This document shows, piece after piece, positions 1 to 38,727 of a stretch of 38,727 nucleotides of DNA (its first letter is position 1; every line of letters begins with the position of its first letter). Source of the DNA: a virus. The notes beneath the pieces are model-generated. The model searched no databases. It was not told the DNA's origin and was given only the letters and a program-made list of their open reading frames with translations. Made by a program: the position numbers and the translations under genes. Where the stretch lies: the IMG/VR virus record IMGVR_UViG_3300028417_000001, positions 1-38,727 of that record, one strand, 5' to 3'.

Positions 1-127
1 AATTCTGAGCCGTATCTTTCTCCAACTGCTTTGCTATTCAATGTCCCAATCCATGACCGCTTAAAATCTTTATCGTGCAATAGTTTGCATCCGACCCATT
101 CAGCGTTTGCAAACTTTGTTGCTCGTT
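1..127. repeat. Terminal direct repeat, left copy
   Basis: These 127 bases are identical to 38601-38727. An exact repeat of this length at both contig ends is the usual mark of a circular assembly, because 127 is a common largest k-mer size in short-read assemblers. The genome is therefore about 38,600 bp and circularly mapped. A real direct terminal repeat is less likely because the repeat lies inside a coding sequence that reads through when the ends are joined. Confidence 0.95.
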
Positions 128-152
128 TAATCTGTTCTTGTGTTTTAGTCAT
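1..152 (-). CDS. Small basic protein, N-terminal part (gene crosses the circular junction)
   Basis: The start codon is the ATG at 152. The frame runs off the left edge and continues at 38600 down to a TAG at 38528-38530. Joined, it encodes 74 residues beginning MTKTQEQIKRATKF and rich in Lys and Arg. I do not recognise a family. The frame stays open across the contig join, which supports both the gene and the circular map. It follows a 37-codon open frame and the promoter region near 38.4 kb is close by, so it probably belongs to the early small-gene set. Confidence 0.75.
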   Translation of the reverse strand, partial: MTKTQEQIKRATKFANAEWVGCKLLHDKDFKRSWIGTLNSKAVGERYGSE

Positions 153-160
153 AATTTATC

Positions 161-433
161 CTACAAATCGTCGAAAAAAGGGGAGGTGGTCTTATCACAA
201 TCATAAGTATCTACAAAATAACCGCATAAATGGTCGCGTTTTGTAACAATATGACCAGCATTAACCTTTATGCTTGTAGCTTCCATATTTAGCATTGATA
301 TTCTATCCTCACTTGATACTGGTGCGCTTTTTGTGCAGTCGCCTACTGTTGAATTATGCCATGCCCAGTGGTCACAACCAGCACAGCATTTACCGTTCTT
401 TAAATAGCAGTCATCAATAAATTTCTGGTACAT
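161..433 (-). CDS. Small Cys-rich protein, probable zinc finger
   Basis: The protein has about 90 residues if it starts at the ATG at 433, which has an AAGGA ribosome-binding site. An in-frame upstream ATG at 472 lies inside a repeated intergenic element and is less likely. Cys and His residues are spaced as CxxC-DHW, then GDC, then a C-terminal HLCGYF. That matches a small-protein pattern common in Gram-negative phages in which two Cys clusters bind a metal. Function is unknown. It lies last in the row of tiny genes at 0-1.5 kb. Confidence 0.7.
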   Translation of the reverse strand: MYQKFIDDCYLKNGKCCAGCDHWAWHNSTVGDCTKSAPVSSEDRISMLNMEATSIKVNAGHIVTKRDHLCGYFVDTYDCDKTTSPFFDDL

Positions 434-471
434 TTCCTGTAATCCTTTTACTAAACATAACAAGGCGTACA

Positions 472-535
472 AATTGAGCGGCTTAAGTCGGGCTTCTCAT
501 TTTATATCGTATTGCGCCAATTTTACTTTGGGTTA
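472..535 (-). repeat. Duplicated intergenic element, copy A
   Basis: About 64 bases that align with 37799-37863. The plus strand reads AATTGAGCGG, then a TTAAG and GGG-TTCT core, then TGCGCCAATTT and GGTTAT. The outer ends can pair as a stem of about nine base pairs with one bulged A (AATTG-a-GCGG with TGCG-CAATT). It begins at the stop codon of the 533-772 gene and sits upstream of the 161-433 gene. It could be a regulatory RNA hairpin, a processing site or a replication element. Confidence 0.6.
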
Positions 536-772
536 TGTGGCTACTTTGACCCCTCTACATGCCTTAATTATCTCAACACATGATGGGCAATTTATTGCTC
601 GCGCTTCTGTATAATTAAAACTTCCTGCGGTTAAAGGATCGCTGTCAAGCGTTTCCCCACATATAGTATAATCTAACATTCGGTCAGTCCCATCTAAGTG
701 AAATACTCCTTTTATAGTGTTTGAGTCACTATCGCACTCCTCACCATCGCCATTAAATTCTATTGCTTTCAT
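533..772 (-). CDS. Small Cys-rich protein with zinc-ribbon-like motifs
   Basis: 79 residues. The start at 772 follows a strong GAGGAGG ribosome-binding site. It contains YTICGETLDSD and later CPSCVEII, a two-knuckle arrangement typical of small phage zinc-ribbon proteins. The catalytic or binding role is unknown. It overlaps the preceding 753-1061 gene by 20 bases, so the two are probably translated together. Confidence 0.7.
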   Translation of the reverse strand: MKAIEFNGDGEECDSDSNTIKGVFHLDGTDRMLDYTICGETLDSDPLTAGSFNYTEARAINCPSCVEIIKACRGVKVAT

Positions 773-1061
773 AATTTCTTTCTACCTCCTCTTGGTATAT
801 TTGCTCTTCTGTTTTTGGGTAATTCGTCCAAACACCGCTATGAGTCAATCCCATAAAATACTCACAATGCTTTACGTCCTCACGACCATCCTGAACATCA
901 CAACCATTCCCATCTTGACCGCAGTTGCACGTAATGCACTCCTCACTCGATAATGTTTCCCTAATGAATTTTGCCCAGCTACCACCGTCGCAAGAACCCC
1001 CCCCTAATCTATGCGGGAATTTATACGAAGAACACCAACACGTAACCTGAAAACGACTCAC
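753..1061 (-). CDS. Small Cys-rich protein
   Basis: 102 residues, starting with GTG in a GTGA overlap with the stop of the upstream gene. The N-terminus carries CWCSSYKFPHRLGGGSCDGG, a type of motif seen in small phage proteins of unknown role. A second cluster (CITCNCGQDGNGC) follows, giving at least eight cysteines, so metal binding is plausible. It is the second of three Cys-rich proteins in a row. No function can be assigned. Confidence 0.65.
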   Translation of the reverse strand: MSRFQVTCWCSSYKFPHRLGGGSCDGGSWAKFIRETLSSEECITCNCGQDGNGCDVQDGREDVKHCEYFMGLTHSGVWTNYPKTEEQIYQEEVERNYESNRI

Positions 1062-1321
1062 TCTATGTTCAAATTCAAAGCATCAATACAGCCAACCTCC
1101 TGCAAAGCACAAGCACCACGAGCTATTGTCGAATCTCCAACATGGCTATTAGTAACATTCTGATTGCAAAATCTGTGGACTGATGAGTAGTACAATTCCA
1201 CCACCTCTCCAGCACTATTTGTTACTGTAAATGTATCAACTATGGTGTGAATCCTGTCACTACCAATAGGCATGAAATCCAACCCTATAGGGAATCTATG
1301 TTTTTTATTTAACAGTCCCAT
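1058..1321 (-). CDS. Hypothetical protein
   Basis: 87 residues, ATG at 1321, overlapping the previous gene by 13 bases and the next by GTGA. The sequence looks like a small beta-rich globular domain with three cysteines towards the C-terminus. I do not recognise it. The overlap chain argues that it is a real gene in the operon started by the promoter at 1530-1558. Confidence 0.6.
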   Translation of the reverse strand: MGLLNKKHRFPIGLDFMPIGSDRIHTIVDTFTVTNSAGEVVELYYSSVHRFCNQNVTNSHVGDSTIARGACALQEVGCIDALNLNIE

Positions 1322-1494
1322 TCTATTCTCCCACTATCTGAGAACTCATTGATAAAGTCGTCTATGAATATTTCTACGTCGCCATCACTTCCACCAGTGA
1401 CCAGCACGAACCCACCCTCTAAAAGCGTTGCGCTTAAATCGAATCCGTTTGAGACAAAAGATACCTTGCTTCCTATTGATAGCTGGCATTTCAT
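1309..1494 (-). CDS. Hypothetical protein
   Basis: 61 residues, ATG at 1494 with a GGAG ribosome-binding site at normal spacing. The sequence is acidic in its C-terminal half (DGDVEIFIDDFINEF). There is no recognisable domain. It is the first gene downstream of the early-type promoter at 1530-1558. Confidence 0.65.
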   Translation of the reverse strand: MKCQLSIGSKVSFVSNGFDLSATLLEGGFVLVTGGSDGDVEIFIDDFINEFSDSGRIEWDC

Positions 1495-1529
1495 TTGTTT
1501 TCTCCAGTTAGTTAATTTATTAAAAACAT

Positions 1530-1558
1530 ATCCTAACTGTTTTGTTTGCCCCTGTCCA
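1530..1558 (-). promoter_or_regulatory. Early-type sigma70 promoter, shared-spacer family
   Basis: Read on the minus strand: -35 TGGACA (1553-1558), 17-bp spacer containing CAAACAAAAC, -10 TAGGAT (1530-1535). It is the weakest of five promoters with this design. It lies after the ParB-like gene and drives the small genes at 0-1.5 kb. Confidence 0.6.
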
Positions 1559-1578
1559 TCTTATTGTTTGTTTTTATT

Positions 1579-2262
1579 TTATTCTTCTTCTAATCCCTTT
1601 TTTGCCATGTCCAGCACCTTCCCAAATCCAACAGAGATGCTTTTTACCTTGAACTTCTTTTTCGCCTTAGTAACCATTCTTAAAAATTTTCCTTCACTCT
1701 CATCTCCATCTGCAATAATTACCAAGTCTGATTTTCTTACGTCCTCTTCTGTTATTTCTAGCAACTCCTTTAACAACTCCATATCCTTCTTGTAGAGAAT
1801 CAATGTCACTTTAAAATGCTCTGACATTGGTATTATGCTTCCTTGAAATATATCCCCCACCTCAAGATCCTTAGACCCAATATTGGCAAACTCCTTAAAC
1901 TCAACTGACTCAATTCCCTTAAATAACTTTGCTAAAATAGACTTATCATGATCACCATGAAGAGAGTTAAGACTTAGCTTTATTGCCGTTATCTCGTCCG
2001 ATGATAGGTCATCTTCTTTTGCGTAAATCACGTTGGTTTTCTGATAACCAAGATCTATCATGGCTCTTCTTCTATGATTTCCCCCTATTATCTCAAACCT
2101 CCCATCATCCTTCTTTTTGAAGCAAGTAATAACCGTACTCATCCCGCTTTTATCTATGTTTTGTTTCAGCTTCTTGTAATCCGCCCCAGACATTTTGTTG
2201 GCATTCTCTTGAGACTCATCAACCCTATCAAGATCAACTTCTTTAACTTTCCATTTGCTCAC
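1579..2262 (-). CDS. ParB/sulfiredoxin-domain protein
   Basis: 227 residues, GTG start in a GTGA overlap with the amidoligase stop. Residues 20-80 match the ParB N-terminal (sulfiredoxin-like) domain, with GGNHRRRA at about 60-67 in the place of the nucleotide-binding GxxRxxA box. The rest shows no ParB HTH that I recognise and ends in a Lys/Glu-rich region. In plasmids and chromosomes this domain is a CTP-binding DNA clamp; in phages it also occurs as a nuclease or as a partner of DNA-modification enzymes. There is no ParA nearby, so partition is unlikely. As the last gene of the ligase cassette it may target or regulate that pathway, which is inference. Confidence 0.75.
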   Translation of the reverse strand: MSKWKVKEVDLDRVDESQENANKMSGADYKKLKQNIDKSGMSTVITCFKKKDDGRFEIIGGNHRRRAMIDLGYQKTNVIYAKEDDLSSDEITAIKLSLNSLHGDHDKSILAKLFKGIESVEFKEFANIGSKDLEVGDIFQGSIIPMSEHFKVTLILYKKDMELLKELLEITEEDVRKSDLVIIADGDESEGKFLRMVTKAKKKFKVKSISVGFGKVLDMAKKGLEEE

Positions 2263-4196
2263 TTCTTATACCTCTTTAAAAAATCTCTTTTAAGCTCATC
2301 AAAATCATTGTAAAAACCAATATCCTCAGTTTCATACACCAGACTACCCCCGACTCTCCCGACTTTTTTGAAAGCACCCCTGTACTTCGATGAAACATAC
2401 TTATCCGTATAAACATAAGTCGTGAGTTTATCTATCTTTTCACACAACCCTCTCTCAACTACTCTTCTCACAAAATCTGTTTTTATAGCCAGTAAAACTA
2501 ACTTAGCTCCTCTCCAGTAATTGTGATTAACAATGAAATCTGTCTTAACGATAAAAGCACCCTTGATATCAATATCTATACCAAAGAATCCCAATATCTT
2601 CCCATTCACTCGAACCACAAAACTATATTTCACCTTAAACAGATCACGACCAGACTTGTTTACTTTTTTTATATAAATATCCCTGTAGTAACTTAACGCC
2701 CTTTTATTGCAAGCCTCCACTGTCACCTTATCCCCATAAGACAATTGACCATCATCAATAGTTTCACCACCTACAGGCTTCTCCCCCACCTCGCAATTAA
2801 CGCCACAATGATCGCCCGACCCGTACAAATAGATCCCACCAGAAACTCCTATTTTCTTATACGACCTAAACCACGGAAACCTTGATATAAACTTAATTCT
2901 ACCCCCGTATCTTTTCATCAACCTTCTAAAGTCTGTCACTCTTATTTTATCGACCTCTATTGATGAGTTTTTCAATAGATACATTTCCGAAAGCAATGGC
3001 TTGAATTTCACACCACTTATAAAATACACACCTCCATCAGACCACTCCAAAGCATCTCCAATAGTCCCATTTACAACCCTTTTTTCTCTTATTGCTTTTT
3101 CCAAACTTTCTGAATACTCTCTGTTTTCCTTGTAGAAGCCCTCCTTGCTTCTAACTCTTGCAGTGAGTTCAAGAGCGCACCAATCCTCCCCATTTCTTGC
3201 CAGTAGGCAAAGTATCTCAGATATAAAAAAAGCAAATAATAAAACCAATACTGCCGACTCTTCTTCGTCATTTAAGAAAGCAAGCTCCTCATGATAAACA
3301 GGATCTTCATTCATAGCCCATACCACTGATTGAAGTCTTGCTGACTGAACATACAGCACACCATCTGGTCTTATTAGATCAAGCTTGCCTCTCCCGTCAA
3401 CAAGCACATCATCACTGCCCATTCCTGATATTAAGGACTTTGAAAACACATTAACTCGCTTTCCCGAAAAACCATCCTGCCCACATATTATCGCTGGCTC
3501 TACTGGCTCTGGGACTTTACTCTCCCTCACCCCTAGCAATCTTACAAAATCTTCATAGCTATCAAAATCGTCCTCTCTTATCGCTGATTCTACAAACCTA
3601 TAAGCAAATTTCATATTTTCCATAATACATCTGAAATCACTACTTGCATTAAAACACCTGAATTCAAGAGTCCCGTATTTCTTTAACGATAGAGATGGAG
3701 ATATAACAGGTCTTAAATACCCTTTTTTAGAACTATTTGAAAAACAAGCAACCAGACCCTCAATATCTTCTGATAATCTAACTTCACCCATGATTCCTGC
3801 ATCTATCAGCGGAGAATAAATATCCTCCTTTAGTTGCTCTGGTACTTTCATCGCCTGATAAACATACATTCCTGTTTTATATATATGCTCAACTATTTTC
3901 TTTATTTCCTCAAAACTTAAATCACCTATATAAACATGAGCATCAAAATATAACCCCACTCCTCCCTGTTCATAACGCCCTTTCACGTAATTTCTAATTA
4001 CCCTAAACGAATCCCTTGAAGGCACTAATGGAGGAGTGCAAACCTCAAACCCAATCCCTCCACCACCTTTACTCTTTTTCCCGTTGCTGTTACCAATAGT
4101 CTCGTCTTTATCAACGTAGAACCCTTCTGGCAAGTCCCCCTTCGCTGCATCCGCAAACTCAAGCTCTATCCCAAAAGTTCTATTATTTAATTCCAT
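2259..4196 (-). CDS. GCS-type amidoligase with GNAT-like C-terminal domain
   Basis: 645 residues. The N-terminal ~200 residues carry amidoligase (glutamine-synthetase/GCS fold) hallmarks: FGIELEF at 8-14 with metal-binding Glu, GFEVCTPPL near 50, FDAHVYI at 84-90 and GTLEFR at 175-180. Such enzymes use ATP to join a carboxylate to an amine. Residues about 505-625 look like a GNAT acyltransferase, with a VNGKILGFFGIDID strand pair and a later TDKYVSSKYRGAFKKVG segment. The middle is unassigned. Length is roughly twice that of a plain amidoligase. The start overlaps the ATP-grasp stop as TAATG. With the ATP-grasp and racemase-like genes it probably builds or attaches a small peptide. The amidoligase call is strong; the GNAT domain is tentative. 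Confidence 0.85.
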   Translation of the reverse strand: MELNNRTFGIELEFADAAKGDLPEGFYVDKDETIGNSNGKKSKGGGGIGFEVCTPPLVPSRDSFRVIRNYVKGRYEQGGVGLYFDAHVYIGDLSFEEIKKIVEHIYKTGMYVYQAMKVPEQLKEDIYSPLIDAGIMGEVRLSEDIEGLVACFSNSSKKGYLRPVISPSLSLKKYGTLEFRCFNASSDFRCIMENMKFAYRFVESAIREDDFDSYEDFVRLLGVRESKVPEPVEPAIICGQDGFSGKRVNVFSKSLISGMGSDDVLVDGRGKLDLIRPDGVLYVQSARLQSVVWAMNEDPVYHEELAFLNDEEESAVLVLLFAFFISEILCLLARNGEDWCALELTARVRSKEGFYKENREYSESLEKAIREKRVVNGTIGDALEWSDGGVYFISGVKFKPLLSEMYLLKNSSIEVDKIRVTDFRRLMKRYGGRIKFISRFPWFRSYKKIGVSGGIYLYGSGDHCGVNCEVGEKPVGGETIDDGQLSYGDKVTVEACNKRALSYYRDIYIKKVNKSGRDLFKVKYSFVVRVNGKILGFFGIDIDIKGAFIVKTDFIVNHNYWRGAKLVLLAIKTDFVRRVVERGLCEKIDKLTTYVYTDKYVSSKYRGAFKKVGRVGGSLVYETEDIGFYNDFDELKRDFLKRYKK

Positions 4197-4870
4197 TATC
4201 TACCACCAAAAGTCATACTTAAATACTCAGCGTAGCTAATCCCATTCACAGCACAACAATTATAATTCCAGCCTCTTAAACCTAGCGACCCAAAAGCATT
4301 TACATCAAGCAATTTTCTCCCTCTGAAATCAAACCTAACTCCCCTTCCTTTCCAGCCCATCTTTTGATATAAGAATTTTGCTATGGACTCTTCATCATTC
4401 GCCCTAACATCTTTAAATCTCTCCATATCATTGTCTTTTATTTCTGCCGTACATATACCTCCATCAAATAAAACCTCCATTGATAACGAGGTCAATTTTC
4501 CGTCGACATTAAAAACCAACACTGACACCTCCCTGCCCTCCACCATCTCCTCTAAAATCTCCCTATCATCACCACCTGTCACCTCAACCCCCAGCGAATC
4601 ACGCCCAAAACGTGGTTTTCTAATAATGTTTTTCGGGCAATATTCTGGAAATCTGTCTTTTATCTCTCTTTTATCATTAGCAATGATATAAGGATCAATA
4701 TCTTCCCCTGCCATCCCTATAACACTAATCTTGTCAGACATACAAAAGAAATCACTCGCTATTCCTGCTTTATCAGAATGGATAAACTCAACCTCTCCCC
4801 TAGCTAAATCAACATCATTCATATCCTTTTCAGATACATAATCACTACAATAAATCACCTTGGTTCTCAA
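4196..4870 (-). CDS. ATP-grasp ligase
   Basis: 224 residues, TTG start in a TTGA overlap with the racemase stop. The ATP-grasp signature is visible: NDK at 65-67, ATP-binding Lys in RKPRFGRDSLGV (84-95), VEGREVSVLVF (110-120), and a metal-binding block VRFDFRGRKLLDVNAFGSLG (178-197), where DVN replaces the usual EVN. The protein is short for the fold (about 300 residues in D-Ala-D-Ala ligases), so the N-terminal pre-ATP-grasp region is reduced. The family activates a carboxylate as acyl-phosphate and couples it to an amine or thiol. It is translationally coupled to the amidoligase and racemase-like genes, which suggests successive ligation steps. Confidence 0.8.
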   Translation of the reverse strand: MRTKVIYCSDYVSEKDMNDVDLARGEVEFIHSDKAGIASDFFCMSDKISVIGMAGEDIDPYIIANDKREIKDRFPEYCPKNIIRKPRFGRDSLGVEVTGGDDREILEEMVEGREVSVLVFNVDGKLTSLSMEVLFDGGICTAEIKDNDMERFKDVRANDEESIAKFLYQKMGWKGRGVRFDFRGRKLLDVNAFGSLGLRGWNYNCCAVNGISYAEYLSMTFGGR

Positions 4871-5622
4871 TCTACCACCCTAACCTCAGAGAATAAAACA
4901 CCTCTTGATAATTTTAAAAGAGTGAAATAATCTGGCTTCAATCTAACCACTCCAGCCTTTTTTATACTCTCCCAGTTAGCCATCTCAATCACAGTAAAAT
5001 CCGTCGTCACACACTTAACCCTGTGACAAGTAAAACCACCTATATCAAGAAGTCCTTTTTTTATAACAACACCATCTTGACTTGCCGAATAAACCTTAAA
5101 TTCTATCGTGAACGGATTCCCCATGCCTCTATAATATGAGTGATATGGTTCGCTTGAAAAACCTGTCAATAAAGCCTCTCCCACTCTTATCTCATCACCA
5201 TAAATCTTAGGTAGTTTCAGAACCAAGCTACCCCCAAAAGAAACACGCTTGAAACCTATTTTCTTTAGCTCTTGATCTATGATCATTAGATCAAACTGAG
5301 AAGGTATACCACCCTTACAACAATTAAAATTAACTATTGCTAGGCTTTTATTTTCTACAAACTTGCTCTCTTCTACTGTTACTCCCTCCCTCCTCTCAAA
5401 GGCATCAACTACTGTAATCCCTTTGCATCCGTAAATGTTCACCCAATCATGAGAATCAAAGTCAGTGGTATAAACCCTTTCTCCTTTAAGGCAGTCTCTC
5501 AAAAAAACCCACTTCATCTGACTTTTAACCATAAAAGCCACGTCCACACCACAATCAAGGGCTACTTCCTTTATTTTCAGCATGTTTTTATAGAGTGTCT
5601 TTCTTGAGAATGTGACCAGCAT
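4867..5622 (-). CDS. Fold-type III PLP enzyme, alanine/ornithine racemase-like, compact
   Basis: 251 residues from the ATG at 5622, chosen for its GGAGGGG ribosome-binding site; it overlaps the GNAT gene by 35 bases. The N-terminus (LYKNMLKIKEVALDCGVDVAF, then MVK) fits the first strand and helix of the alanine-racemase barrel, with Lys33 as the expected PLP lysine. The C-terminal half matches the ornithine-racemase type: GGSLVLKLP, IRVGEALLTG, then LLDIGG and a final beta segment. It is about 100 residues shorter than usual, with the middle of the barrel condensed. It may supply a D-amino acid or have lost activity. Family placement is by motif order, so moderately sure. Confidence 0.65.
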   Translation of the reverse strand: MLVTFSRKTLYKNMLKIKEVALDCGVDVAFMVKSQMKWVFLRDCLKGERVYTTDFDSHDWVNIYGCKGITVVDAFERREGVTVEESKFVENKSLAIVNFNCCKGGIPSQFDLMIIDQELKKIGFKRVSFGGSLVLKLPKIYGDEIRVGEALLTGFSSEPYHSYYRGMGNPFTIEFKVYSASQDGVVIKKGLLDIGGFTCHRVKCVTTDFTVIEMANWESIKKAGVVRLKPDYFTLLKLSRGVLFSEVRVVD

Positions 5623-6157
5623 AATTAACCCCTCCATCAGACTTAAATCCAAATTTCTCGAACAGCCTTCTTGCCCTTCTCTCGTCTTCATCAGTGGAGG
5701 TGAGTATATTTGCCTCATACTTCCCTTCTGGCAAAAAATTCATTAAATGACTTCCTAAACCTTTAATCAAAGTACCAATAAATATTATATAACCGCTTTT
5801 CACCAAGCATAAAGCTACTATTCCCCCCTCGCTCTTAATGCAGAAAGACTCCCCGTTAGCAACAATGTCAAACGAACTTGTCACCCACCCAAGATCACAA
5901 GCAACAGCCATAAAACTACTCTTGTCGCTTTCTTTCAATATTTCGCATTCAACTCCCCAGTACCTCATTGCCACCCAGTCTAGGTACTGGCACACTAGCT
6001 CCTTGCTATTGCAAATCATCAGAGATTTTAAGTCTTTCCCCGTATCCTCCTTAAAAAGATTTTGAGTAACTTCATCATCTGCAACCGATAAAGCCATATC
6101 CATAAAAGCCCCTTTCATTGCATTGCCTCCGAAAGGGACTAACTTCATATTATCCAT
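5588..6157 (-). CDS. GNAT-family N-acetyltransferase
   Basis: 189 residues, ATG at 6157 overlapping the DUF488 stop by 8 bases. The C-terminal half is GNAT-like: a hydrophobic strand YIIFIGTLIKGLGSHLMNFL (acetyl-CoA pyrophosphate loop region, with Gly-Leu-Gly) and then a strand followed by RRARRLFEKFGFKSDG, the usual 'F-x-x-x-GF' end of the fold. The N-terminal 90 residues are less clear. It probably transfers an acyl group to an amine, and by position its substrate may be the amino acid or peptide made by the cassette. Confidence 0.7.
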   Translation of the reverse strand: MDNMKLVPFGGNAMKGAFMDMALSVADDEVTQNLFKEDTGKDLKSLMICNSKELVCQYLDWVAMRYWGVECEILKESDKSSFMAVACDLGWVTSSFDIVANGESFCIKSEGGIVALCLVKSGYIIFIGTLIKGLGSHLMNFLPEGKYEANILTSTDEDERRARRLFEKFGFKSDGGVNYAGHILKKDTL

Positions 6158-6560
6158 GACTCACTATTCTCCCTTTTGATCTAACAACCTTTCCTGCTAA
6201 ATGCTCATGGATCTCAATACCAAGCTTTCTCTCTAACCACTCAGCTACTAAATGCCTATGACAAAAAGACGATTGATTGCAATGACACATGAGTATATTT
6301 TCCTCCCATTCTGTAGACTCTATCTCCTTAATTACTTCCTTTGCATCCATCTTTTCAAGTTGTTTATTGAACGCATCTATATAACCTTCATCGTCAATTT
6401 CATCGGCTCTATACGCCTTCAATAAAGCCCATGTTGGCGCAAGCTTCGCCATCTTTACAGGTGTCTTTAAAAATCTAGGATTCCCCACTGCTATAGATAT
6501 AAAGTTCAACCCCTTGTCTTTTCCCGCCTGATAAAAATATCCCGTCTTAACTATGCTCAT
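6150..6560 (-). CDS. DUF488-family protein
   Basis: 136 residues. The C-terminal motif MCHCNQSSFCHRHLVAEWLE (about 92-111) is the DUF488 signature, with the CHRH cluster characteristic of the family. Family members are about 120-150 residues; the biochemical role is unsettled, and nucleic-acid or metal binding has been suggested from the motif. It is the first gene after the promoter at 6593-6622 and so leads the modification cassette. Confidence 0.8.
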   Translation of the reverse strand: MSIVKTGYFYQAGKDKGLNFISIAVGNPRFLKTPVKMAKLAPTWALLKAYRADEIDDEGYIDAFNKQLEKMDAKEVIKEIESTEWEENILMCHCNQSSFCHRHLVAEWLERKLGIEIHEHLAGKVVRSKGRIVSHG

Positions 6561-6592
6561 TTTCTGTACTCTCTTGTTGGTTTAAAAAAATT

Positions 6593-6622
6593 ACTATACT
6601 TTTTTTTGTTTGTTGCTGTCAC
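6593..6622 (-). promoter_or_regulatory. Early-type sigma70 promoter driving the ligase cassette
   Basis: Minus strand: -35 GTGACA (6617-6622), 18-bp spacer with CAACAAAC, -10 TATAGT (6593-6598). The TGA stop of the methyltransferase gene is part of the -35 box. The first gene downstream is the DUF488 gene at 6560. Confidence 0.7.
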
Positions 6623-7191
6623 CCGTATTTACCTATTGTGATTATTTTTGTTACAGCTTTTGTCAGGTCAAACGTCCCACCCTCTAAAACCTCCACTTCA
6701 TACCCTCTCTTAAAAGTCACAGGAACTATCGCAACTATCTCCCCATCTTCACTCAGAACCTCTTGAGCCTTCCGTATATGCCTTTCCGCATTTCCTCTGG
6801 AGAAGGGGGGATTCATTATAATTCTGTCAAACTCCCTGCCTTTAAAATCCATGAAATCTTGCCTTATAACCTCAATATCATGCTTGTTTCTTTTAAGCAG
6901 CCCTATATTTCTCTCTATGCCCGTTATTAGCCCATTATCATGGTCTTGCATCAATAAAGCCTCGATCAGTCTTCCAGTGCCAAATGATGGCTCTAAAACC
7001 GTATGAAAAACATCTAGGTTTAGATAGTCAACCATTCGCTCTGCAATTTCCAGTGGAGTAATATGGCACTCTGTAGACTTGTCAACCGCAATAAACTCTA
7101 TTTCTTTTATCTCTGGCAGTAAAACACGAGGCTTAATAATGGGTACTACGTGCGCCTGTGTTTTACCGTAAAAGTCTGACATATCAATCAT
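6619..7191 (-). CDS. DNA N6-adenine methyltransferase
   Basis: 190 residues. The SAM-binding motif EPSFGTGRLIEALL (67-80) and catalytic motif IIMNPPF (124-130) are both intact, in the order of gamma-type adenine methyltransferases. There is no obvious separate target-recognition domain, as expected for short phage enzymes. It overlaps the DUF3560 gene by ATGA. Probable role: methylation of phage DNA, as protection or to prepare it for further modification. No restriction endonuclease is next to it, so it is an orphan enzyme. Confidence 0.85.
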   Translation of the reverse strand: MIDMSDFYGKTQAHVVPIIKPRVLLPEIKEIEFIAVDKSTECHITPLEIAERMVDYLNLDVFHTVLEPSFGTGRLIEALLMQDHDNGLITGIERNIGLLKRNKHDIEVIRQDFMDFKGREFDRIIMNPPFSRGNAERHIRKAQEVLSEDGEIVAIVPVTFKRGYEVEVLEGGTFDLTKAVTKIITIGKYG

Positions 7192-8684
7192 TCTTCTGCC
7201 TTTTTAAAGGCATCTATTGAGTCTCTCAAATCAAGGTCATCAGGAGCTTCATGCTCTTTGCTGTCTGTCTGGAATGCGATAACCCATGGGAAACTATGAC
7301 CAAATTTATTCTCTGAGTTTTGACCTTTGCATATTCTAAAACGGTATTTATTATCAATACTGAAACTAGTCCCTCGATAATCATGGTACACCTCTTGAAA
7401 CTCCGCTTTAGTCATTGCCACAACTTCCATTATTTTCGTCGTGCCGTAGTTAGCTTTTAACTCCATGAACTTACCAACCTTATTAATATTAAGAATAGGT
7501 ACTGGCTTTGGCTTTGGCTTTGGTGCTGGTACGGTGTAGCCTAATTCGTGCATTTTTTCGCACCATTCAGCTTGTGAGTATTCTAAGCTGTCACCCTCTC
7601 CAAAATGCAAAGGTACATCAGAATTTGATAATTTAACGCTTATCATGGTAGTTTTTTTATCTAGCTTTAATTTTATTTCTTTGGGTGAAGCTGGAAAGCC
7701 GTGTTTAACTAAAAAGCGTTTTAATATTGCGTTTGTTAAGGCCGAAGGGCTGAACTTTTCAACTTCTGGCAATAATGAGTTTTCGTAAGAAAGTCTATTA
7801 AGCAGGTGCATAATTGAACGCTGTTTATAATCATTAAAATTTACGTGCCTGTGCCAATTTCCTACCGCTATTTCAAGGGCTATCTCGTGCGATAAATTAC
7901 CTTTTCTTAGTTCATCGGCAATCAGTCCCCATCTGATAAATTCCTCTACATGAGCCACAAAATTAGTGCGTTCCTCGTTATCGCCCCAACGGCTTAAATA
8001 GGGTTCATCATCTGAATTATCAATAATTGAATAGCCACGCTCTAGGGTTTTCTTATCGCTTGTAATACTACGCTGTAAGTCTCTAAGCTCTTTTAAAAGT
8101 GTTTCAATGCGTCTGGTTCTTACCCCTGCATCTGCTTTCATGTTTGCATAATGCGCCACACCGCCCACCTTCCACGACCAATAATCTGCACGTCTGCCAT
8201 GATCTAAACTATTACGCATCGCTGTATCTGCTCTTTTTTGATCTCTTCTAGCGCTTTTTTCTGAATGATGACCAATTAGTATGGGCTGACCTTGTGCGAA
8301 CCGCTCCGAGTATCGAGAAGCAGAACGAGAGTAAGCATTCATATCTCTAACACGGTTATTATAATATCCCTCTAAACGCTCCGCTTTTATCTCTGCTCTT
8401 TCTGCCAATGTTGTACCCTCTGGCTGTATTTCTTCATCATCAGGCAGTAAAAATAAGCATAAATCCTCTCGTGATATTCTATGAGCAAATACGAAAAGCT
8501 CTTGCTTTGACGCATACCTCATCCCTATAGATCTAAAATACAACCACAATTCCTTGTCAAATCTGAAATTTGGGTACAGTCTCAACTTATTATCTTCTGG
8601 CGAATACGTCACCTCTGAAAATATAGTTCTTAGATATTCCTTGTCAGGCTCTACCTTCAAAAGATCAGATATTAAGTTGTTCAT
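7188..8684 (-). CDS. DUF3560 domain protein
   Basis: 498 residues. The DUF3560 block lies at about 90-170: RAEIKAERLEGYYNNRVRD, then FAQGQPILIGHHSEKSARRD and a following helix with WSWKVGG. This domain is common in plasmid and phage accessory regions and its function is unknown. The remainder includes a long helical stretch and a short KPKPKPKPVP linker near 390. It is the first gene after the promoter at 8714-8743 and is coupled to the methyltransferase by ATGA, so the two may work together. Confidence 0.8.
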   Translation of the reverse strand: MNNLISDLLKVEPDKEYLRTIFSEVTYSPEDNKLRLYPNFRFDKELWLYFRSIGMRYASKQELFVFAHRISREDLCLFLLPDDEEIQPEGTTLAERAEIKAERLEGYYNNRVRDMNAYSRSASRYSERFAQGQPILIGHHSEKSARRDQKRADTAMRNSLDHGRRADYWSWKVGGVAHYANMKADAGVRTRRIETLLKELRDLQRSITSDKKTLERGYSIIDNSDDEPYLSRWGDNEERTNFVAHVEEFIRWGLIADELRKGNLSHEIALEIAVGNWHRHVNFNDYKQRSIMHLLNRLSYENSLLPEVEKFSPSALTNAILKRFLVKHGFPASPKEIKLKLDKKTTMISVKLSNSDVPLHFGEGDSLEYSQAEWCEKMHELGYTVPAPKPKPKPVPILNINKVGKFMELKANYGTTKIMEVVAMTKAEFQEVYHDYRGTSFSIDNKYRFRICKGQNSENKFGHSFPWVIAFQTDSKEHEAPDDLDLRDSIDAFKKAEE

Positions 8685-8713
8685 TTTTTTCTCCAGTTAT
8701 TTAACGTATGAGT

Positions 8714-8743
8714 ATACTAATTGTTTTGTTTGCTTGCTGTCAA
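8714..8743 (-). promoter_or_regulatory. Early-type sigma70 promoter, shared-spacer family
   Basis: Minus strand: -35 TTGACA (8738-8743), 18-bp spacer containing CAAACAAAAC, -10 TAGTAT (8714-8719). A second CAAACAAAAC lies just upstream of the -35 (8745-8754), 24 bp from the first. It drives the DUF3560 and methyltransferase genes. Confidence 0.75.
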
Positions 8744-8757
8744 ACTGTTTTGTTTGT

Positions 8758-9171
8758 TTATTTTTTTACAGACCAATGAATTATATTTAGCCTTTTTTTC
8801 ATATCTCTTCTTTGATTATCTGGCAAAGCATTAAGCCATGACGATACGCTGGCTTTCCCTTCTTTGCATTTCCTTCTAGCTTCCAGCCATAGCAACCTAT
8901 CAAGCTCTATATCCTTTCTTTGGCTCTCACTCATACTAAACAAATTGTCTGGATACTTCTCTGGTAACTTCAAATAGTCGCTTTCAATCCCAAGCAAATA
9001 CCTAATTACTGACATTCTCTCTGACTCAGATAATTTTGCCGTACTATCTTTCCCTGTCAAACCCTTCAAAGTTATTCTATAAAGACCTTTCGTGCTTTTA
9101 TTTTTAGGATTCAAATTGCACTTGTTTGCCAGTATATGAATTCTGGCTAGATCTTTGTTTCTATCTCCCAC
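8758..9171 (-). CDS. GemA-like protein (DUF1018)
   Basis: 137 residues, GTG start in a TAGTG overlap. The N-terminal half fits the Mu GemA/DUF1018 pattern: LARIHILANKCNL, then YRITLKGLTGKDSTAKLSES followed by ER. In phage Mu, GemA influences host gyrase and DNA supercoiling; for most homologues the role is only inferred. It lies downstream of the recombination genes. In a phage without its own replisome it could help adapt host replication. Confidence 0.75.
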   Translation of the reverse strand: MGDRNKDLARIHILANKCNLNPKNKSTKGLYRITLKGLTGKDSTAKLSESERMSVIRYLLGIESDYLKLPEKYPDNLFSMSESQRKDIELDRLLWLEARRKCKEGKASVSSWLNALPDNQRRDMKKRLNIIHWSVKK

Positions 9172-9626
9172 TATCTGTAAACCCTAATGGCATCCTCTGT
9201 TTTGTACTTCTTACTACTTCCCACAACCCTTGTTTTTACCCCTTTACTCTCAAGAAGCGAAACTAAATCATCCTTGCTAAACTCTGATAAGCTTTGATAC
9301 CTCCCTGATACCATTATTTGTCTATCTGTTAATGATCTAGTCTTTCCAACACCCGCTATGTATGAAACTGACCTGTATTTTACTCCCTCCAGTTTCTCAA
9401 CTTTCTCGCGAGCCATGAATGAAGCCATCATCTCCCTAACATCATCCTCCACCGCTTTTACGTTTTTTATCTTTTCTTCTGTATTCTTCTTAGCAGCGCC
9501 GAGCCTTTTTAAACTCTTCAATATTTCCTCGTCAATCCCAATAAACTCATCCACGGAATTAACAGATTCTTTCATTAATTTATCAAACCCAGTTTGATCT
9601 AGTTCTTTAATTTTAGAAATATTCAC
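9171..9626 (-). CDS. Hypothetical protein with coiled coil
   Basis: 151 residues, GTG start in a GTGA overlap, with a GGAGG ribosome-binding site. Residues about 35-80 form a charged helix likely to be a coiled coil, followed by EKLEGVKYRSVSYI. That order loosely recalls the Gp157 group of siphovirus proteins, but I would not assign it. It sits between the annealing-protein and GemA genes, so it is probably a recombination or replication accessory factor. Confidence 0.6.
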   Translation of the reverse strand: MNISKIKELDQTGFDKLMKESVNSVDEFIGIDEEILKSLKRLGAAKKNTEEKIKNVKAVEDDVREMMASFMAREKVEKLEGVKYRSVSYIAGVGKTRSLTDRQIMVSGRYQSLSEFSKDDLVSLLESKGVKTRVVGSSKKYKTEDAIRVYR

Positions 9627-9892
9627 GACTGTACCTCCATTACCGCTATTTCATAAATCTTACCATCTTCCAAGACTTTTCCTGCCATTGACGCTATAGC
9701 TTTAGCATCCCCCTTGAATACACTGCAATTATCTTCCATCACCTTGTAGTCATAAGCCTTATCCAACTTGTAAGTACTCTCATCATTTCTGTTTCTACTA
9801 TTGTAGACAGCGTTAGGATGAACTCCCATCCCTTTAGCTACATCAACAGCCTCATGAACGTAATTACCATTACTTTTCTTTACTTTTAGCAT
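9623..9892 (-). CDS. Hypothetical protein
   Basis: 89 residues, ATG at 9892 with a strong GGAGGAG ribosome-binding site. The N-terminal half (VHEAVDVAKGMGVHPNAVYN) reads like a short HTH, and the rest is mixed alpha/beta. It overlaps both neighbours. A small DNA-binding accessory protein is possible but unproven. Confidence 0.6.
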   Translation of the reverse strand: MLKVKKSNGNYVHEAVDVAKGMGVHPNAVYNSRNRNDESTYKLDKAYDYKVMEDNCSVFKGDAKAIASMAGKVLEDGKIYEIAVMEVQS

Positions 9893-10391
9893 TCTCTCCT
9901 CCTACCTTCTTTTCTTTATCTTTCCCTACACGAATAAGGTCAAGATTATCTTCTTCGTTATCAACCTCTCTAACCAGATCATTATCACTGTAAATATCCG
10001 CATTGAATCCTAGTCTTGACAGGGCTTTGTTGATTGTATCACTTTCTAAAGCCTTTCTATAGAAGGTGTTTATACCCGTCTTCCCATTCACATAAGTAGT
10101 GATACCTATGGAGTTTCCTATCTCAAACTCCGTTCGATGCTCTCCACCTTCTACGAAGAAGATACAATCAATTAAACCCAATGCCTTGTATTCTCCAACC
10201 ATCAGCTCAGAATGCTTTACGTTCTTCAATCCCCACTCTTTCCCGTAGATCCCGAACAGTTCAGTTGCTTTCTTAATCCTGTCAATACTTGGAATTGTCT
10301 TGTAGGTGCCAAGCCCATCATCTGAAATCTTCTCGCTAATCAGATCTTCTTGTGTCTTCTCAACCTTTTTCCACAAATATAAGTTACTCAC
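9870..10391 (-). CDS. Probable single-strand annealing protein, Rad52-like
   Basis: 173 residues, GTG start overlapping the exonuclease stop (TAGTG). The segment ATELFGIYGKEWGLKN (about 43-58) and the later DTINKALSRLGFNADIY are typical of phage annealing proteins of the Rad52-like superfamily. The C-terminal 30 residues are charged and probably flexible. It lies directly downstream of a RecE-like nuclease, and exonuclease plus annealase is the standard two-gene phage recombination system. The exact subfamily (Sak, Sak3 or ERF) is not resolved. Confidence 0.75.
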   Translation of the reverse strand: MSNLYLWKKVEKTQEDLISEKISDDGLGTYKTIPSIDRIKKATELFGIYGKEWGLKNVKHSELMVGEYKALGLIDCIFFVEGGEHRTEFEIGNSIGITTYVNGKTGINTFYRKALESDTINKALSRLGFNADIYSDNDLVREVDNEEDNLDLIRVGKDKEKKVGGENAKSKEK

Positions 10392-11401
10392 TACAATACC
10401 CCTAAATCAATTAATTGAAACTTTCTATATGATGGTAACTTCACTATTGATACAGGCTCGAACCTCATCATCTCAAAATCGAATTTGCCCTCCTCCCAAA
10501 TATCGTTATCTCTACAAAACTTATACTTCTCCAGAGTTCTTGATACGATTTTTCCAGCGTCCTCAATGTCCTCAATATCCATCTTGTAATAAGAACATTT
10601 ACTATTGTCACTCTTTCCAGCAACACAAAATCTAAAATCAACAACGTCTATTCCATTTTGCCTTAGAACTTCTTTGTAAATATACTCCTGAACATCGTAG
10701 TAATACTGCCCAGACTGCCTGCAAAACATACCAATAGTTGCATCAATAGAAGTTTTTAAATCAATGCAAAACCAGACTGACTCTTTAGCTCCCAAATCAA
10801 CCAGCAAATCAGGCCTAACCTGAATCTTTACACCCAGTATCTCTCCATGAAAAGTCCTCTCCACATGACAGGTATCAAGCTCAAGAACCTCACTAAGCTC
10901 TGCATTCAACAATTCTTTCCCATTAGCCTCTATCACATATCTGCTACGCAACGCCTTTTCAGCGGTTTTCTTCGCCTCCTCCACTTGCTTCTGAGTAACT
11001 ATTGTTCTAACCTCCTTGTCTCTCAAAGTATTAAGCTTTTCCCTTAGTATAGGTATCGTGTCGCACACCGTTACCCCACCACCAGAAGCCTTCTCTTTTC
11101 TCTCCACGCTACCGCCCAATCTTTCAATAGCCTCAACAAGATCATTTTTTACTGGAGTACCATCAAAACCAAGGACTATATAATCATTCTCAAATTTCTC
11201 AGGCTCTAAAACGAAAGTATGGTGCAATGTACCGATGAAAAGAGCATCAGTGTATCTTTTCTTGTTCTCACCAGTTACATAAGCTCCTTGAAACTCGTAA
11301 GGATTCTCAAGCACCATCTTTACTCTTGACGCACTAAGCATAGAACTAGCATGATATTTTTTATTGCTAATCGTTACCCCTATCTCTTTTCTCTTCTTCA
11401 A
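10391..11401 (-). CDS. RecE-like 5'-3' exonuclease (PD-(D/E)XK)
   Basis: 336 residues, TTG start with a GGGGG-type ribosome-binding site. The RecE/RecB nuclease motifs are in order: GTLHH (57-61), RPDLLVDLG (197-204), CIDLKTS (212-218, the D-x-K pair) and GQYYYDVQEYIYKEVL (231-246, the QxxxY motif). Such enzymes resect double-stranded DNA ends and pass the strand to the annealing protein encoded next. Role: recombination, concatemer formation and repair during replication. Confidence 0.85.
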   Translation of the reverse strand: MKKRKEIGVTISNKKYHASSMLSASRVKMVLENPYEFQGAYVTGENKKRYTDALFIGTLHHTFVLEPEKFENDYIVLGFDGTPVKNDLVEAIERLGGSVERKEKASGGGVTVCDTIPILREKLNTLRDKEVRTIVTQKQVEEAKKTAEKALRSRYVIEANGKELLNAELSEVLELDTCHVERTFHGEILGVKIQVRPDLLVDLGAKESVWFCIDLKTSIDATIGMFCRQSGQYYYDVQEYIYKEVLRQNGIDVVDFRFCVAGKSDNSKCSYYKMDIEDIEDAGKIVSRTLEKYKFCRDNDIWEEGKFDFEMMRFEPVSIVKLPSYRKFQLIDLGVL

Positions 11402-11413
11402 TTTCTTCCCCCT

Positions 11414-11620
11414 TTAAAATAATAATAATGACAAAACAAAAGCCAGCAAAGCCAGCAATATTAAAGACACAAAAGCAAACGCTTTTAATATCCCCTTTTT
11501 TACTCTTTTTTTCTTCTTTACCACTTTTAGATCCATGTACTTTCTTCTTACACCTCTCGAATACCTATCTGATGCAATATCACTCAAAACATGACCTCTT
11601 GAAAAACAACGCGACCCCAT
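11414..11620 (-). CDS. Small membrane protein
   Basis: 68 residues from the ATG at 11620, which has a GGAG site seven bases upstream; the in-frame ATG at 11632 lacks one. A basic region (KVVKKKKRVKKG) is followed by one hydrophobic C-terminal segment of about 25 residues, giving a C-tail anchored inner-membrane topology. It is the first gene after the near-consensus promoter at 11653-11682. Possible roles include superinfection exclusion or host takeover; none is shown by the sequence. Confidence 0.65.
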   Translation of the reverse strand: MGSRCFSRGHVLSDIASDRYSRGVRRKYMDLKVVKKKKRVKKGILKAFAFVSLILLALLAFVLSLLLF

Positions 11621-11652
11621 AACAAACTCCATTAATTAACTTCTATTTTTTT

Positions 11653-11682
11653 ATTATAAACCTTTTTGTTTGTTTCTGTCAA
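11653..11682 (-). promoter_or_regulatory. Strong consensus sigma70 promoter, shared-spacer family
   Basis: Minus strand: -35 TTGACA (11677-11682) and -10 TATAAT (11653-11658), both perfect, spaced 18 bp with CAAACAAAAA in the spacer. The TGA stop of the upstream gene lies within the -35 box. It drives the membrane protein and recombination genes. Confidence 0.85.
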
Positions 11683-12230
11683 TGGTTTTGTTTGCTGTTA
11701 CCCAGCAATCTCTCCTCATACCTCTCATACTTTCTTTCTTTCCCATAAATCTGCCTAATCATATCTACCCTTCTGCGACTAAGACCACGATAAAAAACCC
11801 CACTTACGACAATCATCGAAAACCAGTCTTTCTCTATAAATAAAACGTCTATACTTATGCTTCTTTGTCGCTCAATATACGCCCTCTTGCTTCTGCCATC
11901 TGCGAACATTAAAAACTCATTCATAGCATCTATAGAATCCTCCACAGATAGAATCACAAGCTTTCTACGCCTAACCCATCTAATAAAAACCGCCACCGCA
12001 AAACCCCCTATCCCATTATACCCTGACTGCATCACACCCCAAGAACCTCGCATAATTACAGGACACCCCTCTTCATCCCATTCAATATCTCCCAGACCCC
12101 TGATTATTTGATTCATGGAGTGACTCCCGCCATAAGTAGACTTAGGAACTAAAGGAACATACTCAGCAAATAAATCTCTAGCACTTAGCCAGTTACTTTC
12201 TCTTAGGTTTCTTCTTCGCTTACAGGTCAA
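11679..12230 (-). CDS. Hypothetical basic protein
   Basis: 183 residues, ATG at 12230. It is rich in Arg and Lys at both ends, with a glycine-rich middle (SGYNGIGGFAVAVF). The last codons (GNSKQNH) are encoded by the CAAACAAAAC promoter element, so the promoter and the C-terminus share bases. I do not recognise the family. Its place after an HNH gene resembles where antiterminators sit in lambdoid phages, but no motif supports that. Confidence 0.55.
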   Translation of the reverse strand: MTCKRRRNLRESNWLSARDLFAEYVPLVPKSTYGGSHSMNQIIRGLGDIEWDEEGCPVIMRGSWGVMQSGYNGIGGFAVAVFIRWVRRRKLVILSVEDSIDAMNEFLMFADGRSKRAYIERQRSISIDVLFIEKDWFSMIVVSGVFYRGLSRRRVDMIRQIYGKERKYERYEERLLGNSKQNH

Positions 12231-12669
12231 CTGGAGTCACCTTCTCCCCTTCCAGCTTCTTCTTTGCTATAGCGTGCCTTAACTCCATATTCATAGTGTT
12301 ATAAATCTGCTGAGCATAGTTACAAACTGCCTTTGCCTCCCCCGTCTCTTGCTCGCCTTTCGCCACTCTCTCCATTTGACTAATTAAAAAAACCCTAATA
12401 TCTTTTGTTGATTTCATTTTCTTCTCCTCTTTGCGTGTATTTTTTTTAAAAAAATTCATTATTCTCTTGGCATCAATTACCGCCAGCCTCCCCCTTCTCA
12501 TCTCAGAAGGAGTATATCTACTGATACCTATCTTTTTACAAGCAACAGCATGAGTTCCATCCATTTTTATTTTTCCATATAATTCCCTGAATTTATTAAC
12601 ATCTCCTAAATCCAAAAAACCCGACCCTCTGATATTATATATTCCCATTTCTTTCGCTGACTTCATCAT
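12220..12669 (-). CDS. Hypothetical protein with possible internal start
   Basis: 149 residues from the ATG at 12669, overlapping the HNH gene by ATGA. The N-terminal part (ACKKIGISRYTPSEMRRGRL) looks like an HTH. At residue 85 there is an internal ATG (12417) preceded by an excellent AGAGGAG site six bases upstream, which would yield a separate 65-residue product (MKSTKDIRVFLISQMERVA onward). That C-terminal part alone resembles small phage helical proteins. It may be one gene with two products, or a fusion that kept the second start. Confidence 0.6.
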   Translation of the reverse strand: MMKSAKEMGIYNIRGSGFLDLGDVNKFRELYGKIKMDGTHAVACKKIGISRYTPSEMRRGRLAVIDAKRIMNFFKKNTRKEEKKMKSTKDIRVFLISQMERVAKGEQETGEAKAVCNYAQQIYNTMNMELRHAIAKKKLEGEKVTPVDL

Positions 12670-13229
12670 CTCATCTCCCTCAAATACTGAGCATGGAATT
12701 CCTTTGCAAGCACCTCGAAATACTCGATCACGTCATCAGTCAATAATCCGTACTTTTTAACAAATGATTCTTTGCCTAACGTGTGATAACTATTAGCCCC
12801 CCAGCTATGAACATGACCCATTAACGGCACTTGGTTATGATCATCTCTTATTCCGCCTCTACCCCTAACATGATGACAGTGCATATTATTAGCACCCACA
12901 CCTCTTGTGGCTACCTCTCCAGAAATAACACAAGGTCTTCCGCCCAGCCATTTGCAATACTTCTCATCAATAATATCCCCAGACCTTACTCTTGGCTTTT
13001 TTGCTTTTGCTTTGCTTTTCTTCTTCCATGTTTTTTCCCTGTCTTCTCTCATTAGCTTTTCAACAAATACACTCAACGGAACTCTCCCGCCTCCTACTAA
13101 ATTCACTACAGCATAATAATCATCTGTTTTTTTGGGATTGAATGTCATTCTCACAATTTTCTCGTACTCCTCCTTGTTACCTGCAAAACCTATGGTCTTA
13201 TTGTTTTTTTCAACCAAGAATCTATTCAT
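12666..13229 (-). CDS. HNH-like nuclease family protein (DUF968-like)
   Basis: 187 residues. The C-terminal half carries CVISGEVATRGVG, then MHCHHVRGRGG, NQVPLMGHVHSWG and KESFVKKYGL. This order of Cys, HHVRG and a late His matches the DUF968/HNH-type proteins encoded near recombination genes in lambdoid phages, which are thought to act on DNA junctions. Residues 85-105 are a basic linker (KKKSKAKAKKPR). It may process recombination intermediates made by the exonuclease and annealase downstream. Confidence 0.7.
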   Translation of the reverse strand: MNRFLVEKNNKTIGFAGNKEEYEKIVRMTFNPKKTDDYYAVVNLVGGGRVPLSVFVEKLMREDREKTWKKKSKAKAKKPRVRSGDIIDEKYCKWLGGRPCVISGEVATRGVGANNMHCHHVRGRGGIRDDHNQVPLMGHVHSWGANSYHTLGKESFVKKYGLLTDDVIEYFEVLAKEFHAQYLREMR

Positions 13230-13435
13230 CCTTTTACCACCTTAATGTCATTTCTTGTTCTAAAGAACTTCCCTCTCATTTCTTTAGCACTTTCGGTACT
13301 AAATTGAATTCTTGCGAGGTTTCGCTCCATCGCGTCATAGAACTTATTAAAGTCCCTGCAATTGTCAGAACAGTACGTTCTCGGTCTTCCTTTTCCACTG
13401 TCTTCTATCACTCTTAGGCACGTTAAACACTTCAT
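13226..13435 (-). CDS. Small zinc-finger protein
   Basis: About 69 residues from the ATG at 13435, which overlaps the stop of the 25-residue gene as ATGA. An in-frame TTG at 13453 is an alternative start. The pattern CLTCLRVIEDSGKGRPRTYC followed by SDNC and RDFNKFYDAMERNL is a four-Cys finger found in small phage proteins, probably DNA binding. It overlaps the HNH gene start. Confidence 0.7.
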   Translation of the reverse strand: MKCLTCLRVIEDSGKGRPRTYCSDNCRDFNKFYDAMERNLARIQFSTESAKEMRGKFFRTRNDIKVVKG

Positions 13436-13509
13436 CCTAATAACCGCATCCAATCCAATGAAAAAACAATCAAAAACAGAATCACCCCTATAAAATCAGA
13501 AGCCCTCAT
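13432..13509 (-). CDS. 25-residue membrane peptide
   Basis: A 26-codon frame between two genes, coupled at both ends by ATGA overlaps (13506-13509 and 13432-13435). The product begins MRASDFIGVILFLIVFSLDW and is essentially one transmembrane helix. It lies within a chain of overlapping genes and would fill an otherwise unexplained 50-base gap, so it is a plausible micropeptide gene. Confidence 0.45.
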   Translation of the reverse strand: MRASDFIGVILFLIVFSLDWMRLLG

Positions 13510-14144
13510 GGTCTACTCACACTTGAGTAAAGAAACCCCCCAAAAGTCTTCTTGCTATTGGCCATTATAAAACCAGCCATCGCATTGAAGTTTTCAAATT
13601 TTTCGTAAGCCCCTTTCCACATAGGCACTTCTACAAAATTCTTACTTATATTAAAACTACCGTAATACCATCCGCCAATTTCTACCCACACTAATTGTTG
13701 ACACGTTTTTCTTATTTTTAGCCTGAACCCCCCAATTGTTGATACAGGCACACTGCTTCTATTTATTTTAAATTGCTCAATGAAGCGACCAGATACGCTA
13801 ATTATATCTTCCCACGTCCCTTCATCATGATAGCTATCAATACAGGTGTTAAGCTCGTCTTCATAGTCAGGATGTACAAAGCACCCCCCATCAATATTGA
13901 CTTGCTCTATACCTGAATCAACCTCAAAATCTCGAAGAAGATAATGATGAATACCCTCCTCTTCTATGCTCCCAGCATCCTCATAAGCCTTTTTCAGTAA
14001 TTCAAGCAATCTCTTATCACTACCACATCTCCTTAAAAGCAAATCGTAGTTAAAATTAGCATTCACCTCTATCCAATAATCATAATCCGTCTCTTCTGGT
14101 TCTTGCCTATCATAACTTTCTTGCAAATCACTAAAACTTACCAT
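13506..14144 (-). CDS. Hypothetical early protein
   Basis: 212 residues, ATG at 14144 with a GGAGAAGG-type ribosome-binding site. It is acidic in the first half (DLQESYDRQEPEETDYDYW) and ends in a compact beta-rich part. No family recognised. It is the first gene behind the promoter at 14183-14211, immediately after the late terminator, so it is likely among the earliest and most expressed genes and a candidate host-takeover factor. Confidence 0.65.
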   Translation of the reverse strand: MVSFSDLQESYDRQEPEETDYDYWIEVNANFNYDLLLRRCGSDKRLLELLKKAYEDAGSIEEEGIHHYLLRDFEVDSGIEQVNIDGGCFVHPDYEDELNTCIDSYHDEGTWEDIISVSGRFIEQFKINRSSVPVSTIGGFRLKIRKTCQQLVWVEIGGWYYGSFNISKNFVEVPMWKGAYEKFENFNAMAGFIMANSKKTFGGFLYSSVSRP

Positions 14145-14182
14145 TTCGCCTTCTCCATTTAATTGTTTTATTTAATGAGTTA

Positions 14183-14211
14183 ATTCTATTGTTTTGTTTG
14201 TTTCCTGTCAA
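14183..14211 (-). promoter_or_regulatory. Strong early promoter with tandem A-rich motif
   Basis: Minus strand: -35 TTGACA (14206-14211), 17-bp spacer containing CAAACAAAAC, -10 TAGAAT (14183-14188). Upstream, 14213-14245, there are further CAAAACAAAC repeats that may act as an UP element or as binding sites. It is the first promoter after the late terminator. Confidence 0.85.
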
Positions 14212-14250
14212 ACTGTTTTGTTTGTTTTGTTTATTTTGTTTATTTCAGGC

Positions 14251-14278
14251 AAAAAAAAGACCGTCAAGCTGACAGTCT
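14251..14278 (-). terminator. Rho-independent terminator closing the late operon
   Basis: The minus-strand RNA forms AGACTGTCA-gct-TGACGGTCT with one mismatch, followed by eight U residues. It lies 25 bases after the small membrane gene that ends the lysis module and just upstream of the early promoter, so it separates the late and early units. Confidence 0.85.
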
Positions 14279-14302
14279 ATTTCTCATTTTTATCCCTCCG
14301 CT

Positions 14303-14416
14303 TTACCCAAAGCTATCGAGTATCGGCAGTAAGACTATAAATATCAATAAGCAAGCAATCGCTAATACTTTAACGAAACTCTTCAATTCATCTACACTGG
14401 GTATCCCATGCAACAT
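14303..14416 (-). CDS. 37-residue membrane protein, possible second holin or antiholin
   Basis: The ATG at 14416 comes one base after the holin stop codon, with GAGG of the holin's last codons as ribosome-binding site. A longer frame from 14491 overlaps the holin fully and is less likely. One transmembrane segment (VLAIACLLIFIVLLPIL) near the C-terminus. Its position suggests a role in lysis timing. Confidence 0.6.
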   Translation of the reverse strand: MLHGIPSVDELKSFVKVLAIACLLIFIVLLPILDSFG

Positions 14417-14417
14417 C

Positions 14418-14882
14418 TTAATTATCCTCGCCTTTAGATTTAGGCTTTTCGTCTTCACTCCTCTCGTAGTAAGAAGTATCAGAATAACCATCGCTATAGT
14501 CTTTTACCCTAGACCCCTCTCCTGTCATAGCCTCTAGCTTTGCTTTAAAAAGAAGATCCCACCCTGACTGTATTTTAGTCATTATGAACACCAGCCCTGC
14601 AAAACCAACAGAAGCCCCCAACATTCCTAGAAACTCAAGCACTCCACTTCTTTCATCGAGTCCGTGAAAAGAATAATAAGCCACCCCAACAAGCCTAAAA
14701 AGAACACCTGTTAGCAATGATATTCCTGCCAGAGTGAACCAGCCTATCACCCCCACTGGTTTTATTTCTGCGTTTCTCTCGCTCTTTTTTCTTACTATTA
14801 GCAGATGAAGCGTAGTCCCTCCGAGTAACTGCATATTTGCTTGCACGATACTCCAGATGGCTTCTATTATTTTATCTGGCAT
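14418..14882 (-). CDS. Putative holin
   Basis: 154 residues from the ATG at 14882, with GGGAG ahead; a GTG at 14900 is less likely because it would cover that site. Three hydrophobic segments are visible, at about 15-35, 45-65 and 80-100, and the C-terminus is hydrophilic and charged (SEDEKPKSKGEDN). That is a class I holin-like layout, somewhat larger than usual (about 100 residues). It overlaps the end of the i-spanin gene and follows the endolysin. Holins form the membrane lesion that triggers lysis. Confidence 0.7.
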   Translation of the reverse strand: MPDKIIEAIWSIVQANMQLLGGTTLHLLIVRKKSERNAEIKPVGVIGWFTLAGISLLTGVLFRLVGVAYYSFHGLDERSGVLEFLGMLGASVGFAGLVFIMTKIQSGWDLLFKAKLEAMTGEGSRVKDYSDGYSDTSYYERSEDEKPKSKGEDN

Positions 14883-15468
14883 CACTGTGTTCTCCCGCAC
14901 AATACGCGCTCAATCCATAATCTTCCCCACTGCATGGATCTCTATTACAAAAAACCTCGCACCCGTTTGGCACTATTACCATGTTAATACTTGTGCAAGG
15001 TATGTCCTTAATCTTATCTACGAGTCTTTCTTCTTCTGACACACCTTGCTTTTCTTTTTTATCTTGAAGAATGCCTCCCATGAACACAGAGCCTCTATTT
15101 GCTTTAGCGTCAAATAATCCAACTCCTTCAAGGTTCTCTTTTTTGGTAGCTCTGGTTTTTTGAAAATCTTTTTCAGATGCTCCTTGCTGTCCCGTACATC
15201 TATCCGTGTTGTACACGATACTAAGCTTATCGCAATCAGACTTACTAGCGATATTCTCCCTAGCCTTCTCCACCCTTTTGAGATCACCATCTCTTACTCC
15301 TTTTTCAATTACTACAATTTCTTTTATTGCTTTTTTTGCTACACCCTTGTCATGAAAATAAGAATAGCCACTCCATACCGCAATAATCAACGCAACCACC
15401 ACGACAAGTAACCCTGCCTGTTTGATCGCCTCCATTCCTCGAACCACACCTATCGCCTTTTTTATCAT
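14872..15468 (-). CDS. i-spanin (Rz-like) with Cys-rich C-terminal domain
   Basis: 198 residues. One N-terminal transmembrane segment (about 18-36) is followed by a charged helical region (KKAIKEIVVIEKGVRDGDL) as expected for an inner-membrane spanin subunit. The C-terminal 50 residues are unusual, with six or so cysteines (IPCTSINMVIVPNGCEVFC and on), suggesting a disulfide-bonded periplasmic domain. The o-spanin gene lies wholly inside it in the +1 frame, the classic Rz/Rz1 arrangement. The pair would fuse inner and outer membranes at the end of infection. Confidence 0.75.
   Translation of the reverse strand: MIKKAIGVVRGMEAIKQAGLLVVVVALIIAVWSGYSYFHDKGVAKKAIKEIVVIEKGVRDGDLKRVEKARENIASKSDCDKLSIVYNTDRCTGQQGASEKDFQKTRATKKENLEGVGLFDAKANRGSVFMGGILQDKKEKQGVSEEERLVDKIKDIPCTSINMVIVPNGCEVFCNRDPCSGEDYGLSAYCAGEHSDAR
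15018..15290 (-). CDS. o-spanin lipoprotein (Rz1-like), embedded gene
   Basis: 90 residues in the +1 frame inside the i-spanin gene, with its own AAGGAG site six bases before the ATG. The signal peptide ends in SLVSC, so Cys26 would be lipidated and the protein anchored in the outer membrane. The mature part is short and basic with a KKPELPKK segment, as in Rz1 proteins that contain prolines. Full embedding in the Rz-like gene is known for lambda and relatives. Confidence 0.8.
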   Translation of the reverse strand: MVISKGWRRLGRISLVSLIAISLVSCTTRIDVRDSKEHLKKIFKKPELPKKRTLKELDYLTLKQIEALCSWEAFFKIKKKSKVCQKKKDS

Positions 15469-15483
15469 GCCTTAATAATCTCT

Positions 15484-15942
15484 TTATTTTGAAAAAGTAT
15501 AAACGTGAGTGTTTTTTTCTTCATGTATAACATCTAAATGAACCCACGATACCCCGCCCTCAAGCCTTATTTTGAACGGGAATAACTCGGCATTATCCCT
15601 TATCCAATTCCTTACCTCAACTGCTGTCATTCCATCTACGTCAAAATCAACAGCTTTGCCCATCATGTGCGCTGATATATAAAGAAAATTTCTACTTATA
15701 AAGTTTTTGATTATCGACTGAACCACAGTCCTTAGCCCTCTTTGTTCTCTCCTACCACTATTAACAGTTATCCCCCTACCTATCCCCTCTCTTATTATTA
15801 GCATGGCGTATAACAGCCTATAATCCAGAAATCTCCAAGATCTCTCGCCATATTTTTTCCGAGTTCTTTTGCCCACTAACTCATGAATTCCGAAGTATTT
15901 TTTTATACCACTTCTAACTTCACGCTCGCCTAATAGGTTCAT
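15484..15942 (-). CDS. Endolysin, M15-type peptidase
   Basis: 152 residues. The zinc-peptidase motifs are intact: SAHMMGKAVDFDVD (90-103; His92 and Asp99) and SWVHLDV (132-138; His135, Asp137). The family cleaves peptide bonds in peptidoglycan cross-links. No signal peptide, so release depends on the holin. It is close in size to small M15 endolysins and lies directly upstream of the spanins in transcription order. Confidence 0.85.
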   Translation of the reverse strand: MNLLGEREVRSGIKKYFGIHELVGKRTRKKYGERSWRFLDYRLLYAMLIIREGIGRGITVNSGRREQRGLRTVVQSIIKNFISRNFLYISAHMMGKAVDFDVDGMTAVEVRNWIRDNAELFPFKIRLEGGVSWVHLDVIHEEKNTHVYTFSK

Positions 15943-15943
15943 A

Positions 15944-16561
15944 CTACCTTCCTTTTATTGGTATCAAATAAGATATGCCCGTCATCACTCCGTCCTGAAT
16001 AGTAGATGCACCGTTGTTAAGCACCTCGTAAAAAATATCTAAATTTAAGTTTTTGATTATCTCATAAGACATTCCTCCCCTTAGTCCTGTGGTGCGCCTA
16101 CCTCCAGACTTAAACAAAGACCCGCCATCTTTATCAAGATGAAACGCACCAATAACCACAGACAATTTATGTTTGATTTTATATTTGCCCTCAAGGTCAA
16201 CCATCCATAGCTTATGAGACAAGTCTTGGTAGTAGGTAACAGACCCCCCTAATGGAGTGTTTACCCCAACCCCCATCCAATTATGATCGGTATTTATCAA
16301 ACTTGGAATTTCATCAACGCCTCCTGATCTAATGTTCTCATGCCTGTACGCTAAATGAAGTCTATTGAAATTGACTTTCACATCGGCTCTTCTAGTATCT
16401 ACTTTAAACGTATTAGCGTATTCGGCTTCTGTGATTTTATTACTGTTACCAATATCGGTAGAACTAACCCCCAGAGATACACTAGAAGGCACGACCTTAC
16501 TGCACCCCTGAATACCTACTGTTATAGTCAGTACGGCTAAAGCTATCAATAATTTGTTCAT
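15944..16561 (-). CDS. Outer-membrane-like lipoprotein
   Basis: 205 residues. The signal peptide ends in VGIQGC, so Cys20 is the predicted lipidation site. The mature protein has repeated alternating hydrophobic strands (for example VKVNFNRLHLAYRHE, LSVVIGAFHLD, YEIIKNLNLDIFYEV), typical of a small beta-barrel or beta-sandwich. It lies just before the endolysin gene. It may alter the outer membrane during infection, for instance in superinfection exclusion or in lysis. I cannot name the family. Confidence 0.6.
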   Translation of the reverse strand: MNKLLIALAVLTITVGIQGCSKVVPSSVSLGVSSTDIGNSNKITEAEYANTFKVDTRRADVKVNFNRLHLAYRHENIRSGGVDEIPSLINTDHNWMGVGVNTPLGGSVTYYQDLSHKLWMVDLEGKYKIKHKLSVVIGAFHLDKDGGSLFKSGGRRTTGLRGGMSYEIIKNLNLDIFYEVLNNGASTIQDGVMTGISYLIPIKGR

Positions 16562-16932
16562 TTCACACTAACTCCTTTTCTGACATTCCCTTCAAACTTC
16601 TCTATTTTTACATTGATCTCTTGACGATCCCCCTCAGTAATGGCAGATACCCCAACCTCGGTTATATGGTCGACTAAAACTAAGCCCATTTTATTCTTAG
16701 CAAATAACAAAGCGGTTTCCTTATTCAGACGTTCCTCTACAACAGGCTCGACTATTGGGATTTCCTTGCCAGTGCTATTATTAACGATAGCTTTTTGATT
16801 CGCTAGTACCTCAGCTTCATTTACAACAATTTGCTGAAATTTCTTCCAGCCCTTTGCTTTTGCATATATCTCAATGTCTCGCATTGGAAATGCTAGATTT
16901 ATTGTTACTGATTGCAAGTTTAGTGATGACAT
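16558..16932 (-). CDS. Hypothetical protein, end of the tail module
   Basis: 124 residues, overlapping the lipoprotein gene by ATGA. The N-terminal 60 residues are a mixed strand and helix region, and the end is basic and beta-rich. No family recognised. It may be a tail accessory protein or a chaperone for the fibre proteins upstream. Confidence 0.55.
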   Translation of the reverse strand: MSSLNLQSVTINLAFPMRDIEIYAKAKGWKKFQQIVVNEAEVLANQKAIVNNSTGKEIPIVEPVVEERLNKETALLFAKNKMGLVLVDHITEVGVSAITEGDRQEINVKIEKFEGNVRKGVSVK

Positions 16933-16946
16933 GATTTTCTCCTAAA

Positions 16947-17525
16947 TTAATATATTGTATGAGTGACGTAGGCTCTTTTCCTACCTTGATATGAGTTGGG
17001 TAAAACTGCACACCTAACTCTAATCTTTATACTGTCATTAAAGCCTAATACAATACCGCGCTCGATATTCTTATGAGCGCGAGTAATGGATGCGTATATC
17101 GATACACTAAAGCCATACTGACGATAATCTGCGTTATAATATGAATCAATAGCCACGCCTACTATATTTCTTCCGTAAGAACTCGAGTCTGTTAAAGCAC
17201 TTATAATAGTAGTAGTACCGTCAACAGTTATTTCATAATCAATATTAGAAGAGTTACCACACGCGGGTGAAATTATATTGCCAATAACTCCGCGACTAGA
17301 GACAATATCGCATAAAGTAAACCAAGTGTTGACAGCTGTTACATCAACAAAGTTGCCTCTGTTTAATGCGAGTATAGCCGTAGACGCCGTATCCGCATCC
17401 GCATTAGCAGCCACAGTTGGAGATGTTATAAAAGAAGCCCCCCTAATAGGCTCTATGCTAAGTTTTTTAGGATCTGACGTGACATTTCCACTACCGCCAC
17501 CACTACCGCCTAATATTAATGACAT
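16947..17525 (-). CDS. Putative tail or virion protein, glycine-rich start
   Basis: 192 residues from the ATG at 17525, which has an AGGAG site; a longer in-frame start at 17576 would overlap the upstream gene by 49 bases. It opens MSLILGGSGGGSGN, a pattern common at the N-terminus of short phage tail or fibre proteins, and the rest is beta-rich. It follows the fibre-like gene by two bases. Role likely structural. Confidence 0.6.
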   Translation of the reverse strand: MSLILGGSGGGSGNVTSDPKKLSIEPIRGASFITSPTVAANADADTASTAILALNRGNFVDVTAVNTWFTLCDIVSSRGVIGNIISPACGNSSNIDYEITVDGTTTIISALTDSSSYGRNIVGVAIDSYYNADYRQYGFSVSIYASITRAHKNIERGIVLGFNDSIKIRVRCAVLPNSYQGRKRAYVTHTIY

Positions 17526-17527
17526 AA

Positions 17528-18274
17528 CTAAACTCCTATTTTTTCTGATGCTTTGACAGTCATCTCGTATGACCATTCTGAAGCACTGATTTTATATAAT
17601 TCTAAACTACCGCTTGTTGGCTCTTTCCAGATTATGACACTTTCGCCATTCATCGTGTTAAACATCGGTAGTTTTATTGTGACTGGATATGTCTTGAGAT
17701 CACCATCAGGGTGATTTCTTAATTTTATAGAGCCGTTTAAAGACATATCTGCAACTATTATTGGATCAACGAAGGTTGCACTGCTCTTTACTAAGTAAGT
17801 ACCGCCCATTTTTACGATTGAGCCATTTAGCAATTTAGCGTGTTCGCAAACTTCCCACCCACTGCCATCGGCTTTCACTTGCATTTTCTTACCCGCATCG
17901 GCATACATGATGCCCGATGGCAAGTTAGCAGATGCAATATCGGAAGCTATATCTGCCTGCACTGATTGAGCTGTCACAATATCAGCTTCAAGTGATACCT
18001 CGCGAGCAGTAGCAGTAGTATTTATTACTGTTAAATCAGCTAATACTTGTGCCGAAGCTTGCAAGCTTATTACGACAGATTGACTAGCAGATTCAGCAGA
18101 ATTTTTCGCGCTTATCGCGCCTATCAAAGCCTGAAGAACTTCCGATCTAAGCCCGTTAAATTCTGCTGGTGAGTTAGTCCACCACAAAAATAAAGCGTCT
18201 GAATTGTTATCGAAATCCTGTGGGTCTTGCCCTTTTTGTGGCACTACAGAAGGATATTCTGTTATTGTAGACAT
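17528..18274 (-). CDS. Tail fibre-like protein
   Basis: 248 residues. The first 45 residues (DPQDFDNNSDALFLWWTN, PAEFNGLRSEV) match the conserved N-terminal region of many siphovirus tail fibres. A helical, alanine-rich stretch (50-115) probably forms a trimeric coiled coil, and the remaining 130 residues are a beta-rich tip. It is short for a fibre, so host specificity may be shared with the 366-residue protein next to it. Confidence 0.7.
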   Translation of the reverse strand: MSTITEYPSVVPQKGQDPQDFDNNSDALFLWWTNSPAEFNGLRSEVLQALIGAISAKNSAESASQSVVISLQASAQVLADLTVINTTATAREVSLEADIVTAQSVQADIASDIASANLPSGIMYADAGKKMQVKADGSGWEVCEHAKLLNGSIVKMGGTYLVKSSATFVDPIIVADMSLNGSIKLRNHPDGDLKTYPVTIKLPMFNTMNGESVIIWKEPTSGSLELYKISASEWSYEMTVKASEKIGV

Positions 18275-19374
18275 TAGTATAATTCCTCTAATCTATAATT
18301 TATTATTCCGTGTCTTTTTACTACAATTGAGCTAGTAAGCGATAAACCGTAAATAACAGCCATTCGATATTTCTCTGTTGCAACAATCAAAACAGGCTTT
18401 CCGCTAAAACTATTTAATCTGTCATTTACTATATCTATCTCAGTATCTTCAACAAACATCGGGATTGAAAGCGTCTTAATTGACGCACCTTCTTTTATTG
18501 ATGTAAGCCTAAACTTATTTCTTATAACTTCTGAGAAAGACTTATTAGATAAGTCCAATCCCGTTGCTTGCCCGAGATTAAACTCGTAGCCCCATATCCA
18601 CGCCCCAAAGCTTGCAACCGCTCCAGTGTTATCAATCGTTATTTCAATACGTTTATTTTTTATATCGCCACGCCCAAAATTAAAAACAACATCTTTTTTA
18701 CTGATTCGTGGCCTGAAAAAATACTCCCAGAAACTCGCAGAACCCAGATACATGTTATGAGTTTCTTCAAAGAAGACTTCATTAGCATTATCCATATCCA
18801 TAACTTTGACGCTAATCGTCCGTGCTTTAGCGTTTATAAATGCCAAGTTAGTGCAATTCGGCGGCTCTACTGTATATGTAATTGTATCAGGATTACTAGT
18901 AGTTGTAGATGGAGAAATATCAAAAGAAGCCATCGCATTACTAGGACTATGATAAATCCAAGGCGTGTCCGATTTAGGCTTTAACTCTTCTGCTGTTACA
19001 TAAGCTGGGCGTTCAGACGTGTTACTAACACACTCGAACATAAAACCATTATCCTTAACACGTTGCCCAACGGTATAACTACCCGCCACCCAATTCGCAA
19101 TATCGCTATAAGCTCCATTTAAAAATGTAAATTGAATCCCTGCTTCAATCAACGCCCATTTTGCAGATGGCGACACTAACAACAACGGTTTATTGTTACT
19201 ATGCGCGTCTATCTGCGACCACATATTTCTGTCTGCGTATGTTCTTATCTGACCTTTTGACACTGTTTCAGCAGATGAAAAAGCACCGTACTCACCCGTA
19301 TTGGTGATATTTGTTGCTTTAATATGCGTGCCTTTGATCTCAATCGGCACAATGGCCTTTACATAACAAGTCAT
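18274..19374 (-). CDS. Distal tail or adhesion protein with a possible carbohydrate-binding motif
   Basis: 366 residues, directly after the tape measure. Residues about 90-120 (NWVAGSYTVGQRV, then NGFMFECVSNTSERP) resemble a small chitin-binding-like repeat with W, G, Y and C positions. The second half is beta-rich. The position downstream of the tape measure is that of a distal tail or baseplate component. Receptor contact is likely but not shown. Confidence 0.6.
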   Translation of the reverse strand: MTCYVKAIVPIEIKGTHIKATNITNTGEYGAFSSAETVSKGQIRTYADRNMWSQIDAHSNNKPLLLVSPSAKWALIEAGIQFTFLNGAYSDIANWVAGSYTVGQRVKDNGFMFECVSNTSERPAYVTAEELKPKSDTPWIYHSPSNAMASFDISPSTTTSNPDTITYTVEPPNCTNLAFINAKARTISVKVMDMDNANEVFFEETHNMYLGSASFWEYFFRPRISKKDVVFNFGRGDIKNKRIEITIDNTGAVASFGAWIWGYEFNLGQATGLDLSNKSFSEVIRNKFRLTSIKEGASIKTLSIPMFVEDTEIDIVNDRLNSFSGKPVLIVATEKYRMAVIYGLSLTSSIVVKRHGIINYRLEELY

Positions 19375-22300
19375 CTAAGCGACCTCTTCTTGCACTTGTT
19401 GTGCTTTTTCTTCTAAATACAAAGCATTATCTCGCGCAATAGCGGCTTCTTTATTAGCTTCTTCTGTTTCTGCTCTCAATCTTGTTATCTCTGCTGATTG
19501 TTCTCTACTCAATTGAAGTTGTTTTTGACCATCATCAACTAATTTTCTTAATAATAAAGCAGATTCGTTAGCAGTGCTTGTAAACGAACCCAAGCTTCCC
19601 GACAACCCGTTAATGCTTTCATTGGTCTGGTCTGCCGACTCAGCGAGAGAGTCATTAGACGCTATCATACTATCAACAGACTTGACTGTTCCCACTTCCA
19701 GAGTTTGCACTCCACCTACGATATTCAATAAACTCTTATCAACACCAGCCAAAGCATTGACAGCACTAAGCCCAGACCCTCCTATATAATCAGAAGCATC
19801 AGCAAGCCCTAGTAGAGCTTCAACTGCATCAGGATTAGTTTTAAACTTCTCTACTTGAACTTGTAATTCTGCAAAAGAGTCAAGTTGCGCAGGGTCGATA
19901 TTAAACTCATTACCAACCGATATTATATCTTGAGCATATTTACCCTGCTTTATCATCTCCTGATTAGCATCACTAAATTTAGACGTGTAGTTAGCAACTG
20001 ACGGCAATAACCCATCAATACCACCTTTAAGAGCTTCTAATCCAACATTTGCAGATAATCCAGCATCATGATACGACTTAATAATAGCTGATCGTGCTTC
20101 ATCCTGCTTAGCAATGGCATTAAAAGAATCAACGACTGCGTATGAAGATAGCGCGGCTTCTCTCCCTGCTTCTGTTGTTAAATCAAGCCCTGCTGTGTAC
20201 ATTTTAAGACCAGATAAGCTATTGATACTAGCCGTTCCAGTCAATCCTAATTCTTTATTGTAATCAGCTATTGCGAGCTGGCTCTGCTCGCGCTGATAAT
20301 CAAGCTTCTCTGCATCTGTAGACACAACATCGTAGTAATGACTGCTTGCACCAAGTAGATTATTAAGACCTCCCGCCAAATCTGCAAAACGTACAGTGTT
20401 AGCAAGCGCACTGTCATTAGTCTTACCCATGTTTAAGTTTAGCGATTTAAAGTACGGCACTCCAGCTTCTGCTGTGATTGCAATCTGCCCAGCGCGTTGG
20501 GCGAGTTCATCATAACTATCTCCAGTATCCTTATAGAGCGATTTAAGGTCAACACTCATTGAATCAATAATAATTTTATACTGCTCAACAATTCCTTTTT
20601 CTGGGTCTAAAGCCTCAACACCTTTCTTACTAAGATTATCTTTAGCCTTAGCAATAGTATTTTCATCCAAGAAAGAAGCGGTAGTGTCATACAAAGACTT
20701 CATAGCATCGAGAAATTGCATAGATTGCTCAGTCGCTTCACCACGCACATTTTTAGTTTCTCCAGAAATGAACCCTACACGCCCAAAATCCGTGTCACGA
20801 TAAAAGTTCCGACCGTCGGCAAATCTGTTTCTATAAAATCCATCTTTAGAACCGCCAGCCCCGATATTTTCATTGGCTTGCGTGACTGTGCCGAGTTGCG
20901 CCCGTGGGTCATCAGCGAAGAAACCACCGATAAATTTACCTAAAAATTCACCAACAGCACTACCAATTGGACTCCAATAAGCACCTATTATTTTTCCAGC
21001 CGCGCCTCCATATTCTTCACCGTGATTACCGTTTTCACTAAGCTTGAAATTTTTAATCGTATCGAAGCCAGTTGTAAATACATTGCCAAAACCACCACCT
21101 TTTGCAGGGTCAGAGCTAAATAATCCGCTCATTCCTTTCTTTAGATTTCCGATAGCTCCATTTATTCCATCCGTGCTTATGGACTTACCAAACGCATCGA
21201 ATAACGACCTGAGACCGTTTTCACCATCGTTAGCCATCTCTAAAATAGCATCACGCATTGAATTAACAGAGTTAATATTCCGATCTATCGCAATATCTTG
21301 AAGCTCCATGCCACGAATTTCCTCAGCTCTTTTTTTGTTTCCGTATTCTTGTGCTAAATCGTGCAATCTCTGGGCTTCCACCCCTTTCTCTAAAAGAATG
21401 GTTTTAGACTTGATTTTATCAGAAAGCTCATCAGTCTTATTTGTGTAATCTATTAATTGCCTAGATGAATTAGCCAGCTCAATCGCATTTCTAGCTTGTG
21501 CTTTTGTATAACCTTCAAGCACTAATCTGGATTTCTCTACTGCTTTTTTCTCGTCTTTGAATGCAACTGTCACTAGCTTTATAAACTTTAAGCCCTTGCC
21601 TGTTTCTTTTATTACTTTCTTGTTTAATAAGTGAGTTTTTCTCTTTATTAATTCGCGCTTAGTCTCAACAGCAGTAAGACCTTTTATAATTGCAAAACCA
21701 CGCTCCTCTGTTGCCCAATATTCTTTAATACTCTCTAATGCCGACTTAGTTATTAACTCTTTCTCTTTTTGCTTCTTATTATTATCAGAAATAGCTAATG
21801 TCTCTGCCTTGAATGCCACGGCAGACTTTATAAATGACTCTGTTAGACCCTCTTTGCTCTTGCCCACGACTTTACTTCTTAGCTCATATTCGTAAAGCTC
21901 AATATTAGTTAAACCAAGCTCATTCCTCTCCTTTCCAAGCTCTTTGTTAATTTTCGACATAGCAGTAGTTAAATTCTCAATAGAACCCTTAGCCTTGTCT
22001 CCTGCCCCTGTAGTTCCATCTATTGACCCGTTAAGACCGTATATTTTTGTTGTTGTTGGAGCGACTGTCTTTCCTAGTTCATCATATTTTGACTCCAATG
22101 TAGATAGTGACTTACTAGCCTCACTTATTACTTTTTGTTGCTCTTTTATAGATTCATTAAATTCAAGAGTCTTTCTCTTTTTTACTGAACCACTCCCCCT
22201 TGTTCTCTCTCTTCTTTTTGTAGGATCATTTAGATAAGCATATCTCCTAGCTTTTAAGCTTCCCAATACTGCCATTTGATTTTCAAGCAATGCTTTAGAG

Positions 22301-23880
22301 TTGAGAATCAAATCCTGAACCTCTCCTTTTATTTCTGCTCTTCTATCCTTTGTCGCCATAACGTACTCAGAAGATATTCCATTAACTTTATTTAAAATAT
22401 CTCCGTGTGTCGCATGAACACCATTACTCAAAAGAATCGTATTCTTTAATTTATCAGCCTCACTTCTTGAGTTAAAAAACCACGCTGTAAGCCCTGCAAG
22501 AGCAATAACTATTAACCCAATCGGACCGCCCACAAACGCCATTGCAATGCCAATCCCACGGGTAGCTATGACCATAGCATTCGATGCTAAAGTCGCAACA
22601 CCCAGCGATAGCGCATAGGATGCATAAAATACTGTATTAAGCACAACCCTCTTTCCTGTTAAAAGCAATGACGGTGCTAACCTAGCGAGAAGCACTGTTG
22701 CTAATAACCCCACCGCTGGAGTTAGTAAGCTCATATTATCCGCCATAAACTTCATTGCAGGGACTGCTACAACTAACAACGTCTGTCCTAAAGATATAAA
22801 TTCAGCTTGCACTCCCGCGATTAATCTCTTTCCTTGAAATATTGGTGACTTAGCCATCTTCTCAAAAGCTTCATCTGTCGCACCAGCTTTATTCTTCATT
22901 TCCTCCAGAGTGTCACTAAAACTAATCGAAGCACCGCCTGTTAGTGCCAGCACAGGAACTAATGCCTCAACCCCTCCAAAGAGTTTAGCCATTGCGTCCG
23001 TATTTCCGCCAGTTTTAATCCTTACATCTTCTAAGAACCCAGCTAAACCCTTTGATTCCAGCCCAGCAGAATTAAACTCAATCCCTAATGCTTTCGCTTG
23101 ATTTTCTGCATCTTTTGTTGGTTTCACAACCGAAGCCATTATAGCTCGCAAGCCAGTCATCGACTCCGTGGTACTTATTCCACCCTTGGTTAATGCAGAT
23201 ACAGCAGAAAGAAGCTCATCAAAGTCCACCCCCGCTTGTGAGGCTAATGGCGCGACCTTTCCGATCCCTGCCGATAATTCAGCAATAGTTGTTTTACCAG
23301 CCTTCATAGAAACAAACATAGCGTCAGAAACTGCCGTAGCACCTTCAACCTTGTCACCGTATGCATTCAAAACAGACGTAAGACCGTCTGAGGCGGTGGT
23401 AATATCAGTCACCCCTCCTACTGCTAGTTTATTTGCTGATGTTAGTGTATTGGTGGCATCAGAGGCAGATTTTGCCCCAGCACTTATTATCTGATAGTAA
23501 GCTTTTGGCTGCGCCTGTAGATTCCCGAACAGACCCGCTTGCTTTTTTGCCTCCTCTGATAGATCCGACATACTGAATGTTGTCGTATCAACAAGGGTAG
23601 ACACTTCCAAGAGAGAATCTGCAAAGGCAGCGGATTGACCCACTATTAATGAGAAAACACCGCCTATCATTACATTTCTCAGAGACACTACTTTATTTCT
23701 TAGCCCCCCTATTGCTTGCCCTGCAATTCCTGCATCCTTAGACACCCTCCCAAGACCTTTCTTCCCGCCGATCCTCTCAAGATCCCTCTCAACAATATTT
23801 CCTTTGTTTTTGAGTTTATCTAGTGACTTTCTTGCGCTCTTGGTTAGTACGCGAACCTCAATGATTGTACTATCAGCCAT
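19375..23880 (-). CDS. Tail tape measure protein, TP901 type
   Basis: 1,501 residues from the ATG at 23880, which overlaps the upstream stop (ATGGCTGA); a longer in-frame start at 23937 has no good site. The TP901 core lies at about 90-330 (NAYGDKVEGATAVSDAMFVS, VSALTKGGISTTESMTGLRA). Hydrophobic helices follow at about 380-470, then long helical repeats, and a C-terminal coiled coil (residues ~1440-1500). It fixes tail length and takes part in DNA ejection. From about 1.5 angstrom per residue the tail would be roughly 225 nm, which is inference. Confidence 0.9.
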   Translation of the reverse strand: MADSTIIEVRVLTKSARKSLDKLKNKGNIVERDLERIGGKKGLGRVSKDAGIAGQAIGGLRNKVVSLRNVMIGGVFSLIVGQSAAFADSLLEVSTLVDTTTFSMSDLSEEAKKQAGLFGNLQAQPKAYYQIISAGAKSASDATNTLTSANKLAVGGVTDITTASDGLTSVLNAYGDKVEGATAVSDAMFVSMKAGKTTIAELSAGIGKVAPLASQAGVDFDELLSAVSALTKGGISTTESMTGLRAIMASVVKPTKDAENQAKALGIEFNSAGLESKGLAGFLEDVRIKTGGNTDAMAKLFGGVEALVPVLALTGGASISFSDTLEEMKNKAGATDEAFEKMAKSPIFQGKRLIAGVQAEFISLGQTLLVVAVPAMKFMADNMSLLTPAVGLLATVLLARLAPSLLLTGKRVVLNTVFYASYALSLGVATLASNAMVIATRGIGIAMAFVGGPIGLIVIALAGLTAWFFNSRSEADKLKNTILLSNGVHATHGDILNKVNGISSEYVMATKDRRAEIKGEVQDLILNSKALLENQMAVLGSLKARRYAYLNDPTKRRERTRGSGSVKKRKTLEFNESIKEQQKVISEASKSLSTLESKYDELGKTVAPTTTKIYGLNGSIDGTTGAGDKAKGSIENLTTAMSKINKELGKERNELGLTNIELYEYELRSKVVGKSKEGLTESFIKSAVAFKAETLAISDNNKKQKEKELITKSALESIKEYWATEERGFAIIKGLTAVETKRELIKRKTHLLNKKVIKETGKGLKFIKLVTVAFKDEKKAVEKSRLVLEGYTKAQARNAIELANSSRQLIDYTNKTDELSDKIKSKTILLEKGVEAQRLHDLAQEYGNKKRAEEIRGMELQDIAIDRNINSVNSMRDAILEMANDGENGLRSLFDAFGKSISTDGINGAIGNLKKGMSGLFSSDPAKGGGFGNVFTTGFDTIKNFKLSENGNHGEEYGGAAGKIIGAYWSPIGSAVGEFLGKFIGGFFADDPRAQLGTVTQANENIGAGGSKDGFYRNRFADGRNFYRDTDFGRVGFISGETKNVRGEATEQSMQFLDAMKSLYDTTASFLDENTIAKAKDNLSKKGVEALDPEKGIVEQYKIIIDSMSVDLKSLYKDTGDSYDELAQRAGQIAITAEAGVPYFKSLNLNMGKTNDSALANTVRFADLAGGLNNLLGASSHYYDVVSTDAEKLDYQREQSQLAIADYNKELGLTGTASINSLSGLKMYTAGLDLTTEAGREAALSSYAVVDSFNAIAKQDEARSAIIKSYHDAGLSANVGLEALKGGIDGLLPSVANYTSKFSDANQEMIKQGKYAQDIISVGNEFNIDPAQLDSFAELQVQVEKFKTNPDAVEALLGLADASDYIGGSGLSAVNALAGVDKSLLNIVGGVQTLEVGTVKSVDSMIASNDSLAESADQTNESINGLSGSLGSFTSTANESALLLRKLVDDGQKQLQLSREQSAEITRLRAETEEANKEAAIARDNALYLEEKAQQVQEEVA

Positions 23881-24720
23881 TTCTCGCGGACTCCAATATA
23901 GACTTGAATGAGTTATAAACTTGCTCTCTACGAGCATTTACAGATATGGCGAAAGGCGCATCAATATCCTTTCCTTCTGCTTTTTGTATCATACCCTTAT
24001 AAGCGCGTTGCATCCTAATTAAAGTTCCTGCTTCCCACCCGCTTAAATAGTTTCCAGTCGTTCCAGACCAATTCTTCATCTCCGTCCAGTTAATATCATC
24101 AAACTCTTCAAAATATTCAAACAAGTGATGCCCTAGCTCATCAACATCTGGCATCAATGCGCTAGGGTACATCTTCTTCCTTGTTTCTTTTCCGTCTTTT
24201 GGTTTAGTGTTTAACCATGCGCTTTGCTTTACTGATAGAATTAACTGTTCTCTGAGTTTCCCAAATATCCAGCACGATCATTAATAACATCAACTGCTTG
24301 CTCTCTAAACTCTGGATACTTAATGAAATAATCTCTTATCTCGTACTGCTTATCTTCATTGCTATTATCAATACTTACAATTTTATCACCCGCAACAAAA
24401 AACATTGAAGTAGTGACCGATGCTATCAAGTTTGCTGTCTTTGCAATCTCCTCATCTTCGTCGTAATTAGCCTTACCCTTCTTGTTGATTGAGTTATTAG
24501 CTAATTTTGACTTAGCCTTCTTGTAACGCTTTGATTGATCTCCAAGCATGACCATGTGTTGAGGTTCTGTAATAACTTCATCAGACCCCTCTTTTTGATA
24601 CTTAACAGTCATATCATTACCACTTGGCGTAGTAAATATTAACTTCACTTTCTTTTCAGCCAGAACTTCTGTTGAAAAATCATTAGCGTTATCACCTGAT
24701 ACTAATTTTAAACCTGTCAT
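23873..24720 (-). CDS. Tail assembly chaperone, frameshifted form (GT-like)
   Basis: A -1 shift at the heptamer G GGA AAC (24256-24262) moves ribosomes from the G frame into a second frame that is open from there to the stop at 23873. The fused product is 282 residues: 155 from G, then 127 beginning LREQLILSVKQSAWLN. The T part includes the acidic region LFEYFEEFDDINW. Lambda uses GGGAAAG at the same place in its G-T pair, and this arrangement is conserved in siphoviruses. A minor product could also start at the internal ATG at 24172. Confidence 0.85.
24241..24720 (-). CDS. Tail assembly chaperone, short form (G-like)
   Basis: 159 residues, ATG at 24720, lying between tail tube and tape measure genes. 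It ends in GYLGNSENS just past the slippery site at 24256-24262. By position and by the frameshift it corresponds to lambda gpG, which with gpGT coats the tape measure during tail assembly. The sequence itself shows only a beta-rich N-terminus and a Lys-rich middle. Confidence 0.75.
   Translation of the reverse strand: MTGLKLVSGDNANDFSTEVLAEKKVKLIFTTPSGNDMTVKYQKEGSDEVITEPQHMVMLGDQSKRYKKAKSKLANNSINKKGKANYDEDEEIAKTANLIASVTTSMFFVAGDKIVSIDNSNEDKQYEIRDYFIKYPEFREQAVDVINDRAGYLGNSENS
24256..24262 (-). promoter_or_regulatory. Programmed -1 frameshift site GGGAAAC
   Basis: On the minus strand the heptamer reads G GGA AAC in the G frame, a canonical X XXY YYZ slippery sequence. The 0-frame stop comes four codons later (CTCAGAGAACAGTTAA context), and the -1 frame stays open for 127 codons. 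Confidence 0.85.
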
Positions 24721-24803
24721 AATCTTATTCTCTCTTGGTAGTTAAAATTGAACGGGATAATTTCTAGCCATCCCGAATGAAGCCGAACCGCGCAAGAGCC
24801 TTT

Positions 24804-25274
24804 TTAATTCGCTATTGGCTTTATATTGAAAAATGACTCACAGACGAGCTTCACAATATCTGTCGCACCGCCATGAGCTACCTTTGCTCTAGTAAACTGC
24901 AACGATAAATAAACTCTGTCAGTAGCACCTTCATATTCCAGAACAATCCAAAGCGTATCACCAGCACTGTTCTTGTTACCAACAACTAAAGCCTGTGCCT
25001 GTTCGCCTTTCTTAAACTTAAAATCAAGATTGAACCCCGACATTTTCTCAAGTGTCTTATAAGGCGTTACTAACTTTCCATTAACATGGCAGATGGTAGG
25101 CTCTTGCTCTTGAGTCTCCCAGTAATGATCAAGCTCACCAATATTGGTAATCTCGCAATCTTCTGGAAATGTAAACCCGCTTGCATTAAACAGTGTTTCA
25201 AGCGCAACACTTGTCTCTTCCGTTGGAGGAGTAGCACTAAAGCCAACTCTCATTTTTCCTACTTTTGTATCCAT
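24804..25274 (-). CDS. Major tail tube protein
   Basis: 156 residues. Its position (upstream of the chaperones and tape measure, downstream of the tail terminator), size and beta-rich sequence fit a siphovirus tail tube subunit. Segments such as PYKTLEKMSGFNLDFKFKKG and YLSLQFTRAKVAHGG resemble the tube fold. An 83-base gap follows, with a weak hairpin (CGGGAT/ATCCCG), before the chaperone gene. Confidence 0.75.
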   Translation of the reverse strand: MDTKVGKMRVGFSATPPTEETSVALETLFNASGFTFPEDCEITNIGELDHYWETQEQEPTICHVNGKLVTPYKTLEKMSGFNLDFKFKKGEQAQALVVGNKNSAGDTLWIVLEYEGATDRVYLSLQFTRAKVAHGGATDIVKLVCESFFNIKPIAN

Positions 25275-25341
25275 AAATCACCCTTTGTAAATAAACATTA
25301 AACCAATGTTATATCCTATTCCTAAGACCTAACCATTAATC

Positions 25342-25635
25342 TTACTCGATTAAAGACCACGCACTATCAAGATCTTCTGAGCTTACAGTAAACCCAAGAC
25401 TCTTCTTCGCATCCTTCACCAATATCTCTGCTCTAGCCTTGAAACCATTATCATTGATATAAGCAATAATCGAATCTAGCTTATCAATTTCTTCCTCTTG
25501 ACTATCTCCAGAGTCCTCCTGACCTTCATCAGCCTCTTTCCATCCATCTTTAATCAAGTAAGGAGCATCCTTTTCATTAAACTCCTTAGTCATATTTCCC
25601 TTTGATAAAAGAATCTTCTTCTGTTCTTTGCTCAT
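25342..25635 (-). CDS. Hypothetical acidic protein of the connector-tail region
   Basis: 97 residues from the ATG at 25635, which overlaps the upstream stop as ATGA and has a GGAG site. The middle is very acidic (EADEGQEDSGDSQEEEIDKL), with a C-terminal helical domain. Proteins of this kind between the tail terminator and the tube are common, but I cannot assign a function. Confidence 0.6.
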   Translation of the reverse strand: MSKEQKKILLSKGNMTKEFNEKDAPYLIKDGWKEADEGQEDSGDSQEEEIDKLDSIIAYINDNGFKARAEILVKDAKKSLGFTVSSEDLDSAWSLIE

Positions 25636-26024
25636 GCTACACACTCCACGTTTTCATATTCAATGGAAACTGGCGTAAACCACCAACCATCACGATTATC
25701 AACAAACCCTTTTACGTCGGGCTTTCCCATTATTTCAATATCTTCCAATATTAGCCCATCTGGAAATAAATCAGCAATCTCCTGAGCCGTTTCTTCGCCC
25801 CACAACGCACCATTGCTCTTCGGATACCACAGCAGAACAGTAAAAAACCCTTGATTTTTAAATCCGCCTATCTCTCTATCGCTTTTATTTGGCTTTATGA
25901 ATAGCTCTATATAAGGACTATCCTTGCTATCAAAACCATTCCCAACATTATACTTTATCGGATGAGTTAAATATTCTAACTTCAACCTCCCTGTAAGTGC
26001 TGTTCTTATTTCAAACTGGTTCAA
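25632..26024 (-). CDS. Tail terminator-like protein (DUF4128 type)
   Basis: 130 residues. The sequence RTALTGRLKLEYLTHPIKY, then YIELFIKPNKSD and WWFTPVSIEYE matches the pattern of phage proteins grouped as DUF4128, related in position and fold to lambda gpU. It probably caps the tail tube and joins it to the head. Neighbour overlaps: ATGA with the next gene and 4 bases with the previous. Confidence 0.7.
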   Translation of the reverse strand: MNQFEIRTALTGRLKLEYLTHPIKYNVGNGFDSKDSPYIELFIKPNKSDREIGGFKNQGFFTVLLWYPKSNGALWGEETAQEIADLFPDGLILEDIEIMGKPDVKGFVDNRDGWWFTPVSIEYENVECVA

Positions 26025-26386
26025 AGCTTAAACCTCTGCACTGCTAGTCCGAACATTCTATCACCTCTCACGTACTCATATATTCTCGCGTAATCATGGC
26101 TATTGCTAACCACTACAGTATCACCTATTTTAAAACCCTTTGAAAGCCTATTGAATCTGGCAGACTGACTTGCCTTTACATTTGTTAGTGCGTTCTTTTC
26201 ATAATTAGCTACAATCACTTTGCTTAGATCAGCCTCTCCTAACGCATAATTAACACTAGCTCTCAACTGCCCAGAAAACTTTCTTGTCTCTGACACAACA
26301 TCGTTAGCCAAGCTTACCGTTGCTTTTGCAATTTTCCCCTCAATCGGTTTTTCAACCAACTTATCGAAAGACTCCTCCCACTTCAT
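26021..26386 (-). CDS. HK97 gp10-like tail completion protein
   Basis: 121 residues. The helix ANDVVSETRKFSGQLRASV and the end VVSNSHDYARIYEYVRGD resemble the gp10/minor tail (Z-like) family, in which an N-terminal helix is followed by a beta domain with a 'YA-x-x-E-YG'-like end. It would lie at the head-tail joint or tail completion complex. Overlaps both neighbours by 4 bases. Confidence 0.65.
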   Translation of the reverse strand: MKWEESFDKLVEKPIEGKIAKATVSLANDVVSETRKFSGQLRASVNYALGEADLSKVIVANYEKNALTNVKASQSARFNRLSKGFKIGDTVVVSNSHDYARIYEYVRGDRMFGLAVQRFKL

Positions 26387-26721
26387 TTTCTCAATTGAAT
26401 CTCTCTGTAAATATTAAGATCTCCAGACTTGGTTAATTTACTGTCCTGAACAAACCAAACAACCCCGTTCTTTTTTACATGAGTCATTTTCTTAAAATTC
26501 TCTTCTGATAAAGTGTCGCCTATCATTATAAAAATATCGCCTTTAGCCACATCCTTCCCAAAATCCTTATCAAAATCCACTGATAACGACTTAATATCCG
26601 CTAATTTCTGAAATACTCCTGCTGGCGCATCTTCGTTATCAGGCAAGAAGCCAGCCTCTAGCAACTCACCATGCTTATCCATTCTGGCAATTAAACGCTT
26701 TCTAAATCTTGCGTAGTTCAT
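26383..26721 (-). CDS. Head-tail connector, stopper-like
   Basis: 112 residues between the adaptor-like gene and the gp10-like gene, in the position of a head-completion or stopper protein (lambda gpFII type). The sequence is mixed beta with a KKNGVVWFVQDSKLTKSGDL end. The family call rests mainly on position and length. Confidence 0.55.
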   Translation of the reverse strand: MNYARFRKRLIARMDKHGELLEAGFLPDNEDAPAGVFQKLADIKSLSVDFDKDFGKDVAKGDIFIMIGDTLSEENFKKMTHVKKNGVVWFVQDSKLTKSGDLNIYREIQLRK

Positions 26722-27116
26722 CTTATTATCAACTTCCTTGATCTAGCAACGAAAGGCATTAGCAATGACTTTACCACCAAGCCACTTACTCCGCCTCCTT
26801 TAGTTGTATCGTAAGACCATGATACCTTTCCTATCGTTTCTGAGGTCAGTCCTTGATCCGAATCAATCCCATCTGCAAGCCTTACTGCTATCAACACCGT
26901 AGCAACCTTTACTGACAGTGGCACTTCACCTCCCTCTCTAGGGAATACTCCAGCTTGATTAATATCCTTTTTCTTCCCCTCGTAGGAATGCATACCATCA
27001 ACTATAAGGCTAGCCCTTTCCAGAAATACCGCCTTTTCCCCATCTGACAACAAGTCCCACTCAGCAAGATCATCTCCTGCTAAATAATCACCTGAATCTA
27101 CAACCTCTGTGTACAT
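26718..27116 (-). CDS. Head-tail adaptor-like protein
   Basis: 132 residues. A helical N-terminus (DDLAEWDLLSDGEKAVFLER, then ASLIVDG) with later hydrophobic helices (KVATVLIAVRLADG) is typical of adaptor proteins that dock on the portal (HK97 gp6 type, also annotated as DnaT-like in databases). It is the first gene after a terminator, which may lower its level compared with capsid protein. Confidence 0.6.
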   Translation of the reverse strand: MYTEVVDSGDYLAGDDLAEWDLLSDGEKAVFLERASLIVDGMHSYEGKKKDINQAGVFPREGGEVPLSVKVATVLIAVRLADGIDSDQGLTSETIGKVSWSYDTTKGGGVSGLVVKSLLMPFVARSRKLIIR

Positions 27117-27134
27117 TTCACTCTCCTTTTACCC

Positions 27135-27168
27135 AAAAAGCCCCTAATCATAATAATTAGAGGCTTTT
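27135..27168 (-). terminator. Rho-independent terminator between accessory and connector genes
   Basis: Minus-strand RNA: AAAAGCCTCTAAT-tattatg-ATTAGGGGCTTTTT, a stem of about 13 bp with one G-U pair ending in a U run. It lies between the 145-residue protein and the adaptor gene. Confidence 0.8.
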
Positions 27169-27186
27169 AACATCACTTTTCTTTAC

Positions 27187-27624
27187 TTACTTTTCTTCTT
27201 GAGCCTTAGCGCACTCATCAGCAGTTGCGTATGATTCGTTTGGCTCGCTTTCATGGTAGAAGTGCGCCCCTACTTGTCTTATGCCAGAATAATCAGTTCT
27301 CTTTTTTTCTTCTGGCTTTGCCTTTGCCTTTGCTTTTGGCTTTAGCTTTGGGTCTGGTTCTTCCTTCATCTTAGCCTCACCCTTATCGCCCTCCACTGAA
27401 TCTTTTGATTCCGATCCCTTTACCACCTTATCTTTTTCAGTGACACTCTCTTTTTCGCCACTTTCAATCCTATCAACAACAGCCTTTAGATCCAAGTATT
27501 CCTGATTCTTTACTGTCGCACTACCGTCCTTCAAAAGAAACTCAAGAGCTTCAACAGCACCCTCAACCTTTGCCCCTTCCATTTTCTTTGCCTTTGCAAG
27601 CAAATCAGTAATTACTTTACTCAT
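27187..27624 (-). CDS. Lys/Pro/Glu-rich protein downstream of the capsid gene
   Basis: 145 residues. The centre is a low-complexity charged stretch with KPKAKAKAKPEEKK, flanked by an N-terminal helical domain and a C-terminal segment (VGAHFYHESEPNESYATADE). No known family. Isolated by terminators on both sides, it belongs with the highly expressed capsid unit and could be a capsid decoration or head-completion protein. The function is not shown. Confidence 0.6.
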   Translation of the reverse strand: MSKVITDLLAKAKKMEGAKVEGAVEALEFLLKDGSATVKNQEYLDLKAVVDRIESGEKESVTEKDKVVKGSESKDSVEGDKGEAKMKEEPDPKLKPKAKAKAKPEEKKRTDYSGIRQVGAHFYHESEPNESYATADECAKAQEEK

Positions 27625-27655
27625 ACCTTTTCCTCTTCGTTAGATAATCTTACAC

Positions 27656-27690
27656 CAAAAAAGCCCCCAACCATGACAGTTGTGGGTTTT
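27656..27690 (-). terminator. Rho-independent terminator after the major capsid gene
   Basis: Minus-strand RNA: CCCACAAC-tgtcatg-GTTGGGGGC followed by six U. The stem has one A-G mismatch. It begins 15 bases after the capsid stop codon. Incomplete termination here would set a high ratio of capsid to downstream proteins. Confidence 0.8.
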
Positions 27691-27704
27691 TCCAATATTT
27701 GCTA

Positions 27705-28754
27705 TTACGCGCCTATTTTTACCTTCAAATTCTGAATCATTGAAAGCTTCGAATCAACAACCAGAGCGTATAATCCACCGCCCTGCAACTCGGCAATGCT
27801 AAGCCCAGATTTTTTAGCGTAAGGTGTCTTACCTCCAGCACCCGCAAGACCACCAACAAAACCAAAACCTACAGGGTGGCAGATGTAGAGCATCTTTGTA
27901 CCCCACTCTTCCTTTCCAACACCGTTGCCAGCTTTTGGCGAATCTGTGTACATGAGCGGACTAGATAGATCCTTCATCTGGAAAGCAAACGCACCAGCCT
28001 CTACCAGAGAGATAATGCCATCTTTCATATCATCATCCACTACTATCTCAGTAACGCCATTGTAAACATAACTAGGCACATCTGACTGTACGGTCTGCTC
28101 AATACCATCAACAACCTTTGTTATTAGACCGTAACGCTCAGTAATCAACTCTTTTGCAATAGTTCCATCTTCTTGCTTTTCAAGTATGTCAAACATTGTT
28201 ACCGAGTTCATATACATTTTAGCAAGCTTGCCGAAACCCATATCACCTTTCTTTTTTCTTACTTGCAGTACCAGAGCATTAGAAAAGTTCGCCAACCCTG
28301 TCCCTACAGTTATTTCCGCAATATCACTCATGCCAGAAATTGTCGCACTAATGATCTTGTTTAACTGTGTTGCCCAGTAAATGCCAATCTTTTGCAATAC
28401 CAACTGATTAGGCTTTGTAGATGACGCTAAGTCCTTTTGAATCTGTCTTATCGCCCACCACATATTTCCGTAGAAAGTCTTAACATCAAGTTCTTCAAAC
28501 GCTGGTTCTAAAGCCCCTGCTAAATTATCAGATGCATCACCGAAGTTTTGCTCTGCCCATTCATAATCTACAAGACCAACTTTAAACACGCTCTGTACGT
28601 TATCTTCCTGCATTGCATTCAGTAATGCTTTAGCACTATCCGATGCGTTAGCCAGAATGCCCGACGTATAAAGTCTGTTTACTGCCGTTGACTCAAGAAA
28701 GCTTGTTGACTTCCAATCGTTGTCTTGAATTATCTCTGCTATTGTTTTAGCCAT
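27705..28754 (-). CDS. Major capsid protein
   Basis: 349 residues, directly after the scaffold gene and ahead of a terminator, as expected for the most abundant virion protein. The sequence (FLESTAVNRLYTSGILANA, MYMNSVTMFDILEK, LYICHPVGFGFVGGL) resembles HK97-fold coat proteins that use a separate scaffold and are not cleaved. I see no protease gene, in keeping with that. Confidence 0.85.
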   Translation of the reverse strand: MAKTIAEIIQDNDWKSTSFLESTAVNRLYTSGILANASDSAKALLNAMQEDNVQSVFKVGLVDYEWAEQNFGDASDNLAGALEPAFEELDVKTFYGNMWWAIRQIQKDLASSTKPNQLVLQKIGIYWATQLNKIISATISGMSDIAEITVGTGLANFSNALVLQVRKKKGDMGFGKLAKMYMNSVTMFDILEKQEDGTIAKELITERYGLITKVVDGIEQTVQSDVPSYVYNGVTEIVVDDDMKDGIISLVEAGAFAFQMKDLSSPLMYTDSPKAGNGVGKEEWGTKMLYICHPVGFGFVGGLAGAGGKTPYAKKSGLSIAELQGGGLYALVVDSKLSMIQNLKVKIGA

Positions 28755-28801
28755 TCCTTTTACCCTTCTATAATTAATCGTTACAAATTCTTAAACAAAG
28801 A

Positions 28802-29491
28802 TTAAGGCTTGTAATCACCCTCATCCACCTTCCCGCCACTTTTATCTCTTGCCCCACTTTCTTGAGGACTAATATCGAAAAACATCGACTCTTTAGCGTC
28901 CTTCTCAGCCTTTCTCATGCCTGACACAACATCTTTAAGAGTAGCGTCCTTGCCATCCACTCTCATCGTTGTACCATCTTCATTCTTATACGATATTTTT
29001 CCGTCATCTCCGTATTCAGCGATACTCATTATTTCTTTTGCTATATGCTTCATCGCCCCCTTCTTCGCTCTATTCTTAACAAGAAGCTCCGCAATATCAC
29101 CCTTCATTGACGCTTTTAAAACTTCTTTTTTGTGCTTTTCATCGCTGTTTTTAATAGTTTCATTTGCTTCAACTAATTCGCCCTTCAATGCTTCTATCTC
29201 AAGCGAGAGAATATCCGCCTTATCACCCTTCTTTCCCTTCTTAGATAAATTAGTGATAGCTCCTGCTTCATCTTCGTCGTCGTCCTTCATTCCAAGCTTT
29301 GTTCTAACAGCTTTTAGTCTTGACTCTGCTTTTGACAGCTTCTTAGTTATCTCCAGTTTTTGACGCTCTTGTTCACTTACAGATCCGTCCATCTTTACAA
29401 TTGCTTTATTGATTTTAGCAAGCACCTTCTCAGCACCACTAGTATCTCCAGCTAGTAATAATTTCTTGTATTGATCTAATAATTTTTTCAT
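28802..29491 (-). CDS. Capsid scaffolding protein
   Basis: 229 residues, strongly charged and almost all helical, with coiled-coil stretches (LSKAESRLKAVRTKLG, SLEIEALKGELVEANETI) and an acidic, glycine-rich C-terminus. Composition and place just upstream of the capsid gene are typical of scaffolds. It guides procapsid assembly and then leaves. Confidence 0.8.
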   Translation of the reverse strand: MKKLLDQYKKLLLAGDTSGAEKVLAKINKAIVKMDGSVSEQERQKLEITKKLSKAESRLKAVRTKLGMKDDDEDEAGAITNLSKKGKKGDKADILSLEIEALKGELVEANETIKNSDEKHKKEVLKASMKGDIAELLVKNRAKKGAMKHIAKEIMSIAEYGDDGKISYKNEDGTTMRVDGKDATLKDVVSGMRKAEKDAKESMFFDISPQESGARDKSGGKVDEGDYKP

Positions 29492-29562
29492 TTCTCTCTT
29501 CCTTTGGTTTCTCGTGCCTTTATAGGCTCTCTATAGTATTACTAATTAAGCTCAAAAACAAA

Positions 29563-30468
29563 TTAGCCAGCAATCAGTCTCTTTTCAGCTATTATTCCTA
29601 GCCTTTTTATTATCTCGTCATTCCTGAACCACCTAGATCCTTTAATGTCGATATAACTTCTAACCTTTGCCTTTCCTCCTGACCATAGCCTGTACTTTTC
29701 TTTTCCCATCATCATTTCTGCCGTTTCTGGATTTCTTCTAAAGAAAGTCTCCAGTTTTTGACCTTTGAACAGAGTTATATTAACTCCCTCCCATACCGTT
29801 ATTAATATTGATCTGCAATGAGGGTGACGTGGAGGAGGATCAGGAATATCAAACCTTGAGGCATAATCTTTTCTACTGTAAAACTGATTATGCTTTCCTA
29901 TGCATTGTGCGCTCGTCTTTCCATCCAAGATGGCAATGCTCATCCATCCTCTGATGCGTTTACCATTCTCTTTGTCAATGTCAGCATAGGCATACTCCCT
30001 TCCTGCCTTAGCAGTGTTTCTCCAGAAGTTTTCTGTAGCTTTTGAATATCTAGCAACTTCCTCAGATCTAAACCTAGATAACGATAATCCTTCCTTGTGA
30101 ATTTCTATCGCCTTAGCCATAAATCTAATGGCTCTCCTTTTTATCGCACTCTTTCTTTCCTTCGCCTCCTCAAGGAAAGTAAAACCAGCATTCTCGTACT
30201 TGTCGAGATCCACTGTCTTTTTAGCACCTGTTAATATTGAGTATTGTTGCCCAATGAACTCTGCTAGGTTTTTTTCAAGATCTTTATCAGTATCATAACC
30301 ACTGATATATTTTTTTATTCTTCTAGGTGATTTTCCTTCCTCGATACCAAGAGTCACCCAGACAAGCAGTAACTCAAATCTATCTATTGCCTTATCTTTT
30401 ATTTTGTGACTTTCGAGAAATAACTCCTTTGTTATAAACTCATCAAAACCCTTGAGACTATTAGGCAC
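29563..30468 (-). CDS. Minor head protein, phage Mu F-like
   Basis: 301 residues. The Mu F-type motif is clear: SIAILDGKTSAQCIGKHNQF (about 172-191) and then DPPPRHPHCRS (about 210-220), a Cys-His pattern shared by the family. The N-terminal region is helical. These proteins associate with the portal and head interior and may be injected. It lies directly downstream of the portal genes. Confidence 0.85.
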   Translation of the reverse strand: MPNSLKGFDEFITKELFLESHKIKDKAIDRFELLLVWVTLGIEEGKSPRRIKKYISGYDTDKDLEKNLAEFIGQQYSILTGAKKTVDLDKYENAGFTFLEEAKERKSAIKRRAIRFMAKAIEIHKEGLSLSRFRSEEVARYSKATENFWRNTAKAGREYAYADIDKENGKRIRGWMSIAILDGKTSAQCIGKHNQFYSRKDYASRFDIPDPPPRHPHCRSILITVWEGVNITLFKGQKLETFFRRNPETAEMMMGKEKYRLWSGGKAKVRSYIDIKGSRWFRNDEIIKRLGIIAEKRLIAG

Positions 30469-30737
30469 TACTTGTACCCCATCTCTTCCATGAATACTGA
30501 CTTAGCAATCTCGCACAAAGCTATACATTCTGACATTCTCATACCAGCTTGAATAAAACTTATGCTGTACTCCCCGTCAGATTCGTCTAATGCGATTATC
30601 ATTATTTTTTTCCCGTCCTTAAACGCATTTTGTTTCCCTAGTGCTTCAATTGCATCCTCTAGTGCCTGTCTAGGACTAATCATTATAGCGTTATTCGCCA
30701 CACTTCCCATTTTTGTAACATTGCTCTTTTTATCCAT
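30468..30737 (-). CDS. Hypothetical protein in the portal region
   Basis: 89 residues, overlapping the portal gene end by 8 bases and the MuF gene by one base. The sequence has a two-strand and helix pattern (KKIMIIALDESDGEYSISFI, then a helix with CIALCEIAKSVFMEEMG). I do not recognise it. Similar small proteins occur near portal genes in other phages, and the function is unknown. Confidence 0.6.
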   Translation of the reverse strand: MDKKSNVTKMGSVANNAIMISPRQALEDAIEALGKQNAFKDGKKIMIIALDESDGEYSISFIQAGMRMSECIALCEIAKSVFMEEMGYK

Positions 30738-32022
30738 TCTCTTCGCCTCCCTCTTGCTCTATTCTCTCTTTCTCAATAAGAGCATCAAATTCTTTTGGCA
30801 ATGTTCCACTGGTTTTCATTCTTGCCCATAATGTCTCCCTGCTTAGATCTCCAGAGTTAAGAAGTGATAACAATAACTGCATCTGCTTATCAGTAAATAA
30901 ATCAAACTTCTTATTAAATACAAGAGTGTCTTTTTCAGACTTCGTTTCGTTTGATACCTCGTAATACCATTTAAACAACAGGTTAAACTTCGAGTCCAAC
31001 TCATGAGCCACAACCGTCAGCATTGAAGTATTCTTGCTCTGACCTTCCTCTGCATCAACAACGGTTCTGCTTTGTGATTTTTGAATAGCAGAGAACGATA
31101 ATTTATCAATAGTCTCAGACACTCTCTTTATGCTTGACTCTATTACCGTCACACCCGCTCCTGTGACCTCCACGTATTCAAATCCTTCTTTTGTTTTATC
31201 AGAGAATACAATCGCATCTCTAGCACCTATTGTTAGATCACCGTCATCATTCGTTTCGCCATAAAATACTGCAATAGGGTTCCCTACGACACCAACAACA
31301 TTACCTATGCAAGACTCATACTCCAATATCACATTGCTCAAGTCTGCTATATCGAAAAATCTTGGCAAAACATCGTACTTGTTTTTTTGCTTGCCAGTTA
31401 CAATACCCACTACTGGCACTTCCTCTAATGAATTATTCCATCCTGATTGTATTTTTAGCCCACTCCCATCATCGTACCAAATATCACCACCGCCATCACG
31501 AAAGACAATAAACCTCTCTCTCTCCTCTAACCCAAAGATGCCAGATTTTACCTCTATAATATCTCTAAAAACAATCTGTGTTAGTTTCTCCCCTTCATGC
31601 TGATAGCTATAAAGATCCTCAATTAAGTATCTTTTAAGAAAAACGCTATCATCATCGTTTGACTGCACAGCAACAAACTCCACCCCTCCCACCAGCGATG
31701 AGACAAGCACATTGTTAAGAAATACAGGGAAACTATTACCATTCCCGTCAATATCACCTAAATTAATTTTATCAAACCCTTCTACTATCGGCTCTTCTTT
31801 CAGCACCATCCCGCCAATTCCCGCAATTATAGGTGCGTACAAATTTGTGAATGAAGTCCCTTTTAATCTGACCTTATAAGCCTCTTCGCTCTCACCTACC
31901 CATAGTGGCAAGTAAGTCTTGTTCTTAACGGCAACAGCACCTAAAAAGAAATCTCTGCTTATTTTTACATGAACACTAGAATCCTCAAGGCTCTCTAGTT
32001 TTTTGTCTGGCTTATCACTCAT
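30730..32022 (-). CDS. Portal protein, DUF4055 type
   Basis: 430 residues, one base after the terL stop. The N-terminal ~110 residues fit the DUF4055 phage pattern: KTYLPLWVGESEEAYKVRLK, then FTNLYAPIIAGIGGMVLKEE. This family serves as portal in many Gram-negative siphoviruses and podoviruses. The dodecameric portal forms the vertex through which DNA enters and leaves. The acidic C-terminus (EKERIEQEGGEENG) is disordered. Confidence 0.85.
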   Translation of the reverse strand: MSDKPDKKLESLEDSSVHVKISRDFFLGAVAVKNKTYLPLWVGESEEAYKVRLKGTSFTNLYAPIIAGIGGMVLKEEPIVEGFDKINLGDIDGNGNSFPVFLNNVLVSSLVGGVEFVAVQSNDDDSVFLKRYLIEDLYSYQHEGEKLTQIVFRDIIEVKSGIFGLEERERFIVFRDGGGDIWYDDGSGLKIQSGWNNSLEEVPVVGIVTGKQKNKYDVLPRFFDIADLSNVILEYESCIGNVVGVVGNPIAVFYGETNDDGDLTIGARDAIVFSDKTKEGFEYVEVTGAGVTVIESSIKRVSETIDKLSFSAIQKSQSRTVVDAEEGQSKNTSMLTVVAHELDSKFNLLFKWYYEVSNETKSEKDTLVFNKKFDLFTDKQMQLLLSLLNSGDLSRETLWARMKTSGTLPKEFDALIEKERIEQEGGEENG

Positions 32023-32023
32023 T

Positions 32024-33388
32024 TTACCCTCTCAATATTTTTGGTCTTTTCTTCACTACTATTGGTTCTTTCCAGTCAGTAAGCTCTTCTATGCAATCTG
32101 ATGTTGTATCAACCATATCGTCATGCGGATGCACTGGGAAAGACTCATGCTCTTTTATGTATTCTTCATTCCACTTTCCCCTAAGTAGTTTTATATTTCC
32201 TATGCCAGCCTGTGCGCTTGCTGGTGTCGCTCTAACTTCCTTGTTTCCAGTAACAGGTAGTATCTTGACTTTATACCCTCTCAGCATTTTAGCATAGTTA
32301 TGAGCCACCACCTTTCCTGCGCTACCCGCATCTTGTGGCATCCTACAAAGAACATCTTTACCGTCTTGAGAGGTCACTGACTTCAATAACTTTTCAACCC
32401 CAGAAGGATTCATTCTCTCCCTGACAAGATCAGTAACAATAAACTCTCCACTTGCGGTCACTCCCATTTTCTGCCCCACCGTCCAATCTGGATCTGGGTT
32501 TCTCTCACTTGGCTCAGTGCCAGCAAAGTCCCAGCACCTAACCTCATGTTTTAAAGGTGGTACAGCATCAATTATCTCAAAATCTTCACGCTTGAAGTAA
32601 TCACCAACCCCTGCTCTCACATCCCAGTTTCCGTATAGCAACCTTTCTCTGTCTACACGCTGCAAAGCCTCTAGGTTGGACAGATAATCAGGATCATTCT
32701 CCATAAGAATCTTATTATCATGTATATCAGATCTGATGAAAGTAAAACTTTTAGGTCTAGCCTTGTCCCCGAATTTCTTAATTGCGTCGATCTTCCTGTC
32801 AAACCAAAATATCTCATCGTTCTGGTTAATAAACCATCGAACCACTCCGCTTCTCTCTTCTATCGCTACCCCGTCATCACCAATATACCAATCTATGAAT
32901 TCACGAACCCAACTATCAGGATCTGGATTAGTGGTTGCCCTAACATAAGGTCTTACACCGCAATCCGTTCTGCTTCTTGAAAGCATATAGAAAAACTGAA
33001 CCTTGCTAAAATGCGTAAGCTCATCAAAACCAATAAAGGGTATTTGCGTTCCCTGCCAATCCTTTACATCCTCATCTCTTGCTAGGTACGAAAAGTCAAT
33101 CTTTGAGCCATACTTATCCCAGTACCAAATCAAATTACCCTTTACACCCCTACCACCAATTGCTGAGAATATCTTTGAGGATGTATCCCATAATGCACCT
33201 TCTTTTTCTATCTGCTTTAATGACCTCCTGAATATCACCCCTCCGAAGCCACGAACCATTATATTTCTTGAAGCCTCCAGAAGAAGAGCATAGGTTTTTC
33301 CTCCTCCAGCACTTCCACCGTATAACGCAATATCAGCACTCGTACTGATAAACTCAAACTGCTTACCTTCTTGCGGTGTTATTATCAC
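32024..33388 (-). CDS. terL: Terminase large subunit
   Basis: 454 residues, GTG start in a GTGA overlap with a tiny upstream gene. ATPase motifs: Walker A GGSAGGGKT (24-32), Walker B FIGFDELTHF (118-127), coupling motif ATTNPD (151-156). Nuclease motifs: RCWDFAG (Asp287), PQDAGSAGK (Asp353 region) and HPHDDMVDTTSD (422-431). It pumps DNA into the procapsid and cuts it. The ends it makes cannot be read from the protein. Confidence 0.95.
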   Translation of the reverse strand: MIITPQEGKQFEFISTSADIALYGGSAGGGKTYALLLEASRNIMVRGFGGVIFRRSLKQIEKEGALWDTSSKIFSAIGGRGVKGNLIWYWDKYGSKIDFSYLARDEDVKDWQGTQIPFIGFDELTHFSKVQFFYMLSRSRTDCGVRPYVRATTNPDPDSWVREFIDWYIGDDGVAIEERSGVVRWFINQNDEIFWFDRKIDAIKKFGDKARPKSFTFIRSDIHDNKILMENDPDYLSNLEALQRVDRERLLYGNWDVRAGVGDYFKREDFEIIDAVPPLKHEVRCWDFAGTEPSERNPDPDWTVGQKMGVTASGEFIVTDLVRERMNPSGVEKLLKSVTSQDGKDVLCRMPQDAGSAGKVVAHNYAKMLRGYKVKILPVTGNKEVRATPASAQAGIGNIKLLRGKWNEEYIKEHESFPVHPHDDMVDTTSDCIEELTDWKEPIVVKKRPKILRG

Positions 33389-33522
33389 CTAGCATTACTC
33401 TCTGGGGCTTCTCTTCTTTTGAATCTTCTCATTATTTTAATATTATCTCTATGCCTCTTAACTGCATTCTTTCTTTTTAGGTATGGATCATTCCTCTCTT
33501 TCAAATTTCTTAACTCTGCCAT
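33385..33522 (-). CDS. 45-residue basic protein before terL
   Basis: Starts at the ATG at 33522, with GGAG ten bases upstream, and ends with TGA overlapping the terL GTG start. The product begins MAELRNLKERNDPYLKRKN and is about 40 percent Lys and Arg. It overlaps the preceding small gene by 35 bases. The chained starts and stops suggest that it is translated, perhaps to couple terL expression. Confidence 0.5.
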   Translation of the reverse strand: MAELRNLKERNDPYLKRKNAVKRHRDNIKIMRRFKRREAPESNAR

Positions 33523-33640
33523 CGTATAAATTCTCCAAGTGCTTTTCACACTCATCATCTGTCATATCATCAGGATCAATCATTGTAATTCTATCAATTC
33601 TTTTCCCGTCCGAGCTTTCAACTTCTATGCGCCATTTCAT
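33488..33640 (-). CDS. 50-residue acidic protein before terL
   Basis: ATG at 33640, TGA at 33488-33490. The product begins MKWRIEVESSDGKRIDRITM and is acidic in the middle (DPDDMTDDECEK). It overlaps the 276-residue gene by 23 bases and the next small gene by 35. No family recognised. Together with its neighbour it fills the space between the unknown structural-region genes and terL. Confidence 0.45.
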   Translation of the reverse strand: MKWRIEVESSDGKRIDRITMIDPDDMTDDECEKHLENLYDGRVKKFEREE

Positions 33641-34448
33641 AACTCACTCCAATTTGTGCCGAATAATGATCTGGCAACAATCTACCATGATCAAGCAACC
33701 ATCCCTGCTGAAACAATTCCCAGTTCTCAATCCTATCTCTTCTCGACCACCGCCTAGGATAGGATCTAATAATAACACCCCTCCTTGTGAAATCATCAAG
33801 CTCTACTTTTTGATCAGGGTACACATGAATAACTAAATTTTCCGTTCTTAAAGTCCCCGACTTTCTAGCCATCACCCTAATTGATAATCTATTTATTTTC
33901 TTAGGATCAATTGGATTCTGAGGAGATCCAATTATAGACTCCCTTGCTTGCAAGAAGTTTAACGCTGGAGCTTTTGACTTAGACTGCAAGAAAAAGCCAT
34001 CTCTAAACATTTTAAAGTTACAGCAGTCACCTATCTCAGAACTCATCACATGACCCTTATCTTCACCCCCCTCCCCTGAACTCTTTATATCAACATAATT
34101 AATAACAACCCCGTTCTTTTCGTTGCTAGTCTGAAAATGTATAGAGTCCGCGTGATTTCTCTTGCTATAAAAATAATTCAAATTGTGATTTATTTTTAGC
34201 CTATCTATAAATACCCCGCCCGTATGAACGATCAAGGCATCATTAACGACTCTTTCTATTCTCATATTCCCGCAAGACAACTCACCTTTCCTGTAGCAAA
34301 CGCCAATATATGCGTCCGTTGCTTTTATTATTCTATCTCTCAAGCCATTTCTAATATCAAGCGCAATATCAGTATCATCATATTTAGCATCCTTCCTTGA
34401 AAGCTGTTTATGAGATCTTCTTTTTAACCTACCTTTCCTTACAAGCAC
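33618..34448 (-). CDS. Hypothetical protein of the packaging region
   Basis: 276 residues, GTG start with a GGAGG site. The N-terminus is very basic (RKGRLKRRSHKQLSRKDAK), and the C-terminal third is Arg-rich (RGVIIRSYPRRWSRRDRIEN). The middle is beta-rich. Nothing recognised. Lying between terS and terL, it may bind DNA, for example in packaging or as a head protein, but that is inference. Confidence 0.6.
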   Translation of the reverse strand: MLVRKGRLKRRSHKQLSRKDAKYDDTDIALDIRNGLRDRIIKATDAYIGVCYRKGELSCGNMRIERVVNDALIVHTGGVFIDRLKINHNLNYFYSKRNHADSIHFQTSNEKNGVVINYVDIKSSGEGGEDKGHVMSSEIGDCCNFKMFRDGFFLQSKSKAPALNFLQARESIIGSPQNPIDPKKINRLSIRVMARKSGTLRTENLVIHVYPDQKVELDDFTRRGVIIRSYPRRWSRRDRIENWELFQQGWLLDHGRLLPDHYSAQIGVSYEMAHRS

Positions 34449-34463
34449 AGCAAGCCACCTCCA

Positions 34464-35021
34464 TCATAAATCCTTAATATTAAATTGAAACAACGAACCA
34501 CTTTTTTTATTCCTCACGGCAACAGTATCCAAATAAAGACCATCCTTGCCAACCATTATTCCTGCATCACTTATTCCCCTCATGATTTCTTCGTTACCAC
34601 GAATATCATCTACTGACCGAACAAAAAATCTACCTATCGTCTTTGCTCTAATATATTCACCCCAGTTATTAACTATCTTCACTGACACATCCGAAAGAGT
34701 CTCATCTCTAGGCATAACACTAACCCCTAGAATCATCTCCTTTGCTTTATTCATTGACTCATTTGAGACTTGCCAAGCTATTAGATTATGATAATCAATT
34801 GGCAGTATCGTGACGCATTGATAATTTACGTTGTCTACTATAGCAACAAAGCACTGGTAATCTTCCTCGCTATAAAAAACATAATGCTCTCTGTTTGAAT
34901 TCGGCTCCACACCTATTGTTACAATATCCCCACAAGAGAACATACCCACAAGCTTATCAGGGCGCATATTTAGCCTTCCCCGTACCCGTTTCATAGCATG
35001 AATTGAGAACCATAGTTTCAC
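34464..35021 (-). CDS. Hypothetical protein, DUF4258-like N-terminus
   Basis: 185 residues, GTG start in a GTGA overlap. The beginning (LWFSIHAMKRVRGRLNMRPD) and a following strand pair (HYVFYSEEDYQCFVAIVD, YQCVTILPID) recall DUF4258/BrnT-like small toxin folds, where an early His and Arg lie on the first helix. The C-terminal half is different. No antitoxin partner is evident. Treat as unknown. Confidence 0.55.
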   Translation of the reverse strand: MKLWFSIHAMKRVRGRLNMRPDKLVGMFSCGDIVTIGVEPNSNREHYVFYSEEDYQCFVAIVDNVNYQCVTILPIDYHNLIAWQVSNESMNKAKEMILGVSVMPRDETLSDVSVKIVNNWGEYIRAKTIGRFFVRSVDDIRGNEEIMRGISDAGIMVGKDGLYLDTVAVRNKKSGSLFQFNIKDL

Positions 35022-35179
35022 GGATGGTCTGACTCATCAAGATAATCATCCAAGTCTTTGTATTCTTGTTTTTTCATTAGCTCGTATTCTACTTCTGGCA
35101 ACTCCCGAAGCTTTGAATAGTCCTTATTCTCAACAACAACCACGTCCATTTTGTTATCTTTTATTCTCGTGAAATCCAT
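35018..35179 (-). CDS. Small acidic protein
   Basis: 53 residues from the ATG at 35179, which has an AAAGGAG site nine bases ahead; an upstream in-frame start at 35218 falls within a hairpin. It is rich in Asp, Glu and Tyr (EYKDLDDYLDESDHP). Lies between terS and the DUF4258-like gene, coupled to the latter by GTGA. Function unknown. Confidence 0.6.
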   Translation of the reverse strand: MDFTRIKDNKMDVVVVENKDYSKLRELPEVEYELMKKQEYKDLDDYLDESDHP

Positions 35180-35210
35180 TATTTTAAACTCCTTTATAAT
35201 CAGTAGGTTA

Positions 35211-35237
35211 GTTATCATCCCACACGGGCGGGATAAC
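35211..35237 (-). promoter_or_regulatory. Intergenic hairpin after terS
   Basis: The ends GTTATC and GATAAC pair, with inner CCC and GGG pairing possible, to give a hairpin just after the terS stop. There is no U run, so it is more likely an RNA processing or stability element than a terminator. Confidence 0.35.
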
Positions 35238-35243
35238 TGTAAA

Positions 35244-35582
35244 TCATCTCCCGTTATCTGGTAGCAATATTTGCACGGGATCTATACTTGTTATCGTCGT
35301 GTCATGCTCAATCTTCTCAACATATCCTCTTTTCCTCCCCTTCGTTTTTAGAAAGAAAATGATTGCTGTTATATTCCCCTCACCCACGGCACTTAGCAAG
35401 GCTGTCTCGACATTATCAATGTTTGACTCTTCTGCGTCTTTTAATGCTCTAGCAAACTTCTTGCTACTTTTTTTGATTCTATAAAAATGCGCCCTAGAAA
35501 CTCCCACAGCCTTACAGGTAGCACTCACGTTACACCCCTTGGTCTTATATACCGCTATTACTTTCTCCTTCCTAAACTTCAC
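35244..35582 (-). CDS. terS: Terminase small subunit
   Basis: About 112 residues from a GTG at 35582, chosen because GGAGGAG lies just upstream; an ATG at 35612 would add ten residues and lacks a good site. The N-terminal HTH is clear (VIAVYKTKGCNVSATCKAVG, then VSRAHFYRIKK), followed by a helical oligomerisation region. It recognises the packaging signal and hands DNA to TerL. Four genes lie between it and terL, an unusual separation. Confidence 0.75.
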   Translation of the reverse strand: MKFRKEKVIAVYKTKGCNVSATCKAVGVSRAHFYRIKKSSKKFARALKDAEESNIDNVETALLSAVGEGNITAIIFFLKTKGRKRGYVEKIEHDTTITSIDPVQILLPDNGR

Positions 35583-35620
35583 CACAGCTCCTCCAATCAA
35601 ATATATAGGCATTATGCCCT

Positions 35621-35657
35621 TTTTGTCTTATTTCGTCTCTTTTGACTCTTTTGACTC
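35621..35657. repeat. Tandem 9-bp repeats upstream of terS
   Basis: The plus strand shows TTTTGTCTTA, TTTCGTCTC, TTTTGACTC and TTTTGACTC in a row (35621-35657). The last two are identical and the others differ by one to three bases. Short phased repeats beside terS are what a small terminase often binds, so this is a candidate packaging-start region. Confidence 0.5.
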
Positions 35658-35689
35658 TCTTTTAGCTAAATAAAAACAATTTACCCCCC

Positions 35690-35718
35690 CCTAGCCTGTA
35701 TTTAAAATACAGGCTAGG
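35690..35718. repeat. Perfect 29-bp palindrome next to a C8 run
   Basis: CCTAGCCTGTATTT, one A, then AAATACAGGCTAGG, with 14-bp arms and no mismatch. Eight C residues (35684-35691) run into the left arm. It lies between the terS gene and the 35729-35998 gene. There is no U run on the minus strand, so a simple terminator is unlikely; operator, terminase site or RNA hairpin remain possible. Confidence 0.7.
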
Positions 35719-35728
35719 CAAGCAAGAT

Positions 35729-35998
35729 CTAAGCCCTCTCTCTACTTTTGCTTTTAACTGGATTCCATAAGTTGTTTATCACGATAGAATCCCCACCAAT
35801 GTCAACTATTTCTTTCTTCACTTTTTTCTCGTAAGTCTTGCGGTATTTATGCTGGCTACTATGCTCTCCATATTTCCCCCTGTAGATCCTCACATCAAGA
35901 GTTCTCACTGGTATACCTACGGCAATAGAAGCATCAATCCTTGATCTAAAACAAGCCCACTGACCAACTTGATAATGCTGGTCTTTAGTGGGTAGCAA
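35729..35998 (-). CDS. Small basic protein, possible DNA-binding
   Basis: 89 residues, TTG start with AAGGAAG about ten bases ahead. It is rich in Lys and Arg (HKYRKTYEKKVKKE) and the first half (DASIAVGIPVRTLDVRIYRG) has an HTH-like pattern. It lies just before terS. Could assist packaging or regulate; the sequence does not decide. Confidence 0.55.
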   Translation of the reverse strand: MLPTKDQHYQVGQWACFRSRIDASIAVGIPVRTLDVRIYRGKYGEHSSQHKYRKTYEKKVKKEIVDIGGDSIVINNLWNPVKSKSRERA

Positions 35999-36003
35999 TA
36001 TTC

Positions 36004-36360
36004 TTACTTCCTTGTTGATACGAAAGCCCCCATGTAAGCAAGATCCTTATCTAATTGATCAGGGAAACTTAAAGCCCCGTGTGATTTATGAAGAGCCAAT
36101 GCTTTCGCTTTATTCCTTGCAAGTTTTGAGTACCATAAAATATAAGGCTCGATCTTGTCTCTCAATGTATAAACCATTCTGCATTCCTTGCTATTCATAT
36201 CTGAATACACACTTATATGCGTTCTACAGACACTAGCCATATCTGCTTGTAGGTCGATTAGTGAACCCAATTGAATGTACTTGTTGTCATCCGTCTTCTT
36301 TCCTGCTGATGCCATCCCAGCAACCATAAAAATAAACACTATAATTAAAATCTTTTTCAC
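36004..36360 (-). CDS. Exported small protein
   Basis: 118 residues. A signal peptide (IIVFIFMVAGMASA, cleavage after residue 19) leads to a mature helical protein with two cysteines about 16 residues apart (Cys45 and Cys58 region), perhaps a disulfide. Periplasmic location is expected. It lies after another exported protein under the LuxR-type gene, so both may act on the envelope, for instance in superinfection exclusion. Function unknown. Confidence 0.6.
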   Translation of the reverse strand: MKKILIIVFIFMVAGMASAGKKTDDNKYIQLGSLIDLQADMASVCRTHISVYSDMNSKECRMVYTLRDKIEPYILWYSKLARNKAKALALHKSHGALSFPDQLDKDLAYMGAFVSTRK

Positions 36361-36376
36361 GTCGTTCTCCTTTCAT

Positions 36377-36625
36377 TTAGTTAAAATCAATCTTCTTTCC
36401 TTTCTTGGTGCAATCATAGAATTCTGCACCTTGCTTTTTTCCATTTGTGCATTTCTGCCTGTTTTCATGCCTCAAATAAAACTTACTAACTTCCTCCGCG
36501 TTTCTTGCTTTATAGTAACCATAGAGGTCAATTGCTTGCTCTTTTGACCACTCTAAAGGTCTTGCTGTCGCACACTGAACAAAACCAATCACAACTATCA
36601 CTGCAAACACCTTAATCACATCCAT
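36377..36625 (-). CDS. Exported small protein
   Basis: 82 residues. The signal peptide (VFAVIVVIGFVQCATA) is most likely cleaved by signal peptidase I after ATA (residue 22); the GFVQC stretch lacks a good lipobox residue before Cys. The mature part is basic with two cysteines. Paired with the exported protein downstream. Confidence 0.6.
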   Translation of the reverse strand: MDVIKVFAVIVVIGFVQCATARPLEWSKEQAIDLYGYYKARNAEEVSKFYLRHENRQKCTNGKKQGAEFYDCTKKGKKIDFN

Positions 36626-36636
36626 TACTCCTTTTC

Positions 36637-37101
36637 TCAGTATAAAAACTTAGACCTAGCCTTTCCTGTTTTTCCTCTAGGTACTATGACTATCTTTTCT
36701 CTTTTAACTTTTCCCGTCACCTTTGCCAACTTTTCAAATGCATCACTTGCTTTTTTTGCCGACACTATCACTTTCTTTTTTAACACCCTTCTTGATTTTT
36801 CCTTTTTTTCATTCTGGATTCTTGTAAGTATTCTTGGACTCTCTACCAATAAATCCTCTCTTGGCGCATAAGCAAAGAACAGAACCGCAAACTTACTTTT
36901 TTTCTCTATCCCGAACTTCTTTCTAATAGACCTTATATGACAATAAACACTGTATTGCTCTATTCCCATTTCCCTGCCAATTTCTTTGACAGTATCTCCG
37001 TGAGCTATCCTACCAAGGATGAAATACTGCCTCCCCGTCATCATCTCAAAAGGCTCAGGTGCTTTTGGGTACAAATCCTTGCTCTCACTATCGCTTCTCA
37101 T
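36637..37101 (-). CDS. LuxR-type HTH transcription factor
   Basis: 154 residues. Residues about 21-75 form a LuxR/GerE-type HTH: TGRQYFILGRIAHGDTVKEI, then YSVYCHIRSIRKKFGI and KKSKFAVLFFAY. The C-terminal tail is very basic (KKVIVSAKKASDAFEK, KGKTGKARSK-like). There is no receiver or autoinducer domain. It heads the packaging and morphogenesis operon, so it is the best candidate for a late-gene activator, possibly acting on the inverted repeats at 37139-37197. Confidence 0.7.
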   Translation of the reverse strand: MRSDSESKDLYPKAPEPFEMMTGRQYFILGRIAHGDTVKEIGREMGIEQYSVYCHIRSIRKKFGIEKKSKFAVLFFAYAPREDLLVESPRILTRIQNEKKEKSRRVLKKKVIVSAKKASDAFEKLAKVTGKVKREKIVIVPRGKTGKARSKFLY

Positions 37102-37138
37102 TTTCCTCTCCTCTTTTCTGTCTCGCTATTATTGGCCT

Positions 37139-37197
37139 GTCTAATTACAATATTAAAGAAACCTCATTAATAGACATATAAAGAACCCGTCTAATAA
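37139..37197 (-). promoter_or_regulatory. Repeated TTARTAGAC sites ahead of the LuxR-type gene
   Basis: Three related sites: GTCTAATTA (37139-37147), TTAATAGAC (37167-37175) and GTCTAATAA (37189-37197). The last two form an inverted repeat with one mismatch and a 13-base gap. They lie in the leader of the LuxR-type gene and after the small HTH gene, so they look like operator sites. Confidence 0.5.
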
Positions 37198-37212
37198 AGT
37201 GTTAGCAAGAAC

Positions 37213-37380
37213 CTACGCGGTTCTATCGCGTATTATCACAGCACCAAGTAATAACGCCTCAAATGCTTCTGGCTTGCCTCTATGCCAGTTTATTAAAGTA
37301 CGTTCCTTAATACCTGTGATGAATTCTAATTCTTTGAGGCTGGATAACCCAGCCTCTTTGCATTGTTCCGATGGTTTCAT
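37213..37380 (-). CDS. Small Cro-like HTH protein
   Basis: 55 residues: ATG at 37380, overlapping the upstream stop as ATGA, TAG at 37213. The pattern LKELEFITGIKERTLINWHR, then KPEAFEALLLGAV is that of a common family of tiny phage HTH regulators. It is probably an early repressor that may bind the repeats at 37726-37769 or the sites at 37139-37197. Confidence 0.7.
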   Translation of the reverse strand: MKPSEQCKEAGLSSLKELEFITGIKERTLINWHRGKPEAFEALLLGAVIIRDRTA

Positions 37381-37661
37381 GCTTGCCCTATAACAATATG
37401 GTAATCAGTTCCTTTGTCGTTAATATATTTACAGTCTTCAAGCTCTTTATACTCAACTGAACCTTCTGCATCAGAATTAACTTCAAATCTCCAATTTGTT
37501 ACTCTTCTGATGTTGTCATTGTCGATATTCTTAATATCTTCCAACTGCTTACCCTTCAATGAAACAAACATTGGATAGTTTTCATCAGCAAAGACTTGAA
37601 CCAAAACATCTACTGCATTTTCTAAGTCTTTGCTTGTTAAGTTTCTATTTAATCTGTCCAT
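37377..37661 (-). CDS. Hypothetical protein, first gene of a regulated unit
   Basis: 94 residues, ATG at 37661. The sequence is mildly acidic, with a helical N-terminus (LTSKDLENAVDVLVQVFADE) and a beta-rich remainder. No family recognised. It is coupled to the Cro-like gene by ATGA and lies directly behind the promoter with direct repeats, so its product is likely made at the earliest stage. Confidence 0.65.
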   Translation of the reverse strand: MDRLNRNLTSKDLENAVDVLVQVFADENYPMFVSLKGKQLEDIKNIDNDNIRRVTNWRFEVNSDAEGSVEYKELEDCKYINDKGTDYHIVIGQA

Positions 37662-37715
37662 TTTATTTACCTTTTTAGTTTCTCGCTTTGGGCTAATTCC
37701 CTAGCTGATGTAAAC

Positions 37716-37744
37716 ATAATACTGTAATATTTGCAGTTTGTCTA
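37716..37744 (-). promoter_or_regulatory. Promoter with operator repeats
   Basis: Minus strand: -35 TAGACA (37739-37744), 17-bp spacer, -10 TATTAT (37716-37721). The spacer contains one copy of AAACTGCAAATATT, so a protein bound there would compete with RNA polymerase. Confidence 0.7.
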
Positions 37745-37769
37745 GTGTTAATTGCAATATTTGCAGTTT
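37726..37769. repeat. Two 14-bp direct repeats, 30 bp apart
   Basis: AATATTTGCAGTTT occurs at 37726-37739 and again at 37756-37769. The 30-bp period equals about three helical turns. One copy lies in the promoter spacer and the other upstream of the -35, which is an operator-like arrangement. Confidence 0.75.
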
Positions 37770-37798
37770 ATTTGTAAATAATGCTAACAACTAGTGAA

Positions 37799-37863
37799 AA
37801 TTGAGCGGTTAAGCAGGGTTTCTTTCTCATAAATCATCATGCGCCAATTTAACTGAAGGTTAT
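37799..37863 (-). repeat. Duplicated intergenic element, copy B
   Basis: Aligns with 472-535: AATTGAGCGG, TTAAG, GGG-TTCT, then TGCGCCAATTT and GGTTAT are shared. It begins just after the 48-residue gene and lies 30 bp upstream of the repeats at 37756-37769. The same outer stem is possible. Confidence 0.6.
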
Positions 37864-37867
37864 ATTC

Positions 37868-38014
37868 CTATGTGCCATCTTTACGCATTGCCTTAATAAA
37901 TTGTTTTACTTCTTTAAACTCTTTATCAGTTAATGATAATTCGCGCCTTTTTCGTCCCTTCTTAATTTCGCGGTCACGTCTTTGGTCAGTCTTTTGTTTT
38001 GGTGTTAATGGCAT
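37868..38014 (-). CDS. 48-residue basic protein
   Basis: ATG at 38014, TAG at 37868. The product begins MPLTPKQKTDQRRDREIKKG and is very rich in Lys and Arg, with a C-terminal helix (LTDKEFKEVKQFIKAMRKD). A short DNA- or RNA-binding protein is plausible. It overlaps the preceding gene by 29 bases. Confidence 0.6.
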   Translation of the reverse strand: MPLTPKQKTDQRRDREIKKGRKRRELSLTDKEFKEVKQFIKAMRKDGT

Positions 38015-38153
38015 ATTCTCTTAACTCATATTTGAACTTTAAATGTTCTTTTATTTCTTCTTCGTTTGGCTGGTACTTATTGCCAAAGCTATCGATAAAA
38101 AACTCCCATGTACATCTCCATTTTGAGAGGTACTGAATTCTAGTAATTTCCAT
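37986..38153 (-). CDS. 55-residue hypothetical protein
   Basis: ATG at 38153, TGA at 37986. The product begins MEITRIQYLSKWRCTWEFFI and continues with an acidic helix. No family recognised. It starts two bases after the stop of the gene at 38155-38337 and so belongs to the same transcript. Confidence 0.55.
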   Translation of the reverse strand: MEITRIQYLSKWRCTWEFFIDSFGNKYQPNEEEIKEHLKFKYELREYAINTKTKD

Positions 38154-38154
38154 A

Positions 38155-38337
38155 TTAAGAAATCTTAGACAATTCTCTTTTAGCTACTGAGTTTGCAGTT
38201 TTTTCAGAAGAGTAGTTTCTTAGAAAAGCCATGTTCATTTCATTATTGTAAGTAACTTTAACTCTATATGCCTTGTCTCCGTAACCGTCTGTAATAGTAG
38301 TTACTGTTGCTTTATGTGATCCGTTAGTTAATGTCAT
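38155..38337 (-). CDS. 60-residue hypothetical early protein
   Basis: The start is taken as the ATG at 38337, with AAGG eight bases ahead; an in-frame ATG at 38361 has no ribosome-binding site. The protein is beta-rich (SHKATVTTITDGYGDKAYRV, then KVTYNNE) with a basic C-terminal helix. First gene behind the near-consensus promoter at 38379-38406, so it is probably strongly expressed until repressed. Confidence 0.6.
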   Translation of the reverse strand: MTLTNGSHKATVTTITDGYGDKAYRVKVTYNNEMNMAFLRNYSSEKTANSVAKRELSKIS

Positions 38338-38378
38338 TTTGTAATCCTTGTTAGTTAGCATCTCTGTGTATGAGTTTT

Positions 38379-38406
38379 ATTATATAGAGTTTCCGGAAAC
38401 TGTCAA
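38379..38406 (-). promoter_or_regulatory. Consensus promoter with a palindromic operator in the spacer
   Basis: Minus strand: -35 TTGACA (38401-38406) and -10 TATAAT (38379-38384), both perfect, 16 bp apart. The spacer starts with the perfect palindrome GTTTCCGGAAAC (38389-38400). A dimeric repressor could bind it and shut the promoter. No second copy of the palindrome was noticed. Confidence 0.85.
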
Positions 38407-38516
38407 GGATTAATCAATAAAAAATCTAAAACAAACGAAATATAACAAGACATTTTAAAATGACTTGCGTACTCAGCTATTCTTTTTCTCAATCTTCCGT
38501 TAATAAACGCAAGCAT
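38403..38516 (-). CDS. Possible 37-residue peptide
   Basis: ATG at 38516, TGA at 38403-38405 inside the -35 box of the following promoter. Basic N-terminus (MLAFINGRLRKRIAEYASHF), then a hydrophobic segment (ISFVLDFLLINP). There is no clear ribosome-binding site. Two firm genes in this genome also end within a -35 box, which gives some support. If it is not real, 38407-38527 holds nothing else that I can see. Confidence 0.3.
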   Translation of the reverse strand: MLAFINGRLRKRIAEYASHFKMSCYISFVLDFLLINP

Positions 38517-38527
38517 TAAATTCTGGG

Positions 38528-38727
38528 CTATGTATCTGCAGATGGCTTGATAAATTCTTTGGCGTGTTCCCTAAATTTTCTAGCTGATCTTTTTGCTTCT
38601 AATTCTGAGCCGTATCTTTCTCCAACTGCTTTGCTATTCAATGTCCCAATCCATGACCGCTTAAAATCTTTATCGTGCAATAGTTTGCATCCGACCCATT
38701 CAGCGTTTGCAAACTTTGTTGCTCGTT
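38528..38727 (-). CDS. Small basic protein, C-terminal part (gene crosses the circular junction)
   Basis: Second appearance of the junction gene. The frame enters at the right edge within the terminal repeat and ends at the TAG at 38528-38530. On the circle the gene is 38528-38600 plus 1-152, 74 residues, ending in KEFIKPSADT. Confidence 0.75.
   Translation of the reverse strand, partial: RATKFANAEWVGCKLLHDKDFKRSWIGTLNSKAVGERYGSELEAKRSARKFREHAKEFIKPSADT
38601..38727. repeat. Terminal direct repeat, right copy
   Basis: Exact copy of bases 1-127. It should be trimmed once when the genome is circularised. Confidence 0.95.

Follow-up and report, generated by a model that had tools for sequence, protein, structure and literature searches.

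Results

A six-gene minus-strand cassette

The window, meaning the whole stretch of DNA analysed (38,727 nucleotides of IMG/VR virus record IMGVR_UViG_3300028417_000001), carries at positions 1579-6560 six minus-strand genes in the order DUF488, GNAT, PLP enzyme, ATP-grasp, amidoligase-GNAT fusion and ParB. These genes, the domains of the fusion and the upstream neighbour are as follows.

6619..7191, minus strand: N6-adenine-type DNA methyltransferase, NPPF motif (phrog_6263, E=2e-23; MTS, 5e-8)
6150..6560, minus strand: DUF488-N3a protein, first cassette gene (PF22751, E=9e-16)
5588..6157, minus strand: GNAT acetyltransferase (PF13508, E=0.001, below cut-off)
4867..5718, likely start 5622, minus strand: miniature fold-III PLP enzyme (structure model and relatives)
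4196..4870, minus strand: short ATP-grasp ligase, D-Ala-D-Ala-ligase-like (PF02655, E=0.004, below cut-off)
2259..4196, minus strand: Amidoligase_2 / DAM-like-phage2 / GNAT-phage-like fusion, 645 aa
3522..4196, minus strand: amidoligase domain of the fusion, glutamate-cysteine-ligase fold (PF12224, E=6e-7)
2787..3521, minus strand: middle domain of the fusion, DAM-like-phage2 type, AdoMet-binding and catalytic motifs lost
2361..2732, minus strand: GNAT-phage-like domain of the fusion (PF22559, E=2e-15, above cut-off)
1579..2262, minus strand: ParB/Srx-fold protein, last cassette gene (phrog_7405, E=2e-43; TIGR00180, 2e-6)

The gene order and strand given in the original prediction are borne out: all six open reading frames lie on the minus strand and each overlaps its neighbour, the ParB gene overlapping the preceding fusion gene by 4 bases. 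All six of its domain calls hold as well, two of them (PLP and ATP-grasp) with the help of relatives or a structure model. The PLP gene more likely starts at the ATG at 5622, because a start at the first ATG, 5718, would overlap the GNAT gene by 131 bases. A 58-base gap upstream of the cassette contains a 10/12 match to a sigma-70-like consensus, but such matches are equally common in shuffled sequence (19 in this region against a mean of 22 in shuffled DNA, no excess), and the single early promoter that had been proposed is not borne out. The methyltransferase beyond this gap is a possible upstream accessory of the cassette; a related methyltransferase-DUF4942 gene lies at an equal upstream distance in one relative only, L104. 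PADLOC assigns the cassette to no defence system; its output is limited to generic methyltransferase calls and, for DUF488, a candidate family.

The neighbourhood is conserved in uncultured viruses and prophages

Relatives were collected with a profile of the fused GNAT domain, seeded from Mycobacterium, Gordonia and Faecalibacterium phages, which gave 43 viral loci, and scans with the whole fusion added bacterial contigs (Bacteroidales, Prevotella, Gastranaerophilales) and more viral loci. Single-sequence scans of viral contigs with the amidoligase, PLP and ATP-grasp proteins gave no match, and no close relative emerged from tblastn searches of phages; it took the GNAT profile to bring relatives to light. 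The loci fall into two architectures that share the GNAT domain and a downstream ParB gene: DAM-like-phage1+GNAT (PF22555+PF22559), here called the sister form, versus Amidoligase_2+DAM-like-phage2+GNAT. The sister form is present in cultured Mycobacterium, Gordonia and Faecalibacterium phages, and an AdoMet synthetase gene lies near two of the DAM-like-1 genes. The amidoligase form is absent from 50,697 phage records; every example recovered comes from a metagenomic virus or a bacterial contig. In Vibrio phage 2.275.O, a related amidoligase adjoins 7-deazaguanine genes.

We counted neighbours only where more than 2.5 kb of flank was available on each side, which left 26 sister-type and 40 amidoligase-type loci, the latter being 43 amidoligase rows minus three free-standing, GNAT-less amidoligases (L056, L057 and L115). 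The window, having 2259 bases downstream, is not among the loci counted, yet its layout is the same. The prediction that the neighbourhood travels as a unit is confirmed by these counts, as every amidoligase-type fusion has DUF488-N3 upstream (40/40) and ParB downstream (40/40); in the sister type the corresponding figures are 21/26 and 25/26. Clustering of the fusions gives 44 groups at 90% identity and 12 at 50%. L118 is the nearest relative recovered: its fusion is 40% identical to that of the window and its gene order is DUF488, PLP, fusion, ATP-grasp, ParB, with the ATP-grasp gene adjoining the fusion on the opposite side from that in the window. In all, dozens of other uncultured viruses and prophages share this conserved cassette.

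A decayed methylase-like domain within the fusion protein

The fusion had been called an amidoligase-GNAT protein, and we find both end domains in place; what that call overlooked is a DNA-methylase-like domain between them. The amidoligase domain scores 30.1 bits against the Pfam cut-off of 22 for Amidoligase_2, keeps G9, E11, E13, E51, H87, E178 and R180 invariant across relatives, and matches YbdK, GshA and the Pup ligase PafA in fold, with model pLDDT mostly 75-90 over residues 1-230. At the other end, the profile of the fused GNAT domain aligns with the GNAT of DAM-like-1 proteins at a probability of 99.9 (E=4.5e-36).

The middle domain of the window is the most divergent of its kind, with a poor model (pLDDT mostly 28-50) and no direct Pfam match, but a profile of its relatives built without the window recognises it over residues 301-461 (E=2e-8), and among those relatives PF22556 (DAM-like-phage2) is matched in L075 (3e-23), L084 and L104 (3e-26). 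By hhalign, DAM-like-2 is collinear with DAM-like-1 (probability 88, E=3e-6), in which CSGNF and PP motifs are nearly invariant and occupy the sites where AdoMet binding and catalysis would be expected. Both motifs are absent from the DAM-like-2 alignment, which lacks the features of an active AdoMet-dependent DNA methyltransferase. Because DAM-like-2 has lost both motifs that DAM-like-1 keeps, it seems from the alignments that the amidoligase joined a protein in which the methylase-like domain decayed to a scaffold; the domain therefore speaks to ancestry, and perhaps to DNA binding, rather than to current base chemistry.

The PLP, ATP-grasp and remaining cassette proteins

The PLP protein has no direct Pfam match, but its model, folded with seven relatives (pLDDT 86, pTM 0.85), shows the barrel plus beta domain of fold III with a Schiff-base lysine near the N terminus, and superimposes over ~245 residues on D-serine dehydratase (Z 16) and alanine racemase (Z 15.7). 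The relatives share an invariant K35 and invariant GGS and R-x-GE motifs, and one of them, L075, matches Ala_racemase_N at 4e-5; the alignment of K35 to the lysine of alanine racemase comes from a weak profile match (E=1.4). The description "racemase-like" is therefore apt for the fold (Z ~16), while the reaction itself may differ, dehydrogenases filling the same role in relatives. No tyrosine of the C-terminal domain could be assigned in alignment A4 as the racemase second base opposite the lysine. We dropped Zn-dependent D-serine dehydratase activity as a candidate, as inspection of alignment A4 by eye revealed no EHG-like motif in the C-terminal domain.

The ATP-grasp identity is confirmed solely through relatives: the protein is 45% identical to that of L118 and aligns with six others, and the eight sequences keep K85, E107, K145, R179, D181 and N191 invariant, thereby including the ATP-binding lysine and the metal-binding D/E-x-N. 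Relatives match Dala_Dala_lig_C at up to 6e-22; among solved structures, phmmer found only chance matches to the PLP and ATP-grasp proteins of the window. The original prediction named two unrelated amide-forming ligases beside a racemase-fold amino-acid enzyme, and the domain evidence supports this. It also stood to fall if profile searches gave no match or catalytic residues were lost in homologues; we find profile matches, and the catalytic residues of both amidoligase and ATP-grasp conserved across relatives.

Homologues of the short GNAT occupy the matching position in PLP-type cassettes. The first protein scores 58.7 bits against a cut-off of 27 for DUF488-N3a, and its motif C-x(6-9)-[FW]CHR is found in 14/14 aligned relatives. 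For the last, the Pfam match to ParB_N is below cut-off and phrog_7405 secures the call; it aligns over nearly its full length with the ParBs that follow DAM-like-GNAT genes and keeps their G-[NH]-HR motif.

A swappable slot for an amino-acid-tailoring enzyme

The position held by the PLP enzyme in the window is filled by different enzymes across relatives. Among the 40 amidoligase cassettes, 16 carry a fold-III PLP enzyme, 14 an opine dehydrogenase and 8 a saccharopine-type dehydrogenase, with none found in 2, one of which (L150) has a DUF4417 gene there. The types never co-occur, each cassette having at most one, and the type is uniform inside each of the 12 clusters at 50% identity. No tailoring enzyme is found in the sister-form loci (0/26; Fisher p = 2e-16, a value that overstates the independent evidence because many loci are related). 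The opine-type dehydrogenases match carboxyethyl-norvaline dehydrogenase among solved relatives (2e-16), and the saccharopine type matches the lysine-ketoglutarate reductase part of AASS (aminoadipic semialdehyde synthase; 1e-38). An ATP-grasp gene is present in 14/14 cassettes with an opine dehydrogenase, in some with a PLP enzyme (the window among them) and in none with a saccharopine-type dehydrogenase; PLP-type cassettes also repeatedly contain a GNAT gene, and a subset of them a CxxCxxCC-type protein. We found no description of a mutually exclusive tailoring slot restricted to the amidoligase form in the literature searched, a set that stops short of the original source of the Pfam families.

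Comparison with known systems

The association of DAM-like, GNAT and DUF488 families has already been seen by curators, since the component families are named in Pfam. The sister-form loci of Mycobacterium phage Megabear, Gordonia phages Clawz and Jollymon and Faecalibacterium phage FP_Brigit resemble the window in having a homologous GNAT domain, a homologous ParB directly downstream and DUF488 usually upstream, but differ in having intact methylase-like motifs and no amidoligase, tailoring enzyme or ATP-grasp.

Amide-based hypermodification of phage DNA is known, but from unrelated enzymes. In the carboxymethylcytosine-glycine system (CmoA/CmoX/CmoY) of Synechococcus phage S-B43, the amide on phage DNA is made by CmoY, and ParB genes are frequent at CmoX loci (PMC12783734). 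This system resembles our cassette in the ATP-dependent amide ligation of an amino acid proposed here and in a nearby ParB; CmoY, however, is an AMP-forming ligase of the asparagine-synthetase type and CmoX is a C5-cytosine enzyme, whereas the cassettes described here combine a glutamate-cysteine-ligase fold, fused to a decayed DAM-like domain, with tailoring enzymes. A scan of the cassette proteins and their upstream neighbours found neither Cmo domain. The ParB-like protein DpdB acts as an ATPase for base insertion (PMC12839542).

A GNAT-fold enzyme is common to the cassette and to Mom of phage Mu. Mom is not known to act with ligases. Mom and Mom-like GNATs place this fold in phage DNA modification (PMC7824862); our fold search gave no Mom match, which is uninformative either way.

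The phiEco32/LUZ24-like clusters, attributed to Iyer et al. (2009) as relayed in PMC11318856, likewise pair Amidoligase_2 with an ATP-grasp gene in one phage cluster, but the window amidoligase, unlike theirs, is fused to DNA-linked domains. The phiEco32-like amidoligases are accompanied by a glutamine amidotransferase, a PF14395 COOH-NH2 ligase and GGCT (PMC3890496). The parallel with these phages drawn in the original prediction is loose, as glutamine amidotransferase, PF14395 ligase and GGCT are all absent among the cassette proteins scanned. An envelope-modifying cluster of the phiEco32 type was dropped as a candidate.

Discussion

We consider it reasonably probable that the cassette directs hypermodification of phage DNA, in which a non-standard amino acid is made and then coupled to the DNA through an ATP-driven amide bond. 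We propose amide attachment to a DNA base because the tailoring enzymes act on amino acids, the ligases form amides, and the fusion and ParB tie both to DNA. The Cmo and DpdB precedents, the AdoMet synthetase genes near DAM-like-1 and the 7-deazaguanine genes beside the Vibrio phage amidoligase also speak for this reading. The PLP enzyme (in relatives, the opine- or saccharopine-type dehydrogenase) would make the non-standard amino acid, which the GNAT may acylate and ATP-grasp may join with a second amino acid. The amidoligase would then activate a carboxylate as an acyl phosphate and form the amide with a DNA-base amine, the decayed methylase-like domain holding the base in reach and the fused GNAT perhaps serving in transfer or capping. 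ParB, as a DNA-associated NTP-binding partner, may load or guide the complex, and DUF488 may contribute a thiol-dependent step. We prefer the direction from amino-acid carboxylate to base amine over that from amine to base carboxylate, because no base-carboxylating enzyme is seen in the cassette. The product would shield phage DNA against restriction or other nucleases, most likely by hiding it from bacterial defences. More tentatively, we suggest that the class is widespread, with a purpose-made amino acid (D- or altered, opine or saccharopine-like) as the adduct, a swappable enzyme to determine it and, to attach it, an amidoligase of glutamate-cysteine-ligase fold fused to a repurposed, decayed methylase domain.

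The targets originally listed were peptidoglycan or LPS amines, a protein or a modified DNA base; DNA stays on this list and the others are now less likely, because of the DAM-like fusion, the invariant ParB and the methylase-like motifs of the sister form, although ParB-fold proteins have other roles too, a point against the DNA reading. Also counting against it are the lost catalytic motifs of the methylase-like domain, the divergence and poor model of the window's copy, and the absence of amidoligase-type relatives from the phage records. That the ligases instead tag host RNA polymerase, a phage protein or cell-wall amines with amino acids, for example to exclude other phages, we regard as unlikely. 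The fold match to PafA fits such tagging, ATP-grasp and GNAT gene pairs have been proposed as protein modifiers (PMC4431377), and phiEco32-like amidoligases have been proposed to alter the cell surface (PMC11318856); a DNA-methylase-like fusion and a strict ParB partner would be unexpected there, and no secreted or membrane component recurs among cassette relatives.

We find it quite doubtful that the cassette produces a soluble metabolite, derived from an amino acid, to block a host defence or signal and that its DNA-linked domains are mere sensors. Opine and saccharopine dehydrogenases do yield free metabolites, and DUF488-related domains have been linked to nucleotide or NAD chemistry. One of these is DUF4326 (PMC7824862). 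Against such a metabolite, the ligase is fused to a methylase-like domain rather than free, and cassette relatives share no conserved transporter or effector. It is improbable that DNA ends, the DNA backbone or RNA are modified in place of a base: the DUF488 clade has been predicted to act in DNA-end processing, but the DAM-like ancestry points to the base and nothing end-specific is conserved.

Returning to amide attachment of an amino acid to a DNA base, the known bulky adducts of phage DNA rest mostly on hydroxymethyl or carboxymethyl handles. The cassette suggests another route: viruses would make special amino acids, opines among them, and attach these to DNA, a single slot swapping the chemistry across lineages. 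It also supplies candidate substrates for an unexplained phage gene family, namely lysine with 2-oxoglutarate and pairs of an amino acid and a 2-oxoacid, and its ligases may prove useful for labelling DNA.

Genomic context of the cassette and its relatives

We find that the large terminase of the window has its best matches (44-46%) in Rhizobium phages RHph_N28_2 and RHph_TM3_3_3, a human gut phage and Methanoculleus viruses, and that the phage collection holds no near relative of the window phage.

Features of the window and of related loci (L-numbers)
Window 32024-33388: large terminase
Window 6619-8684: NPPF DNA methyltransferase and DUF3560 protein, immediately upstream of the cassette
L072 3775-4197: CxxCxxCC-type cysteine-rich protein
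L108 12709-13104: the same (PF03692)
L084 6975-7772: the same
L150 7274-7999: DUF4417 protein
L059 5969-7147: AdoMet synthetase
L114 7368-8432: AdoMet synthetase
L115 4863-5975: amidoligase akin to the cassette's, Vibrio phage 2.275.O

Only in L104 does a related methyltransferase, fused to DUF4942, lie equally far upstream of its cassette. The cysteine-rich protein recurs among cassettes with a PLP enzyme, fused to GNAT in some, and none was found in the window. A DUF4417 protein fills the tailoring slot (the position for one amino-acid enzyme) of L150, making it a candidate fourth option among tailoring enzymes.

The AdoMet synthetase genes lie close to DAM-like-1 cassettes, the sister form without amidoligase, consistent with a sister system that uses AdoMet. 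The L115 amidoligase adjoins 7-cyano-7-deazaguanine reductase, queuosine and GTP cyclohydrolase genes, which independently ties the amidoligase family to DNA modification.
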